Below, in pieces: positions 1 through 64,000 of a stretch of DNA of 64,000 nucleotides. Where the stretch lies: the NCBI RefSeq assembly GCF_020148005.1, contig NZ_JAGXFD010000001.1, positions 1,732,556 to 1,796,555 on the forward strand, written 5' to 3'. A model generated the notes under the pieces. It ran no database searches. It worked only from the letters and a program-made list of their open reading frames with translations, and had not been told where the DNA came from. The DNA is from Modicisalibacter tunisiensis. Lineage in GTDB: Bacteria > Pseudomonadota > Gammaproteobacteria > Pseudomonadales > Halomonadaceae. Every line of letters begins with the position of its first letter. Positions within the stretch are counted from its first letter, which is position 1. The translations under genes were made by a program, and so were the position numbers.

Positions 1-216
1 CGGAGGTCTCCGTAGCTGTGATGGCCGGGGCGGGCTGCCCGGCGGTCGTTACGCGTTGCGGGTTTCGTTCGGACACCGCTCGGAGGTGGTCGGGGAGGAC
101 CGGGCAGGGCGGTGCCGTGGATGCTGTCGAGAATGACACAAACGCTGCGGGCCGGGAAAGCCCGGCCCGCAGCGCGTCACGAGGACGTTAGCACGCAAAT
201 GGCTGGCTGCGAAGCC
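1..216. other. Intergenic region downstream of pepA
   Basis: No convincing gene is visible in the first 216 bases apart from the pepA terminator hairpin at 144-173. Related genomes often carry holC and valS downstream of pepA, but no holC-like reading frame can be recognised here. The window edge may cut off a neighbouring gene. Confidence 0.4.
144..173 (-). terminator. Hairpin terminator after pepA
   Basis: A perfect 13-bp stem (144-156 with 161-173) closes a 4-nt loop, 44 bases beyond the pepA stop codon. In the pepA direction it is followed only by a weak T-rich run (GTTTGTG). It is probably the transcription terminator of pepA. Confidence 0.6.
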
Positions 217-1734
217 TCACTCCTCTTCGGAGACGACCGACTCGGCCTCGCGATCCAGCAGGTACTGGGTCAACAGCCCCACCGGCCGGCCACTGGCGCC
301 CTTCTCCTTGCCGCTGCTCCAGGCGGTACCGGCGATGTCCAGATGCGCCCACGGGTAGTGGTCGGTGAAGCGCGAGAGGAAGCAACCGGCGGTAATGGTG
401 CCCGCCGGGCGCCCGCCGACGTTGGCCAGATCGGCGAAGTTGGAGTCCAGCTGCTCCTGATACTCGTCCCACAGCGGCAGGTGCCAGGCGCGGTCCCAGG
501 CGGTCTCGCCGGCGTCGAGCAGGTCGAGCGCCAGGTCGTCGTCGTTGGCCATCAGGCCGGTGGCGTGATGGCCCAGCGCGATGATGGCGGCACCGGTGAG
601 GGTGGCGATGTCGACCACGCTGGCCGGCGTGAAGCGCTCGGCATAGGTCAGGGCGTCGCACAGCACCAGGCGACCCTCGGCGTCGGTGTTGAGCACTTCC
701 ACCGACAGCCCCTTGAGGGTCTTGATGATGTCGCCGGGCTTGGTGGCGCGGCCATCGGGCATGTTCTCGGCGCTGGCGACGATCGCCACCAAGTTGATCT
801 TCGGGCGGATGGCAAGAACCGACTTGACGGTACCGAACACGCTGGCGGCACCGCACATGTCGAACTTCATCTCGTCCATGCCCGCGCCGGGCTTGAGCGA
901 GATGCCACCGGAATCGAAGGTGATGCCCTTGCCGACCAGCACGTGGGGGGCTTCCTCGGGGTCCTCGGCGCCCTGGTACTTCATGACGATCAGCCGCGAG
1001 GGTTCATCACTGCCGCGACCCACGGAGAGCAGCGAGTGGGCGCCCAGTTCCTCCAGGGCGGCCTCGTCGAGGATCTCGACGCTCAGCGCGCCGGCGGAGG
1101 TCTTGCCGAGCTCCTCGGCCTGGGCGGCAAGGTAGCGGGGCGTGCAGACGTTGCCGGGCAGGTTGCCCAGGGTGCGGGCATAGTTGATGCCCTCGCCAAC
1201 GGCCTGGCCGACCTGTGCGCCCTGGCGGGCGGCGTCGGCCTCGGCGCTGTCGGTGACCAGCAGGCCGAGTTTGGCCAGCCGTGAGGCCGGGGCAGGCTCC
1301 GACTTGAACTCGGTGAAGCGATACAGGGCGCGCAGCGTGGCCTCGCCGACCATGCGGGCCTTCCAGGCCGCGTCGCGCTCATTGACCGGCACGTCGTTGA
1401 AGGCGACCACCGCCTCGTCGACGGGCAGCTTGGCCAGTGCCGGGAAGGTGGCATCGAGGGCCTTGCGGAAATTGCCCTCGTGGCACTTGTCGCGCTCGCC
1501 GAGGCCGACCAGCAGCAGGCGTTCGGCGGCCAGGCCCGGCGCGAAGGGAATCAACTGCACGTTGCCGAGCCCGGCGTCGAAGTCGCCGCGCTCGATCAGC
1601 TGGCCGATCAGCCGTTCGCTGGCGTCGTCGAGCTTGGCGGCGGCCGGGAGCAGGTCGCCGTCCTTGAACACCGGCACCACGAGACAGGCCGTCTCCACCT
1701 TGGCCGGATTGACGGTGAGAACAGAAAATTCCAT
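217..1734 (-). CDS. pepA: Leucyl aminopeptidase (aminopeptidase A, PepA)
   Basis: A cytosolic M17 di-metal aminopeptidase of 505 residues, matching the usual length of about 500. It removes N-terminal residues from peptides, and in E. coli PepA also acts as a DNA-binding accessory factor. The family metal and catalytic residues are visible: VGKGITFDSGG supplies K269 and D274, D292 follows, and NTDAEGRL supplies D351, E353 and R355. The ATG at 1734 was chosen because GGAGAC precedes it and the protein then begins MEFSVLTVN as in homologues. An in-frame upstream extension looks non-coding. It is divergent from lptF, which is the conserved proteobacterial arrangement. Confidence 0.96.
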   Translation of the reverse strand: MEFSVLTVNPAKVETACLVVPVFKDGDLLPAAAKLDDASERLIGQLIERGDFDAGLGNVQLIPFAPGLAAERLLLVGLGERDKCHEGNFRKALDATFPALAKLPVDEAVVAFNDVPVNERDAAWKARMVGEATLRALYRFTEFKSEPAPASRLAKLGLLVTDSAEADAARQGAQVGQAVGEGINYARTLGNLPGNVCTPRYLAAQAEELGKTSAGALSVEILDEAALEELGAHSLLSVGRGSDEPSRLIVMKYQGAEDPEEAPHVLVGKGITFDSGGISLKPGAGMDEMKFDMCGAASVFGTVKSVLAIRPKINLVAIVASAENMPDGRATKPGDIIKTLKGLSVEVLNTDAEGRLVLCDALTYAERFTPASVVDIATLTGAAIIALGHHATGLMANDDDLALDLLDAGETAWDRAWHLPLWDEYQEQLDSNFADLANVGGRPAGTITAGCFLSRFTDHYPWAHLDIAGTAWSSGKEKGASGRPVGLLTQYLLDREAESVVSEEE

Positions 1735-1937
1735 GGCGTCTCCACAGGGCTGGGGGTACTGACGGGGATCGCCGCCCGTGACGAGACAGCGCCCCGGGGA
1801 ATCGGGATAATGCCGGCGGCGTCGAGCGCGGCCGGCCGAATTCCCAGTGTACGCAAAGCGCTGCGGCATTGCATGGACGTCGTGAGCGCGCCGGCGACGG
1901 GACGTGCTATCGTAAACGCGCCCTGAGGGAGACCGCT

Positions 1938-3017
1938 TTGATTATCTTTCGTTATCTGATTCGCGAAATCCTGATCACCATGGCGGCCGTCGCCGGCGTG
2001 CTGTTGCTGGTGATCATGGGCAGTCGCTTCATCCGTTATTTCTCGGATGCCGCCGCCGGCGAGATTCCGGTCAGCCTACTGGGTACGCTGATGCTGCTGC
2101 ACATGCCCAGCTTTCTCGAGCTGATCCTGCCGCTGGCGTTCTTTCTCGGCATCCTGCTGGCCTACGGCCAGCTCTATCTCAACAGCGAGATTACCGTGCT
2201 CGTCGCCTGCGGGGTCAGCCCCAACCGGCTGCTCAAGGTGACCATGCTGCCGGCGCTGCTGGTCACGCTGCTGGTGGCGGCGTGCAGCCTGTGGCTGACC
2301 CCCACGGGGGCGCGCCAGAACGCCATGCTGATCGAGGAGCAGCAGAGCCGCCTGGATTTCTCGGCCCTGCAGCCCGGGCGCTTTCAGGACTTCGGCGACG
2401 GCCGCACGGCCTACACCCGCGACTTCAACGACGACAAGACGCGCATGCAGGACGTGTTCATCAGCGAGCGCCAGCGGCGCGGCGACGGCACCCCGGAAAC
2501 CGTGGTGACGCGTGCCGAGGGCGGCTACCAGACCACCGATCCCGATACCGGCAGTCGCTTCTTGGTGCTGAAGAACGGCCGGCGTTACAGCGTCGCGCCG
2601 GGGCGCAACGTGGCCGAGCGCCTGGACTTCGAGACCTATGCCGTGCGGCTGTCGCGGGCCGCCGAGATGGCCACCCTCGACGATGCCAGGTACGCCTCGA
2701 CACCGACGCTGATCGCGCGTGGCGACGTCCAGGCCCAGGCCCAGCTGCAGTGGCGCGCGAGCCTGCCGCTGATGGTGCCCATCCTCACGCTGCTGGCGCT
2801 GCCGCTGTCGCGGGTCAATCCCCGCCAGGGCCGCTTCGCCCGGCTGCTGCCGGCGATCTTCCTGCACATCAGCTACCTGAGCCTGCTGCTGGCCGCGCTG
2901 GATGCCATCGGCCGCGGCTCGTTGTCGCCGACGATCGGCATGTGGCCCATCCATCTCGGCTACCTGCTGCTGGGGCTGTGGCTGACCCGACGTTCGCAAC
3001 TGGCGGGAGGACGCTGA
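1938..3017 (+). CDS. lptF: LPS export ABC transporter permease LptF
   Basis: An inner-membrane permease of 359 residues that, with LptG and the ATPase LptB2, extracts lipopolysaccharide from the inner membrane and passes it to LptC and LptA. Membrane segments lie near residues 10-35, 50-80 and 95-120 and in the C-terminal 90 residues. A soluble periplasmic domain separates them (about residues 130-250). The start is a TTG at 1938 preceded by GAGGGAGA. It gives the typical N-terminus MIIFRYLIREIL, whereas the upstream ATG at 1869 gives an implausible leader. The stop overlaps the lptG start by one base (TGATG). Confidence 0.93.
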   Translation: MIIFRYLIREILITMAAVAGVLLLVIMGSRFIRYFSDAAAGEIPVSLLGTLMLLHMPSFLELILPLAFFLGILLAYGQLYLNSEITVLVACGVSPNRLLKVTMLPALLVTLLVAACSLWLTPTGARQNAMLIEEQQSRLDFSALQPGRFQDFGDGRTAYTRDFNDDKTRMQDVFISERQRRGDGTPETVVTRAEGGYQTTDPDTGSRFLVLKNGRRYSVAPGRNVAERLDFETYAVRLSRAAEMATLDDARYASTPTLIARGDVQAQAQLQWRASLPLMVPILTLLALPLSRVNPRQGRFARLLPAIFLHISYLSLLLAALDAIGRGSLSPTIGMWPIHLGYLLLGLWLTRRSQLAGGR

Positions 3018-4081
3018 TGCTGGCCGATCGTTTCGACCGTTACCTCGCCCGCAACGTGCTGGGCGCCATCCTGGTGGTGCAACTGGTGCTGCTGGGGCTC
3101 GACCTGGTGATCAGCTTCATCAACGACCTCAACGACGTCGAGGGGGGCTACTCGACCCTCGACGTGCTGTTCTACCGCGGGCTGCAGCTGCCCTGGCGCT
3201 TCTACCAGTACGCGCCGGTGGCAGTGCTGATCGGCTCGCTGATCGGGCTGGGCAGCATGGCCTCGAGCAACGAGCTGACGGTGATTCGTGCCGCGGGACG
3301 TTCGCTGACGCGGATTCTCTGGGGGGCGATGAAGCCGCTCATCCTGATCGTCGCCATCCTGCTGCTGATCGCCGAGTTCGTCAGCCCGCGCACCGAGCAG
3401 TTCGCCAAGGCCTGGCGGCTGGAGCAGATGGAAGGCGCCGGGGCGGTGCTCAGCGAGCGTGGCGGCTGGCAGCGGGAAGGCGACGACTACTATCGCTTCG
3501 GGGCGATTCGGGCCGACGACACGGTGGTCGGCGTGACCCGCTACCACTTCGACGGCCAGCGGCTGCTCAGCGCCACTCAGGCCAGCCGGGCGGTCTGGCA
3601 GGGCGACCACTGGGAGCTCGAGAACGTCGATGTCACCCGTTTCACCGAGTCGGGCACCACCTCCCGCCATGCCCCCCGTCAGGCCTGGGACACCTCGCTC
3701 TCGCCGGCCCAGCTCAACCGTCTGCTGCGACCGGTCGACAGCCAGGCGCCCAGCGAGCTGTGGGCCTATGCACGCTACCTGCAGTCCCAGGGGCAGGCCG
3801 CCACCCAGCCGCTGCTCTATTTCTGGCAGAAGCTGCTGCTGCCGTTGACCCTGGCCTCGCTGGTGCTGGTCGCCGCCTCCTTCGTCTTCGGACCGCTGCG
3901 CAGCGTCGCCGCCGGCACACGGGTGTTCTACGGCGTGATCGTCGGCCTGTCGTTCAAGTACCTGCAGGACCTGCTGGCGCCGGCCTCCACGCTGTTCGGC
4001 TTCTCGCCGGTCTGGGCGGTGCTGGCGCCCACCCTGGGCTGCGTGGCGCTGGGGCTGTACCTGCTGCGCCGCAGCGGCTGA
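3017..4081 (+). CDS. lptG: LPS export ABC transporter permease LptG
   Basis: The 354-residue partner of LptF in the LptB2FG complex. It begins MLADRFDRYLARNVLGAI, has N-terminal and C-terminal membrane helices and a central periplasmic domain (about residues 130-250). The ATG overlaps the lptF stop codon, so the two subunits are translationally coupled. A much longer open frame extends back to 2282 inside lptF but is only the alternative frame of that gene. This is the standard lptFG pair. Confidence 0.95.
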   Translation: MLADRFDRYLARNVLGAILVVQLVLLGLDLVISFINDLNDVEGGYSTLDVLFYRGLQLPWRFYQYAPVAVLIGSLIGLGSMASSNELTVIRAAGRSLTRILWGAMKPLILIVAILLLIAEFVSPRTEQFAKAWRLEQMEGAGAVLSERGGWQREGDDYYRFGAIRADDTVVGVTRYHFDGQRLLSATQASRAVWQGDHWELENVDVTRFTESGTTSRHAPRQAWDTSLSPAQLNRLLRPVDSQAPSELWAYARYLQSQGQAATQPLLYFWQKLLLPLTLASLVLVAASFVFGPLRSVAAGTRVFYGVIVGLSFKYLQDLLAPASTLFGFSPVWAVLAPTLGCVALGLYLLRRSG

Positions 4082-4130
4082 CCCGGCCCGCCTCGCGCGG
4101 TCGGCCCCCGGCCCTGACCTGATAGCCGGC

Positions 4131-4162
4131 CCTCATCGTCATGATCGTTTTTGACGATGAGG
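4131..4162. repeat. Inverted repeat upstream of bfd
   Basis: CCTCATCGTCA (4131-4141) pairs perfectly with TGACGATGAGG (4152-4162) across a 10-nt loop. There is no trailing T-run on either strand, so it is not a clear terminator for lptG. It could still end lptFG transcription or act as a regulatory site for bfd. Confidence 0.6.
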
Positions 4163-4174
4163 GTTGCGGAGACA

Positions 4175-4207
4175 TATGCGAATCATTTACATTCGATATC
4201 GCATTAC
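4175..4207. promoter_or_regulatory. Possible Fur-type operator before bfd
   Basis: The AT-rich stretch GCGAATCATTTACATTCG, followed by GATATCGCATT, resembles the degenerate repeats of GATAAT/ATTATC seen in Fur boxes and lies just upstream of bfd. In enterobacteria bfd is repressed by Fur in iron-replete cells. The match is approximate, so this is an inference. Confidence 0.4.
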
Positions 4208-4223
4208 CCAGCGAGGTGTGATC

Positions 4224-4427
4224 ATGTACGTATGTCTCTGCAAGGGCGTTTCCGATCGGGCCATCCGCCAGGCCGTGGACGAGGGCGCGCGCAACTGGCG
4301 TGAGGTGCGCGAGCGGACCGGCTGTGCCACGCAGTGCGGCAAGTGCGCCTGCATGGGCAAGGCGATCACCCGCGATACCCTGGCGCGGCAGGCCGAGTGC
4401 GAGCCGAGCCTGGCCTACGCGATCTAG
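4224..4427 (+). CDS. bfd: Bacterioferritin-associated ferredoxin (Bfd)
   Basis: A 67-residue [2Fe-2S] ferredoxin that delivers electrons to bacterioferritin so that stored Fe3+ is released as Fe2+. The four cluster ligands are in the family positions: C4 and C6 in MYVCLCKGV, then C38 and C41 in QCGKCAC. Additional cysteines lie at 34 and 43. The ATG at 4224 gives the conserved N-terminus; the earlier ATG at 4164 adds 20 unrelated residues from the Fur-like region. Bacterioferritin itself follows 172 bp downstream, which supports the pairing. Confidence 0.93.
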   Translation: MYVCLCKGVSDRAIRQAVDEGARNWREVRERTGCATQCGKCACMGKAITRDTLARQAECEPSLAYAI

Positions 4428-4599
4428 TCGAGACTGCTTGACGTTGCCATCCGTCATTTCATGGCACTTGGGAATCGTGTGTAACCTGTTGGTCTGATTG
4501 GACTTTTTTTACCCTGTCAGCAATACTGGAAGCCAATCGACCGCGGTCGGCGGCGTACCGCTGTGCCCGTGACACAACAAGGCTTGCAAGGAGATTCCC

Positions 4600-5076
4600 A
4601 TGAAAGGCGACGTCAAGGTCATCGAGTACCTGAACACCGTGCTCGGCAACGAGCTGGTGGCGATCAACCAGTACTTCCTGCATGCCAAGATGTACAAGGA
4701 CTGGGGCCTGAAGGCGCTGGCCAAGTGGGAGTACGACGAGTCGATCGAGGAGATGCGCCATGCCGACGAGCTGATCGAGCGCATCCTGTTCCTCGAGGGC
4801 CTGCCCAACCTTCAGGACCTGGGCAAGCTGCGCATCGGCGAGGATACCCGCGAGATGCTCGAGAGCGATCTGGCCCTGGAACACCAGGCACGCGGCGACC
4901 TGCTGGATGCCATTACCCACTGCGAGCAGGTGCGCGACTACGTCAGCCGTGACCTGTTCCGCAAGATCCTCGACGACGAGGAGGAGCATATCGACGCCCT
5001 CGAGACCGAACTCGGCCTGATCGACAAGGTGGGCATCGAGAACTACCTGCAGAAGCAGATGCACGACGCCGGCTGA
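4600..5076 (+). CDS. bfr: Bacterioferritin (heme-containing iron store)
   Basis: A 158-residue bacterioferritin subunit that forms a 24-mer cage storing iron as ferric mineral. The dinuclear ferroxidase ligands are all at canonical positions (E18, E51, H54, E94, E127, H130), and the heme-ligating M52 is present, so this is a heme-binding Bfr rather than a non-heme ferritin. A clear AAGGAG lies before the ATG. It follows bfd and is closed by a strong hairpin terminator. Confidence 0.96.
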
Positions 5077-5101
5077 ACCACCGAGGATGGGCCGTGCAAC
5101 G

Positions 5102-5130
5102 ACGAAGGCGCCCCGCGGGGCGCCTTCGTT
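5102..5130. terminator. Bidirectional terminator between bfr and purK
   Basis: A perfect 13-bp GC-rich stem (5102-5114 with 5117-5129) with a 2-nt loop sits between the convergent bfr and purK genes, so it can serve both. A GTTTTTT run lies at 5145-5151. An 8-bp unit (CGGCGCTC) is repeated three times at 5152-5175, next to the purK stop. Confidence 0.75.
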
Positions 5131-5180
5131 GCGTTCGGGGCGGCGTTTTTTCGGCGCTCCGGCGCTCCGGCGCTCCGGCG

Positions 5181-6272
5181 TCAGCCCAGCTCGTTGACCA
5201 GCAGCGCCTCGACGGCGGCGATGCGCTCGGCGAGCTGCGCCTCGTCGGCGGCCAGCACCGTCACATGGCCGATCTTGCGTCCCGGGCGCGGCGCCTTGCC
5301 GTAGTCGTGCCAGCGGGTGCCGGGAATGGCGAGTACCGCGTCGCGCTCGGGCAGGGTACCGATGACGTTGAGCATGGCGCAGGGGACCAGCCGCGCGGTG
5401 TCGCCCAGCGGCAGGCCGGCGATGGCGCGCAGGTGGTTCTCGAACTGGCTGGTCACCGCGCCCTCGATGCTCCAGTGGCCGGAGTTGTGCACCCGCGGGG
5501 CGATCTCGTTGGCCAGCAGGCCATCGCCGGCGACGAAGAACTCGAAGGCCATCACGCCGACGTAGTCCAGGCGCTCCATCACCCGCCGGGCGTAGTCCTC
5601 GGCGCGTGCCTGCTGCGGATGCCCGGGCTGCGGCACCGAGCAGTGCAGCATGCCCTGACGATGCTCGTTGCGCGCCAGCGGCCACACGCGCACCTCGCCA
5701 TCGCGACCGCGCACGGCGATCACCGAGACCTCGTGGTCGAAGTCGATGAAGCCTTCCAGCACCATCGGCACGCCGCCCAGCTCGGCGAAGGCGCCCGCGA
5801 CGTCGCCGGCCTCGCGCAGCATCTTCTGGCCCTTGCCGTCGTAGCCCAGGGTGCGGGTCTTGAGCACCGCGGGCAGGCCGATGTCGCCCACCGCGGCGTC
5901 GAGATCGGCCTGGCTGTCGATCGCCGCCACCGGGGGGAGCGGGATGTCGAGATCGCGGAACAGGGTCTTCTCGGCCCAGCGGTCGCGGGCCGTGGCCAGC
6001 GCCTGCGCGGGCGGGAAGGCCGGGCGTTCGTCGGCGAGGCGGGCGACCACCTCGGCGTCGATGTTCTCGAACTCGAAGGTGATCACGTCGCTGACCGCGA
6101 TCAGTCGCTCGCGGGCGGCGGCGTCGTCCCAGGCGGCGCGCAGGTGGTCGCCGTGGAGTGCGGCGCAGGGCGCCTCGCCGGGGTCGAGGAAGGTGAAGCG
6201 GGCGTCGAAGCCGGCGCCGGCTTCGGCAAGCATGCGGCCCAGCTGGCCGCCACCGACGATACCGATACGCAT
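5181..6272 (-). CDS. purK: 5-(carboxyamino)imidazole ribonucleotide synthase (PurK)
   Basis: An ATP-grasp enzyme of 363 residues that carboxylates AIR to N5-CAIR using bicarbonate and ATP in de novo purine synthesis. The N-terminus MRIGIVGGGQLGRML is the family signature, and the ATP-grasp core contains VLKTRTLGYDGKGQ. The ATG at 6272 was chosen by homology. An in-frame GTG at 6278 overlaps the purE stop (GTGA) and sits nearer a GGGAG, so two extra residues are possible. purE and purK are coupled. Confidence 0.94.
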   Translation of the reverse strand: MRIGIVGGGQLGRMLAEAGAGFDARFTFLDPGEAPCAALHGDHLRAAWDDAAARERLIAVSDVITFEFENIDAEVVARLADERPAFPPAQALATARDRWAEKTLFRDLDIPLPPVAAIDSQADLDAAVGDIGLPAVLKTRTLGYDGKGQKMLREAGDVAGAFAELGGVPMVLEGFIDFDHEVSVIAVRGRDGEVRVWPLARNEHRQGMLHCSVPQPGHPQQARAEDYARRVMERLDYVGVMAFEFFVAGDGLLANEIAPRVHNSGHWSIEGAVTSQFENHLRAIAGLPLGDTARLVPCAMLNVIGTLPERDAVLAIPGTRWHDYGKAPRPGRKIGHVTVLAADEAQLAERIAAVEALLVNELG

Positions 6273-6274
6273 GA

Positions 6275-6781
6275 TCACTGGTCTCCCTGGTCCTGCGGGC
6301 GCGGGTCGGGGGCGTCGAGCACGGCCCGGGTCTGTTCGGCGCGATACGCCTCGAGGCGTTCGCGGATCTCGGGGTACTTGTTGCCGAGCATCGCCGCGGC
6401 CAGCAGCGCGGCATTGACCGCGCCGGCGCGGCCGATCGCCAGGGTACCGGTGGGGATGCCGGCGGGCATCTGGACGATCGACAGCAGCGAGTCGACGCCG
6501 CTGAGCATGCTCGACTGCACCGGCACGCCGAGCACCGGCAGCACGGTCTTGGCGGCGGCCATGCCGGGCAGATGAGCGGCGCCGCCGGCCCCGGCGATGA
6601 TCACCTCGAGGCCGCGCTCGGCGGCGCTGCCGGCGTAGTCGAACAGCAGATCCGGGGTGCGGTGGGCGGACACCACCTGCACCTCATGCTCGATGCCCAG
6701 CCTGTCGAGGGTCTCGGTGGTGTGGCACAGGGTCGACCAGTCGGACTTCGACCCCATGATGACGCCTACCAGTGCGCTCAT
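6275..6781 (-). CDS. purE: N5-carboxyaminoimidazole ribonucleotide mutase (PurE)
   Basis: A 168-residue class I PurE that converts N5-CAIR, the PurK product, to CAIR. The signature [14 protein letters not shown] starts at residue 5, and the conserved SAHRTPD motif follows at about residue 45. The ATG at 6781 follows GGGGAAAAGAGC. Longer readings upstream run into the promoter and are not coding. Its stop abuts purK. Confidence 0.95.
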
Positions 6782-6907
6782 GCTCTTTTCCCCTTGCGGC
6801 GTCGGGCCGTTGCCGACGGGACCGTAACCGGGGCCGGCGGCCGGGACGCGCTCGCTCGTCTGTGGATGATCCGGGCGGGGCGCGCAGGCCCCGCGAAGCA
6901 GGCGCCG

Positions 6908-6916
6908 GATTATAGC
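6908..6916 (-). promoter_or_regulatory. Extended -10 promoter of purEK
   Basis: On the minus strand TGCTATAAT lies about 125 bases upstream of the purE start: an extended -10 (TGC) with a perfect TATAAT. No good -35 is visible. Confidence 0.55.
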
Positions 6917-6978
6917 ATCGCGGCGCCCTCGGGGCATGCCGTCGGGGTCTGGATGCAGGGCAATCGCCGTTGACTCTG

Positions 6979-7079
6979 ATGAGGGCGCCGGGGGCAGGTT
7001 GAAGAGGGGGTCCTACGCCATGGATGGCGTAGGTAGCGCCCAGGGAAGGGGTCACAGCGCCCCCTAGCAGACCTGCCGA
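6979..7079 (-). repeat. Dispersed intergenic palindromic element, copy A
   Basis: Read on the minus strand this is one of three related elements in the window (others at 9067-9174 and 26716-26826). The shared core is GGGGCGCTGT, then CCCTTCCCTGGGCGCTACCT, a hairpin, CCCCC and a C-rich tail. In this copy the hairpin arms are CCTACGCC (7012-7019) and GGCGTAGG (7026-7033). Outside them AGGGGG pairs with CCCCCT, and GGCAGGT pairs with ACCTGCC. The surrounding 6782-7124 gap holds no gene. Confidence 0.8.
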
Positions 7080-7124
7080 CGGATCAGACCGAGTCATGTT
7101 GCAGCTATCTACATAGCCCTGGAC

Positions 7125-7358
7125 CTAGATGAAAGAGGCCTCGAGCTCGAAGCGCGGCACCGGCTCGCCGGCGACCTCGACGGTTTCGCTGAACATCGAA
7201 AGCGGCCTGACCCACAGGCCGTAATCGCCGTAGAGCGCCCGGTAGACCACCAGCGGCTCCTCGGTCTCGCTGTGATGGGCCACGCCGAGCACCTCGTAGG
7301 TCTGCCCCTTGTAGTGACGGTAGATGCCCGGCACCGGGTGGCTGGATTCACGAGACAT
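7125..7358 (-). CDS. DUF1653 domain protein
   Basis: A 77-residue protein with the DUF1653 pattern: GIYRHYKGQTYEVLGVA at residues 11-27, then VVYRALYGDYGLWVRP at about 37-52. Proteins of this family are small and soluble, and no biochemical function is established to my knowledge. The ATG overlaps the 3' end of tcdA by 11 bases (ATGTCTCGTGA), so it is the last gene of the truC-tcdA transcription unit. Confidence 0.85.
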   Translation of the reverse strand: MSRESSHPVPGIYRHYKGQTYEVLGVAHHSETEEPLVVYRALYGDYGLWVRPLSMFSETVEVAGEPVPRFELEASFI

Positions 7359-8169
7359 CGGCGCTCTCCTCGGTAATGGGTGTCGGGGCCGGGCGTGCGG
7401 CCAGCCTGGCCAGTACGCGTGCGGCGGCGGTGAAACCGAAGCTGCCGGTGACGAAGGTCGCCGCGCCGAAGCCGCTGGCGCAGTCGAGCCGGGTGGCCTC
7501 GCCGCTGCCCGGCTTCTGCAGGCAGACCTCGCCGTCGCTGCCCGGATAGACGAGCTGCTCGTCAGAATAGACGCATTCCACGCCGAAGCGGCGTTTCGGG
7601 TTGCGCGAGAAGCCGAAATCCCGGCGCAGCCGGGCGCGCACCTTGGCCAGCAACGGATCGTGCTCGGTGCGGGCCAGGTCGGCGACGCGGATGCGCGTGG
7701 GGTCGGTCTGGCCGCCGGCGGCGCCGGTGACGGTCAGGCCCAGCTTGCGGCGCTTGCACCAGGCGATCAGCGCGGCCTTGGCGACGACGCTGTCGATGGC
7801 GTCGACCACGTGGTCGGCGTCCTCGGGCAGGCGCTCGGCGAGATTGGTCGGGGTGACGAAGGCGGTGTCGGCGACGACCTCGATCCCGGGATGGATCGCC
7901 CGGCAGCGCTCGGCCAGCACCGCGACCTTGGGGCGGCCGATGGTGCCGTCCAGGGCGTGGAGCTGACGGTTGACGTTGGACACGCAGACGTCGTCCAGGT
8001 CGATCAGCGTCAGCCGGCCGATGCCGGCGCGGGCCAGCGCCTCCACCGTCCAGCTGCCGACACCGCCGACACCCACCACCACCACGTGAGCGTGGCGGAA
8101 GCGCTCGGCGGCCCGGGCGCCGTAGAGGCGACGGATGCCGCCGAAGCGAAGGTCGTAATCGTCGTTCAT
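7348..8169 (-). CDS. tcdA: tRNA threonylcarbamoyladenosine dehydratase (TcdA)
   Basis: An E1-like (ThiF/MoeB fold) enzyme of 273 residues that uses ATP to cyclise t6A at tRNA position 37 to ct6A. The nucleotide-binding motif VVVGVGGVGSWTVEALAR lies at residues 29-46. The adenylation-domain pattern LIDLDDVCVSNVNRQ follows at 55-69. The ATG at 8169 follows GGAGACGCC and overlaps the truC stop as ATGA. The much longer open frame upstream is the shadow of truC. Confidence 0.93.
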   Translation of the reverse strand: MNDDYDLRFGGIRRLYGARAAERFRHAHVVVVGVGGVGSWTVEALARAGIGRLTLIDLDDVCVSNVNRQLHALDGTIGRPKVAVLAERCRAIHPGIEVVADTAFVTPTNLAERLPEDADHVVDAIDSVVAKAALIAWCKRRKLGLTVTGAAGGQTDPTRIRVADLARTEHDPLLAKVRARLRRDFGFSRNPKRRFGVECVYSDEQLVYPGSDGEVCLQKPGSGEATRLDCASGFGAATFVTGSFGFTAAARVLARLAARPAPTPITEESADVS

Positions 8170-8954
8170 GGCGTCTCCTCGGCAATGCCGCGAGAGGCCG
8201 ACGGGGCGGCCTCGGACCAGTGGTAGCCGTCGCCCGGCGCATGCGCCGACCAGCCGAAGCGCGTGAACAGCCGCTGCATGTCCGGTTCGAGCGCGCCGCG
8301 CAGACACAGGGTGGCCTCGGCTCGCGGATGCCGGACATGCAGCTCGACGGCGGCCAGCAGCAGGCGCGGGCAGTCCAGCCGCTCGCGGAAGAAGCGGTTG
8401 TGCACGCCCTTGCCGTGCTTGGCGTCGCCGATGATCGGGTAGCCGCGCCGCGACAGATGACGGCGAATCTGGTGGCGACGTCCGGTCAGCGGCCGCGCCT
8501 CCATCAGTGAATAGCGCGTGGTCGGGTAGCGGTCGACGCTCACCGGCAGTTCCACGCTGTCGAGCCGGCACACCTCGGTGAGCGCCGGCTGGGCGGGCAT
8601 CTCGGCCTTGGGGCGCGGCCCGTCCTCGTCGCGCAGCGGGCCGTCGAGGCGGTCCCGTTCGGGGCCGACACCGCGCACCACCGCCAGGTAGCGCTTGTGC
8701 ACCCGGTGCGCGGCGAAGGCCTCGCCGAGCTCCCGCGCCGTGTCGGCGTCCAGGGCGAACAGCAGCACGCCGGAGGTCGGCCGGTCCAGGCGGTGCACCG
8801 GGTAGACGCGCTGGCAAAGCTGATCGCGCAGCAGCTGCAGGGCGAAGCGCGACTCGCCCCGCGCCAGGGCGGTGCGATGCACCAGCAGGCCCGGGGGCTT
8901 GCGCACGGCGACCAGATGGTCGTCCCGGTAGAGGATCGGCAGCGGCTCGTTCAT
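8166..8954 (-). CDS. truC: tRNA pseudouridine(65) synthase TruC
   Basis: A RluA-family pseudouridine synthase of 262 residues, the length of E. coli TruC (about 260), predicted to modify U65 in tRNA. The catalytic aspartate lies in VHRLDRPTSGVLLF (D57). The substrate-site motifs RYSLMEARPLTGRRHQIRRH and GDAKHGKG are present. The start MNEPLPILYRDD was chosen by homology; the longer frame reads through intergenic repeat B. RluA paralogues acting on rRNA are the alternative, but HGKGVHNRFFRE is TruC-like. It is coupled to tcdA, giving a small tRNA-modification operon. Confidence 0.88.
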   Translation of the reverse strand: MNEPLPILYRDDHLVAVRKPPGLLVHRTALARGESRFALQLLRDQLCQRVYPVHRLDRPTSGVLLFALDADTARELGEAFAAHRVHKRYLAVVRGVGPERDRLDGPLRDEDGPRPKAEMPAQPALTEVCRLDSVELPVSVDRYPTTRYSLMEARPLTGRRHQIRRHLSRRGYPIIGDAKHGKGVHNRFFRERLDCPRLLLAAVELHVRHPRAEATLCLRGALEPDMQRLFTRFGWSAHAPGDGYHWSEAAPSASRGIAEETP

Positions 8955-9066
8955 CGCGGCAAGACGTGTCGTGTGGCAGAAGGGCGGGCATTGTCGCCGT
9001 TCGTGGCGGTGGCTGTCACCCTTCTTGCGGGGCGGCGTAGACGGCTGACTCGCTCGCGGCTGGTGC

Positions 9067-9174
9067 CGACGACAAGTCTTCGAGGGGGGCGCTGTGGACC
9101 CTTCCCTGGGCGCTACCTCGGCCATCCCCGGGCCGAGGACCCCCTCTCCGGTCTGTCCCCGGCGCCTCTCGCGA
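9067..9174 (+). repeat. Dispersed intergenic palindromic element, copy B
   Basis: The plus-strand copy of the element described at 6979-7079, placed between the divergent truC and cobB-like genes. The hairpin arms are CCTCGGCC (9117-9124) and GGCCGAGG (9132-9139). GAGGGGG before the core can pair with CCCCCTC after it. The spurious reading frames crossing it were left out. Confidence 0.8.
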
Positions 9175-9250
9175 CAGTGCTGCAGGCCGGGACCTATGAA
9201 GGCGGGCGGCGATGGTATAGTCAAGGGCCGAGATCGACGCGGAGCCCGCC

Positions 9251-9973
9251 ATGAGCCAGCCCGATTCCCGCCGCCTGGTGGTCCTCACCGGGGCCGGCAT
9301 CAGCGCCGAGAGCGGCCTGAAGACCTTTCGCGACGGCGACGGCCTGTGGGAGAACCATCGCATCGAGGACGTCGCCACGCCGGAGGCCTGGGCGCGCGAT
9401 CCCGAGCGCGTGCTGCGCTTCTACGACGAGCGCCGCGAGCAGGTGCGCCGCGCCCGCCCCAACCCGGCGCATCAGGCCCTGGCGCGCCTCGAGCGGGCGG
9501 GCTTCGCGGTGCGGATCATCACCCAGAACATCGACGACCTGCATGAGCGGGCCGGCTCCTCGGACGTGCTTCACCTGCACGGCGAGATCCTCAAGGCGCG
9601 CTCCAGCGTCGACCCGCGCCTGCTCTATCCGCTGGCCCGCGGCGGCATCCGCCCGGGTGACCTGTGCGACAAGGGCAGCCAGCTGCGCCCGCATGTGGTG
9701 TGGTTCGGCGAGGCGGTGCCGGCCTATGGTCCGGCCTGCGACAGCGTCGCCGAGGCCGACCTGCTGCTGGTGGTGGGCACCTCGCTGACGGTGATGCCGG
9801 CGGCGATGCTGCTCGATGCCGCCCCCGTCGAGTGCCCCTGCCTGCTGGTCGATCCCCGGGCCAGCGAGGTCTCGCCGCGCTGGGTCACCGCCTTCGACGA
9901 GCTGGCGAGCCGTGGTGTGCCACGACTGGTCGAGCAGTGGCTGGCGGCGGGGCGGCTGCTCGCGCCGTCGTGA
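9251..9973 (+). CDS. Sir2-family NAD-dependent protein deacylase (CobB-like)
   Basis: A 240-residue sirtuin that removes acetyl or succinyl groups from lysines using NAD+. The NAD-binding motif GAGISAESGLKTF starts at residue 14. TQNIDDLHERAG follows at 91-102, and the catalytic H110 lies in HLHGEILKAR. Y58 and R61 form the YxxR pair of class III (CobB/SIRT5-type) desuccinylases. Unusually, the zinc-binding cysteines found in E. coli CobB are absent: only C139 lies in that segment. GGAG precedes the ATG. Confidence 0.9.
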   Translation: MSQPDSRRLVVLTGAGISAESGLKTFRDGDGLWENHRIEDVATPEAWARDPERVLRFYDERREQVRRARPNPAHQALARLERAGFAVRIITQNIDDLHERAGSSDVLHLHGEILKARSSVDPRLLYPLARGGIRPGDLCDKGSQLRPHVVWFGEAVPAYGPACDSVAEADLLLVVGTSLTVMPAAMLLDAAPVECPCLLVDPRASEVSPRWVTAFDELASRGVPRLVEQWLAAGRLLAPS

Positions 9974-10027
9974 TGCCCGCCCTGCCGGGGCGGGACGCCA
10001 TCGATTGACGGGCTACCGGGCCGGGCA

Positions 10028-10036
10028 TGCTAGAAT
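10028..10036 (+). promoter_or_regulatory. Extended -10 promoter of the DTW gene
   Basis: TGCTAGAAT ends 33 bases before the ATG at 10070. TTGACG lies upstream at 10005, but with a 20-nt spacer, so the extended -10 is the more convincing element. Confidence 0.5.
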
Positions 10037-10069
10037 GCCCGGCCCTGTCGTTGATGGCCTGTCCTGCCC

Positions 10070-10834
10070 ATGAAAGATGATTCCGACGCTCCGATCGCCG
10101 AGCGGGCGCCCGCGCCGGACGTGGCGTCCGATGCGCAGGCCGACCCGCCGCGCAAGCCCTTCAAGGCCCGCGGCAGCTTCGTCGAGCGCTGCGAGGAGTG
10201 CCGCCTGCCGGTGCTCAACTGCCTGTGTCCCTACTGCGTCACCGCCGAGAGCACCACGCGCGTGTGGCTGCTGACCCACCCGCTGGAGCATTACAAGCCC
10301 ACCAACACCGGGCGGCTGATCGGCGACGTGCTGGCCGACACCGAGGTCTTCACCTGGCGGCGCACCGAGCCGGACGAGCGTCTGCTGGCGCTGCTCGACG
10401 ACCCGCGCTTCGCGCCCTTCGTGGTGTTTCCCGACGACCAGCCGGACTACGCCGATCGCGTGGTGGGGCCGGAGGCCGTGCACGAGGCGCGCGACGACGG
10501 GCGCATACCGGTTCTGATCCTGCTCGACGGCACCTGGCGCCAGGCGCGGCGGATCTTCCGCAAGAGTCCGTATCTCGACACCCTGCCGGTGCTGCCGCTG
10601 CACACCTCCCGACACACGCGGTATCACCTGCGCAAGCCGGCTTCGGCCGCGCATCTGTGCACCGCCGAGGTCGCCGCCGAACTGCTGCGCCAGGTCGGCG
10701 ATGCCACGGCGGCGGACGTGCTCGACGACTATTTCGATGTCTTCAACGACAGCTACGCTTCCAGCCGGCGCCACAGCAAGCTGGAGGCACCGACCCCGGC
10801 GATGAAGCGGCTGCTGGCGCGTCGCTCGGTGTAG
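10070..10834 (+). CDS. tapT: DTW-domain tRNA aminocarboxypropyltransferase (TapT-like)
   Basis: A 254-residue DTW-domain protein of the family that adds an aminocarboxypropyl group from SAM to uridine (acp3U47) in tRNA. A cysteine-rich N-terminal motif CEECRLPVLNCLCPYC lies at about residues 41-56. The name-giving DGTWRQARRIF lies at about 151-161, and YHLRKP follows. The C-terminus carries FNDSYASSRRHSKL. E. coli TapT (YfiP) is slightly shorter; the first 30 residues here are a variable acidic leader. TapT versus a paralogous DTW enzyme is not settled from sequence alone. Confidence 0.82.
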   Translation: MKDDSDAPIAERAPAPDVASDAQADPPRKPFKARGSFVERCEECRLPVLNCLCPYCVTAESTTRVWLLTHPLEHYKPTNTGRLIGDVLADTEVFTWRRTEPDERLLALLDDPRFAPFVVFPDDQPDYADRVVGPEAVHEARDDGRIPVLILLDGTWRQARRIFRKSPYLDTLPVLPLHTSRHTRYHLRKPASAAHLCTAEVAAELLRQVGDATAADVLDDYFDVFNDSYASSRRHSKLEAPTPAMKRLLARRSV

Positions 10835-10838
10835 TCGG

Positions 10839-12059
10839 TCAGAGCAGCTGGTCGGCGATGCGCAGTCCGGCGATCCAGGTGCCGGCGGCGGAGCCGAGGG
10901 TGGCGAGCAGAAAGACCAGCAGGGTGCGCGAGACGCGGTTGCGCCACCAGCCCTTCACCGAACTGACGTCGCGGCGCAGGCGCGAGAAATCGCGCACCTT
11001 GGGCTTGCGCAGGGCCAGCTCGACGCCGGCGGCGACGAAGCCGGCGCCGATGGTGGGGTTGAGCGAGGTCAGCGGCGCGGCGACGAAGGTCGCCAGGATG
11101 GTGAGCGGATGCGCCAGGGCGATCGCCGAGCCCAGCGCCGAGAGCACGCCGTTGATCAAAAACCACTCGGCGATCAGCTGCCAGCCGAGCTGGGTGTCCC
11201 GCGAGAAGCCGATCGCGAAGCCGGCCAGCACCAGCACCGTGACCAGCCAGGGCAGGGCCTTCCACCAGCGCGTCCGCGGCGGCGTGGCCTCCAGTTCGGC
11301 GCGCTCGGCGCCGGGATCCTCGGGCAGCGGTTGCGAAAGATGTTCGGCGAGCCCCTTGAGATGGCCGGCGCCGATCACCACCAGCACGTGGCGATGAGGC
11401 GGGTCGCGGCGCTCCTCGGCCAGGCGCAGGGCCATGTAGCGGTCGCGTTCGCGAATCAGCGGCTCGTAGAGGGTCTCGGAGCGCTCGGCGAACTCGGCGA
11501 AGGTGGATTCCAGCACGTCGCCCTGCTTGAGCCGCTCGATGTCCTCGCTGGACACCGTGTCGCGGGAGAACAGGCTGCCCACCAGGCCGCCGATCAGGCC
11601 GGCGCGCTGCCACCAGGGCACCCGGGTATAGATGCGCTTGAGGGTCACGCCGATGTCGCGGTCGATGAGCAGCAGCGGCAGGTCGGCACGCCGGCAGGCC
11701 TGGACGGCGGCACGCATCTCGGCGCCGGGTTCGATGCCGGACTGCTCGGCAACGCGCTGCTGGAAGGCGCCCAGTGCCAGGCTGGCGGCGACCATGCCGG
11801 CCTTGCCCTGGCGGAAGATCTGGAACAGGTCCTGATCGTCCATGCTCCTGGGCTGGGTGAGGTTCTGGTGGCGCGAGGGGCACAGTTCGACGGCCACGGC
11901 GTCGAACTCGCCGGAGTCGATCAGCTCGCGAACCTCGTCGGCGCTGGCGCGCGAGACGTGGGCGGTGCCCAGCAGGGTGTAGCGGGTGTCGCCGGCGTCG
12001 ATCACCTGGCGCGGGCCGCGGGTGGTGTCCGGCGAGGCGATGTCCTGGGTGTCGGTCAT
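10839..12059 (-). CDS. TraB/PrgY family membrane protein
   Basis: A 406-residue TraB/PrgY-family protein. The N-terminal domain, distantly related to TIKI/erythromycin-esterase-like proteases, has LLGTAHVSRASADEV, AVELCPSRH and VVIGAGHLKG, the conserved Glu/His positions of the family. Several hydrophobic helices occupy about residues 270-400. PrgY in Enterococcus limits pheromone signalling, but the role in proteobacteria is unknown. It lies downstream of trkH after 144 bases, reading the same way. Confidence 0.82.
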   Translation of the reverse strand: MTDTQDIASPDTTRGPRQVIDAGDTRYTLLGTAHVSRASADEVRELIDSGEFDAVAVELCPSRHQNLTQPRSMDDQDLFQIFRQGKAGMVAASLALGAFQQRVAEQSGIEPGAEMRAAVQACRRADLPLLLIDRDIGVTLKRIYTRVPWWQRAGLIGGLVGSLFSRDTVSSEDIERLKQGDVLESTFAEFAERSETLYEPLIRERDRYMALRLAEERRDPPHRHVLVVIGAGHLKGLAEHLSQPLPEDPGAERAELEATPPRTRWWKALPWLVTVLVLAGFAIGFSRDTQLGWQLIAEWFLINGVLSALGSAIALAHPLTILATFVAAPLTSLNPTIGAGFVAAGVELALRKPKVRDFSRLRRDVSSVKGWWRNRVSRTLLVFLLATLGSAAGTWIAGLRIADQLL

Positions 12060-12203
12060 GAGGGCTCGCTGTTTCAGGCAGAAACTCGATTATCCACGCC
12101 ATGGCCGGGGGGGCAAACGCCAGCGGTGATTGAACTGTAAATGAGTATTTTGAGCCGATTTTTAACGCCGTATTGCCGAGCGCAGGCAGTTTTCGTATAA
12201 AGC

Positions 12204-13652
12204 CTAGCGTCGCCAGAAGGCGGGCGTGAATAACACCAGCACCGTGAAGATCTCCAGACGCCCCAGCACCATCGCCACCACCAGGATCCACTTGGCCAGT
12301 GCCGGGATCTCGCCGAAGTCGGTGGCCACCTCACCGAGCCCCGGCCCCAGGTTGTTGAGTGCCGAGCCCACCGCGGACCAGGCGGTGACCTGATCGAGCC
12401 CGGTGGCCAGCAGGCCGATCAGCATCAGGAAGAACAGCAGCACGTAGACCGCGAAGAAGCCCCACACCGCCTGGGCGACGCCGTCGGTCACCCGTATCTT
12501 GCCGACCTTGATGGCGATCACCGCGGTGGGATGGATCAGACGGGTCACCTCGCGCATACCCTGCTTGAAGATCAGCAGGATGCGGATCACCTTCATGCCG
12601 CCGCCGGCCGAGCCCGAGCAGGCGCCGACGAAGGCGGCGACGAACAGCATGAAGGGCAGGGCGCCCGGCCACAGCGAGAAGTCGGCGACCCCGAAGCCGG
12701 TGGTGGTGGCCACCGAGACCGCCTCGAACAGCCCGTGACGCAGCGCCTTCCACTGTGTGTAGTTGGGGTCGGCGAGCAGGGTGGCGATGCTGAGCAGGCT
12801 CAACAGCGCCAGGAAGCTCACGAAGAAGCGAAACTCCGGATCGTGCAGGTAGTGGCTCAGGCGCTTCTCGCGCCAGACCGCGAAGTGCAGCCCGAAGCTG
12901 GCCGAGGAAATCACCATGAAGACCACGCAGATCTGCTCGATGGTCGGGCTGTCGAAGTAGCCGATGCTGGCGTCATGGGTCGAGAAGCCGCCGATCGCCA
13001 CCGTCGAGAAGCTGTGGCCCAGGGCATCGAACCAGTTCATGCCGGCCAGCCAGTAGGCCAGCCCGCAGATAATGGTCAGCGCCGCATAGATGTACCACAG
13101 CGCCTTGGCGGTCTCGGTGATGCGCGGGGTAAGCTTGGAGTCCTTGAGCGGGCCGGGAATCTCGGTGCGGTAGAGCTGCATGCCGCCGATGCCCAGCGTC
13201 GGCAGGATGGCCACCGCCAGCACCACGATGCCCATGCCGCCCAGCCACTGCAGCTGCTGGCGGTAGTAGCGGATGCCCTCCGGCAGCAGGTCGATGCCGG
13301 TGAGCACGGTGGCGCCGGTGGTGGTCAGCCCGGAGAAGGACTCGAACACCGCATCGGTCCAGGACAGCGAGGGGGCGCTGGACAGCATCAGCGGCAACGA
13401 GCCGAACAGGCCCAGCACGCTCCAGAACAGCACGGTGATCAGGAAGCCGTCGCGGGTGCGCAGCTCCTTGTGGGCGCGGCGGTTGGGCCAGTAGACCAGC
13501 GCGCCGGTGCCGGCGGTGATCACCATGGCGATGGCGAAGGCATGCCAGTCGCCGTCGGCGAACAGCCAGGAGATCAGGATCGGCGGCACCAGGGTCAGGC
13601 TGAACAGCATCAGCAGCAGACCCAGGATACGCAGGGCGACGCGCGGACTCAT
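12204..13652 (-). CDS. trkH: Trk potassium uptake membrane subunit TrkH
   Basis: A 482-residue inner-membrane K+ channel subunit of the SKT superfamily with four M1-P-M2-type repeats. The selectivity-loop sequences TTTGATVLTG, AIGGFSTHDAS, TTTGFGVADFS and NNLGPGLG are visible in order. It works with the cytosolic TrkA ring encoded just upstream (46 bases). In a moderately halophilic organism K+ uptake is central to osmotic adaptation; that context is inferred. Confidence 0.94.
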   Translation of the reverse strand: MSPRVALRILGLLLMLFSLTLVPPILISWLFADGDWHAFAIAMVITAGTGALVYWPNRRAHKELRTRDGFLITVLFWSVLGLFGSLPLMLSSAPSLSWTDAVFESFSGLTTTGATVLTGIDLLPEGIRYYRQQLQWLGGMGIVVLAVAILPTLGIGGMQLYRTEIPGPLKDSKLTPRITETAKALWYIYAALTIICGLAYWLAGMNWFDALGHSFSTVAIGGFSTHDASIGYFDSPTIEQICVVFMVISSASFGLHFAVWREKRLSHYLHDPEFRFFVSFLALLSLLSIATLLADPNYTQWKALRHGLFEAVSVATTTGFGVADFSLWPGALPFMLFVAAFVGACSGSAGGGMKVIRILLIFKQGMREVTRLIHPTAVIAIKVGKIRVTDGVAQAVWGFFAVYVLLFFLMLIGLLATGLDQVTAWSAVGSALNNLGPGLGEVATDFGEIPALAKWILVVAMVLGRLEIFTVLVLFTPAFWRR

Positions 13653-13698
13653 GACGGCGTTCCGTCTGGGTGAGGCATGACGAGTGACGGCGTCCGGG

Positions 13699-15072
13699 TC
13701 AGAAGAAGGTCAGGCCGACCTGGAACAGGCGCTCGACGTCGCGGATGCGGCGCTTGTCGATGACGAACAGGATGACGTGATCGCCGGACTCGACCACCAC
13801 GTCGTCGTGGGCGATCAGCACTTCCTTGCCGCGCACCACGGCGCCGATGGTGGTGCCTGCCGGCAGGTCGATCTCGTCGATCGCCCGGCCCACCACCCGG
13901 GAGGAGCGCGAGTCGCCGTGGGCGATCGCCTCGATGGCCTCGGCCGCGCCGCGGCGCAGCGAGTGGACATTGACGATGTCGCCGCGGCGTACATGGGTGA
14001 GAAGACCACCGATGGTCGCCTGCTGCGGCGAGATGGCGATGTCGATCTCGCCGCCCTGGACCAGGTCGACGTAGGCGGCGTTGTTGATCAGCGTCAGCAC
14101 CTTCTTGGCGCCGAGTCGCTTGGCCAGCATCGACGACATGATGTTGACCTCGTCGTCGTTGGTCAGCGCGCAGAAGATGTCGCAGTCCTCGATGTTCTCC
14201 TCGATCAGCAGCCGCTTGCTGGTCGCGCTGCCGTGCAGCACCACGGTGCGGTCGAGACGTTCGGAGAGCACGGTGCAGCGGTCCAGGTCGTGCTCGATGA
14301 TCTTGACCTGGTGGCTGTGCTCGAGCTGCTCGGCCAGACGCTGGCCGATGTTGCCGCCGCCGGCGATCAGCACCCGGCGGAAGTCGCGTTCGACCTTGCG
14401 CAGCTCGCTCATCACCGCACGGATGTCCTTGCGCGCGGCGATGAAGAACACCTCGTCGTCGGCCTCGATCACCGTGTCGCCGCGCGGGATGATCGCCCGG
14501 TTGCGGCGGTAGATCGCCGCCACGCGGGTGTCGACGTTGGGCATGTGACGGCGCAGAAAGCCCAGCTCCTGACCCACCAGCGGCCCCCCGTAGTAGGCCT
14601 TCACCGCCACCAGCTGGACCAGCCCGCCGGCGAACTCCAGCACCTGCAGCGCCCCGGGGTAGACGATCAGCCGGCGGATGTGGTCGGTGACCACCTGCTC
14701 GGGGCTGATCAGCACGTCCACCGGCACCGCGTCGTGGGAGAACAGCCCCTTGCGCGTCAGGTAGGCGGCGGCGCGCACCCGGGCGATCTTGGTCGGGGTA
14801 CGGAACAGGGTGTGCGCCACCTGGCAGGCGACCATGTTGACCTCGTCGGAGTTGGTCACCGCGATCAGCATGTCGGCGTCCTCGCCACCGGCCTGGCGCA
14901 GCACCATCGGATACGAGGCGGGCCCGGTGACGGTGCGGATATCGAGGCGGTTGTGCAGTTCGCGCAGCCGCTCGGTATCGGTATCCACTACCGTGATGTC
15001 GTTCTCTTCGTGGGCCAGATGTTCGGCCAGTGTGCCGCCGACCTGGCCGGCGCCCAGTATGATGATCTTCAT
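13699..15072 (-). CDS. trkA: Trk potassium transporter regulatory subunit TrkA
   Basis: A 457-residue cytosolic NAD(H)-binding regulator that gates TrkH. It holds two tandem RCK units: the first Rossmann motif is [16 protein letters not shown] at residues 3-18 and the second is [14 protein letters not shown] near residue 235. Each is followed by a TrkA-C domain. The ATG at 15072 gives MKIIILGAG as in homologues; an upstream in-frame ATG adds ten residues without support. The order rsmB-trkA-trkH is conserved in gammaproteobacteria. Confidence 0.95.
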
Positions 15073-15237
15073 CGATGTCGAGTCCGCAGGGTTCGATGCC
15101 ATCGCGCGGCCGGGCCGCGAGGCGGTGTATCAGACGCGGGCTAGCATAAACCACCCGGGCCGGGCGGGGACAGGTGTGTCGCGGTTCGGGGCAGGGATTT
15201 CGGCGCCCGGGCCGCCGCGACGGCCCGGGACAGGCGG

Positions 15238-15444
15238 TCAGCTCAGGGTAAAGCCGACCTTGACGGTCACCTGCCAGTGGGCGACGCGGCCGTGCTCGAC
15301 ATGGCCACGGGTGTCGGTGACCTCGAACCAGCGAATGTCGTGAAGCGTCTCGTTGGCCTTGGCCAGGGCCTGCTCGACGGCATCCTCGATGCCCTTGGGC
15401 GAGGAACCGGTCAGTTCGATGTGCTTGTAGACATGCTCGGACAT
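15238..15444 (-). CDS. Dodecin family flavin-binding protein
   Basis: A 68-residue dodecin that forms a dodecameric shell binding flavins, thought to buffer FMN/riboflavin or related cofactors. The family pattern is visible: [20 protein letters not shown] at residues 4-23, the flavin-stacking W39 in [14 protein letters not shown], and the C-terminal strand [19 protein letters not shown] precedes the ATG. It is inserted between rsmB and trkA, where many relatives have no gene. Confidence 0.9.
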
Positions 15445-15521
15445 GGGCTGCTCCTTGCCGTTGCGAAACGAAGGCCCCGCCGGGGATGTGTCGTTCGGCG
15501 GGACCCTGGTCAGTATAGGCA

Positions 15522-16844
15522 TCAGGTGCCGGGCGTTGTCGACTCCTTGACCAGCCGCGCGTAGAAGAAGCCGTCGTGGCCGCCGGTCTGCGGCAGCAGC
15601 TGGCGGCCGGCACCGGCAACCCGGCCCCAGGCGGCGTTCGGGGTGTCGGCCCGGGCGTTCGGCGTGCGCGCCAGGAAGGCGGCGATCTGCTCGGCGTTCT
15701 CCTCGGGCATCACCGAGCAGGTGGCATAGACCAGGGTGCCGCCCGGGGCCAGTGCCCGCCAGAGGCTGTCGAGCAGCCGCCCCTGCAAGGCGGCCAGTTC
15801 GCGCAGGTCCGAGGGGCGGCGCAGCAGCTTGATGTCCGGATGGCGCCGTATCACCCCGGTGCCCGAGCAGGGCGCGTCGAGCAGGATGGCCTCGTAAGGC
15901 GTGCCGTCCCACCAGTCGAGCGCGCCGGCGTCGGCGGGCTCGAGGCGTGCCGCGAGGCCCAGGCGCTCGAGGGTCGTGCGCACCCGGGCCAGGCGCTGGG
16001 CGTCGACGTCCAGTGCCGTCAGCTCGGCGTCGGCGGTTTCCAGCAGATGGGCCGTCTTGCCGCCGGGCGCGGCGCAGGCATCGAGCACCCGGAAGCGGGC
16101 GTGGCCGGCGAGCGTGGGGGCGAGCAGGTCCGCGGCGAGCTGGGCGGCCTCGTCCTGCACGCTGACCTCGCCCTCGGCGAAGCCGGGCAGGGCGCCGACG
16201 TCGCAGGGTGTCTCGAGGGTGAGCCCCGCGGCGGCATGACGGCACGGTTCGGCGGCGATGCCTGCCTCGGCGAGTCGTGCCAGATAGGCTTCCCGGGTGG
16301 TGCGGCGGGCGTTGACCCGCAGGGTCATCGGCCCCGGCTGGTTGTTGGCCTCGGCGATGGCACGCCAGTCGTCGGGCCAGGCCTGGCGCAGCCGCTTGAG
16401 CAGCCAGGCCGGGTGCAGCAGGGCCACGCCGGGGTCGCGGTCGACCCGCCCCTGCAGGGCGACCGACTCGCGCTGGAAGCGGCGCAGACAGCCGTTGATC
16501 ACGCGTGTCGCCCAGCCCTTGTTCAGCGACCGGGCGGCGCCGGCGGTCTCGCTGACCGCGGCGTGGGGCGGCACGCGCATGTACAGGAGCTGATAGAGCC
16601 CCAGCAGCAGCAGGGCGTGGACATCGTCGTCGCGCTGCTTGAAGGGCTGGCGCAGCAGCTCCCGGGCCAGTGCCTGCAGGCGAGGATGGGCGCGGCACAC
16701 GCCGAAGCACAGCGCCTTGGCGAAGCCGCGATCGCGGGCGGCGATGCCGCTGTCGGCGAGGGCGGCGTCGAGCCCGGCGAGCGAGCCCTGGCCGGCGAGC
16801 ACCGGGGCCAGCTGGCGGGCGGCGAAGGCGCGAACGTCAGCCAT
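15522..16844 (-). CDS. rsmB: 16S rRNA (cytosine(967)-C(5))-methyltransferase RsmB
   Basis: A 440-residue SAM-dependent enzyme that methylates C967 of 16S rRNA. An N-terminal NusB-like RNA-binding domain occupies about residues 1-140. The methyltransferase domain has [17 protein letters not shown] (SAM site), [17 protein letters not shown] and [14 protein letters not shown], which hold the two conserved cysteines. Its start overlaps the fmt stop by 8 bases. It belongs to the def-fmt-rsmB cluster. Confidence 0.95.
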
Positions 16845-17814
16845 GGATGGTCTCTCCCAGACGCTGCCCGGCGGCGAAGCGCTCGCCGCGGGCGTTGAGC
16901 AGGTCGCGTACCGCCAGCGGCTTGCCGCCGGGCAGCTGGGCCCGGGTCACCCGCAGCACCTCGCGGCCTTCGGGGCCACAGGCGATGCGCAGGGCGTCGG
17001 GGGCGCTCTCCAGCAGGGTGCCGGGGGCGGCGCCGGTGGCCGACGGCGCGGACTCCGACTCGGCCAGCCATAGCCGCAGGGTGTCGCCGTCAAGGCGCGT
17101 CCAGGCCACCGGCCAGGGATTGAAGGCACGCACCCGGGCGGCGAGCTCCGCCGCCGGGCGGGAAAAGTCCAGCGCCGCCTCGGCCTTGGAGAGCTTGGCC
17201 GCGTAGGTCACGCCGCTGTCGGGCTGGGGCGTGGCGGCGAGGCCGTCGCCGGCCAGGGCGTCGAGCGCCTCGGCCAGCGCCTCACCGCCCAGCGTGGCCA
17301 GCCGGTCGTGCAGCTCGCCGCCGGTGGTCGTGGCGGTGATCGGCGTGTGGCGTTCCAGCAGCACGTCGCCGGTATCCAGCCCGGCGTCCATCTGCATGAT
17401 GGCCACGCCGCTCTCGCGATCACCGGCCTCGATGGCGCGCTGGATCGGTGCCGCACCACGCCAGCGCGGCAGCAGCGAGGCGTGGACGTTGAGACAGCCA
17501 AGCCGCGGGATGTCGAGCACCGCCTGGGGCAGCAGCAAGCCGTAGGCCACCACCACCATGATATCCGGGCGGTAGGCGGCGAGTTCGTGCTGGGCGTCTT
17601 CCGCCTTGAGGCTGGCGGGCTGATGCACCGGCAGGCCGTGCTCGAGCGCCAGCGCCTTGACCGGGCTGGGGGTGAGCTTGCGGCCGCGCCCGGCGGGGCG
17701 GTCGGGCTGGGTGTACACGGCGACCACCTCGTGGCGGCCGGCGAGCAGCGCGCGGAGGCTTTCCGCGGCGAAGTCCGGGGTTCCGGCGAAAACGACGCGC
17801 AGGGATCGGGTCAT
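16837..17814 (-). CDS. fmt: Methionyl-tRNA formyltransferase
   Basis: A 325-residue enzyme that formylates initiator Met-tRNA using 10-formyltetrahydrofolate. The N-terminal catalytic domain contains [19 protein letters not shown] (active-site N and H) and [13 protein letters not shown] (active-site D). The C-terminal tRNA-binding domain includes [11 protein letters not shown]. It lies downstream of def (127 bases) and overlaps rsmB. Confidence 0.96.
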
Positions 17815-17941
17815 CGACAGGGCCTTGCTGACGGGAAAATGAACGATAGCGTAGCGGATGGGGCGGCGAACGAAAAACGCCGGAGCACCTCATGGGCGGC
17901 CCCGGCATCGGTTTCAGTGCCCCTCGGGCAGGGAAGCGTCG

Positions 17942-18454
17942 TCAGGCGGACTGCATCTGCCGGTGACGCTTCTGCATCTTCTTCATCACGCGGTCGCGCT
18001 TGAGCGGCGAGAGGTAGTCGACGAATAGCCGCCCCTCGAGATGGTCGCACTCGTGCTGGATGCAGTGCGCCAGCAGCCCCTCGGCCTCGCGCTCGTAGGG
18101 CTGGCCGTCGCGCCCCAGCGCCTTGAGCCGCACGCGCAGGGCGCGGGGCACCTCGGCGTAGTACTCGGGGATCGACAGGCAGCCTTCCTGCATCGGCTCG
18201 CGCTCGTCGCCGAGCGGCTCGTACTCGGGGTTGATCAGGACCAGCGGTTCGCTGCGGTCCTCGCTGGCATCGATGACGATCACCCGACGATGGACGTCGA
18301 CCTGGGTCGCCGCCAGGCCGATGCCGTGCGCGTCGTACATGGTCTCGAGCATGTCGTCGACCAGGGCGCGGACCTCGTCGTCGACGGTCTCGACCGGCGC
18401 CGCCCGGGTACGCAGGCGTTCGTCGGGGAATTCGAGGATTTCTAGCTTGGCCAT
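17942..18454 (-). CDS. def: Peptide deformylase
   Basis: A 170-residue metallohydrolase that removes the N-formyl group from nascent proteins. All three class I motifs are intact: GIGLAATQ (about residues 45-52), EGCLSIP (91-97) and QHECDHLEG (133-141), which supply the metal-binding Cys and two His and the catalytic Glu. It is divergent from the LysM gene. Upstream at 18483-18495 is a small palindrome GCAACAATGTTGC that may be an operator. Confidence 0.96.
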
Positions 18455-18686
18455 GGCGTTGAAGGTACCGTATTCGGTTTATGCAACAATGTTGCCCCAA
18501 TTGTAGTCCGCGGCGGCGCATTACGGAACCGCCGGGCCGGGCATCGCCGCGATAGGGCTCGGCTATGGAGCGCGGCAGGCGTTGCGTCGTGTCGCTCGTT
18601 CGACCCCGCGGGGCGCGCGGCGTTCCCGTCGGTGCGCTCCCGAAGTGCGCAGAAGAGAAAGTACGCAGGAAAAGGCACAGACCACC

Positions 18687-19823
18687 ATGAATGAATGCAA
18701 GGGTGCCGGCCGCCGGCGACGGTGGCTCGTCAGGTTGCTGGCGGCATGGCTGCTGATCTCGGCCTGGAGCCTGGTCGCCGGGCTCCCCGCCGCCGGCGCC
18801 AGTGAAACGGGCGCGTCCGCGCCGCAGGCAGGCACGTCCTCGACGGTGCTGCGTCGCGATGCGCCGGCCCGCTACACCGTGCAGCGCGGCGACACGCTCT
18901 GGGACATCGCCGGGCGCTTCCTCGCCGACCCCGGGCAATGGCCGCGCCTGTGGCGGGGCAACCCGCAGGTCGACGACCCGCACTGGATCTATCCCGGCGA
19001 CGTGATCCATCTCTACCGTGCTGCCGACGGCACACCGCGCCTGGGGCTCGAGCGCGGGCAGGACGTGGTGCACCTGTCGCCGCAGGTGCGCCGGGTGCCG
19101 CGGCGCCGGGCGGTGCCGCCGCTGCCGCTGGACAAGGTGCAGCGCTTTCTCGAGGCCAATCGCATCGTCGCGCCCGCCCAGCTGGCGCAGGCGCCCTACG
19201 TGATCGCCGGCGATGACCGACGCCTGATCAGCGGGGCCGGCGATCATGTCTACGTGCGTGGCGCGCTGCCCCCGGGCGAGCGTTTTGGTCTCTATCGCCC
19301 CGGCGAGCGCTACGTCGCCCCGGATACCGGCGAATTCCTCGGCCTTGAGCTCGAGACCCTGGGCGAGGCCCGCGTGCTGCGCCGCGAGGGGGACGTCTCC
19401 CGGCTGGTGGTGACCGCCTCGCGTCAGGAGATACGCCCCGGGGATCGGCTGCTGCCGCTGGAGTCGCTGCCGGTGACGCCCGAGTTCCAGCCGCGCCCGC
19501 CGTCGCACCCGGTCGCGGGGCACATCCTCTCGGTGCCCGGCGGCGTGCGCTACATCGGTCGTCTCGACGTGGTGGCGCTCGACCTGGGGCGTCGCGAGGG
19601 CATGGCGCCGGGCACGGTACTGGCCGTCGAGCAGCGCGGCGAGACGCTGAGCGACCCGCTGACCGACGCGGCGGTGACCCTGCCCGACGAGCAGGCGGGC
19701 CGGCTGATGGTGTTCCGGGTCTATGACCGGGTCAGTTATGCCCTGGTCATGCATGCCACGCGCAGCCTGGCGGTGGGCGACCGGGTGCGGGCGCCGCGCC
19801 CGGCGGGAGGGCGAGCGCCATGA
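18687..19823 (+). CDS. LysM domain envelope protein next to dprA
   Basis: A 378-residue exported protein with a signal peptide (about residues 1-40; a basic start followed by a hydrophobic helix). A LysM peptidoglycan-binding motif, YTVQRGDTLWDIAGRFL, lies at about 60-76, followed by WIYPGDVIHLYR. The remainder is rich in beta-type sequence and resembles the YgaU/LysM proteins often encoded between def and dprA in gammaproteobacteria. The ATG at 18687 follows GCAGGAAAAG. Its stop overlaps the dprA start as ATGA. Confidence 0.88.
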   Translation: MNECKGAGRRRRWLVRLLAAWLLISAWSLVAGLPAAGASETGASAPQAGTSSTVLRRDAPARYTVQRGDTLWDIAGRFLADPGQWPRLWRGNPQVDDPHWIYPGDVIHLYRAADGTPRLGLERGQDVVHLSPQVRRVPRRRAVPPLPLDKVQRFLEANRIVAPAQLAQAPYVIAGDDRRLISGAGDHVYVRGALPPGERFGLYRPGERYVAPDTGEFLGLELETLGEARVLRREGDVSRLVVTASRQEIRPGDRLLPLESLPVTPEFQPRPPSHPVAGHILSVPGGVRYIGRLDVVALDLGRREGMAPGTVLAVEQRGETLSDPLTDAAVTLPDEQAGRLMVFRVYDRVSYALVMHATRSLAVGDRVRAPRPAGGRAP

Positions 19824-20932
19824 CCCCGGAGCTGCGCGACTGGCTGGCGCTGTGCCATCTGCCGAAGGTGGGGCCGCGGCGGCTGGCCGAGCTGAGGGCG
19901 GCCCGGCCCGCCTGGCCGGACGGCTGGCTGGCGGTGCTGCCGGCACCGGCGCGGGACGCCCTGCGGCTGTGGCTGGCTCGCCCGGCGGCGAGCCCGATCG
20001 AGGCGCTGGTCGACCGCGCCCTGGCCTGGGAGGCGGCGTCGGTGACCCATCACCTGCTGTATCCCGGGCATCCGGCCTGGCCGGCCCTGCTCGATGAGCT
20101 GCCCGATCCACCGCCGCTGCTCTGGGCCTGGGGGGAGCTTTCCGCGCTCGACGCACCGGGGCTGGCGATCGTCGGCACCCGCCGGCCCACCCGCGACGGC
20201 CTGGGCAATGCCGCGCGTTTCGCCGGCGAGCTGGCCGGTGCCGGGTTCTGCGTGGTCAGCGGCATGGCGATGGGCATCGACGGTCGTGCCCACCAGGCCG
20301 CGCTCGAGGCCGGCGGTCCCAGCATCGGCGTGCTGGGCTGCGGCATCGATGGCGTCTACCCGGCCCGGCACGGCGCGCTCTACCGCGCGATGCGCGAGAC
20401 CGGCCTGCTGCTCAGCGAACACCCGCCCGGCACCCGGGCCAATCCGGCGTTCTTCCCGCGCCGCAACCGGCTGATCACCGGGCTGTCGCTGGGCGTGCTG
20501 GTGGTCGAGGCGGCGGAGAAGAGCGGCTCGCTGATCAGCGCACGGCTGGCCGGGGAGCAGAACCGCGAAGTGTTTGCGCTGCCCGGCTCCCTGAACAATC
20601 CCCAGGCGCGCGGCTGCCTGGCGCTGATTCGCCAGGGCGCCACCCTGGTGACGGAACTCGACGACATCCTCGCCGAGCTCGCTCACTGGATCCCGGTGGG
20701 CGGCGAGCCATTTGGCGAGCCATTCGGCGAGCCTGCCGGCGCGGCATCGCCGCCGGCGACACCGGAGGAGCCGCTGCTGGCCCTGCTCAGCGACTCGCCC
20801 ACGCCGCTGGACCTGCTCATCGAGCTGTCCGGCCAGGGCGTGCTGCACTGCCAGCAGCGCCTGCTGGAGTTCGAACTGGACGGCCGGGCGGCCCAGGTGC
20901 CCGGTGGCTGGGTCCGCCTGCCCGGGGCCTGA
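19820..20932 (+). CDS. dprA: DNA-processing protein DprA
   Basis: A 370-residue DprA/Smf protein that loads RecA on incoming single-stranded DNA during natural transformation. The Rossmann-like core is clear: VGTRRPTRDG, VVSGMAMGIDGRAH, GVLGCGIDGVYP, FFPRRNRLITGLS and VVEAAEKSGSLISARLA. A C-terminal winged-helix DML1-like domain occupies about residues 315-370. Just before it lies a small duplication, GEPFGEPFGEP, in the linker. It is translationally coupled to the LysM gene. Confidence 0.94.
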   Translation: MTPELRDWLALCHLPKVGPRRLAELRAARPAWPDGWLAVLPAPARDALRLWLARPAASPIEALVDRALAWEAASVTHHLLYPGHPAWPALLDELPDPPPLLWAWGELSALDAPGLAIVGTRRPTRDGLGNAARFAGELAGAGFCVVSGMAMGIDGRAHQAALEAGGPSIGVLGCGIDGVYPARHGALYRAMRETGLLLSEHPPGTRANPAFFPRRNRLITGLSLGVLVVEAAEKSGSLISARLAGEQNREVFALPGSLNNPQARGCLALIRQGATLVTELDDILAELAHWIPVGGEPFGEPFGEPAGAASPPATPEEPLLALLSDSPTPLDLLIELSGQGVLHCQQRLLEFELDGRAAQVPGGWVRLPGA

Positions 20933-20956
20933 GGCGCTGTGACCCCCGGCGCGGCA

Positions 20957-20965
20957 TGCTAGAAT
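20957..20965 (+). promoter_or_regulatory. Extended -10 promoter of tsaC
   Basis: TGCTAGAAT lies 35 bases before the tsaC start, the same extended -10 seen before tapT, der and (as CGCTAGAAT) fabV. Confidence 0.5.
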
Positions 20966-21000
20966 GAGCGGCTTTCGGACGTGCGGAGACAACGGGCGAA

Positions 21001-21555
21001 ATGAGCACCGCGACTGGTTTCGAGGCCGCCGTGGCGACCCTGCGCGACGGCGGCGTGATCGCGTATCCCACCGAAGGGGTGTGGGGGCTGGGTTGCGACC
21101 CGGACGACCCCGCGGCGCTGCAGGCCGTGCTGACCCTCAAGCAGCGCGACCCGGCCAAGGGGTTGATCCTGATCGCCGGCGACATCGCCCAGGTGGCGCC
21201 GTGGCTGGAGGGCATCAGCAAGGCCCAGCGCGAGACGCTGCTGGCCACCTGGCCCGGGCCCAACACCTGGCTGGTGCCCGACAACGGCCGGGCCCATCCG
21301 CTGCTGCGCGGCGAGCATGACCGCGTCGCCCTGCGGGTCAGTGACCATCCGCTGGTCGCCGTGCTGTGCGCCGCCCACGGCGGGCCGATCGTCTCCACCT
21401 CGGCGAACCCGGCGGGCGCCGAGCCGGCCCGGGACCTGGCCACCGTGCGCCGCTACTTCGGGGCGTCGCTGGTCGCCGTGGACGGCGCGCTGGGTGGCCA
21501 GGCCCGTCCCAGCCGCATCCGCGACCTGGTCACCGGGGACACGCTGCGCGAGTGA
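21001..21555 (+). CDS. tsaC: Threonylcarbamoyl-AMP synthase (TsaC)
   Basis: A 184-residue YrdC-fold enzyme that makes threonylcarbamoyl-AMP from threonine, bicarbonate and ATP, the first step of t6A37 tRNA modification. The motifs GGVIAYPTEGVWGLGCDP, LKQRDPAKGLILIAG, WPGPNTWLVP and STSANPAG are characteristic. It lacks the C-terminal Sua5 domain, so it is the short TsaC form. It feeds the same modification that TcdA (7348-8169) later cyclises. Confidence 0.94.
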   Translation: MSTATGFEAAVATLRDGGVIAYPTEGVWGLGCDPDDPAALQAVLTLKQRDPAKGLILIAGDIAQVAPWLEGISKAQRETLLATWPGPNTWLVPDNGRAHPLLRGEHDRVALRVSDHPLVAVLCAAHGGPIVSTSANPAGAEPARDLATVRRYFGASLVAVDGALGGQARPSRIRDLVTGDTLRE

Positions 21556-23353
<1,798 letters not shown>

Positions 23354-23359
23354 CCGGGC

Positions 23360-24151
23360 TCAGCCCGGCCGCTGGCAGTCGGGCGTGCGACCGGCGTCGC
23401 GGGCCTGACGGTAGAGCTGGAGCGCCTGATCCATCTGCGCCTGCAGGCCGTCGATGCGCTGGCCGTGGCTGGGGTGGGTGGACAGCCACACCGGCGGCTG
23501 GCTCTGGCTGTTGGCCTCCATGTTCTTCCATAGGTCGATGCTCGCGCGTGGGTCGAACCCGGCGCGGGCCATCAGGTTGAGCCCCAGGGTATCGGCCTCG
23601 CTCTCCTGCTTGCGCGAGAAGGGCATCAGGATACCGTACTTGGCGCCCATGCCCAGCAGGCCCATCAGCTGCTGCCCCCCCTGACCCTCGAGCCCGGCGG
23701 CGGACTGCAGCACCGAGAGGCCGGTCTGGGTCGCCGCCTGGGTCGAGACCCGCTCGTTGGCGTGATGCGCCAGCACGTGGGCGACCTCGTGGCCGAGCAC
23801 GGTGGCCAGCTGGTTCTGGTTCTTGGCGACCTGGAGAAGCCCGGTGTTGACGCCGATATGGCCGCCGGGCAGGGCGAAGGCGTTGGCGGAGTCATCCTTG
23901 AAGACCTTGACCTCCCAGCTTTCGCCGCTGCCGGTCTGGGCGGTGACGGCATGGGCCACGCACTGCACGTAGTCGGCGGTCGCGCCGCCCACGGTGGGCA
24001 GTTTCTGCTGGTACTGCTGGAAGCTCTGGTCGCCCATCTGATTGATCTCCTGGTCGGAGAACAGGGTCAGCTGCGAGCGCCCGGTGGGCGTCTGGCTGCA
24101 GGCGGCCAGCACGAGTGTCAGGCTGATCGCGCCGAGCGTACGAAGTGTCAT
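23360..24151 (-). CDS. M48 family metalloprotease lipoprotein
   Basis: A 263-residue periplasmic, lipid-anchored zinc protease related to LoiP/YggG. A lipoprotein signal ends in the lipobox LAAC (Cys17). The zinc motif HEVAHVLAHH lies near residues 124-133, and the third ligand is in SRKQESEADTLGL. Such proteases degrade misfolded or unassembled outer-membrane proteins. The start MTLRTLGAISLTLVLAACS follows GGGAGAGACCC. It faces aroE, with only 6 bases between the stops. LoiP versus another M48 member cannot be decided here. Confidence 0.88.
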   Translation of the reverse strand: MTLRTLGAISLTLVLAACSQTPTGRSQLTLFSDQEINQMGDQSFQQYQQKLPTVGGATADYVQCVAHAVTAQTGSGESWEVKVFKDDSANAFALPGGHIGVNTGLLQVAKNQNQLATVLGHEVAHVLAHHANERVSTQAATQTGLSVLQSAAGLEGQGGQQLMGLLGMGAKYGILMPFSRKQESEADTLGLNLMARAGFDPRASIDLWKNMEANSQSQPPVWLSTHPSHGQRIDGLQAQMDQALQLYRQARDAGRTPDCQRPG

Positions 24152-24279
24152 GGGTCTCTCCCTGAGAATGGGCTGGGGGAACCGCGCTGGACAGCGGCGG
24201 TCGCGTTCCGTGTCGGTGATCGCCTTCAAGATACCCCGTTGCCACGCGGGGTCAACCGGATTGGAGAGAGGGAGAAACC

Positions 24280-25137
24280 ATGGATGATCGCCTGTCGCAA
24301 CGCCTGCACGGCCTGCTGGATCGCATCGAGGCGTGGCTGCCGCCGGCACCCGAGGCCGCCGACTGGTCGCGGGACGTGGCCGCGATCTGGCAGCGCCATC
24401 CGCTCGGCGGCCAGCTGGTCCCGGTGGCGGCCCGCGATGCGGTGCGCCTCGACGACCTGGTGGGCGTCGATCGGCAGCGCGAGGCGCTGCTCGCCAACAC
24501 GCGGGCCTTCCTGGCCGGCCGCCCGGCCAACCACGCCCTGCTGTGGGGCGCACGGGGCAGCGGCAAGTCGTCGATGGTGCGGGCGCTGCTCAACACCCTG
24601 GCGCCGGAAGGGCTGCGGTTGATCCAGGTCGACCGCCACGACCTGGCCGGCCTGCCGGCGCTGGTGGCGCAGCTGCGCGATACCGAGCACCGCTTCATCG
24701 TCTATTGCGACGACCTGTCGTTCGAGGGCCACGACGACGCCTACAAGGCGCTCAAGAGCGTGCTCGACGGCACCCTGACCGGCCCGCCGGAGAACGTGCT
24801 GCTCTACGCCACCTCCAACCGTCGCCATCTGCTGCCCGAGTCGCTGGCCGACAACGCCGACACCCGGCTGGTCGGCGACGAGCTGCATCACGGCGATGCC
24901 GTCGAGGAGAAGATCTCGCTGTCGGACCGCTTCGGCCTGTGGCTGGCCTTCCATCCCTTCAACCAGGACTCCTATCTCGAGGCCTGCCGTCACTGGGTGG
25001 CGCACCTGGGCGGGGGGGACGCCTGGAACGAGGCGGCCCGGGAAGCCGCGCTGCGATACGCGACCCTGCGCGGGGCGCGCAGCGGACGGGCCGCCTGGCA
25101 GTTCGCCTGCCAGTGGGTGGGCAGCGGGGTCGGTTGA
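24280..25137 (+). CDS. DUF815 family P-loop ATPase
   Basis: A 285-residue AAA-type ATPase of the DUF815 family. The Walker A motif is LWGARGSGKSSMV (about residues 87-99), the Walker B region is IVYCDDLSFEG, and sensor-like YATSNRRHLLPES follows. The family is widespread, and its cellular role is not established. GGAGAG lies before the ATG. It is convergent with der. Confidence 0.87.
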   Translation: MDDRLSQRLHGLLDRIEAWLPPAPEAADWSRDVAAIWQRHPLGGQLVPVAARDAVRLDDLVGVDRQREALLANTRAFLAGRPANHALLWGARGSGKSSMVRALLNTLAPEGLRLIQVDRHDLAGLPALVAQLRDTEHRFIVYCDDLSFEGHDDAYKALKSVLDGTLTGPPENVLLYATSNRRHLLPESLADNADTRLVGDELHHGDAVEEKISLSDRFGLWLAFHPFNQDSYLEACRHWVAHLGGGDAWNEAAREAALRYATLRGARSGRAAWQFACQWVGSGVG

Positions 25138-25155
25138 GCCGCGCCCCGGGCGGGG

Positions 25156-26568
25156 TCAGCGCCGGCTGCGGCGCGCCTCGCGGGTCCTTGCCAGCTGGCG
25201 GGCGCGGGCCTTCTCGCGGTCGTTGGCGCCGGCATTGGGGTCGTAGGGGTTGGCGCCGGAGCGGAACTCGAAGCGGATCGGCGTGCCGCGCACCTTGAGC
25301 ACCTTGCGGAAGGTGTTGGTCAGGTAGCGCTTGTAGGCCTCGGGCAGCGACGCCGTCTGGTTGCCGTGGACGACGATGATCGGCGGGTTGCTGCCGCCCT
25401 GGTGGGCCATGCGCAGCTTGATGCGCCGGCCGTTGATCAGCGGCGGCTGGTGCTCGCTGACCGCATCCTGAAGGATGGTGGTCAGGCGGTTGGTCGACCA
25501 GTGGGCGGTGGCGGCCTTGTAGGCACGCTCGATCGACGGGTAGAGATCGCCCACCGCGGTGCCGTGCAGCGCCGAGATGAAGTGCAGGTCGGCGTAGTCG
25601 GCGAAGCCCAGGCGGCGCTTGATCTCGCTGCGCATCTTGTCGCGCTGCTCGCTTTCCAGGCCGTCCCACTTGTTGACCGCCAGCACCAGTGCCCGCCCCG
25701 AGGAGAGCACGTAGTCGAGCAGGTGCATGTCCTGCTCCACCAGCCCGCTGCGGGCGTCGAGCACCATGATCGCCACATGGCATTCCTTGATCGCCTCGAG
25801 CGTCTTGATGATCGAGAACTTCTCGGCCACCAGGCTGACGTTCTTGCGGCGGCGCACGCCGGCGGTGTCGACCAGCACGTAGGGCCGGCCGCGGCGCTCG
25901 TAGGGGATCTCGATGGCGTCGCGGGTGGTGCCGGCCTCGTCGAAGACCACCACCCGCTCCTCGCCGAGGAGGCGATTGACCAGCGTCGACTTGCCGACGT
26001 TGGGGCGGCCGATCACGCCGATGCGGATGCCCTGGTCGGCGGGGGGAAGCGCATCCGCGTCGCTGTCGGTGTTGCGTTCGGGGAAGGGCGCGAGCACCTC
26101 GTCGATCAGCGCGGTGACGTTGCGCCCGTGGCTGGCGGCGATGGGGCGCGGGTCGCCCAGACCCAGCCCCCAGAACTCGGCCATCGCCGAGTGCTCCTCG
26201 AGGCCGTCGGTCTTGTTGACCACCAGCCAGGTCTTCTTCTGGTTGACCCGCAGGTGGTTGGCGATCGCCTCGTCGGCGGGAATCAGGCCGCTGCGCGCAT
26301 CGACCAGGAACAGCACGATGTCGGCCTCGTCGATGGCCAGCAGCGACTGCTCGGCCATGGCCGCGTCGATGCCCTGCTCGTCGCCGCTGATGCCGCCGGT
26401 ATCGATGACGGTGTATTCCTTGCCGCCGAGCTGGCCGTTGCCGTACTTGCGGTCGCGGGTCAGCCCCGGGAAGTCGGCCACCAGGGCATCGCGCGAGCGG
26501 GTCAGGCGATTGAAAAGGGTCGATTTGCCGACATTGGGTCGGCCGACCAGGGCGATCACGGGAGTCAT
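25156..26568 (-). CDS. der: Ribosome biogenesis GTPase Der (EngA)
   Basis: A 470-residue GTPase with two tandem G domains and a C-terminal KH-like domain, needed for 50S subunit maturation. G1 motifs occur twice: [13 protein letters not shown] near the start and [16 protein letters not shown] near residue 180. The matching NKTD and NKWD G4 motifs are present. The ATG at 26568 ([11 protein letters not shown]) is preferred; a TTG three codons earlier is possible. It ends the ndk-rlmN-pilW-rodZ-ispG-hisS-yfgM-bamB-der series. Confidence 0.95.
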
Positions 26569-26640
26569 GGGAGTCAACGAGCCGAGGTTCAGGAACGGAA
26601 TGTCGCACGGCCCCGGGCGGGGCGCGCGGTCAGGGAGGCG

Positions 26641-26649
26641 ATTCTAGCA
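26641..26649 (-). promoter_or_regulatory. Extended -10 promoter before der
   Basis: On the minus strand TGCTAGAAT lies about 75 bases before the der ATG, suggesting that der has its own promoter after palindromic element C rather than relying only on read-through from bamB. Confidence 0.5.
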
Positions 26650-26715
26650 TTACCCGGGCGGGGCGCCCAATGTTCTATGGGGAAGTGGTGAAGAAGGGCA
26701 GGCGGTGTGGCTTTT

Positions 26716-26826
26716 CCGGCGGCAAGGCTTCTCGAGGGGCGCTGTAAACCCTTCCCTGGGCGCTACCTCGGCCCTCCCTGGGCCGAGGCCCCCCGCTTCG
26801 ACCTGTCCCCCGGAGCCCCTTGCGAG
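26716..26826 (+). repeat. Dispersed intergenic palindromic element, copy C
   Basis: The third copy of the element at 6979-7079 and 9067-9174, plus orientation, in the der-bamB gap (26569-26893, no gene). The hairpin arms are CCTCGGCC (26766-26773) and GGCCGAGG (26781-26788). The core CCCTTCCCTGGGCGCTACCT is identical to copies A and B. Confidence 0.8.
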
Positions 26827-26893
26827 ACGCAACGAGGTCGCCTGTGGGGGGGGGTGATGCCGACGGGCCGGGGAGGCCCCGTCGGCGTGCGAC

Positions 26894-28045
26894 TTACTGG
26901 CCGCCCTTGAGGCGATAGGCGGCGAGGTCGCCCTCGTTGTCCATCACGTAGAGCCGCTTGCCGTCGCTGAGCGGAGTCAGGCTGATGCCGTCGCCGAGTT
27001 CGGTGCGACCCACCAGCTTGCCGCTTTCGGCGTCGAGCAGGTGCACGTAGCCGGCGTAGTCGCCCACGGCCAGACGGCCGTCGATGAAGGCCGGTGAGGT
27101 CAGGCTGCGGCCCTCGAGGGCATCGCTTTCCCACATCACCCGCCCGGAGTTGGCGTCGAGGGCCAGCACGTGGCTGTCCGCGTTGACCGTGAACAGGAAG
27201 TCGCCGACCAGCAGCGGGCTCAGGTAGCTGGAGGCGTCGTGTGACCAGAGGATCTTGCCGGTGGTGGCCTGTAGGGCCAGCAGGCGGCCGTTGTAGCTGG
27301 TGACGTAGAGCCGGCCGTCGGGGGTGAGCAGCGGCTGGCCGTCGAGGTCCACCAGGCGGTCGACCTCGGTGCGGCCCTTGGGCACCGCCACGCGCATGTC
27401 CCACAGCGGCTGGCCGCTGCGGTTGTCGAGCGTCACCAGGCGGCCGTTGGCGAAGCCGGCGAAGCTGACCTGGTTGATCACCCGCGGCGTGCCGGTGCCG
27501 CGCAGGGTCAGCGCCGGCTGGTTGCTGGTGTAGACCCACTGCTCCTTGCCGGTGGCGCGGTCCAGGGCGGTGACCGCGCCGTCGACGCTCTGCACCACCA
27601 GCAGGTCGCGATTGGCCTGCGGCGCGGCGAGCACCTCGCTGGAGACCCGCGAGCGCCAGACGACGCTGCCGTCGGCCTGGTCGAGGGCCAGCACCTCGCC
27701 GTTGCGGGTGCCCAGGTAGATGCGGTCGGCGATGGCGGTGAGGCCGCTGGAGACCGGCGTGTCGAGGGTCACCTGCCACTGGGTCTCGTCGGTGGCGGTG
27801 TCGATGGCCCGCAGCAGGCCCGACTGGTCGGCGGCGAACAGCCGGTCCTGGTCGATGGCCGGGGTGATCGGGTAGCGGGCGATGCCCAGCCCGTCACCGA
27901 TCGACTGGTCCCACTGCATCTGCAGGTCGGCCTGGCGGTCGATGTCGGTCAGCGGCTTGGGCGGGTACTCGGGCTCGACGTTGCCCGAGCAGCCCGCCAG
28001 CAGGGAGAGCAGAAGGGCGGGGGCGAGCAGCTGGACGAGTTTCAT
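26894..28045 (-). CDS. bamB: Outer membrane assembly lipoprotein BamB
   Basis: A 383-residue lipoprotein subunit of the BAM complex that helps insert beta-barrel proteins into the outer membrane. The lipobox LLAGC places the lipidated Cys at residue 19. The remainder is an eight-bladed PQQ-type beta-propeller, with repeated blades such as ALDQADGSVVWRSRV, ALDRATGKEQWVY, ALQATTGKILWSHDA and ALDANSGRVMWES. The start overlaps the yfgM stop as ATGA. Confidence 0.95.
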   Translation of the reverse strand: MKLVQLLAPALLLSLLAGCSGNVEPEYPPKPLTDIDRQADLQMQWDQSIGDGLGIARYPITPAIDQDRLFAADQSGLLRAIDTATDETQWQVTLDTPVSSGLTAIADRIYLGTRNGEVLALDQADGSVVWRSRVSSEVLAAPQANRDLLVVQSVDGAVTALDRATGKEQWVYTSNQPALTLRGTGTPRVINQVSFAGFANGRLVTLDNRSGQPLWDMRVAVPKGRTEVDRLVDLDGQPLLTPDGRLYVTSYNGRLLALQATTGKILWSHDASSYLSPLLVGDFLFTVNADSHVLALDANSGRVMWESDALEGRSLTSPAFIDGRLAVGDYAGYVHLLDAESGKLVGRTELGDGISLTPLSDGKRLYVMDNEGDLAAYRLKGGQ

Positions 28046-28701
28046 AGCGTGGCATCCTCCGCGCCGAGATTGTCGAGCTTGAGCTGGGCGCCGAACACCG
28101 GCTGGCCCTGCTCGCGGGACAGGTCGAGCGCCTTCTGATAGGCGGTGCGCGCCTCGTCGTTGTTATCCAGGGCCACCAGGGCGTCGCCGCGGGTCATGGC
28201 CTGCGAGGCGGCCAGGCTGTCGGGGATGCCGGCGTCGAGGGTGTCGAGCGCCGCCTGGGGGTGGCCGTCGGCGACCTGGATGCGTGCCAGGCGCAGGCGG
28301 GCCAGCCCCTTGAGATAGGCATCGTCGCTGGTGTCGATCACGTTCGACAGCGCCTGCCGGGCGCCGGCGAGGTCGCCGTCGGCGACCTCCAGGCGGGCCT
28401 GGATCAGCGCGGCCAGGTCCGCGTAGAGGGTGCCGCCGTGCTCGTTGCGCAGCGTGCCGATCAGTTCGTCGGCGCGGGCGATGGTCTTGTCGTCAAGGCT
28501 GTCCTGGCCGGCCAGCCCCAGCAGTTCCTGGTAGCTCGCCGAGGCGGCGGCGGCCTGGTTGTGCTGGTAGCGTTCCCAGGCCTTCCAGCCGACCACCGCG
28601 GCCGCCGCGACGGCCACGCCGAGGATCAGCGACTTGCCGTTGTCCTTCCACCAGCGCTTGATGGCGTCCAGCTGTTCTTCTTCGCTCCTAAGCTCGGCCA
28701 C
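28042..28701 (-). CDS. yfgM: YfgM-type ancillary SecYEG translocon subunit
   Basis: A 219-residue single-pass inner-membrane protein: a charged cytosolic start (AELRSEEEQLDAIKRWWK), one membrane helix at about 23-44, then a periplasmic TPR-like domain. In E. coli YfgM binds SecYEG and the chaperone PpiD. The start is GTG behind GAGGGG, giving the conserved N-terminus. It is coupled to bamB. Confidence 0.9.
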   Translation of the reverse strand: MAELRSEEEQLDAIKRWWKDNGKSLILGVAVAAAAVVGWKAWERYQHNQAAAASASYQELLGLAGQDSLDDKTIARADELIGTLRNEHGGTLYADLAALIQARLEVADGDLAGARQALSNVIDTSDDAYLKGLARLRLARIQVADGHPQAALDTLDAGIPDSLAASQAMTRGDALVALDNNDEARTAYQKALDLSREQGQPVFGAQLKLDNLGAEDATL

Positions 28702-28759
28702 CGATGGCCCCTCCTATGCCGTGAGGTCCCGTGCCGGGGGCACGGACTTTATTTCAGTC

Positions 28760-30040
<1,281 letters not shown>

Positions 30041-30063
30041 CGAAACGAATCTCCTGAAGCGGT

Positions 30064-31179
30064 TCAGCCCTCGCGGGCGATGGTGTTCTGCTCGGCCTGT
30101 TCCTTCTCGCGGACCTTGTCGCGGATCAGCCGTTCCAGGTCGTCGACCAGGTGGTCGTTGCGCAGCTTGGAGGCCGGCTTGCCGTCGATGTAGACGAGAT
30201 TGGCGGGGCTGCCGCCGGTCAGGCCGATGTCGCTTTCCTTGGCCTCGCCCGGGCCGTTGACCACGCAGCCGATCACCGAGACGTCGAGCGGCGTCATGAC
30301 GTCGTCGAGACGCTCCTCGAGGGCGTTCATGGTGCCGATGACGTCGAAGTTCTGGCGCGAGCAGCTGGGGCAGGCGACGAAGTTGATGCCCTTGGCGCGC
30401 AGGCGCAGGCTCTTGAGCATGTCGTAGCCGACCTTGACCTCCTCGACCGGGTCGGCGGCCAGCGACACGCGGATGGTGTCGCCGATGCCGTCCATCAAGA
30501 GCATGCCCAGCCCGATCGACGACTTGACGGTGCCCGAGCGCAGGCCGCCGGCCTCGGTGATCCCCAGGTGCAGCGGCTGCTCGATGCGCGTGGCCAGGTC
30601 GCGGTAGGCGGCGACCGCCATGAACACGTCGGAGGCCTTGACGCTGACCTTGAAGTCGGGGAAGTCGAGGCGCTCGAGATGGTCGATGTGGCGCATCGCC
30701 GACTCGACCAGCGCCGCGGGGGTGGGCTCGCCGTATTTCTTCTGCAAGTCCTTTTCCAGCGAGCCGGCGTTGACGCCGATGCGGATGGGGATGCCGCGGT
30801 CGCGGGCGGCGTCCACCACGGCGCGCACCCGGTCCTCGCGGCCGATGTTGCCGGGGTTGATGCGCAGGCAGTCGACGCCGAGCTCGGCGACGCGCAGGGC
30901 GATCCGGTAGTCGAAGTGGATGTCGGCGACCAGCGGTACCGGCGAGCCGGCCTTGATGCGGCCGAAGGCCTCGGCGGCGTCCATGGTCGGCACCGAGACG
31001 CGCACGATGTCGGCGCCGGCCTGGGCGAGGCGCTGGATCTGGGCGAGCGTGGCCTCGACGTCGAGGGTGTCGGTGTTGGTCATGCTCTGCACGGAGATGG
31101 GCGCGTCACCACCTACCGGGACGGAGCCGACATGAATCTGGCGCGACTGGCGCCGCTTGATCGGGGATTGCGCGTGCAT
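30064..31179 (-). CDS. ispG: 4-hydroxy-3-methylbut-2-enyl diphosphate synthase (IspG)
   Basis: A 371-residue [4Fe-4S] enzyme of the MEP isoprenoid pathway that converts MEcPP to HMBPP. The TIM-barrel half starts with [16 protein letters not shown]. The cluster-binding cysteines are in [13 protein letters not shown] and [11 protein letters not shown]. The protein depends on Fe-S cluster supply, which is relevant to the reduced isc locus upstream. It sits between rodZ and hisS. Confidence 0.96.
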
Positions 31180-31197
31180 CGCGAAGTCCTCTCCCAG

Positions 31198-32268
31198 TTA
31201 TTCGCCCAGCGTGAAGCGGGCGACATTGTTGCCGCCGGTATGGGCGCCGAGGTCGACGGTCTCGCCGTGCCAGGTCAGCTCGACGCCGCTGGCGTTGCCG
31301 ATGGTCAGCCGGAACGGCGGCTGGCCCTCGACCGTGGTCTGGCTACCGGCGGGCTGCAGACCGACCAGGATGCGCTTGTCGTTGGCATCGTGGATCTCGG
31401 TCCATGACTGTTCGTTGAAGGTGAAGGCCAGGCGCCGGGCCGTGTCGGCGGTCGGCGTCTGGTCCTCGGCGGCCGTGTCGGTCGTGGCGCTTGCGGTGTC
31501 GGTGGCTGCCGCGGCCGGCGCGTCGTTGCTGCCGGTATCGGCCGTGTCAGCGGCCGTGCCATCCGCGGGGGCCGAGGGCGTGGCGCTCGTTTCCGCCGTG
31601 CCGGCGGTGTCTGCCGTGGCGCCGGCAACGGCGGTGTCGCCGGTCGGGGCGGACGCGCTCGCGGCGGGTTCGGCGTCCGCGGCCTGTGCCTTCGCGTCGT
31701 CGGGCAGCGGCGGCAGGTCGGTGGTGGCGTCCGGGGTATCGGTTTCGGCGCCGGTTTCGGCAGCCGGTTCGCCGCTCAGGGCGGTCGCGGCGGCCTCGTC
31801 GCCGCCGCCCAGGCCCAGCAGGTCGTTGCCGTTGCGGCTCTGCCACCACAGCAGCGACAGGCCGATCAGGCCGACGATCACCAGCAGGGTGAACAGCTTG
31901 AAGACCCAGGCCCCCAGGCGCGACGGCGGGCGCGTGGTATTGACCGGCGTGATCTTGCGCTCGATGTCGCTGCGGGTATCGCCGTGCTGGCGGTTGTAGG
32001 CGCCCACCACGCTGGCCTCGTCGATGCCCATCAGGCGCGCATAGGCGCGCAGGTAGCCGCGCCGATAGGCGGCGACGGGAATCTCGTCGTAGCGGTCGGC
32101 CTCCAGGCCACTGACCACGGCGGGGCGCAGGTTGAGCTGGGTGGCCACCTCGTCGATGGAGAGGCCCTGGTTCTCGCGTTCGCGGCGCAGCACCTCGCCC
32201 GGCGATTCGGGGGCCGTGCCGACGGCGGGATCAAGACTGCCTTCCTGTCGCTGTTGTGTGTCGCTCAT
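31198..32268 (-). CDS. rodZ: Cell-shape cytoskeletal protein RodZ
   Basis: A 356-residue bitopic membrane protein linking MreB filaments to the elongasome. An N-terminal helix-turn-helix domain (LSIDEVATQLNLRPAVVSGL, residues about 35-54) is followed by one membrane helix near 125-147. A long Ala/Thr/Asp-rich linker (about 160-275) leads to a C-terminal DUF4115 beta domain. The linker is low-complexity and probably variable between strains. It lies between pilW and ispG. Confidence 0.92.
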   Translation of the reverse strand: MSDTQQRQEGSLDPAVGTAPESPGEVLRRERENQGLSIDEVATQLNLRPAVVSGLEADRYDEIPVAAYRRGYLRAYARLMGIDEASVVGAYNRQHGDTRSDIERKITPVNTTRPPSRLGAWVFKLFTLLVIVGLIGLSLLWWQSRNGNDLLGLGGGDEAAATALSGEPAAETGAETDTPDATTDLPPLPDDAKAQAADAEPAASASAPTGDTAVAGATADTAGTAETSATPSAPADGTAADTADTGSNDAPAAAATDTASATTDTAAEDQTPTADTARRLAFTFNEQSWTEIHDANDKRILVGLQPAGSQTTVEGQPPFRLTIGNASGVELTWHGETVDLGAHTGGNNVARFTLGE

Positions 32269-32293
32269 GACTGAGCCGTCCTCTCGATTGGGG

Positions 32294-33043
32294 TCAGGGA
32301 TCGCGCCGGGAGGCGTTGAGCTGGCGTGAATAGAAAGCGGCGGTGGCGGCGTCCCCGCGAGCGCTGGCGATCTGCTTGGCCAGTCGCAGGCTCTCCGGGG
32401 TGGTGCCGGCCAGCCGGATGAAGCGTTGCAGCGCCTCCCAGGCGCGCGTTTCCTCGCCCTGGTCGTGCAGGGCGCCGGCGAGTGCCAGATAACTGGGTGC
32501 GTAACGGGGATCGATCGTCTGGGCCTTGTTCAGGCTCTGCAGGGCCGCCTCGTTCCGGCCGAGCCGGCGCTGGCAGCGCCCCAGATTGGTGAACAGCTGG
32601 GCCCGGTTGTCGTAGTGGATATCCTGCGTGGCATGCTCGAGCTGGGTGCAGGCTTCGGCGGTGTCGCCCCGGGCGTAGAGAAAGGCCGCATAGTTGTTGC
32701 GCGCCCGGGTGAAATCGGGCGCCGCCTGCAGGGCGCGCTTGAAGAATCGGCGGGCCAGCTCGGGCTCGCCCTGGCGCTGGTAGAGCAGGGCGCTGGCCTG
32801 CAGGGCGTCGGGGTCGTCGGGGGCGATCGACAGTGCCTTGTCGAGCTTGCGACGGGCCCGGGGCAGGTTGCCCTTCTGCATGTACTCGAGCCCCATCGTC
32901 ACGTTGAGCTCGGCCGCCTGACTCGGGTCGGCCCCGCCCTCCAGGCCGGCCGGCGCGGACGTGGCGCAGCCGGACAGCCAGAGCATGCCGCACAGCGCGG
33001 CACCCAGCAGGGGGGCGAAGGACGAGTGTTGGCGACGAATCAT
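32294..33043 (-). CDS. pilW: Type IV pilus biogenesis lipoprotein PilW/PilF
   Basis: A 249-residue TPR lipoprotein that helps the PilQ secretin reach and multimerise in the outer membrane. The lipobox LWLSGC lies after a hydrophobic signal. About six TPR units follow, for example ARNNYAAFLYARGDTAEAC and APSYLALAGALHDQGEETR. The ATG at 33043 lies behind GAGAGGAG; an in-frame start 18 codons upstream lacks a signal peptide. The phage secretin at 48963 could in principle use it; that is speculation. Confidence 0.88.
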   Translation of the reverse strand: MIRRQHSSFAPLLGAALCGMLWLSGCATSAPAGLEGGADPSQAAELNVTMGLEYMQKGNLPRARRKLDKALSIAPDDPDALQASALLYQRQGEPELARRFFKRALQAAPDFTRARNNYAAFLYARGDTAEACTQLEHATQDIHYDNRAQLFTNLGRCQRRLGRNEAALQSLNKAQTIDPRYAPSYLALAGALHDQGEETRAWEALQRFIRLAGTTPESLRLAKQIASARGDAATAAFYSRQLNASRRDP

Positions 33044-33190
33044 GCACTCCTCTCGACAGTGGCGGGCCCGGCTCGCGACGAACCCTCGTCGAATCAAAGG
33101 TATAGGGGGTGACGATGCTGGGCCGACCCGCCATGAAAAGGCGTACTCATAAAAGCGCCGTGACCGGTTGAAGTCAAGGTCGCCGCCGGG

Positions 33191-34318
33191 TCAGTCGGCA
33201 TCCAGCTGGATCGACTGGATGTAGCGTTCGTGGCGCCGCGTGCGGTCCTTGACCCGCCCGACCAGCTGGCCGCAGGCGGCATCGATGTCGTCGCCGCGGG
33301 TGCTGCGGATCGGCGCCGTGTAGCCCAGTTCGTAGAGCCACTGCTGAAAGCGCATGGTCTGGTTGCGCGAGGGCTTCTCGTAGCCCGAGTGCGGGAACGG
33401 GTTGAACGGGATCAGGTTGATCTTGCACGGCAGCTCGTCGAGCAGCGCGGCGAGCTGGTCGGCGTGCTCGCGCTGGTCGTTGACGTCCTTGATCAGCGTG
33501 TACTCGATGGTGATCAGGCGCGTGTCGTCGCACTTGGCCAGGTAGCGCTGGCAGGCGTCGAGCAGGGTGCGGATGTCGTACTTGCGGTTGAGCGGCACCA
33601 GCTCGTTGCGCAGGGCGTCGTTGGGCGCGTGCAGCGAGATCGCCAGGCTCACGTCGATCTCGTCGCCGAGCTTGTCGATCATCGGCACCACGCCGGAGGT
33701 CGACAGCGTCACGCGACGCTTGGACAGCCCGTAGCCATTGTCGTCGAGCATCAGCTTCATCGCCGGCACGACGTTGTCGTAGTTGAGCAGCGGCTCGCCC
33801 ATGCCCATCATCACCACGTTGGTGACCGGACGGTTGGCGGTGTCGCGACGCGGGCCCGCACTGCGGCTGGCGACCCACACCTGGCCGATGATCTCGGCGG
33901 CGGTGAGGTTGCGCTGGAAGCCCTGCTTGCCGGTGGAGCAGAAGCTGCAGTCCAGCGAGCAGCCCACCTGCGACGACACGCAGAGCGTGCGGCGGTTGCC
34001 GTTCTCGGAGGGGATCAGCACGGTCTCGACGTAGCTGCCGTCCTCGACCTCGAGCACCCACTTGCGCGTGCCGTCGCTCGACGTGCCTTCGTAGACCACG
34101 CCGGGGCCGCGGATCTCGGCCACCTCGGCCAGGCGCGCACGCAGGGCCTTGGAGAGATTGGTCATGGCCTCGAAATCGTCACAGCCTTCGTGATGGATCC
34201 ATTTCATCACCTGGCTGGCGCGAAACTTCTTCTCGCCGATCGAGACGAAGAAGGCTTCCATCTGCTCTCGGGACAGGCCGAGCAGGTTGGTACGGGGGGT
34301 ATGGGGGGTGGCGGTCAT
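33191..34318 (-). CDS. rlmN: Dual-specificity RNA methyltransferase RlmN
   Basis: A 375-residue radical-SAM enzyme that methylates C2 of A2503 in 23S rRNA and A37 in some tRNAs. The CX3CX2C cluster motif is [14 protein letters not shown]. The glycine-rich [18 protein letters not shown] and the methyl-carrying Cys near the C-terminus (AACGQL) are visible. The ATG at 34318 was taken; an in-frame TTG lies three codons upstream. Confidence 0.95.
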
Positions 34319-34397
34319 GATGGTCAACCGATGGTCGGAGGGCGGTCAGGCACGGCCCGGCGTGGCGGGCGGGAGCCGTGCGGCTCCCGCTCAAGCT

Positions 34398-34823
<426 letters not shown>

Positions 34824-34933
34824 GCAGGGTTCTCCGTGGAATCGAGTGCTTGGATACGGCTGCGCGCCGCTGTCGTGGCGGCGCGCAGGGTCGCGGTTCG
34901 GCCGCGGCGGGCGGCCGGGCGGAAAAGCGCCTG

Positions 34934-34939
34934 ATTATA
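34934..34939 (-). promoter_or_regulatory. -10 element of the ndk promoter
   Basis: On the minus strand CGCTATAAT is about 110 bases upstream of the ndk ATG. A convincing -35 is not visible. Confidence 0.45.
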
Positions 34940-34981
34940 GCGGCTCGGGCGGGGTCTTGACACCCCGCGGGCCGCGCGGGC

Positions 34982-35308
34982 TCACACGCTGAAGCTTTCG
35001 CCGCAGCCGCACTGGTCCTTGACGTTGGGGTTGTTGAAGCGGAAATAGCGGTTGAGCCCCTCGTTGACGTAGTCGACCTCGCTGCCGTCGAGCATCTCCA
35101 GGGCGTCGGGAGCCACGTAGACCGTGGCGCCGTGGGCCTCGAAGGGCACGTCGTCGGCGACCGCCTGGTCGGCGAAGTCCAGCACGTAGCTGTAGCCGGA
35201 GCAGCCGCTGGGCTTGACGCTCACGCGCAGCCCCAGGCCGTGGCCGCGCTCGCCGAGCACGTGACGGATCTGGTCGGCGGCGGCGGGGGTGATCGAAAGG
35301 TGCGCCAT
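34982..35308 (-). CDS. iscA: Iron-sulfur cluster assembly protein IscA
   Basis: A 108-residue A-type carrier that binds iron or Fe-S clusters and passes them to targets. The three conserved cysteines are in KPSGCSGYSYVLDF and KDQCGCGESF. The C-terminal PNVKDQCGCGESFSV is IscA-like rather than ErpA-like. GGAGGAATT lies before the ATG. It directly follows iscS with no iscU between, which departs from the usual iscRSUA order. Confidence 0.92.
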   Translation of the reverse strand: MAHLSITPAAADQIRHVLGERGHGLGLRVSVKPSGCSGYSYVLDFADQAVADDVPFEAHGATVYVAPDALEMLDGSEVDYVNEGLNRYFRFNNPNVKDQCGCGESFSV

Positions 35309-35348
35309 GGAAATTCCTCCTGACTGCGTAGCGGCGGCCGAATCGGCG

Positions 35349-36497
35349 TCAACCGCGCAAGGTGGTGATGGCATGACGGATCTCGGCGACGGCCGCATCG
35401 ATCTCCGCCTCGGTGGTGAAGCGCCCGAAACTGAAGCGCAGCGCCGTCAGGGCGCGCGAGCGGGGCACACCGATGCCCCGCAGGACATAGGAGGGCTCGA
35501 CGCTCGCCGAGTTGCAGGCCGAGCCGGTGGACACCGCGATGCCGCGCAGCGCCATGAGCAGCGACTCGCCGTCGACGCCGTCGAAGGACAGGTTGACGAT
35601 GTTGGGCACGGCCACGGTGACATCGGTATTGCGGTGGATGCCCTCGAGATCGTCGAGCCCGGCGAGGAAGCGTTCGGCCAGCGCGGCGATGCGCGCCTGA
35701 TCGGCCTCGCCCTCGCGCTCGGCCAGGGCGAAGGCCTCGCCCATGCCGGCGATCTGGTGGGTGGGCAGGGTGCCGGAGCGCATGCCGCGTTCGTGGCCGC
35801 CGCCGTGGATCAGCGCCTCGAGGCGGATGTCCGGGCTGCGCTTGACGTAGAGGGCGCCGACGCCCTTGGGGCCGTAGACCTTGTGGCCGGACAGCGACAT
35901 CAGGTCGATGCCCAGGTCGATGACGTCGAGGGGAATCCGGCCCACCGCCTGGGCGGCGTCGACGTGGAAGATCGCGTCGCGGGCATGCACCACCGCCGAC
36001 AGGGCGGCGAGGTCGTTGATCGTGCCAAGCTCGTTGTTGACCGCCATCAGCGAGACCAGCACGGTGTCGTCGCGCATCGCCGCGGCCAGGTGGGCGGGGG
36101 TGATGCGGCCGTCGTGGCCGGGCTCGAGCCAGGTGACCTCGAAGCCCTCGGCCTCCAGGGCACGGGCGGTGTCGATGACCGCCTTGTGCTCGATGGTGGA
36201 GGTGATCAGGTGCCCGCCCCGGGCGCGGTTGGCGCGCATGAAGCCGATCAGCGCCAGGTTGTCGGCCTCGGTGGCGCCGGAAGTCCAGACGATCTCGCGC
36301 GGGTCGGCACCGATCAGGTCGGCGACCTGGCGGCGGGCGCCCTCCACGACCTGCTCGGCCTGCCAGCCGGGCATGTGGCTGCGCGAGGCCGGGTTGGCGA
36401 AGATTCCGTCCAGGGTCAGGTGGCGCGCCATGACCTCGGCGACGCGGGGGTCGACCGGCGTGGTGGCGGCGTAGTCCAGGTAGATCGGTGCGTTCAT
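35349..36497 (-). CDS. iscS: Cysteine desulfurase IscS, short C-terminus
   Basis: A PLP-dependent enzyme of 382 residues that removes sulfur from cysteine for Fe-S clusters and tRNA thiolation. The start [14 protein letters not shown], the PLP lysine in [18 protein letters not shown] and the active-site Cys loop [17 protein letters not shown] are intact. E. coli IscS has about 20 further residues ending in a conserved tail used to dock IscU. This protein stops at ...[11 protein letters not shown]. The ATG at 36497 gives [12 protein letters not shown]. Confidence 0.93.
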
Positions 36498-36538
36498 GGC
36501 TCTCTGCGTGACAGCGAGGCCGGCGGTCCTGGCCGGTC

Positions 36539-37024
36539 TCAGGGTGACGAGGTGACGATGGTGTTGTCGGTGCTGCTTTTGTTTCCGGCGTTGCCGCGCT
36601 GGCGTTCGGCGATGCCGCGGACCTCGTTGCGCCGCACCAGGTCGCCCAGGCTGATGCCGTCGAGGAAGCCGTGAATCTCCTCCGACAGCTCGCACCACAG
36701 GTGATGCGTCAGGCAGGTATGGCCCTGCTGGCAGTCCGACAGCCCCTGGCATCGCGTGGCGTCCACCGACTCGTCGACGGCGTCGATCACCCGCGCGACC
36801 GACATCGTGTCCGGGGCGGCGGCCAGCAGGTAGCCGCCGCCCGGCCCGCGCACGCTCTTGACCAGCCGGGCGCGGCGCAGGCGGGCGAACAGCTGCTCGA
36901 GATAGGACAGCGAGATCGCCTGGCGCTGCGAGATGTCGGCGAGGCTGATCGGCCCCTGGTCGCCGTGCAGGGCGAGATCGAGCATCGCGGTGACGGCGTA
37001 ACGTCCTTTGGTGGTCAGGCGCAT
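36539..37024 (-). CDS. iscR: Fe-S cluster regulator IscR
   Basis: A 161-residue Rrf2-family transcription factor that senses Fe-S status and represses the isc promoter in its [2Fe-2S] form. The winged helix begins [19 protein letters not shown]. The cluster ligands C92, C98 and C104 lie in [18 protein letters not shown], with the conserved nearby His. It is the first gene of the reduced isc unit. Confidence 0.95.
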
Positions 37025-37110
37025 AAGCGAGTCGGGTCGGGCATCGGTCGCAGGGCCGCGCTGCGCCGGAGCGGGCTGAAGCGCGCGGCCGCCGGTGGAA
37101 TCATCGCTCC

Positions 37111-37139
37111 ATTATGAGAAAACCCAGTAAAGCGGTCAA
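37111..37139 (-). promoter_or_regulatory. Promoter of iscR with possible IscR site
   Basis: On the minus strand TTGACC (37134-37139) and CATAAT (37111-37116) are separated by 17 bases, a good sigma-70 promoter. The spacer TTGACCGCTTTACTGGGT resembles type 1 IscR sites overlapping the E. coli iscR promoter, which suggests autorepression. Confidence 0.65.
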
Positions 37140-37182
37140 CAATAGCGCCGCCCGGCCCGGCGGCGTACCGTCGTGATGCGGC

Positions 37183-38046
37183 TCAGTCCTCGTCGCCGGC
37201 GTCGCGCCGGGTATCCTGGCGTTCGGTCCGCCGTTCGGCGCGGGGGTCGGGACCGCAGCAGCTGTCGACATCGGCGAGGATCTCGGCGAAGTCCTCGTCG
37301 CGCAGCTCGGGCAGGCGGCCTTCGCGGTAGCCGGTGTCGAGCTTGCGCAGCGTGGTGCACATGCGCTCGATACGCTGGTCCACGGCGTGCATGTGGTCGA
37401 GCATTGCCTGCATGGAGCGGGCCACCGGGTCGGGCATGTCCTGGCTCACGCCGTAGGCATCGAAGCCGAACTTCTGGCGGATCGCCTCGCGGCGTTCGGG
37501 ATCGAAGGTCGGGGCCTCCTCGGTGTCGGGCTCGGCGCGCTTGACGATCTTGCCGGGAATGCCCACCACCGTGGCGCCGTCCGGGACCTCCTTGGTGATC
37601 ACCGCGTTGGAGCCGATCTTGGCGCCGGCACCGACCCGGAACGGCCCCAGGATCTTGGCGCCGGCGCCGACGATCACGCCGTCGCCCAGGGTCGGGTGGC
37701 GCTTGCCCTTGTTCCAGCTGGTGCCGCCCAGGGTGACGCCCTGGTAGAGCGTCACGTCGTCGCCGACCTCGGCGGTCTCGCCGATCACCACGCCCATGCC
37801 GTGGTCGATGAAGAAGCGCCGGCCGATGGTCGCCCCGGGGTGGATCTCGATCCCGGTCAGCCAGCGCGCCAGGGTCGAGATGGTGCGCGCCAGCCACTTG
37901 AGATTGTGGCCCCACAGCCGGTGGCTCAGGCGATGGGCGAGCAGGGCATGGAGCCCCGGGTAGTTGGTCAGGACCTCGAGAAAGTTGCGCGCCGCGGGGT
38001 CGCGGTCGAACACGCTGTTGATGTCTTCACGCAGACGACCAAACAT
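37183..38046 (-). CDS. cysE: Serine O-acetyltransferase
   Basis: A 287-residue left-handed beta-helix acetyltransferase making O-acetylserine for cysteine synthesis. The signature [19 protein letters not shown] is followed by hexapeptide repeats including [18 protein letters not shown]. The C-terminal 110 residues form a charged extension past the catalytic domain. The cysE-iscR order is conserved in many gammaproteobacteria. Confidence 0.94.
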
Positions 38047-38146
38047 GAAGCCTTCCTTGTTGGGCTGTCGGTCGGCACAGGGGCCGGCCGCGAACGGGTT
38101 GGTGACTCATTATTGGGGCGCCCGGCGCCCCCTGCAAGGCGCCGTC

Positions 38147-38926
38147 TCAGCGCCCGTCGATGCGCTTCTCGACGGCGCTCAGGATGCCGCGCAGGATGCT
38201 GATCTCCTGGGTGTCCGGCCGGGCGCGCAGGTACAGGCGGCGCAGCCGGGCCATCAGCTGGCGGGGGCGCTGCGGGTCATGAAAGCCGGTGGCGATCAGC
38301 ACCCGCTCGAGATGCGCGAAGTAGCGCTCGAGGTCGTCGTGGCTGGCCGGCGGGTGGTCCCAGTCGATGCCGAACGGGGCGGTCTCGCTGCCGGCGCCGG
38401 CGGGCTCGCCGCTGTCCAGCCAGGCCTGGCGGCACTCGTAGGCCACCACCTGCACGGCCGCGGCAAGATTCAGCGAGCTGAAGTCGGGATTGGTGGGGAT
38501 GTGCACATGGCGGTGGCAGTGCTGCAGTTCGGCGTTGGTCAGCCCGCTGTCCTCGCGGCCGAACACCAGCGCCACCCGGCCTTGCGGGTCGGCGAGTTCG
38601 GCGGGCAGCGATTCGCCCAGTGCCCGGGGCGTGATCATCGGCCACGGCAGGGTGCGCGAGCGGGCGCTGGCGCCGACCACCAGGGTGGCATCGGCCACTG
38701 CGGCCTCCAGCGTCTCGTGACGGCGGGCGCCGATCAGCAGGGCGTCGGCGCCCGAGGCACGGGCGATCGAATCGCTGGTCTGGATCTCGCAGCGCGGCGC
38801 GACCAGCGCCAGGTCGCCGAGCCCCATGTTCTTCATCGCCCGGCACACGGCACCGATGTTGCCGGGGTGGCTGGTGCCGATCAGCACGATGCGCAACTGG
38901 TCGAGGGAAAAGGCGGGTCGAGGCAT
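38147..38926 (-). CDS. trmJ: tRNA (cytidine/uridine-2'-O-)-methyltransferase TrmJ
   Basis: A 259-residue SPOUT methyltransferase acting on ribose 32 of tRNAs. The knotted-fold motifs are IVLIGTSHPGNIGAVCRAMK near the start, ALVFGREDSGLTNAEL and IPTNPDFSSLNLAAAVQVV. It lies next to cysE and is divergent from suhB, as in many relatives. Confidence 0.94.
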   Translation of the reverse strand: MPRPAFSLDQLRIVLIGTSHPGNIGAVCRAMKNMGLGDLALVAPRCEIQTSDSIARASGADALLIGARRHETLEAAVADATLVVGASARSRTLPWPMITPRALGESLPAELADPQGRVALVFGREDSGLTNAELQHCHRHVHIPTNPDFSSLNLAAAVQVVAYECRQAWLDSGEPAGAGSETAPFGIDWDHPPASHDDLERYFAHLERVLIATGFHDPQRPRQLMARLRRLYLRARPDTQEISILRGILSAVEKRIDGR

Positions 38927-39021
38927 GGCAAGACAACGTCGCGGGAATGAATAAGGGGCGCCAGTCTACCATGCCTGATGGCCGACCGGGACGCGCCGCG
39001 ATTCCCACGCGTGGCCGGGTC

Positions 39022-39030
39022 TGCTAGCAT
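39022..39030 (+). promoter_or_regulatory. Probable suhB promoter -10
   Basis: TGCTAGCAT (extended -10, TAGCAT) lies about 43 bases before the suhB ATG, in the divergent trmJ-suhB gap. Confidence 0.4.
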
Positions 39031-39072
39031 GCGCGGCGTTCTTTAACAGTTACCGACCCTCAAGGCCCGATC

Positions 39073-39867
39073 ATGCATCCGATGGTCCAGTTCGCGCTGC
39101 GTGCCGCACGCAGCGCCGCCGAGCAATTCGTCCGTATCCGCGAGCGCATCGATGTCGCCCGCGACGACCGCGGTCTCGACCGCCTCCTGGAAGATACTGC
39201 CCGCAACGCCGAAACGCTGATTGTCCGTCAATTGTCCCGCGGCTACCCGCAGCACGGGATCGCCGGCCGCTATACGCCGCACCGCGACGGGGAAGGCGAG
39301 GGTCGGGACACGGTCTGGAAGATCGAGCCCTTCCACGGCTACACCAATCTCGGCGTAGGCAGCGTGCAGTTCGCCCTGTCGCTGGTGTGTCTCGTCAAGG
39401 GGCGCCCCGAACATGCGGTGGTGATCTGCCCGTTCAGCGACGACGAGTACCTGGTCAGCCGCGGCCGCGGGGCGCAGTACAACGGCAAGCGCATCCGCGT
39501 CGGCAAGACCCACGGCATCGACGGCATGCGCCTGGCGATGGGGCTGCCGGAGACCTGGCTGCGTCCGCGCCATCTGCCCACCTACCAGACCCTGATCCAG
39601 CAGCTCGCCCCGCGGGTCGAGTCGCTGACCGCCTCGGGCTGCGCGCTGCTCGACATGGCCGACGTGGCCGCCGGCCGTGCCGATGCGGTCTTCGTGCTGG
39701 GCCTCGAGGAGCAGGACAGCCTGGTCGGCACGCTGCTGCTCAAGGAAGCCGGCGCGCTGATCGGCGGCCCCGACGGCTCGCCCGGCGTGGCGCCGGAAGC
39801 CAACCTGATGGCGGCCGGGCCGCGTCTCTACAAGGCGCTGGTGCAGGGCCTCAAGCCGCACATGTAA
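39073..39867 (+). CDS. suhB: SuhB-like protein, degenerate inositol monophosphatase
   Basis: A 264-residue IMPase-fold protein at the conserved suhB position (trmJ-suhB-secFD). Overall similarity to SuhB is clear: MHPMVQFALRAARSAAEQF, SRGRGAQYNGKRIRV and DVAAGRADAVF. The phosphatase site is eroded. The Glu pair of the GEE/TEE motif is GRY here (65-67). DPLDGTTN is EPFHGYTN, so both metal-binding Asp are lost (E85, H88). Only D215 of the late WD motif remains (QD). In E. coli SuhB supports rRNA antitermination independently of catalysis, so a non-enzymatic role is plausible. Confidence 0.85.
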   Translation: MHPMVQFALRAARSAAEQFVRIRERIDVARDDRGLDRLLEDTARNAETLIVRQLSRGYPQHGIAGRYTPHRDGEGEGRDTVWKIEPFHGYTNLGVGSVQFALSLVCLVKGRPEHAVVICPFSDDEYLVSRGRGAQYNGKRIRVGKTHGIDGMRLAMGLPETWLRPRHLPTYQTLIQQLAPRVESLTASGCALLDMADVAAGRADAVFVLGLEEQDSLVGTLLLKEAGALIGGPDGSPGVAPEANLMAAGPRLYKALVQGLKPHM

Positions 39868-39885
39868 GCCCGCCGTCTGCTGAAG

Positions 39886-39919
39886 AGCCCCGACTCGCGT
39901 TCGCGAGGCGGGGCTTTTT
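39886..39919 (+). terminator. Rho-independent terminator of suhB
   Basis: AGCCCCG and CTCGCG pair with CGCGAG and CGGGGCT around a TT loop, followed by TTTTT, just after the suhB stop: a classical intrinsic terminator. Confidence 0.85.
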
Positions 39920-39967
39920 CATGTCTGCAGGACGACCCGGGGACACGGCCGTTCGGCCCCTGAAACG

Positions 39968-39995
39968 ACGACACCCCGCCGAGGCGGGGTGTCGT
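39968..39995 (-). terminator. Terminator of secF
   Basis: A perfect 13-bp stem (39968-39980 with 39983-39995) lies 22 bases beyond the secF stop. The T-run in the secF direction is short (CGTTTC). Confidence 0.65.
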
Positions 39996-40017
39996 GCGGA
40001 CGTCGAGGGTCGAACGG

Positions 40018-40941
40018 TCAGGGCAGCTCGTCGGCCTCGGCGTTTTCCTTCTTCGCCGGGATCAGGTCCTCGCGCTGAAGCTTGACGGCGATCAGCAGCG
40101 CCGAGGCGACATACACCGAGGAGTAGGTCCCCACCCCGACGCCGACGATCAGCGCCAGCGCGAAGTTGTGGATCATGTCGCCGCCGAGCAGCAGCAGGGC
40201 CAGCAGCACCAGCAGGGTGGTGCCGGAGGTGGCCAGGGTGCGCGACAGCGTCTGGTTGATCGCCTCGTTGAAGATCGTCGGCATGTGGTCGGTGCGCGAC
40301 TTGCGGATGTTCTCGCGGATGCGGTCGTAGACGATGATGGTGTCGTTGAGCGAGTAACCGATCACCGCCAGCACCGCCGCCAGCACGGTGAGGTCGAAGT
40401 CGAGCTGGAACAGCGAGAACACGCCGAGCACGATGATCACGTCGTGGATCAGCGCCAGCAGGGCGCCCAGCGAGAACTTGTACTGGAAGCGCAGGGCGAC
40501 GTAGAGCATCACCACGCCCAGCGCCACCAGCATGCCCAGGCCGCTCTGGTCGCGCAGCTGACCGCCCACCTGGGCGCCGACGAACTCGGCACGGATCAGG
40601 TCGACGCTGGCACCGCCCTGGCGCAGCACGTCCGTCACCTGGGCGCCGACGTTGGGGTCGAAGGCCTGCTGCAGGCGCACCAGCACGTCGGTGGGCGCGC
40701 CGAAGGTCTGCACCGAGACGTTGGTGAAGCCGGCGCCTTCCAGGGTCTGGCGCACGGCCTCCAGGGCCGGCGCGGCGGCGTAGCGCACCTCGACGAGGGT
40801 GCCGCCGGTGAAGTCCAGCCCCAGGTTGAGCTGCTGGAACAGCAGCGAGACGATCGACACCAGCAGCATCGCCCCCGAGACGAAAAACGCGAGGCGGCGC
40901 TTGCCCATGAAGTCGAGCCGGCGATTGATGAAAGCGTTCAT
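40018..40941 (-). CDS. secF: Protein translocase subunit SecF
   Basis: A 307-residue inner-membrane subunit of SecDF, which uses proton motive force to pull exported proteins across. Six helices and a small periplasmic domain are evident, with LGLDFTGGTLVEV and VIGYSLNDTIIVYDRIREN as family motifs. The ATG at 40941 lies behind AGAGGTGGGC; a GTG two codons earlier is less likely. It sits 9 bases after secD. Confidence 0.95.
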   Translation of the reverse strand: MNAFINRRLDFMGKRRLAFFVSGAMLLVSIVSLLFQQLNLGLDFTGGTLVEVRYAAAPALEAVRQTLEGAGFTNVSVQTFGAPTDVLVRLQQAFDPNVGAQVTDVLRQGGASVDLIRAEFVGAQVGGQLRDQSGLGMLVALGVVMLYVALRFQYKFSLGALLALIHDVIIVLGVFSLFQLDFDLTVLAAVLAVIGYSLNDTIIVYDRIRENIRKSRTDHMPTIFNEAINQTLSRTLATSGTTLLVLLALLLLGGDMIHNFALALIVGVGVGTYSSVYVASALLIAVKLQREDLIPAKKENAEADELP

Positions 40942-40950
40942 GCCCACCTC

Positions 40951-42801
40951 TCAGATCCAGAGTTTCTTCACCGGCTTGCCGCCGATGGTGAGATTGACGA
41001 TCGCGCGCGACACCATGATCGCGGTGAACATCGAGGTCAGGATCCCCAGCGACAGCGTCACGGCAAAGCCCTTGACCGGACCGGTGCCGATCGAGAACAG
41101 GATCACGGCCACCAGCAGGGTGGTGATGTTGCCGTCGAAGATCGAGGTGAAGGCGCGCTCGTAGCCGGCGTGGATCGCCTGCTGGATCGGCATCTTCGCC
41201 CGCAGTTCCTCGCGGATGCGCTCGTAGATCAGCACGTTGGCGTCCACCGCCATGCCCAGCGTCAGCACGATACCGGCGATGCCCGGCAGGGTCAGGGTCG
41301 CGCCGAGCAGCGACAGGGCGGCGACCAGCAGCACCAGGTTGATGCCCAGCGCGAGGTTGGCGACCAGCCCGAAGGCGCGGTAGCGGATCAGCATGAAGGC
41401 CACGACCAGCAGCATGCCGATCTCCACCGAGTGGATGCCGCGCTCGATGTTCTTGGCCCCCAGGCTCGGCCCGATGGTGCGTTCGGCGACGAAGTAGATC
41501 GGCGCGGCCAGCGAGCCGGAACGCAGCAGCAGGGCGAGCTCCTTGGCCTCGGTGGGCGAGTCCAGTCCGGTGATGCGGAAGCGGTTGCCCAGCGCGCTCT
41601 GGATGGTGGCCAGGCTGATGATGCCGCGCTCGGTGTAGTTGTCGCGCTTCTCGACCGCCTTGCCGTTCTCCATCACCGTGCGGGTGCGGGTCTTGTTGTC
41701 GATGTAGACCACCGCCATCGAGCGGCCGATGTTGGAACGGGTGGCCCGGTTCATCAGCGTGCCGCCGGTGCCGTCGAGGTTGATGTTGACCTGTGGGCGG
41801 CCGTTCTGGTCGAACCCGACGCTGGCGCTGGAGACGTTCTCGCCGGTGATGATCACGTCACGCATCAGCCGCGCGGTGCGCTGCTGATCGTTGCGGAACG
41901 GCAGCGTCTCGGTCTGCGAGTCGGGGGTGTCGGGACGCGCGGCGAGGCGGAACTCCAGGTTGGCGGTGGCGCCCACCACGCGCTTGGCGGCGGCGGTATC
42001 CTGCACGCCGGGGAGTTCGACGACGATGCGGTTGGGGCCCTGGCGCTGCACCAGCGGCTCGGCCACGCCCAGCTCGTTGACACGGTTGCGCAGCGTGGTG
42101 AGGTTCTGCTCCACCGCGTAGTCCTGAATCTCCTGGACCTTCTTCGGCGTCAGGGTCATCGCCAGGGTGGCGCCGCGTTCGGCGGCCTGGTCGGCGTACT
42201 GGAAGTCGGGGAACTGGCGACTGATGACGTCGCGGGCCTTGGCGCGATCCTCGGCACTGGCGAACGTGAAGGACAGCGTCCGACCATCGATCTGGGTATC
42301 GCGGTAGCGGATGCGCGCGTCGCGCAGGGCCTCGCGGATCGCGCTGGCGTTGACCTGCAGGCGCTGTTCGATGGCGGCGTCCATGTCGACCTCGAGGGCG
42401 AAGTGCACGCCGCCGCGCAGGTCGAGACCCAGGTTCATCGGCGAGGCGCCGAGGCTCTCGAGCCAGGCGGGGGTCGATTCGGCCAGGTTGAGCGCCACCG
42501 TGTAGTCGTCGTTGACCTGGCCGGCGACGATCTGGCGGGCCTTGAGCTGGTCATCGCCGCTGGCGAGGCGAATCAGGGCGCCGTTGGGCTGGGTGTCGAT
42601 GCGCTCGATGGGGATGTCGGCCTTGCCGAGGGCGTTGCGGATGCGCTCGAGCTGGCCGTCGTCCAGGGTGGCATCGCCACGGGCACTGCTGATCTGAACG
42701 GCGGGGTCTTCGGGGTAAAGGTTGGGTAGTGCATAGATCAACCCGACGACGATCACGAACAGTATCAGCAGATACTTCCACAGGGGGTAACGGTTGAGCA
42801 T
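40951..42801 (-). CDS. secD: Protein translocase subunit SecD
   Basis: A 616-residue SecD with a membrane anchor at residues 8-26, a large periplasmic P1 domain (about 30-440) and five C-terminal helices. The motifs LGLDLRGGVHFALEVD and GMAVDANVLIYERIREEL are diagnostic; the latter carries the Asp needed for proton flow. It works with SecF and YajC, both adjacent. Confidence 0.96.
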   Translation of the reverse strand: MLNRYPLWKYLLILFVIVVGLIYALPNLYPEDPAVQISSARGDATLDDGQLERIRNALGKADIPIERIDTQPNGALIRLASGDDQLKARQIVAGQVNDDYTVALNLAESTPAWLESLGASPMNLGLDLRGGVHFALEVDMDAAIEQRLQVNASAIREALRDARIRYRDTQIDGRTLSFTFASAEDRAKARDVISRQFPDFQYADQAAERGATLAMTLTPKKVQEIQDYAVEQNLTTLRNRVNELGVAEPLVQRQGPNRIVVELPGVQDTAAAKRVVGATANLEFRLAARPDTPDSQTETLPFRNDQQRTARLMRDVIITGENVSSASVGFDQNGRPQVNINLDGTGGTLMNRATRSNIGRSMAVVYIDNKTRTRTVMENGKAVEKRDNYTERGIISLATIQSALGNRFRITGLDSPTEAKELALLLRSGSLAAPIYFVAERTIGPSLGAKNIERGIHSVEIGMLLVVAFMLIRYRAFGLVANLALGINLVLLVAALSLLGATLTLPGIAGIVLTLGMAVDANVLIYERIREELRAKMPIQQAIHAGYERAFTSIFDGNITTLLVAVILFSIGTGPVKGFAVTLSLGILTSMFTAIMVSRAIVNLTIGGKPVKKLWI

Positions 42802-42829
42802 GGAAGCCCTGTCCTTGTTGCTGACGCGA

Positions 42830-42860
42830 AAAGAGCGCTGCCGGCGTGATGACCGGCAGC
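42830..42860 (-). terminator. Intercistronic hairpin between yajC and secD
   Basis: GCTGCCGG (42837-42844) pairs with CCGGCAGC (42853-42860). Read in the yajC-secD direction the stem is followed by GCTCTTTTCG. It may act as a partial terminator lowering secD relative to yajC. Confidence 0.5.
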
Positions 42861-42870
42861 GGGAGGCGGG

Positions 42871-43206
42871 TTAGAGGGACTTCAGGGTGCCCTTGGGCAG
42901 CACCGCCGCGACGGCGTTCTTCTGCACGTTGACCTCGGTGCCTTCGGCGATCTCCATGGTGAGGAACTCTTCATGCACCTTGGTGACCCGGCCGACCAGG
43001 CCCCCGCCGATGACGATCTCGTCGCCGTTGGCCAGGTTGCTGATCAGCTTCTTGTGTTCCTTGGCGCGCTTGGACTGGGGGCGCCACAGCAGAAAGTAGA
43101 AGATCAGCACGAAGCCGACCAGCAGAACGATCTGGGCGATGCCGCCGCCCGCAGCCGCACCGCCGCCGCCCTGGGCGTGCGCCTGTGAGATGAAGAAATC
43201 CAGCAT
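42871..43206 (-). CDS. yajC: Preprotein translocase accessory subunit YajC
   Basis: A 111-residue single-pass membrane protein associated with SecDF-YidC. One helix (IAQIVLLVGFVLIFYFLLW, residues about 24-42) is followed by RPQSKRAKEHKKLI and a small cytosolic domain. It is encoded between tgt and secD in the conserved queA-tgt-yajC-secD-secF order. Confidence 0.95.
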   Translation of the reverse strand: MLDFFISQAHAQGGGGAAAGGGIAQIVLLVGFVLIFYFLLWRPQSKRAKEHKKLISNLANGDEIVIGGGLVGRVTKVHEEFLTMEIAEGTEVNVQKNAVAAVLPKGTLKSL

Positions 43207-43301
43207 GGGTCAGTGTCTCCCGGAAGGTTGCGAAAAGGCTCTTGCCAAAGCGGGGCCGGGACGCGCGGGCCCCGGCCGGAAAAAGGGTTCCGCGGCGCGC
43301 G

Positions 43302-45534
<2,233 letters not shown>

Positions 45535-45650
45535 GAAAGCTCGCCACGAAGGCCGGTAATCGGGAGTCACGGGGCGTCGCCGAAGCGGCGGCGCATGAAT
45601 GAAACGGCGCAACATGATAGTCGAGACGCGCCGCGAAGTCAGTCCCGTCA

Positions 45651-45678
45651 TTGACGCGGCGGGGAGGACCCGTATAAT
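45651..45678 (+). promoter_or_regulatory. Promoter of tRNA-Leu
   Basis: TTGACG (45651-45656) and a perfect TATAAT (45673-45678) with a 16-nt spacer lie directly before tRNA-Leu. Confidence 0.8.
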
Positions 45679-45689
45679 TCTGCCCCGCT

Positions 45690-45776
45690 GCCGGTGTGGC
45701 GGAATTGGTAGACGCAGCGGATTCAAAATCCGCCGCTAGCGATAGCGTGTCGGTTCGAGTCCGACCACCGGCACCA
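45690..45776 (+). tRNA. tRNA-Leu(CAA), phage attachment gene
   Basis: An 87-nt tRNA with acceptor GCCGGTG/CACCGGC, discriminator A and encoded CCA. The anticodon loop TTCAAAA is flanked by GCGGA/TCCGC, giving anticodon CAA (leucine). A class II long variable arm (CGCTAGCGATAGCG) and T-arm GGTTCGAGTCC are present. Its 3' half from the anticodon loop onward is also the left attachment site of the inovirus, which restores an intact gene. Confidence 0.95.
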
Positions 45777-45815
45777 TGAAATCAAGCACTTAGCGGTTCC
45801 TTCCTTGGCTTGGTT
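45722..45815 (+). repeat. attL direct repeat
   Basis: From the anticodon loop of tRNA-Leu onward, 79 bp are identical to 57512-57590. After one mismatch (T/C) another 14 bp are identical. The integrase stop codon lies inside this repeat. Confidence 0.92.
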
Positions 45816-46836
45816 CTTCTTCTTTTTCTGATGTGTCTACATTCTGTCTACGGACCTTCGGCGCGAATTTGATGGCGTCGGCGAGGTGGTCCGGGGATAG
45901 GTGCGCATAGCGCATGGTCATCTGAATCGTCTGGTGTCCCAGGATCTTCTGCAAGGTTAATACGTCACCGCCATTCATCATGAAGTGGCTGGCGAACGTG
46001 TGCCTGAGTACGTGAGTTCGTTGCCCCCTGGGCAGCCGAATGCCGGCTTCCTTGATGGCGTCCGAAAACGGATTGTATCCCGTGGTGGGAAAGACGCGGC
46101 CGATCCTGGGGGCGTGCTCGACCAGGGCGTAGTAGAGGCCCTGGGGGAGCGGTATGGTCCGGTTGCGGCCGTTCTTGGTGGCGACAAAGGTGACGCGACC
46201 GTCCCGCAGATTTTCGGCGCGAAGGTACTGTGCTTCCGACCAGCGTGCGCCGGTGGCGAGGCAGAGCCGGGTGATCAGCGCGGCGTCCTGATTGGGGCGG
46301 CGTTCCAGAATGGTCAGGAGCCGGTCGATCTGGTCTTCCGTGAGGTAGGCGAGTTCGCTTTCGTCCAGGCGCAGAGGCTGAATGCTGGCGAAGGGGTTGC
46401 CCTGGTCCCATTCACCGAGGCGAATGAGCTTGTTGAAAACGGCCCGAAGGTGCGCCTGATCGTGATTGGCCGTGCTGGGCGAAATGCCGTCGGCAAGCCG
46501 CTTTTGACGAAAGCGAGCCGCGTCCATCGCGGTGATGGTTCGGGCGATGGGGTTGCCCATCATGTCGGCCAAGGCGTTGATCTGTGACAGGCGGCGCTTG
46601 CCGTCCTTGAGCGAGACGCCGTGAAATTCGTACCAGAGGGTAATGAGTTCACGCAGGCGACGATTGTCCCGCTTCTTGGGCTGGTAGGGCTCTCCGGAGG
46701 CAGCCTTGCCGAACACGTAGGCTTCAAAGCGCTTGGCTTCGGCCTTGGTGCGCAGGGTCTTGCGTATCCGTTTGCCATCGCGGCCATGGGGCCAAATATC
46801 GACACACCATCCCGTCTTGGTCTTCCTGATGCCCAT
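45790..46836 (-). CDS. Phage tyrosine recombinase (integrase)
   Basis: A 348-residue tyrosine integrase that inserts the phage DNA into tRNA-Leu. Catalytic residues are visible in order: R in LATGARWSEAQYL, HxxR in THVLRHTFASHFM, the second H in LGHQTIQMTM, and Y in RYAHLSPDHL. The N-terminal arm-binding domain begins MGIRKTKTGWCVDIWPHG. Its last codons lie within the att repeat, as expected for an integrase encoded beside its site. It is separated by only 2 bases from the replication gene. Confidence 0.93.
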   Translation of the reverse strand: MGIRKTKTGWCVDIWPHGRDGKRIRKTLRTKAEAKRFEAYVFGKAASGEPYQPKKRDNRRLRELITLWYEFHGVSLKDGKRRLSQINALADMMGNPIARTITAMDAARFRQKRLADGISPSTANHDQAHLRAVFNKLIRLGEWDQGNPFASIQPLRLDESELAYLTEDQIDRLLTILERRPNQDAALITRLCLATGARWSEAQYLRAENLRDGRVTFVATKNGRNRTIPLPQGLYYALVEHAPRIGRVFPTTGYNPFSDAIKEAGIRLPRGQRTHVLRHTFASHFMMNGGDVLTLQKILGHQTIQMTMRYAHLSPDHLADAIKFAPKVRRQNVDTSEKEEEPSQGRNR

Positions 46837-46838
46837 GC

Positions 46839-48137
46839 CTAAGCGGCTCTCCCCAGGAGTCGCCGTTCGATCAATCGTTGCTCGACCAGCTGGCGGAACT
46901 CGTCCTTGCCGATCCCGCGACGGCGGTAGTATTCGGCGAGGTCGTCCCACATGCCGGAGCGTTGCAGATACCGGATGGCTTCATGGGTGCGGAAGCCCTG
47001 CCGGGCGTAGATCGAGAGCAGGTTGCCGAAGGCCAGGCAGACGTTCTTTTCGTTGCCGAGGCCGGGTTCCTTGCGCTTGCGCTTGTAGAGGAAGTGAGGC
47101 GCGTGGGCGTAGAACCGGGCGTCGTCCTGGAACAGTTGCCAGGCGGGGTCGATGAGGTTGCGGCAGTGATCCAGCCGGTAGCTCTGCAGGGCGGAACGCC
47201 ACAGGCCGGTGAGGTGGGGCACGGTGTCGGTGAAGCGGGCAAAGCCGTGGCCCATGTCGAGGGATTCGCCGGTGTCGACGTTGCAGGGCACGCCCTGGGC
47301 GAACTCGCGGAGCACGGACTGGTGAAAGCGCATCTCGATGCGCCAGACGTCGGCGTCGGGATCGTAGGGGGTGTCGAGGGGATCGTCGCCGCTGGCCTGT
47401 TCCCAGATGCCCTGCCAGAAGTGCAGCTTGTCGCGGCGGTGGGCTTCGCGGGTCTTGTTGTAGAGGGCGCATTGCAGGGCCCCGGCGGTGCCGAACAGGT
47501 AGCTTTGCCCGTAGGCGTACTGGGCGGCGACTTCGCCGCTGGTGATCTCCAGATCGGACAGGCCGTTGAGCTTAGTGACACGCTTGGAGCGGGTGACGAA
47601 GCGTTCCATGAAGTCGCGGGGTGGCTGCCAGCCCTGGACGTCGAGGGCGAGATGCACGGCGCAGCCGTGAGGCTCGGCATGGGCCAGCAGGTGGGCGGCG
47701 ATGGTGTCCATGAACGCCTGACACTGGTCGGGGCTGCGCTCCTGAATGAAGTGGGGCGAGAGCTCGACCTTCACGTGCGTGCCGAGGGTGTCGACCTTGG
47801 TGTGCCGGGCCTGGAGGAAGACGATGACGCCCAGGTCGTTGTTCTGCAGGCGGTAGCGGAAGCCCGAGCCGGCCGCCCCGGCCCCCACCGACCAGACGTG
47901 ATCGAACAGCACCAGGGTGGCGCCCCGACCTTCCTGATAGGCGCTGATGATGTGATCGAAGTGGGCCAGACAGGGCTTGCCGGTGTAGAGCTGGCGGACG
48001 GTGTCGACCCCCGCGTTGAGCAGGCGGATGCCATCGAGTTCGCGCTGTCCCTTGGGACTGATGAACAGCGTCCCGCGTGCATCCTGTTCGCCACGTTGCA
48101 GTGATTCCCGTGAATAGCGTTCCCAACGGTGATTCAT
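46839..48137 (-). CDS. Filamentous phage replication initiation protein
   Basis: A 432-residue protein at the place of the Pf replication gene (PA0727 type), between the structural genes and the integrase. The sequence resembles rolling-circle initiators of the Rep_trans kind: AVHLALDVQGWQPPRDF, then ALYNKTREAHRRDKLHFW and VWRIEMRFHQSVLREF, which is the family's tyrosine/glutamate-rich core. It would nick the double-stranded replicative form to start plus-strand synthesis. Assignment rests on position and motif style. Confidence 0.78.
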   Translation of the reverse strand: MNHRWERYSRESLQRGEQDARGTLFISPKGQRELDGIRLLNAGVDTVRQLYTGKPCLAHFDHIISAYQEGRGATLVLFDHVWSVGAGAAGSGFRYRLQNNDLGVIVFLQARHTKVDTLGTHVKVELSPHFIQERSPDQCQAFMDTIAAHLLAHAEPHGCAVHLALDVQGWQPPRDFMERFVTRSKRVTKLNGLSDLEITSGEVAAQYAYGQSYLFGTAGALQCALYNKTREAHRRDKLHFWQGIWEQASGDDPLDTPYDPDADVWRIEMRFHQSVLREFAQGVPCNVDTGESLDMGHGFARFTDTVPHLTGLWRSALQSYRLDHCRNLIDPAWQLFQDDARFYAHAPHFLYKRKRKEPGLGNEKNVCLAFGNLLSIYARQGFRTHEAIRYLQRSGMWDDLAEYYRRRGIGKDEFRQLVEQRLIERRLLGRAA

Positions 48138-48210
48138 AAAAAACCCTGTGTCCGGTAATGATCGTTATTGGCCAGTAATCGCGGTGGTCGTTGTCACTCT
48201 GCGAGACGTG

Positions 48211-48966
48211 CTACAGGGCGGGTCTCGCCAGCGTATACAGCCCGATCCACAGCGCGAGCAGGGCGAAGTGACCCGGATACCAGGCGAGCCAGAGCGCACG
48301 CGGCGGGGCACTGAGCCGGGGCAGACTGGGCAGCGTAGGGCGTTGGCTGAGGATGAGCAGCGCGGCGACGGTGGCCAGGCTGACGGTGGCGTTGAGGGCC
48401 CCAGCATTGATGAGCGCGCCCAGGGCCAGCACGGCGAGTTGCGGCAGCGGATGACCCCGGTAGTGGAAGGCGGCCCAGAAGGCGGGCACCAGCAGCAGGC
48501 CGAGGTGGGCGTACTCGAAGTGATCGCCGACGAGCAGCCAGACAACGACGGCGACCAGGGCGGCGGAATAGCGGTACCAGACGTCCTCGAGGCGCTGGAT
48601 GGCGGCGACGGTGAGCAGCCCGGCGGCCAGGGTGAAGCAGACGTTGAGCCGATCGACCGATTGCACCGCGAGATAGGGCAGCTGGGCGGCCAGGGCGATG
48701 AGCAGGATGCGTCCGGCATAGCGCAGCGGGTCGCGGGTGTTGTGGCAGGCGTGCCAGGCGACCATCCCGGCGAACAGCGGGAAGGCGACGCGCCCGGCGG
48801 TGATCGCCCAGGGGGTGACGGCGGCATCGGCCGGCAGCAGGAAGCGGCAGGCATGCTCGACGGTCATGGTGACCAGGGCGAGCCATTGGGCCAGCGGCAC
48901 CCAGGCATTGCGGGCGGCATCGGGACGGGACAGGACGGCGGTATCAACCGTGGATGCGGTGGTCAT
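48211..48966 (-). CDS. TraX family membrane protein in an inovirus
   Basis: A 251-residue polytopic membrane protein (about 7-8 helices) of the TraX family, whose founding member N-acetylates F-pilin. Recognisable segments are AQWLALVTMTVEHACRFLLP, GRVAFPLFAGMVAWH, RILLIALAAQLPYLAVQ, LNVCFTLAAGLLTV, HLGLLLVPAFWAAFHY and LAWYPGHFALLALW. The start overlaps the secretin stop as ATGA, so it belongs to the phage assembly operon. The likely substrate is the phage major coat protein or host pilin; this is inference. Confidence 0.85.
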   Translation of the reverse strand: MTTASTVDTAVLSRPDAARNAWVPLAQWLALVTMTVEHACRFLLPADAAVTPWAITAGRVAFPLFAGMVAWHACHNTRDPLRYAGRILLIALAAQLPYLAVQSVDRLNVCFTLAAGLLTVAAIQRLEDVWYRYSAALVAVVVWLLVGDHFEYAHLGLLLVPAFWAAFHYRGHPLPQLAVLALGALINAGALNATVSLATVAALLILSQRPTLPSLPRLSAPPRALWLAWYPGHFALLALWIGLYTLARPAL

Positions 48967-50222
48967 GAGGTGGCCTCCAGGGTGGGCAGGACGGTGGCTT
49001 GCAGCAGGACGTAGAGCTTGCGGTGCTGGGCGCTGGTCGAGGTGTTCTCGAACAACCGGCCGATCAGCGGCAGGGACGACAGGCCGGGGACGCCGGAGGT
49101 CTGCTGGCTGGTTTCATCGCTGACCAGCCCGCCCAGGAGCACGGTCTGGCCGGAGCGAATCTGCACGGTGGTGGTGATGCTGCGCTGGTTGGTGATGATG
49201 TCGCTGGCCTCCAGCGAGTCCGAGAGGCTGTCGGCCTGGGTCTGGACGTCCATGATCACCAGCCCGGCCCCGGTGACGACCGGGGTGACGGCGAGACTGA
49301 CCCCGACGTCGCGGCGTTCGATGGTCTGAAAGGGGTTCTCGACGCTGGCGGCCTGGCCGGTGACGCGCCCGGTGACGAAGGGCACGTTCTGCCCCACCGA
49401 GATGCGCCCGGCCTTGCCGGAGAGGGTGAGGATCTGCGGCGTGGACAGGACCTTGGCCTGGCTGTTGCGCTCCAGGGCGTTGACGGCCAGCGCGAGGACG
49501 TTGCCGTCGAAGATGCCGAACGAGCCGCCGGGGGTGGACAGGCTCGAGCCGAGGTTGTTGGTGTTCACGCCCCCGGCGAGCCCGGCCCCACTTCTTGCCC
49601 GTCCCAGGGCCACGCCAAGGTCGAAGGTGTCGCCATCATTGGTCTCGAACAGGATGGCGCGGATCAGCACCTGGGGCCGGGTGACGTCGATGCGCGGCAG
49701 CAGGCGTTGCAGGGCCTGAATGCGCTTTTCATCGCCGTTGACCAGCAGGGCGTTGGCGGCGGGGAGTACCTGACTGGCGGCGTTGCCCTGGGCGGCGGCG
49801 GTGCGACGGTTCAGGAAGGCATCGACCAGCGGCGTGACGTCGGCGGCGCGCAGATGATCGAAGCGCAGAATGGTGGTGGTCTGGGGCGTGCGCGGGCCGG
49901 TGTCCAGGGCCTGGGTGAATTCGCCGGGGGCTGTGGGCGTCACGGTGGGCGGCTCGCCGGGGACGATCTGATAGCCGTGGGCCTCGAGGACGCCGCGGAA
50001 GAAGGCGGGCAACTCGTCATCGGCCACGTCGGGGGCGTAGACGGTCAGGGTGCCGTCCACCGAGGGATCGAGGGCGAGCGCGGTGTGCGTTTTTTCCGAA
50101 TACCAGCGTACGAAATCTCGCACACTGGCGTCCTGCATTTCGATGGGGACGGCGTAGGCCATCGCCGACAGCAGGGCGAGGACAACACCGACAACGCTGC
50201 GGCTAGCAAGTGATCTGCACAT
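48963..50222 (-). CDS. Phage secretin (pIV-like outer membrane channel)
   Basis: A 419-residue secretin through which filamentous virions leave the outer membrane. A signal peptide (residues 1-24, ending AMAYA) is followed by N0/N1-type periplasmic domains. The secretin domain contains AKVLSTPQILTLSGKAGRI, VGQNVPFVTGRVTG and the C-terminal signature SGVPGLSSLPLIGRLFEN. It is shorter than host PilQ and lies inside the phage operon. The ATG at 50222, behind AGGGAG, overlaps the zot end by 20 bases. Confidence 0.92.
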   Translation of the reverse strand: MCRSLASRSVVGVVLALLSAMAYAVPIEMQDASVRDFVRWYSEKTHTALALDPSVDGTLTVYAPDVADDELPAFFRGVLEAHGYQIVPGEPPTVTPTAPGEFTQALDTGPRTPQTTTILRFDHLRAADVTPLVDAFLNRRTAAAQGNAASQVLPAANALLVNGDEKRIQALQRLLPRIDVTRPQVLIRAILFETNDGDTFDLGVALGRARSGAGLAGGVNTNNLGSSLSTPGGSFGIFDGNVLALAVNALERNSQAKVLSTPQILTLSGKAGRISVGQNVPFVTGRVTGQAASVENPFQTIERRDVGVSLAVTPVVTGAGLVIMDVQTQADSLSDSLEASDIITNQRSITTTVQIRSGQTVLLGGLVSDETSQQTSGVPGLSSLPLIGRLFENTSTSAQHRKLYVLLQATVLPTLEATS

Positions 50223-51270
50223 GATCGGCTCCCTGTTCGAGGCGGAGGTGACAGGCGTCCACCGGGACGAGACGTAGCCCCTGACGGGCGAGGTCGTCGC
50301 TGGTGGCAGGCCGGTTGTCGCCATCACGAAGGCGGTAGGTGGTGGTGTCGCCGAGGCGCGCATAGCCGGTGATGCGGTAGTCGGCGAAGTGGGTGAGATC
50401 GACCGGCGCGGTGGCCGGGGTGGGGGCGTTGTCGGCGCGGGCGTCGACCTGATCGACGAGCAGCACCGAGGTGGTCAGCACGATGCCCAGAGCGAAGCCG
50501 ACCAGGGCGAGCAGCGGGCGGTTGAAGCGTTTCCAGTAGATGCGCGTCAGTGTCATGACGAACCTCAGATCGCGGGGCACGCGAAGGCGGCCATGGGTGT
50601 ACCAGGGCGGCAGCTGGGTGTAGGTGCCGTGGGGGTAGTGATCGGAGAACGCCTGCTTGGTGTCGTAGGCCGGATAGAGCGAACGGCCGGTGTAGGTCCA
50701 GCGCTCGACCACCAGCGAGGTCGGGGAATCGCCATACTTGACGATGCCCATGTGCAGCTTGGGCATGGGCACCTTGCCGCCGGCGAACAGCGACCACAGC
50801 GAGCCGATGAACGGCAGCGAGAGACGATCCAGGCGACGGCAGTAGACGACATGCTCGGCCAGCGCGACGCGGGCCTGCTTGTCCATGATGGAGAGGTCCT
50901 GGATCAGGAAGATGATGTCCCAACCCAATTTCCGGGCGTGGAGAAACCAGTTGATGACGTCCTGACGGCTCTTGTCGTTCCAGCTGCGGGCGTTGAACCA
51001 GGTGCCGCACTCATCGAGGACCAGCAGGCCGTTTTTCGCCTCGTCGTAACTCTCGGTGCCCCGGCCGATGGACTCGAGATCGGGCAGGGTGGGCTTGTCG
51101 GGAATGCGGTAGAAACGGGTCTGCTTGGCGGTCGGCCCGATCAGCTTGTCGAGCCGGATATCCAGGTTGGTGGCGACCTTGCAGCCCCGGTTGAGCTTGT
51201 CCTTGATCTTGCCGACGGCGACCAGAGTCTTGCCCGCGCCGAGTTTGCCGGTGACGACGTAGACGGCCAT
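50203..51270 (-). CDS. zot: Zot/pI-family phage assembly ATPase
   Basis: A 355-residue inner-membrane ATPase that drives virion extrusion. The Walker A is TGKLGAGKTLVA at residues 7-18, the Walker B region is LLVLDECGTWFNAR, and one membrane helix (about residues 250-270, LALVGFALGIVLTTSVLLV) precedes a periplasmic tail with two cysteines. It is homologous to Vibrio CTX phage Zot and M13 pI. Its start overlaps the stop of the preceding gene by one base. Confidence 0.93.
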   Translation of the reverse strand: MAVYVVTGKLGAGKTLVAVGKIKDKLNRGCKVATNLDIRLDKLIGPTAKQTRFYRIPDKPTLPDLESIGRGTESYDEAKNGLLVLDECGTWFNARSWNDKSRQDVINWFLHARKLGWDIIFLIQDLSIMDKQARVALAEHVVYCRRLDRLSLPFIGSLWSLFAGGKVPMPKLHMGIVKYGDSPTSLVVERWTYTGRSLYPAYDTKQAFSDHYPHGTYTQLPPWYTHGRLRVPRDLRFVMTLTRIYWKRFNRPLLALVGFALGIVLTTSVLLVDQVDARADNAPTPATAPVDLTHFADYRITGYARLGDTTTYRLRDGDNRPATSDDLARQGLRLVPVDACHLRLEQGADHVQITC

Positions 51271-51620
51271 CAGATCCCCCCGAGATTGACGAGCCGATCC
51301 TTGATGGAGAAGGCCCACACGAAGAACTTGGCCATTACCAGGGCGGAGACGCAGGCGGCGAAGTTGTCGGGCAGGATGCGGCCGATGCCGTCGGCGAGCA
51401 GCGCGGGCATGGACGCGGACAGCCCCTGGACCAGGGCGTCGATACCGCTGGCCATGGCGGTGATCAGGCCGAGGACCACGCCCACCTTGACCAGGAACAG
51501 GCCGAAGCGGGCGACCTTGAACCAGAAGTAAAAGCGCAGGAACAGCTTGCCGAAGTTGAGCAGCAGGGCTTCCAGCGCGGGGACCAGAAGGCGGGCGAGA
51601 CGAGCGAGAATGGCACCCAT
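51270..51620 (-). CDS. Minor coat protein, pVI-like
   Basis: A 116-residue hydrophobic protein with three membrane segments (about 8-22, 32-56 and 90-108). It is in the position of Pf PA0725 and M13 pVI between the adsorption protein and Zot. pVI caps the virion end that carries pIII. No domain is recognised beyond this; the call is from size, topology and place. It overlaps zot by one base and follows the pIII stop by two bases. Confidence 0.75.
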   Translation of the reverse strand: MGAILARLARLLVPALEALLLNFGKLFLRFYFWFKVARFGLFLVKVGVVLGLITAMASGIDALVQGLSASMPALLADGIGRILPDNFAACVSALVMAKFFVWAFSIKDRLVNLGGI

Positions 51621-51622
51621 GC

Positions 51623-53092
51623 TTATCCCTCCGCCCCGTTGCGATAGGACAGGGCCATCATGGTGATCTGGTAGGTGGTGAAGAAGAACAGCAGCCACGA
51701 CAGCGCGGCCTTGATGAGATCGAAGACGCGGCACTCGATGGTCATGACGTGGCCGTTGAACTCGAAGGTCAGCGGGGTGCAGGTGCCTCCGCCGGGCAGG
51801 GTGGGCATCCAGCCGGTCACGGTGTCACGCACCGCGCCGACGGCCTGGCCAATGATGCTGCCGTCATCCTCGAACAACGTCTGATAACGGTCGTTCAGGT
51901 CGCCCTGGGTGGTGTCGTTCTGGCTGGTGAGATCGTTCATCACCTCGTCGCCGATGCCCTGACCGTCGAAGTCGGCGCGCACGGCGTCTTCCGTGGGCGC
52001 GCCGTCGGTGCTGGTGAAGGTGTCGACCAGCGATTGAAAGCCATCCTGAATCGATGCCTTCACGCCGCCGATGGCATCCAGCACGCCGCTCAGATCGGTG
52101 CCGGTGCCGGTGTCGGTGCCATCGGTGCTGCCGGAATCGGTGCCGGTTCCCGAGCCGGAATCAGTGCCCGTTCCTGAATCGGTACCCGAGCCGGCGTCGG
52201 TGCCGCTGCCGGCATCCCCCCAGCTACCCCCGCCGATGGACAGGCCGCCGCCGACCTCGATGGGATCGCCGCTGGCGTCATAGGCACCGTCGGTAACGGT
52301 GATGGGGTCGCCGTTGGCGTCGTAGGCGCCCTGGTCGTCCAGGGTGATCGGATTGCCGGCACTGTCGAAGGCGCCGACGTTGATATCGGCCGCATCGCCG
52401 GAATAGCAGTAATAGGACCCCCCGGAGCCGACGTAGCCGCCCGAGCAGGAGGACGGGTCGGTGGTTTCGGTGAAGGCGTCGGAGAGTTCGCCGCCGGATT
52501 CGACATTGCTGCCGCTGTCCAGGGTGTTGACCTCGCCGGTCGACGTGGCGGTGAAATCACCAGTCAGGTAGCACTGACCGTCAGGCGCGGTATCGCCGTT
52601 GGCATTGGTGGTGGTACAGACGCCGACCCCCTTGCCGGAGGGTGTCAGCGAGCAGGCGCCGGTGTTATAGGGCGGGGCTTCGAGCTCGCCCTTGAGAACG
52701 GTGGCGTGGCCGTATTCGGATTGGCATTCCTCATCCGAATACACGTAGTTATAAACAGGACTGGAAATGGAGCCATCCGCAATTCCCGTTTCAACATCAC
52801 TCGTCATACCATACGAATAATCAACGGCTACAACATAATAATTTCCACCAGAGCAACGGTCATCAGGACCGGAATACAAAACACCTATGCCACGAATCCA
52901 CCAAGGCGAGCTTTGCAAATACGACCGGCCTTCCAATAAAGACATACTTCCAGCAAGAGCCGAAGAATACGTACAGTAAAGTTGTGAATTGTCGGACTGA
53001 GTTTGGTTGGTTATACCTGCAGACGCATCCGATACGGAAAGAAAAAAGATCACCGGCACCAGGGCAACCAGGAACAAAAGGCGTCGAATCAT
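51623..53092 (-). CDS. pIII/CoaA-like phage adsorption protein
   Basis: A 489-residue virion tip protein. A signal peptide (1-25, ending DASA) leads to a Cys-containing N-terminal domain (about 26-135). Three GA(Y/F)DxxGxPI repeats (about 233-280) and a Gly/Ser/Thr/Asp stalk of the GSGTDSG type (about 285-330) follow. A C-terminal domain ends in a hydrophobic anchor (ALSWLLFFFTTYQITMMAL). This is the receptor-binding, stalk and membrane-domain plan of pIII. The DNA for the first 120 residues is about 40-48 % GC against about 70 % in the stalk, a sign of domain exchange. Confidence 0.88.
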   Translation of the reverse strand: MIRRLLFLVALVPVIFFLSVSDASAGITNQTQSDNSQLYCTYSSALAGSMSLLEGRSYLQSSPWWIRGIGVLYSGPDDRCSGGNYYVVAVDYSYGMTSDVETGIADGSISSPVYNYVYSDEECQSEYGHATVLKGELEAPPYNTGACSLTPSGKGVGVCTTTNANGDTAPDGQCYLTGDFTATSTGEVNTLDSGSNVESGGELSDAFTETTDPSSCSGGYVGSGGSYYCYSGDAADINVGAFDSAGNPITLDDQGAYDANGDPITVTDGAYDASGDPIEVGGGLSIGGGSWGDAGSGTDAGSGTDSGTGTDSGSGTGTDSGSTDGTDTGTGTDLSGVLDAIGGVKASIQDGFQSLVDTFTSTDGAPTEDAVRADFDGQGIGDEVMNDLTSQNDTTQGDLNDRYQTLFEDDGSIIGQAVGAVRDTVTGWMPTLPGGGTCTPLTFEFNGHVMTIECRVFDLIKAALSWLLFFFTTYQITMMALSYRNGAEG

Positions 53093-53163
53093 GGCGGGAG
53101 TCTCGGTACCGGGGGTGGAACGAAGAAGGGGGCCGGTGGGGCCCCCTCGTGGCGTGAGGCCGA

Positions 53164-53439
53164 TCAGGTGGCCTTGTTGGCGAACTTCTTGAACAGGCCG
53201 ATGGCCAGCAGCGAGCCGACGATGGCGGTGACGACGGGCCATGCCTGGCTGGCCATGTCGCTGGCCTGGGACTGCAGCTCGCTGAACGCCTGGGAGGCGG
53301 CGGAGGGATCGCTGGTGGTCGCGGAGGCGAAGCCGGAGACGACCAGGGCACCGGCCCCGGCGGTCATGGCGAGCGACTTGCGGCCGAGGGTGGCACGAAC
53401 GTGAGCGATGCGTTGCTTAGCTTGGGTTGCGATGGTCAT
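53164..53439 (-). CDS. Major coat protein (pVIII/CoaB-like)
   Basis: A 91-residue precursor. The leader of about 40 residues ends GFASA; cleavage gives a mature protein of about 51 residues with the pVIII plan: an acidic amphipathic start (TTSDPSAASQAFSEL), a membrane helix (AWPVVTAIVGSLLAIGLF) and a basic end (KKFANKAT) that binds DNA. The ATG overlaps the stop of the preceding micro-gene as ATGA. It is the probable filament subunit in thousands of copies. Confidence 0.92.
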   Translation of the reverse strand: MTIATQAKQRIAHVRATLGRKSLAMTAGAGALVVSGFASATTSDPSAASQAFSELQSQASDMASQAWPVVTAIVGSLLAIGLFKKFANKAT

Positions 53440-53546
53440 GTTGAGACTTCCATAAAGCGCTTGAAGGCAAGCATTGAGGTTCCCCACACCCAACCGAGGG
53501 CGTAGGCACTAATCAGGGAGCCGATGAGCTCGGGAACGGTCATCAT
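53436..53546 (-). CDS. Small minor coat protein, 36 residues
   Basis: A short gene encoding MMTVPELIGSLISAYALGWV and then a basic tail (AFKRFMEVST). It has one membrane helix and the size of M13 pVII/pIX. GGGGGG lies before the double ATG. It overlaps the upstream micro-gene by 4 bases and the coat gene by 4 bases, so the chain is translationally coupled. It lies in the place of Pf PA0722. Confidence 0.75.
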   Translation of the reverse strand: MMTVPELIGSLISAYALGWVWGTSMLAFKRFMEVST

Positions 53547-53641
53547 CGTTGGCCCCCCTTTATTGCCCCGAGCCCGAAAACGGCAACGAGCCCGATGCAA
53601 TAAACCAGGAGCCACAGACTGGTGAACTGGTCAGCGTCCAT
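53543..53641 (-). CDS. Small minor coat protein, 32 residues
   Basis: It encodes MDADQFTSLWLLVYCIGLV followed by AVFGLGAIKGGQR: an acidic start, one membrane helix and a basic end, the size and form of the filamentous phage end-cap proteins pVII and pIX. It is placed after the ssDNA-binding gene and overlaps the 36-residue gene by 4 bases. Confidence 0.75.
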   Translation of the reverse strand: MDADQFTSLWLLVYCIGLVAVFGLGAIKGGQR

Positions 53642-53655
53642 GGCTCGGGATTCGC

Positions 53656-53973
53656 TTAACTGGTGGCTTTGACGTCGGCCTTGGGATGGCCGGTCGCAGA
53701 GGGCTTGCGTACGGCGATGGCGTGCATGGTCATCTTGCCTTGGGAGACGCGCATCTCGGCGTCGATCTCGAGGTTGCAGGGCATGTTGGGCGCGTGGGCG
53801 CGCAGCTGGTCGAGAATCTCGTAGGGCGCGGAGATGGTCATGACTTCGTGGCCGATGCGGTTCTCGTTGTCGGGATCGGCTTCGTTCATCAAGGTGATCT
53901 TGGCGCCCTTGATGCCGCCGTCCATGGAGTAGCGCATGGCGCCGAGAACGCGAGCCTGGATGGTGTTGATCAT
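53656..53973 (-). CDS. Phage single-stranded DNA-binding protein (pV-like)
   Basis: A 105-residue protein at the pV position of Pf phages (PA0720), upstream of the coat genes. It begins INTIQARVLGAMRYSMDGG and contains ISAPYEILDQLRAHAP and LEIDAEMRVSQGKMTMHAI, consistent with an OB-fold DNA-binding protein. pV coats new plus strands before assembly and shifts replication to single strands. The ATG at 53973 was preferred over an upstream start 13 codons away. Confidence 0.8.
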   Translation of the reverse strand: MINTIQARVLGAMRYSMDGGIKGAKITLMNEADPDNENRIGHEVMTISAPYEILDQLRAHAPNMPCNLEIDAEMRVSQGKMTMHAIAVRKPSATGHPKADVKATS

Positions 53974-53989
53974 GGTCTTCAGTTCCTTT

Positions 53990-54163
53990 TCAGCGTGTGT
54001 GCTGGGCTGCACGGGTTTGGCAGTGGTGAGCGAGCACGGCTAGCTCTGCGAGGTCCGGTGCGTCGGGGTCGAGCATCCGGGTCAGGTGTTCTGCCTGGGC
54101 GTAGAGGAGCGCGGCGTGGCCGTAGTCGCGGCCTTGCAGACACCGCGCGCCCCGCTCCCTCAA
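53990..54163 (-). CDS. Small phage protein of unknown function
   Basis: About 57 residues, soluble, helical: REALREQGARCL-like start (here LRERGARCLQGRDYGHAALL) then YAQAEHLTRMLDPDAP. The proposed start is a TTG at 54163 with GGAG nine bases upstream. The frame stays open to an ATG at 54343, but that part would run through the base-paired intergenic region and reads as low-complexity Pro/Arg/Gly. No family recognised. Confidence 0.45.
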   Translation of the reverse strand: MRERGARCLQGRDYGHAALLYAQAEHLTRMLDPDAPDLAELAVLAHHCQTRAAQHTR

Positions 54164-54344
54164 GGCTCGGGGCTCCGGGCAGGCGTTTCCCTGCCGCGCC
54201 CCCGTGCCCGTCGGTCGATCCGCACGGCAGTCGCCCCCGACCCCGCCGTCAACCGTCGCTGCGCGAGGTGTGACGGCGGGGCCGGTGCCGACTCGGGGAG
54301 CCGTGCGACCGACGGGCGACGGGTGACGGGCAGGCAACAACATC
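54164..54344. other. Structured phage intergenic region, candidate origin/packaging site
   Basis: Very strong base pairing: CCCGTCGGT (54207-54215) with ACCGACGGG (54308-54316), CGCACGGC (54221-54228) with GCCGTGCG (54300-54307), and inside these CCCCGCCGTCA (54241-54251) with TGACGGCGGGG (54271-54281). A further small hairpin GGCAGG/CCTGCC is at 54178-54195. Filamentous phages keep the plus- and minus-strand origins and packaging hairpin in such a region. No nick site can be assigned by eye. Confidence 0.55.
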
Positions 54345-55022
54345 TCAGAGCCCCGAGTCGGGTCGCGGGGTGGCTGAGTCAGCCCCGAGGCCGAGGGCAG
54401 TCAGATCGCCGCGCTCCAGACGCGACAGGCCGTCCTGCATCAGCAGTTCGCCCAGGGCCGAGGGAGTGAGACGGTGCGTGCCGGCCTGGACCAGGAAGCG
54501 CGAGTGGTCGCCCTGGGCCAGGAACACACGAACGGGCTGTTTCTTGCCGGTGGTCATTGGGTGTTCCTCGTGGTGGGGGGTGTGCGAATCGCGCTGCGCA
54601 TCCAGGAGTGGACGCGTAAGCGCCTGGGAATAAAAAGCGGCCCCGGTGGACGTCGGGAACGGGATGGGGATAACCACGGAGGCCGAAGCGCTGGGAACGT
54701 GGGAAGCGACGCAGGAATCAGCGCGAGCAGGAATACGCGGATCGCCCTGGGGCGCGTCATCGAACAGCGCCAGAACGCAGGCCATGGCGTCGTCGAGGGT
54801 GGTGAAGCCAGGCAGGGAGCCGGGGAGCATGCCACCGATGAGGGGGCCGGACTCGTTGACGGTGAGCCGGGCATCGCCCTGGGCGTCGCGGTGGTCGTCC
54901 AAGCGGACGACGTAGTGATCGAGAGGCGAGTGGTAGATGACACCACGAACCTCGCCATCAACGACGATCTGATAGACGGTGTGGATACCGGAATCGCCGT
55001 GGCAGGGAGGAAAGGTGATCAT
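54345..55022 (-). CDS. Hypothetical inovirus early protein
   Basis: A 225-residue protein with no family I recognise. The N-terminal 90 residues (TVYQIVVDGEVRGVIYHSPL, then TTLDDAMACVLALFDDAP) look like a compact alpha/beta domain. The middle is Pro/Ser-rich. The last 70 residues begin at an internal ATG (54557, behind GAGGA) and read like a second small domain (VRVFLAQGDHSRFLVQAGTH). Two proteins, or a fusion of two, are possible. Its start overlaps the HTH gene as ATGA. Confidence 0.6.
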   Translation of the reverse strand: MITFPPCHGDSGIHTVYQIVVDGEVRGVIYHSPLDHYVVRLDDHRDAQGDARLTVNESGPLIGGMLPGSLPGFTTLDDAMACVLALFDDAPQGDPRIPARADSCVASHVPSASASVVIPIPFPTSTGAAFYSQALTRPLLDAQRDSHTPHHEEHPMTTGKKQPVRVFLAQGDHSRFLVQAGTHRLTPSALGELLMQDGLSRLERGDLTALGLGADSATPRPDSGL

Positions 55023-55225
55023 GACCAGTCCTCCGCCTGCAGGCACTGCGTCTGGAGCAGGGCGATGTTGACGAGACGGTAGCGGCCCACCTTCACGGCC
55101 GGGAGGTAGCCGCGACGGATATGGCCGTACACGGTGTCGACGGTGAGGCCCGAGAGCTCGGCGAAACGCTCAAGGGTCATCAGTGGCACGTGGGCCGGGA
55201 CCTGGGGCGCTTGGGGTTGATCCAT
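55019..55225 (-). CDS. Excisionase/AlpA-like HTH protein
   Basis: A 68-residue DNA-binding protein with a MerR/AlpA-type winged helix: MTLERFAELSGLTVDTVYGH then IRRGYLPAVKVGRYRLVN. Such proteins act as excisionases or early activators in Pf-type phages. It is the first gene of the leftward phage operon and is divergent from the repressor. Confidence 0.75.
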   Translation of the reverse strand: MDQPQAPQVPAHVPLMTLERFAELSGLTVDTVYGHIRRGYLPAVKVGRYRLVNIALLQTQCLQAEDWS

Positions 55226-55349
55226 CTCGTCACCTGCCTTTGTAGGTCTGTGTTAGGCTTTTTTGAGGAAACAGCAGTGGCTGGGCTCTAAAACAGGTAG
55301 ACTCAAAAATGAGCACAGCCTATTGGGAAGTATACCCAGAGTAGGGCAC
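55226..55349. promoter_or_regulatory. Divergent control region of the phage
   Basis: This 124-bp gap separates the leftward excisionase-like gene and the rightward repressor. TTTTTGAG (55260-55267) and CTCAAAAA (55302-55309) form an 8-bp inverted repeat spaced by 34 bases. AGTATACCC near 55330 may be a -10 for the repressor. It is the expected operator region for the lysogeny switch. Confidence 0.5.
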
Positions 55350-55634
55350 ATGTCAAATAACCTTGCGCAAAAAATCCGGTTGATCCGAGAAGCGGAGACC
55401 TCAGGGCGCGCTGAATTTTCGGAACTCATTGGTGTGCCTAAGAAAACGCTGATAGGTATCGAGCAGACCGGGCGAGTACCAAAAGGGGATCTGTTGCAAG
55501 CGATATGTACGCAGTGGCCGAAGTACACGCTTTGGCTAATGACGGATCAGGTGAACGAAGCACTGGGCCAGATAAGCCCAGAGATAGAGAGGGCACGCAA
55601 AGACTTTAAGCCGACGGGAACGGATACCGAATAG
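55350..55634 (+). CDS. Phage repressor-like HTH protein
   Basis: A 94-residue protein with an XRE-like DNA-binding fold: NNLAQKIRLIREAETSGRAE, FSELIGVPKKTLIGIEQTGR, then QWPKYTLWLMTDQV, the YxLWLMTG-type end common in phage regulators. Opposite orientation to the structural operon fits the Pf repressor C role. The ATG at 55350 was preferred because the earlier ATG at 55263 would read through the operator. Immunity and superinfection exclusion are inferred. Confidence 0.72.
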   Translation: MSNNLAQKIRLIREAETSGRAEFSELIGVPKKTLIGIEQTGRVPKGDLLQAICTQWPKYTLWLMTDQVNEALGQISPEIERARKDFKPTGTDTE

Positions 55635-55732
55635 CCAAGCGGGTTGTGGATAGTTGGTATGTGAAGGGTGGGTAGGTGTGGGTAATTATATAAGACATAA
55701 GTAATAATAGGTTGCGCGCGAGGGGAAGCTAA

Positions 55733-56674
55733 GTGGATCCAATCGGTGAATTTCTCAACTCAGTAATGATATTGATTTTTGCATCAGCAACAGGCACCTG
55801 GTTTAGTCTTTGGCTGGGTGCTGGTGGGCGATTTTTTAAGGCTAGGCTGGCATTGTGCGCAGTCATTACGATAGTCGCTATTCTGCTATTGCTGAAAACG
55901 TCCTTGGTATTGCCTGTAGTCTTGGTGCAGGAATACCCCTTTATAGGATTCGTGGTGGTCACTATTGTTGTTTATGCTGCAATCGTTACGGTATGGGAGC
56001 CCATGGAATGGGGGCTAAAAAGGCGCCTTACCAGCCACCCCAAGCCCGCCCGCGCTGCGGATGGAAAGACGGCAGGGGCTGAGCTGCGAAGGGAATGGGA
56101 GCAGTTCAAACAGGGATGGCAGGAAGAGTCGAGGAAAGAGCCGACGATTGATCCAGACCCTGAGCCTAAGGGGAAAGAGTCGGCCCAGGAGTCAGCCGAC
56201 GAAGATATCTACGATCTCTATAAGCAGAATAAGTCCGAGCCCAGTAGTGATCGCAACTACTCCGAAGAATTGATGGACCAAGGCGGAGCCTATGTTGCCC
56301 GTACCCACCTGATGTCCCCCTCCGAACGTCAAGTATATAGGGTGTTGGAAAAGGCCTATGGTGACCGTTATCGAATTTTCTGCCAAGTGCGAGTGGTGGA
56401 TCTGATTCAACCAAATACGAAAAAGTATTTTAGTTGGACAAAGGAATATAAATCGTTATTTCGGCAGATTTCACAGTGGCACTTCGATTATGTGTTATGC
56501 GAGAAGAAAGATTTTAAAGTGAAGTGCGTGCTGGAACTGGATGACCAAAGTCATGAGCGGCCGGATCGAAAGAAGCGCGACAGAATTCTGAATCGAGCCT
56601 GCGAAGTGGCGGGTATTCGCCTGGAGCGGATGAAGATCAATCACACCGAGAAGCGTATCGAGATCATCCGGTGA
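55733..56674 (+). CDS. Membrane-anchored DUF2726 putative nuclease
   Basis: A 313-residue protein. About three hydrophobic helices occupy residues 8-30, 38-60 and 70-92, then a charged linker (about 95-180), then a DUF2726 domain: SPSERQVYRVLEKAYGDRY, FCQVRVVDLI, WHFDYVLCEKKDFKVKCVLE and LDDQSHERPDRKKRD. The D...ExD-type spacing is that of the PD-(D/E)XK restriction-endonuclease fold. The start is GTG behind GAGGGGAAG. Its DNA is clearly AT-rich (about 30 % GC at 56401-56460). Phage cargo, perhaps for defence, is inferred. Confidence 0.72.
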   Translation: MDPIGEFLNSVMILIFASATGTWFSLWLGAGGRFFKARLALCAVITIVAILLLLKTSLVLPVVLVQEYPFIGFVVVTIVVYAAIVTVWEPMEWGLKRRLTSHPKPARAADGKTAGAELRREWEQFKQGWQEESRKEPTIDPDPEPKGKESAQESADEDIYDLYKQNKSEPSSDRNYSEELMDQGGAYVARTHLMSPSERQVYRVLEKAYGDRYRIFCQVRVVDLIQPNTKKYFSWTKEYKSLFRQISQWHFDYVLCEKKDFKVKCVLELDDQSHERPDRKKRDRILNRACEVAGIRLERMKINHTEKRIEIIR

Positions 56675-56987
56675 ACTCGACCTCGACGTGACCGGGCTTG
56701 GAACGAGGACGCGAGGGGCCAACGACGATACGGACCTCACGACCCAGACGAGCGAGACAGTCGAGCATCTTGGCTTCGCTGATCCCGCGGAATTGACCAC
56801 GCAGCAGGCCGGAAAGCTTGGGCTGGGGAATCCCGACGATCTCGGCGGCCTTGGCCTGGGTAAGACGACGACGCTTTATGATCTCGGCGATCTTGGTGGC
56901 CAACTGAGCCTTGATCAGCATCTCGTCGGCGTCATTGCGACCGAGGTCGGCATAGACGTTGGTACTGCCTTGTTCGATGTCGATCAT
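56664..56987 (-). CDS. HigA-type antitoxin
   Basis: A 107-residue antitoxin with a central XRE helix-turn-helix (RRRLTQAKAAEIVGIPQPKL, residues about 39-58, then SGLLRGQFRGISEAK). It is expected to bind the toxin encoded just upstream and repress the shared promoter. The start overlaps the toxin stop as ATGA. Its 3' end overlaps the convergent DUF2726 gene by 11 bases. Confidence 0.85.
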   Translation of the reverse strand: MIDIEQGSTNVYADLGRNDADEMLIKAQLATKIAEIIKRRRLTQAKAAEIVGIPQPKLSGLLRGQFRGISEAKMLDCLARLGREVRIVVGPSRPRSKPGHVEVEFTG

Positions 56988-57352
56988 GACGAGGAACCTC
57001 TCAGGTGCTGTTCGACGGCCTTGAGCCGATCGCGGATCTTGTCCAGGTCGGGCTTGGGAGTGGCGATCCCGCTGCTGGACTTCTTCTGAAAGCAGTGAAG
57101 GACGTAGACGGCACCCTGGAACTTAACCGTGTAGACGGCGCGATAGGTGTCACCTTGGTAGTCTTCGACCACCTCGAGGACGCCAGCCGAACCGAAACCC
57201 TTGAGCGGCTTGGTCTGGCTGTGCTTGTTGCCGGTCTGCGCCTGATGGAGCGCGTAGCCGAAGACATCCTGAACGTCTTCCGGCATGGCAAGCAGGTCCT
57301 TCTTGCTGCTGGCAACCCAGTAGAGCGGTTTGATGGCATCCTCCGAATCCAT
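56984..57352 (-). CDS. RelE/HigB-type toxin
   Basis: A 122-residue toxin of the RelE/HigB group (phage Gp49-like): PLYWVASSKKDLLAMPEDVQ, LKGFGSAGVLEVVEDYQGDTY and YRAVYTVKFQGAVYVLHCFQ, then KKSSSG. Members cleave mRNA at the ribosome. Toxin before antitoxin is the higBA order. It lies next to attR, where Pf phages often carry an addiction pair that retains the provirus. Confidence 0.85.
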   Translation of the reverse strand: MDSEDAIKPLYWVASSKKDLLAMPEDVQDVFGYALHQAQTGNKHSQTKPLKGFGSAGVLEVVEDYQGDTYRAVYTVKFQGAVYVLHCFQKKSSSGIATPKPDLDKIRDRLKAVEQHLRGSSS

Positions 57353-57360
57353 GGCGGCAG

Positions 57361-57379
57361 TTTATACCTAGATGGGTAT
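57361..57379 (-). promoter_or_regulatory. higBA promoter/operator
   Basis: On the minus strand TATAAA (57361-57366) is a -10 just before the toxin gene. It overlaps the inverted repeat ATACC (57364-57368) / GGTAT (57375-57379), a likely operator for the antitoxin. Confidence 0.5.
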
Positions 57380-57511
57380 GACGGCAACGCATGGAATGTG
57401 ACCACATTGTGTCCACGCCCAAGCCCGACAAAGGCGCTAGAAGGCGATTCCGGCCACTGCAAACCACTGATTTTTCAGTCGTAGGCAGACAAAGACCGGC
57501 CTCGGATACCC

Positions 57512-57605
57512 TTCAAAATCCGCCGCTAGCGATAGCGTGTCGGTTCGAGTCCGACCACCGGCACCATGAAATCAAGCACTTAGCGGTTCCCTCCTTGGCT
57601 TGGTT
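57512..57605 (+). repeat. attR direct repeat, partial tRNA-Leu
   Basis: The displaced 3' part of tRNA-Leu (57512-57566) plus flank, 79 bp identical to the left copy, then one mismatch and 14 identical bases. The tRNA fragment lacks its 5' half and is not functional. Confidence 0.92.
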
Positions 57606-57655
57606 TCTCTGTATTTCCCCTCAGTGTCCACAAAATGTCCACGGCTCTTGCCAGT
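57582..57655 (-). pseudogene. Possible remnant of a second integrase C-terminus
   Basis: Beyond attR, the minus strand still resembles the 3' end of the resident integrase: CGTGGACATTTTGTGGACAC against CGTAGACAGAATGTAGACAC, and both continue to the ACCAAGCCAAGG of the repeat, with an indel between. This suggests an earlier, related element used the same tRNA and left its integrase tail. The match is short. Confidence 0.4.
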
Positions 57656-57878
57656 CGGTGGTGCGTATTCCGGCTTGGGTTGCGGCGGTTGCGGTGCCTG
57701 CCACTCTCTTCCTTGCTCGGCGAGAAAGCGGCAGGAATAGCATTCCTGGTGTTTCCGTTTTTCCTGTTCTTGTCTTCGAGGCTTTCGTGAGATTTGATTG
57801 TTACTTATTGAATCTCAAGGCCCTTTTCATTGGGCTTTTACCATAATTAACATCGATAAACTTCGCCAATTCGGCGCA

Positions 57879-57905
57879 TTGACAATGCCGTTCACTCCGT
57901 AGAAT
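57879..57905 (+). promoter_or_regulatory. Orphan promoter
   Basis: A perfect TTGACA (57879-57884) and TAGAAT (57900-57905) with a short 15-nt spacer. No gene follows before the terminator at 57941, so it could drive a small RNA or be left over from a lost tRNA gene. Confidence 0.4.
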
Positions 57906-57940
57906 CGAGCCTGCTGCATCCCAGCATCCCTGTAATTTGA

Positions 57941-57967
57941 CCGGCGCCTTCGGGCGCCGGTTTTTTT
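57941..57967 (+). terminator. Rho-independent terminator
   Basis: CCGGCGCC and GGCGCCGG around a TTCG tetraloop, followed by seven T: a textbook intrinsic terminator reading rightward. The only visible transcription signal upstream is the orphan promoter. Confidence 0.85.
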
Positions 57968-58082
57968 ATGTCCGCAAACGACACCGGAAGAGCCATGCCC
58001 GGCTCTGCTCGCCCCCTGATCGGCTGACGCCGGTACGCGCCAGGCAGTATGATCGAGGCTCCTGTGAGCCGAGGAGAGAATC

Positions 58083-58691
58083 ATGCCGTTGACACTCTGG
58101 CTGTCCCTGGCGGCGGTCTGTGCCATGGGGGCCATGTCGCCGGGGCCCAGCCTGGCCATGGTACTGCGTCATACCCTGGGCGGCGGACGCACGCCGGGCG
58201 TCGTCGCGGGGCTCAGCCATGCCCTGGGCGTGGGCCTGTATGCCCTGCTGACTGTCTGGGGACTGGGGGCGGTGGTCAGTCAGGAGCCGGTGCTGTTTCG
58301 CATCATCACCTGGGGCGGCGCCGCCTACCTGGCATGGCTGGGCATCAAGGCGCTGCAGGCCGGGCGGGGCGGCGCACTCGAGGCGCAGGCGGCGGTCACC
58401 GATCCGCTGCAGGCGGCCCGCGACGGGGTGCTGGTCGCGCTCGGCAACCCCAAGCTGATCCTGTTCTTCGTGGCCCTGCTGAGCCAGTTCGTCAGCCCCG
58501 ACATGAGCATCGCCGGCAAGGCGCTGATCGTGGCCACGGCCGCCTTGATCGATGGTCTCTGGTACGTGCTGGTGGCGGTTGCGCTGTCGCACTCGGCGGT
58601 GCTGCCCTGGCTGCAGGCGCGTGCCCACTGGATCAACCGCCTGACCGGCGTGCTGCTGCTGGCGCTGGCGCTGCGCGTGCTGATCGGCTGA
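58083..58691 (+). CDS. LysE/RhtB family amino acid exporter
   Basis: A 202-residue inner-membrane protein with about six helices, of the LysE/RhtB exporter family. The N-terminal family motif GAMSPGPSLAMVLRHTLGGG is clear, with a second conserved region GVLVALGNPKLILFFVALL. Such proteins export amino acids such as threonine, homoserine or lysine; the substrate cannot be read from sequence. GAGGAGA lies before the ATG. Convergent with the AidB-like gene, 3 bases between stops. Confidence 0.9.
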   Translation: MPLTLWLSLAAVCAMGAMSPGPSLAMVLRHTLGGGRTPGVVAGLSHALGVGLYALLTVWGLGAVVSQEPVLFRIITWGGAAYLAWLGIKALQAGRGGALEAQAAVTDPLQAARDGVLVALGNPKLILFFVALLSQFVSPDMSIAGKALIVATAALIDGLWYVLVAVALSHSAVLPWLQARAHWINRLTGVLLLALALRVLIG

Positions 58692-58694
58692 GGC

Positions 58695-60341
58695 TCACGA
58701 CTCGATGCGGGCCAGTAGAGTGTCGAGCGGGGCATCGAGTGGCAGCACGCCATAGGCCGGGCTGACCGCCTCGCCGAGCCGGCTGCGGCAGAAGGTCTCG
58801 GCGACCTCGTTGGGCGCATGCCGCAGCAGCAGCGACGCCTGAATGCACTGGGCGAGGCGCTGGGTCAGCCAGCGGGCCTCGGCCTCGAGCGCCTCGGCGG
58901 GCCGGCCCAGGGTCGCCACCAGGGCGGCCACGGCCCGGTCATAGTCGGCCGACAGGCCGCGTGCGGCGGCGAGCTCGTCGCGCAGGACCTCGATACAGGC
59001 CGGGTGACGCTGCAGTACCCGGAGCACGTCCAGGCAGATCACGTTGCCCGAGCCCTCCCAGATCGAGTTGACCGGGGCCTCCCGGTAGAGCCGCGCCAGC
59101 GGCGATTCCTCGACGTAACCGATGCCGCCCAGGCACTCCATGGCTTCGGCCATGAAGCCCGGGGCCCGCTTGTTGTGCCAGTACTTGCCCAGCGTCGGCA
59201 GCAGGCGAGCGAGCAGCCTTTCGCGCTCGTCGTCGGGGCTGTCGAAGGCGCGGGCGGCGCGCAGCACCAGCGCCAGGCCGGCCTCGGTTTCCAGCGCCAG
59301 GTCGGCCACCACCCGGCGCATCAGCGGCTGTTCGGCGAGGGGCTTGCCGAAGGCCTGACGCTGGCGCACATGGTCCCAGGCCTCGACGAGCGCCTGGCGC
59401 ATCATGCCCACGGGCGCGGTGGCGGCGTCCAGCCGGGTCTGCTGGACCATCTCGAGAATGGTGGCGATGCCGCGACCCGGCTCGCCGATCGGCTCGGCCC
59501 AGGCCTCGCGGTACTCGATCTCCGCCGAGGCATTGGCGCGATTGCCGCACTTGTCCTTGAGGCGCTGGAGCTCGATGGCATTGCGTTCGCCGTCGGGGGT
59601 GAAGCGCGGGACCAGAAAGCAGCCCAGCCCCGCCTCGGTGAGGGCCAGGGTCAGGAAGGCGTCGGACATCGGCGCGCTGCAGAACCACTTGTGGCCGGTC
59701 AGGCGGTAGCCGTCGCCGACGAGTCGGGCGCGGGTCGAGTTGGCGCGCACATCGCTGCCGCCCTGCTTCTCGGTCATCGCCATGCCCAGGGTCGTGGCGG
59801 GCTTTTCCCGGGCGGGCACGGCGCGCTCGTCATAGTCCCAGGCCAGCAGCCGGGCCTGCCATTCGTCGTGCACGCGAGGCGCCTGGCGCAGCGCCGGCGT
59901 GGCGGCGTGGGTCATGGTCACCGGGCAGCAGAACCCGGGCTCGGCCTGGGTCAGCAGGTAGAGCGCGGCGACGTGCGCCTGATGACCGCCGCGGCCCTCC
60001 TCTTCCCAGGCCACGGCGTGCCAGCCGTTGTCGAAGGCCAGGTGCATGAGCTGGTGATAGGCGGGATGGTAGCGGACCTCGTCGAGACGCCGGCCGTAGC
60101 GGTCGAACGGCCGAAGCTCCGGCGGGTGGCGGTTGGCCTCCTCGCCGAGCGCCTGGACCGCGCGGCTGCCCACGGCCGCGCCCAGCGGACGCAGGCGGCG
60201 GGCGACCCAGTCTGGCGCCTCGCGGGCCAGGGTATCCTGAAGCGGACGGTCGAGAGCGAACAGATCGCGGTCGCCGGGGGGCGGAGGCTGGTTGTCCACC
60301 CGGTGGGTGGCGAGCTGGCGGCGCGGGGCGCGATCGGTCAT
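58695..60341 (-). CDS. aidB: AidB-like acyl-CoA dehydrogenase
   Basis: A 548-residue FAD protein of the AidB subgroup (E. coli AidB 541). The order is an AidB N-terminal domain, then the FAD-binding region ATTLGMAMTEKQGGSDVRAN and the GHKWFCSAPMSDAFLTLAL segment typical of AidB, then the dehydrogenase C-domain with ECLGGIGYVEESPLARLYRE and VNSIWEGSGNVICLDVLR. In E. coli AidB is induced by alkylation and binds DNA. The start MTDRAPRRQLATHRV was chosen by homology. Confidence 0.9.
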   Translation of the reverse strand: MTDRAPRRQLATHRVDNQPPPPGDRDLFALDRPLQDTLAREAPDWVARRLRPLGAAVGSRAVQALGEEANRHPPELRPFDRYGRRLDEVRYHPAYHQLMHLAFDNGWHAVAWEEEGRGGHQAHVAALYLLTQAEPGFCCPVTMTHAATPALRQAPRVHDEWQARLLAWDYDERAVPAREKPATTLGMAMTEKQGGSDVRANSTRARLVGDGYRLTGHKWFCSAPMSDAFLTLALTEAGLGCFLVPRFTPDGERNAIELQRLKDKCGNRANASAEIEYREAWAEPIGEPGRGIATILEMVQQTRLDAATAPVGMMRQALVEAWDHVRQRQAFGKPLAEQPLMRRVVADLALETEAGLALVLRAARAFDSPDDERERLLARLLPTLGKYWHNKRAPGFMAEAMECLGGIGYVEESPLARLYREAPVNSIWEGSGNVICLDVLRVLQRHPACIEVLRDELAAARGLSADYDRAVAALVATLGRPAEALEAEARWLTQRLAQCIQASLLLRHAPNEVAETFCRSRLGEAVSPAYGVLPLDAPLDTLLARIES

Positions 60342-60536
60342 GGCGGGACTCCACGGGCGCACGGAAAACGGCCGATGGACTGAGCATGGGCCGGGGCGGG
60401 CAGCGGGTCAATCGACGTTCCTCCTGGGGCCACGGCCGTGCTGCCATTCGATGCCTGTTCCTTGATGGCGCAGCGATGACAGGGGCAGGGCGATCGTGGC
60501 ATCGTCTAGCGTTCAGCGACAGCAAAGACGTGGACC

Positions 60537-61031
60537 ATGCAGATCTACAGCCAGGATTGTCGTACCCAGAGTGGCGAGCCCTTCAATCTCCGGGCGCTGC
60601 GCGGGCAGGTGCTGCTGGTGGTCAATGTCGCCAGCCGCTGCGGCTTCACCCCGCAGCTCGGCGAGCTCGAGCGTCTCTACCGGCGCTATCGCGACCAGGG
60701 CTTCACGGTGCTGGCCTTCCCCTGCAACCAGTTCGCGCGCCAGTCGCCGGAAACGGCACGGGCCTTCGGTGCCTTCTGCGAGCGCGAGTACGGCGTCACC
60801 TTTCCGGTGATGGAGAAGGTTCGGGTCAACGGCCCCGGGGCGCACCCGCTGTTCGTGATGCTGCGTCGCCAGGCGCCCGGGGTGCTGGGCAGCACGCCGA
60901 TCAAGTGGAACTTCACCAAGTTCCTGGTCGGTCGCGATGGCCAGGTGATCCGCCGCTTCTCGCCCCGCGACCGGATGGCGCGCATCGTGCCGGAGCTGGA
61001 GCGGGCCCTGGAGACGCCGTTCTCGGCCTGA
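60537..61031 (+). CDS. Glutathione peroxidase family protein
   Basis: A 164-residue thioredoxin-fold peroxidase. Its catalytic residues are in place: C35 in VNVASRCGFTPQL, Q in FPCNQFARQSP and W in KWNFTKFLVGRDG. Cys replaces selenocysteine, as usual in bacteria (BtuE-like). It reduces hydrogen peroxide and organic peroxides. No strong ribosome-binding site precedes the ATG. Confidence 0.92.
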   Translation: MQIYSQDCRTQSGEPFNLRALRGQVLLVVNVASRCGFTPQLGELERLYRRYRDQGFTVLAFPCNQFARQSPETARAFGAFCEREYGVTFPVMEKVRVNGPGAHPLFVMLRRQAPGVLGSTPIKWNFTKFLVGRDGQVIRRFSPRDRMARIVPELERALETPFSA

Positions 61032-61044
61032 ACCGTCCTATCCG

Positions 61045-61437
61045 TCAGTCCGGCGGCGTCTGGCCGCTGGCCACCAGCAGGCGTTCGATCAGGGTGTTCC
61101 AGCGCGGGCGGGCGAGCATGGTCATCATCCCCGAGAACAGCGCCCAGAAGCCCTTGCGCCAGCCGAACAGGCGGCGGTTGTGGGCGACCAGCCGGCGCAG
61201 CAGCTGATGATCGTCCAGGGTGTCGTCGCCGGCCACGGACATCTGCTGGCGGGTCAGCACCGGAGCCAGTTCCAGGCGAAAGATCCACTCCAGCTGCTCG
61301 AGCGTCAGGTCGTGACGCTCGATCACCGCGACCATGCGTGCGTATTCGGTCTCGCGGGGCTCGTGCTCGCGCCACAGCGGCGCCAGGGCCAGCCACAGCT
61401 CGCCGCGCTCGTCGACCAGGGTCTGGGCGTCCTTCAC
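61045..61437 (-). CDS. Conserved hypothetical protein
   Basis: A 130-residue protein, helical, not assigned to a family with confidence. Visible features are an acidic N-terminal half ([20 protein letters not shown], then [20 protein letters not shown]) and a more basic, hydrophobic end ([18 protein letters not shown]). The start is GTG at 61437. It is convergent with the peroxidase gene and divergent from fabV. Confidence 0.65.
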
Positions 61438-61521
61438 GCCATCCTCCTCGCGATGCGAAACGGAGCGTCATTGTCACACAGTGGCGGACGGCGGGGCAGG
61501 GCGGACAGGTCTCCGGCAAAT

Positions 61522-61530
61522 CGCTAGAAT
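61522..61530 (+). promoter_or_regulatory. Probable -10 of the fabV promoter
   Basis: CGCTAGAAT lies 65 bases upstream of the fabV start, close to the TGCTAGAAT seen before tapT, tsaC and der. Confidence 0.4.
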
Positions 61531-61595
61531 ACCCGCATCAGTCGCTTCCCGGTCCGGGGAGTGCCCCGCAAGCTCCAGCAACGCCGAGGTCTGAC

Positions 61596-62804
61596 GTGAT
61601 CATCAAACCCAAGGTTCGCGGTTTCATCTGCACCACCACCCATCCCACCGGCTGCGCGATGAACGTGCTCGAGCAGATCCAGGCGACCCGCCGGGCGATC
61701 GGCGCGCGCGGCACCGGCGACGCCTGGCCGAAGAAGGTGCTGGTCATCGGCGCGTCCAGCGGTTACGGCCTGGCGGCGCGCATCACCGCGGCCTTCGGCT
61801 ACGGCGCCAGTACCCTGGGCGTGTTCTTCGAGAAGCCCGGCACCGAGAGGAAGCCCGGCACCGCCGGCTGGTACAACGCCGCCGCCTTCGACCGCTACGC
61901 CAAGGAAGAGGGGCTCTACAGCCGCGCGATCAACGGCGACGCCTTCGCCCACGAGACCCGCGAGAAGGCCATCGAGATGATCAAGGAGGACCTCGGCGAG
62001 GTCGACCTGGTGATCTACTCGCTGGCCTCGCCGGTGCGCAAGCTGCCCGACAGCGGCGAGGTGAAGCGCTCCGCGCTCAAGCCGATCGGCGAGACCTACC
62101 GCGCCACCGCCATCGACACCAACAAGGACGCCATCATCGAGGCGGAGGTCGAACCGGCCACCCAGCAGGAAATCGACGACACCATCGCGGTGATGGGCGG
62201 CGAGGACTGGGAACTGTGGATCGACGCGCTCGACAGGGCCGGCGTGCTGGCCGACGGTGCGCGCAGCGTGGCCTTCAGCTACATCGGCACCGAGATCACC
62301 TGGCCGATCTACTGGCACGGGGCCCTGGGCAAGGCCAAGGAGGATCTCGACCGTGCCGCCGGCGAGATCGACAAGCGCCTTGGCGAGACGGGAGGTGGCG
62401 CCAACGTCGCGGTGCTCAAGTCGGTGGTCACCCAGGCCAGCGCGGCGATCCCGGTGATGCCGCTGTACATCGCCATGGTCTACCGGGTGATGAAGGAGCA
62501 GGGCCTGCACGAGGGCACCATCGATCAGCTCAACCGGCTGTTCCGCGACCGGCTCTACGCCGACGAGGCGCCCGCCACCGACGAGGCCGGCCGGCTGCGT
62601 CTCGACGACTGGGAGCTGCGCGACGATGTCCAGCAGGCCTGCAAGGACCTGTGGCCGACGGTGACCACCGACAACCTGTTCGAGATCACCGACTACGCCG
62701 GCTACAAGCACGAGTTCCTCAAGCTGTTCGGCTTCGAGCGCGATGACGTGGACTATGACGCCGACGTCGACCCGGTGGTCGACTTCGATGTCGTGCAGCC
62801 CTGA
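61596..62804 (+). CDS. fabV: Enoyl-ACP reductase FabV
   Basis: A 402-residue NADH-dependent trans-2-enoyl-ACP reductase of the FabV type, completing each fatty acid elongation cycle and usually resistant to triclosan. The start [19 protein letters not shown] is the family signature. The NADH site is [20 protein letters not shown], and the Y-x8-K active-site pattern is in [20 protein letters not shown]. Initiation is at a GTG (61596) behind GAGGT. A longer upstream frame is not supported. Confidence 0.95.
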
Positions 62805-62851
62805 GCGCCTGCCGGTGAGGCATGCCGGCAGCCGGGACGGCGAGGGCGGCG

Positions 62852-63817
62852 ATGCTGCACGATAGCCCGGTCGCCTCGACACCCCGGCAGGTCGGCTTCG
62901 TGCTGCTGCCGGGGTTCTCGCTGCTCGCCCAGGCCTGCGCGCTGGAGCCGCTGCACGTGGCCAACCGGCTGGCCGGCGAACGTCTCTACACGCCGCTGAT
63001 CTTCAGCCTGGACGGCCGTGCGGTGAAAAGCGCCGCGGAGCTGGCGCTGTCGCCGAACAGCGTGGCCGGCAGCGATGCCGGGGCGCTGGACCTGCTGCTG
63101 GTCTGTGCGCCCTCCCAGGGCGTCGGCGCGCACCCGGCGCTCGAGGCCTGGCTGACGCGCCTGGCCGGGCGCGGCGTGGCGCTGGGCGGTGTCGCCGGGG
63201 GCACCGAGGTACTGGCCCGGGCCGGGGTGCTCGACGGTTACCGTGCCACGCTGCCCTGGCAGAATCTGGAAGCCTTCGCCCGGGCGCATCCGGCGGTGCG
63301 GGTCGGCCATCAGCTGTTCGAGATCGATCGCGACCGTCTGAGCTGCGGCGGCGGTACCGCGGCGATGGACATGATGATGACCCTGATCGGCCAGCATCAC
63401 GGCCAGCGGCTCGCCGAGCGCATCTCCGAGCACTTCGTCTGCGAGCGCATCCGCATGGGCGACGAGCCCCAGCATGTGCCGCTGCGCACCCGGCTCGGCC
63501 ACGCCCCGCAGAGCCTGGTCGACGCCGTGGCGCTGATGGAGTCCAACATCGAGGAGCCGCTGACCACCCATGAGCTGGCCGAGCATCTGGGCATCTCGCG
63601 GCGCCAGCTCGAGCGGCTGTTCAAGAAGTACCTGCAGGCGGTGCCCAGCCGCTACTACCTGGACCTGCGCCTGCAGCGCGCGCGCAAGCTGCTGCGCGAG
63701 ACCGACCAGGCGGTGGGCGACATCGCCCTGCAGACCGGCTTCTCCTCCGGCGCCCACTTCTCCACCGCCTACCGCAACCACTTCGGCATGACGCCCCGCG
63801 AGGAGCGGCTGACCTGA
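62852..63817 (+). CDS. GlxA-family AraC regulator, GbdR-like
   Basis: A 321-residue transcription regulator: an N-terminal DJ-1/PfpI-like ligand domain (about 10-195, VGFVLLPGFSLLAQACALEP, then CGGGTAAMDMMMTLIG) and a C-terminal AraC DNA-binding domain with two helix-turn-helix units (LAEHLGISRRQLERLFKKYL and IALQTGFSSGAHFSTAYRNH). The sequence is close in style to Pseudomonas GbdR, which controls glycine betaine and choline catabolism, a relevant role in a halophile. The ATG at 62852 follows GAGGG; 62822 is an alternative. Confidence 0.88.
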   Translation: MLHDSPVASTPRQVGFVLLPGFSLLAQACALEPLHVANRLAGERLYTPLIFSLDGRAVKSAAELALSPNSVAGSDAGALDLLLVCAPSQGVGAHPALEAWLTRLAGRGVALGGVAGGTEVLARAGVLDGYRATLPWQNLEAFARAHPAVRVGHQLFEIDRDRLSCGGGTAAMDMMMTLIGQHHGQRLAERISEHFVCERIRMGDEPQHVPLRTRLGHAPQSLVDAVALMESNIEEPLTTHELAEHLGISRRQLERLFKKYLQAVPSRYYLDLRLQRARKLLRETDQAVGDIALQTGFSSGAHFSTAYRNHFGMTPREERLT

Positions 63818-63917
63818 CGGCGCCGCCTCGTCATCAAGACAATCGCAGTTGGGGCTCTGGCAAGGGGCGTTGTCCACGGACCAGCCCCTGGCTTGACTTG
63901 CGATAGCCTTGGCCCCG

Positions 63918-64000
63918 TCATGCCTTGTGCGCCAGCAGGGCGCGGAACAGCGAGCCCATCATCACCGGCTCGTCGCGCTCGACGACGAACCCGGCGCCCT
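63918..64000 (-). CDS. 3' end of a leftward gene (partial)
   Basis: From the window edge the minus strand reads open to a TGA at 63918-63920, encoding GAGFVVERDEPVMMGSLFRA and then LLAHKA. The codon use is typical of the host. Only about 26 residues are visible, too few to name the protein. It converges on the GbdR-like regulator. Confidence 0.6.
   Translation of the reverse strand, partial: GAGFVVERDEPVMMGSLFRALLAHKA

What the first reader, a model, noticed from the sequence alone, without database searches (positions are those of the whole stretch)
48211..48966. TraX homologue inside a filamentous phage assembly operon
TraX acetylates the N-terminus of F-pilin. Here a full-length TraX-family protein is coupled by ATGA overlap to the phage secretin and is read with Zot and the coat genes. 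The mature major coat protein would begin with a small residue (Thr after ASA), an N-terminus an acetylase could use. The system may modify virion subunits, or host pili used as receptor, to change surface charge, immunity or superinfection.
Basis: partly seen in the sequence, partly recalled or inferred. Interest (0 to 1): 0.8.

Follow-up and report, generated by a model that had tools for sequence, protein, structure and literature searches.

The report
Phage enzyme likely capping coat protein
A thread-shaped bacterial virus carries a gene for a membrane enzyme of a family known to cap pilus proteins with an acetyl group, and comparison with related viruses suggests that here it may cap the virus's own coat protein instead.

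Summary
Confirmed: window 48211-48966 (minus strand) encodes a TraX-family (PF05857) membrane protein. Its start overlaps the secretin stop (ATGA), inside an ~11.8-kb integrated inovirus with 99-nt att repeats. TraX in filamentous phages is already in print (XacF1 ORF9; XaF13 ORF8 as TrbP); in Xanthomonas/Stenotrophomonas-type inoviruses it usually follows zot. This Halomonadaceae lineage has a separate TraX clade, after the secretin. New here: with TraX beside the assembly genes, the predicted mature coat N-terminus is Ser/Thr in 20 of 20 phages (lineage 1) and Ser/Thr/Gly/Ala in 69 of 69 called distinct coats (lineage 2); without it, mostly Gln, Ala or acidic (Ser/Thr/Gly in 2 of 65 and 1 of 11). 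pIII of the same phages lacks this bias. Best reading: TraX N-acetylates the coat, as F TraX does F-pilin; some TraX-less relatives may use Gln (pyroglutamate). Only six independent contrasts exist, mostly agreeing; suggestive, not significant. L341, with a Gln coat, has a TraX-family gene elsewhere in its contig. The host shows no F-type or VirB2-type pilin by Pfam search. The protein is below the F-TraX acetylase cut-off; activity is inferred. Interest 0.58; new variant of a known kind.

The parts
48211..48966 (-). TraX-family polytopic membrane protein, 251 aa, nine long helices in the model; start overlaps the secretin stop (ATGA)
   Evidence: PF05857 E 9.7e-22; AF2 model pLDDT 91.5, pTM 0.87; overlap
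48963..50363 (-). pIV-like secretin; the true start is probably the internal ATG of MCRSLAS, about 50225 (inference)
   Evidence: PF00263 E 8.2e-44, phrog_1012 E 5e-131
50203..51318 (-). Zot / pI assembly protein
   Evidence: PF05707 E 2.1e-37, phrog_1675 E 8.9e-156
51270..51734 (-). pVI-like minor coat protein (DUF5455)
   Evidence: PF17537 E 3.1e-6, phrog_1944 E 3.9e-21
51623..53242 (-). pIII-like adsorption protein by position (ORF start probably too far upstream)
   Evidence: no Pfam hit and no significant PHROG hit; similar ORF in the same place in related phages
53164..53493 (-). major coat protein gp8; predicted mature part 51 aa starting TTSDPS after ASA
   Evidence: PF19199 E 2.8e-19, phrog_1646; site prediction
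53656..54012 (-). small conserved phage protein in the place of the ssDNA-binding protein (function by position only)
   Evidence: phrog_22642 E 3.4e-59, unknown function
46839..48137 (-). protein in the place of the replication initiator (function by position only)
   Evidence: phrog_1159 E 6.9e-164, unknown function
45790..46950 (-). tyrosine integrase
   Evidence: PF00589, PF24624
45722..45820 (.). att repeat, one end, overlapping tRNA-Leu (45690-45776)
57512..57610 (.). att repeat, other end

Best explanation
The phage-encoded TraX is an inner-membrane acyltransferase that N-acetylates the phage's own major coat protein. Proposed steps: (1) the coat precursor inserts in the inner membrane and the host leader peptidase cuts after ASA, leaving a small residue (Thr here; Ser, Gly or Ala in relatives) at a periplasmic N-terminus (inferred; this is the F-pilin route); (2) TraX brings acetyl-CoA from the cytoplasm to the periplasmic face and caps that amine (inferred from the family); (3) the capped, uncharged subunit is packed by Zot and leaves through the secretin, whose genes are probably translationally coupled to TraX (inferred from the overlaps). 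Some relatives without TraX have a Gln N-terminus, which can cyclise to pyroglutamate and would cap itself (inferred). Shown: the gene, its place in two lineages with separate TraX clades, purifying selection in most pairs tested, and the association between an adjacent TraX and the coat's first residue. Not shown: any acetylation.
For: Lineage 1, 85 phages with distinct Zot: mature coat N-terminus Ser 16/Thr 4 in 20 of 20 TraX+; in 65 TraX-: Gln 28, Ala 27, Glu 5, Asp 2, Ser 1, Thr 1, Phe 1. Lineage 2, distinct mature coats: TraX+ Ser 54, Gly 9, Ala 4, Thr 2 (69 called of 70); TraX- Gln 5, Ala 5, Thr 1 of 11. No coat with TraX beside zot or secretin starts with Gln. Control: among lineage-2 TraX+ phages, pIII with a confident site is Ser/Thr/Gly in 3 of 55 distinct and Gln in 18 of 55 (TraX-: 0 and 3 of 9); in lineage 1 p3 shows no difference (6 of 17 and 8 of 22) and the secretin trend is the reverse (1 of 18 and 12 of 15). 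TraX forms separate clades in the two lineages yet each time follows the last assembly gene: a start codon lies on the Zot stop in 106 of 132 lineage-2 pairs, and the overlap is 4 nt in 26 of 30 lineage-1 rows. In-clade loss: L025 keeps a TraX 3'-end remnant and its coat begins with Ala. [quoted passage not shown] TmAT enzymes take acyl-CoA in from the cytosol, with the catalytic site at the extracytosolic face (PMC12423673, section 6 part 1). His38 and other family residues are 26 of 26. The host has no F/VirB2 pilin match.
Against: Few independent contrasts: lineage 2 gives 5 pairs (on average 4.0 same, 0.2 opposite, 0.8 tie; median p 0.125), lineage 1 gives 1 well-supported pair, so the association is not significant after phylogeny. 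Exceptions: TraX- phages with Ser (L029) or Thr (L316; L054, with a near-equal alternative site). L341, counted as TraX- with a Gln coat, has a TraX-family ORF on the other strand about 1.4 kb past its Zot; counting it as TraX+ would make one Gln among the TraX+ coats. Cleavage sites come from my own scoring, with close alternatives in some rows. Many TraX- phages start with Ala and have no obvious cap, so inoviruses in general do not need one. The residue aligned by me with the TmAT family's essential TMH1 Arg (usually Lys in TraX) is Gln27 here (12 Lys, 14 Gln in 26). The window protein is below both NCBIfam acetylase/TrbP cut-offs. Foldseek gave no match. TraX also occurs as an orphan host gene, so other substrates must exist.
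Confidence: 0.52

Rival explanations
1. TraX modifies the host surface (type IV pilus, or an envelope glycan as O-acetylating TmAT enzymes do) to change the phage receptor and exclude superinfecting phages.
For: The host has one type IV pilin match. The XacF1 authors linked ORF9 to pilus modification (PMC4076744, passages). TmAT proteins usually act on carbohydrates (PMC12423673, passages). In 27 Halomonadaceae genomes with this inovirus, the 15 whose phage lacks TraX all have a TraX match elsewhere (one, G291, partial), against 2 of 12 whose phage carries it, as if one TraX were enough.
Against: It does not predict the link to the coat N-terminus nor placement after the last assembly gene in two lineages. 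The genome pattern is confounded by genus: 14 of the 15 are one genus, of which 74 genomes are listed with a TraX. Type IV pilin N-termini are made on the cytoplasmic side and methylated (established knowledge).
Confidence: 0.19
2. TraX is a general membrane acyltransferase with another target (minor coat protein, lipid, small molecule) kept as a moron; the coat correlation is a clade effect.
For: TraX is present in 199 of 275 Halomonadaceae genomes, mostly outside this phage; it also sits near metal-resistance genes on a plasmid; independent contrasts are few; L341 has a Gln coat and a TraX-family ORF in the same contig.
Against: Overlap with zot/secretin recurs in two lineages, and the coat bias is absent in pIII.
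Confidence: 0.21
3. TraX is catalytically dead or serves as an assembly or insertion factor for the coat.
For: Gln at the position aligned with the family's essential Arg/Lys; overlap with assembly genes.
Against: His38, Arg59, Asn108, Tyr152, Tyr230 and His233 are invariant in 26 of 26 rows; dN/dS is 0.13-0.32 in 10 of 11 pairs; Gln at position 27 is shared by some chromosomal and by plasmid relatives.
Confidence: 0.08

Closest known systems
TraX-family gene of Xanthomonas/Stenotrophomonas filamentous phages (Cf1c cp5, XacF1 ORF9, XaF13 ORF8, SMA6 'trbP-related')
   Same: TraX-family protein encoded directly after zot, the assembly gene of the inovirus (XaF13: after a small ORF that follows its annotated zot). 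Pfam PF05857 was tested on the related contigs L195-L197
   Different: There it follows zot, and a profile of lineage-1 secretins found no secretin in the 152 lineage-2 loci; here it follows the secretin. Eight lineage-2 TraX proteins are 22-29% identical to the window's and the two form separate clades.
F-plasmid TraX, pilin N-acetylase
   Same: same Pfam family (F TraX membership from PMC12423673), similar size (248 and 251 aa), inner membrane; proposed substrate also a small LepB-cut membrane protein of a filament (PMC7555446, passages)
   Different: only 21 bits to the F-type TraX equivalog (cut-off 149); no F-pilin match in the host. The F protein itself was not aligned: its record was not held
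RP4 TrbP
   Same: listed as the TraX counterpart (PMC7690428, passage); the TrbP model is the best NCBIfam hit (40 bits)
   Different: below the cut-off of 206; RP4 pilin is cyclic (recalled), a different end product
TraX of rep_cluster_294 conjugative plasmids (pVIM-20710, pVb1978)
   Same: 41-42% identical to the window TraX and nested inside the Halomonadaceae phage clade
   Different: followed by a recombinase gene and, in pVIM-20710, about 6.6 kb from a TrbC/VirB2 gene
TmAT/AT3 acyltransferases (OafB, OatA, HGSNAT)
   Same: residue-x10-His in TMH1 comparable with the AT3 Arg-x10-His; conserved Gly and late Tyr (mapping inferred)
   Different: Gln in place of the essential Arg; Foldseek found no similarity to solved structures

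Membership tests
Pfam TraX (PF05857) | score over the curated cut-off along the full profile | tested here: met
   78.4 bits against 25, profile 6-215 of 217
F-type TraX pilin acetylase (TIGR02755) | score over the equivalog cut-off | tested here: not met
   21.3 bits against 149.35
F-type TraX pilin acetylase (TIGR02755) | encoded in a cell with an F-type TraA pilin | tested here: not met
   no TraA (PF05513) match in the genome, nor TrbC/VirB2 (PF04956)
F-type TraX pilin acetylase (TIGR02755) | acetylates an N-terminal Ala/small residue of a filament subunit | not testable with these tools
   needs mass spectrometry
TrbP (NF010454) | score over the subfamily cut-off | tested here: not met
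   40.4 bits against 206
TmAT superfamily | fold match to solved members | tested here: inconclusive
   confident model, but Foldseek PDB gave nothing at E<=0.001; the second aligner was not available
TmAT superfamily | TMH1 Arg/Lys-x10-His | tested here: inconclusive
   His38 26 of 26; position 27 Lys in 12, Gln in 14 of 26, Gln in the window
Inovirus (Tubulavirales) provirus | Zot/pI, secretin, gp8-type coat, minor coat, integrase and att repeats | tested here: met

The most novel reading that the evidence does not exclude
Filamentous phages repeatedly evolve an uncharged coat N-terminus in two exchangeable ways: an acquired TraX that acetylates a Ser/Thr/Gly/Ala start, or a Gln start that cyclises to pyroglutamate. 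The capping enzyme is coupled to the exit machinery so that subunits are capped as they enter assembly.
Probability: 0.33. Interest if true: 0.8.

Novelty: new variant of a known kind. Interest (0 to 1): 0.58.

Why it matters
If true, it would give a function to a gene that sits in Xanthomonas and Stenotrophomonas phage genomes as 'transfer protein' or 'TrbP', show a virus modifying its own filament subunit the way a conjugative plasmid modifies its pilin, and make one simple measurement (coat mass) decisive. It would also point to coat N-terminal charge as something selected in filamentous virions, which are used widely as tools.

Tried and rejected
Phage-database search with the window TraX gave one weak hit, a faecal contig (L085) whose nine listed ORFs include nothing that I recognise as inoviral. 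Host chromosomal TraX was examined as a pilus gene: among the ORFs printed around 7 loci I recognised no pilin, by eye and without a family search. The idea that the phage TraX replaces a missing host TraX (27 of 27 inovirus-bearing genomes have a TraX) was not kept as evidence: 14 of the 15 relevant genomes are one genus, of which 74 genomes are listed with a TraX (any without one may be among the 56 not listed), and 199 of 275 genomes have TraX anyway. Foldseek against PDB and viral models gave only meaningless matches. Paper searches for a capped filamentous coat and for Xanthomonas coat N-terminal sequencing listed nothing that looked relevant. From the listings I opened PMC4076744, PMC7555446 and PMC6992868 and not the others. 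An earlier, cruder cleavage score called Ala for the coats of L008, L011, L132, L171 and L173; the alignment and the second score give Ser. In lineage 2 the first score called Ile for 16 rows; the second calls none. Both scores were tuned by eye on these coats. Rows dropped: L042, L061, L072 (contig too short to judge TraX); rows with Zot scores of 500 or less and repeat fetches of the same locus; lineage-2 TraX-less loci with under 700 nt after zot or no coat found; Zot under 280 aa and the one uncalled coat; identical Zot rows collapsed. The TraX tree used every fourth lineage-2 hit over 240 bits and left out L008 and L171, whose reading frame breaks. Lineage-2 loci were fetched by TraX, so they cannot show how common TraX is; the Zot-based scans give that.

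Full report
What is there. The ORF at 48211-48966 on the minus strand is a genuine TraX-family protein (PF05857, 78 bits against a cut-off of 25). Its start codon overlaps the secretin stop as ATGA. It lies in an integrated inovirus bounded by a 99-nt direct repeat at 45722-45820 and 57512-57610, the first overlapping tRNA-Leu. The order on the minus strand is small conserved protein, gp8 coat, pIII-like protein, pVI-like protein, Zot, secretin, TraX, a phrog_1159 protein in the place of the replication protein, integrase.

Relatives, lineage 1. I took Zot relatives from viral contigs (80 best loci kept of 191) and from Halomonadaceae genomes (27 of 275 carry the Zot). In the Zot tree of 83 rows the 17 TraX-bearing rows cluster (3 changes needed, against 15.7 in shuffles) beside a 29-row TraX-less clade; the deepest forks there are unresolved, so the TraX-bearing rows are not shown to be one clade. 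In the TraX-less clade the complete loci run from secretin straight to rep. L025 sits among the TraX-bearing rows but lacks the gene; L185 has the same coat and arrangement. Between secretin and rep L025 keeps a stretch that reads like the TraX C-terminus (EARPSL-stop; compare EAARPAL-stop in L130), so it looks like a secondary loss.

Relatives, lineage 2. A profile search reached three further viral contigs (L195-L197) that are Xanthomonas/Stenotrophomonas-type inoviruses with TraX directly after Zot. The same gene is in Cf1c, XacF1, XaF13 and SMA6. A TraX-profile scan found 153 encoding stretches in viral contigs (best 80 kept as 78 loci). In Zot-based scans, which do not select for TraX, TraX follows the best-scoring Zot in 65 of 78 loci (7 without, 6 too short to tell) and in 13 of 25 (8 without, 3 too short, 1 uncalled), but in 0 of 5 (4 without, 1 too short). 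L320, one of the 7, has a second Zot that is followed by TraX. In 106 of 132 Zot-TraX pairs an ATG, GTG or TTG lies on the Zot stop. TraX of lineage 2 is one clade (SH-aLRT 99) and TraX of lineage 1 another with two plasmid TraX inside it (92 for the whole, not starred; the 14-row group that holds the plasmids 96). So inoviruses seem to have gained TraX at least twice, each time next to the last assembly gene.

Prior reports. XacF1 ORF9 was described as TraX-family and similar to an F-pilin acetylation protein, with a suggested effect on type IV pili (PMC4076744, passages read). XaF13 ORF8 was called a TrbP conjugational protein (PMC6992868, passage read). So TraX in filamentous phages is known. 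Searches listed no paper that looked like a report of coat acetylation by it; they cover only the open-licence library, and most listed papers were not opened.

The coat test. [quoted passage not shown] The same peptidase makes the N-terminus of leader-bearing filamentous phage coats (established knowledge). I predicted mature coat starts with a simple -3/-1 score of my own. Lineage 1, 85 rows with distinct Zot: TraX+ Ser 16, Thr 4 of 20; TraX- Gln 28, Ala 27, Glu 5, Asp 2, Ser 1, Thr 1, Phe 1 of 65. Lineage 2, distinct mature coats: TraX+ Ser 54, Gly 9, Ala 4, Thr 2 and one uncalled of 70; TraX- Gln 5, Ala 5, Thr 1 of 11. No coat with TraX beside zot or secretin starts with Gln. TraX+ here means beside those genes: L341, a TraX- row with Gln, has a TraX-family ORF on the opposite strand about 1.4 kb beyond its Zot, and it counts against the rule if that gene serves the phage. 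As a control, pIII of lineage-2 TraX+ phages, where a site could be called, shows no such bias (Ser/Thr/Gly 3 of 55 distinct, Gln 18 of 55; TraX-: 0 and 3 of 9). In lineage 1, p3 is Ser/Thr/Gly in 6 of 17 TraX+ and 8 of 22 TraX-, and the secretin trend is the reverse of the coat's (1 of 18 against 12 of 15). Among the proteins tested the bias is seen in the coat only.

How strong is it. Phylogeny leaves few independent contrasts. Lineage 2 gives five pairs, on average 4.0 in the expected direction, 0.2 opposite, 0.8 tied, median p 0.125; for Gln alone, 1.8 in the expected direction, 0 opposite and 3.2 tied. Lineage 1 gives one well-supported pair, in the expected direction in 196 of 200 pairings. 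This is suggestive only. TraX-less exceptions are L029 (Ser), L316 (Thr) and L054 (Thr, with a near-equal alternative site).

Can the protein do it. The AlphaFold2 model is confident (pLDDT 91.5, pTM 0.87) with nine long helices. Loop charges fit a cytoplasmic N-terminus. His38, Arg59, Asn108, Tyr152, Gly156, Tyr230 and His233 are invariant in 26 of 26 aligned TraX proteins; by helix direction His38, Arg59, Asn108 and Tyr152 would lie toward the periplasm (inference, no coordinates measured). AT3 enzymes have an Arg-x10-His motif in TMH1, and in TraX the Arg is usually Lys (PMC12423673, section 6 part 1). In the window it is Gln27-x10-His38, with Gln in 14 and Lys in 12 of 26 (my alignment of the two motifs), which is a caution. 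The protein falls below the NCBIfam cut-offs for F-type TraX and TrbP. Structure searches returned nothing usable.

Other substrates. The host genome has one type IV pilin match and no TraA or TrbC match, so an F-like pilin is not a likely target here. TraX is common in the family (199 of 275 genomes), mostly outside this phage. Around seven chromosomal copies I recognised no pilin by eye. The family probably has other substrates too, and receptor modification stays open.

Verdict. The best-supported mechanism is N-terminal acetylation of the phage's own coat (0.52), with host-surface modification, another target and a non-enzymatic role as rivals. Nothing here shows acetylation; one mass measurement would decide.

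Noticed in passing
window 55263-57352: Prophage cargo between an HTH-like gene (55263-55634 +, weak match) and the far att repeat: a DUF2726 protein (55733-56674 +) and an HTH_37 / Gp49-like pair resembling a toxin-antitoxin module (56664-57352 -); no PADLOC hit among the four cargo proteins scanned.
   Followed up: partly
L008 6167-6976 and L171 4316-5125: TraX of these two fetches (identical TraX) runs out of frame in its last third, so TraX may be broken in one member of the clade while the coat still starts with a small residue.
   Followed up: no
L341 8685-9335 (-) and L342 4545-5195 (-): A TraX-family ORF on the strand opposite to Zot, about 1.4 kb past it, in contigs counted as having no TraX next to zot; the coat of L341 starts with Gln. 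Whether this gene belongs to the phage is open.
   Followed up: no
L137 8989-9720, L138 6974-7714: TraX of rep_cluster_294 conjugative plasmids nests inside the Halomonadaceae inovirus TraX clade, suggesting phage-to-plasmid transfer of the gene; the plasmids also have a TrbC/VirB2 gene.
   Followed up: partly
Halomonadaceae genomes, e.g. L123, L125, L128, L135: Orphan chromosomal TraX genes in differing neighbourhoods with no pilin gene recognised by eye; their role is unknown.
   Followed up: partly
L140 3950-4753: A TraX-family gene near nickel/cobalt efflux and HupE/UreJ genes on an IncC plasmid, another hint of non-pilus roles.
   Followed up: no
L201 576-761: The annotated major coat ORF of XaF13 appears to be in the wrong frame; the overlapping frame encodes a TGGGGVDVGDVV-type coat.
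   Followed up: no
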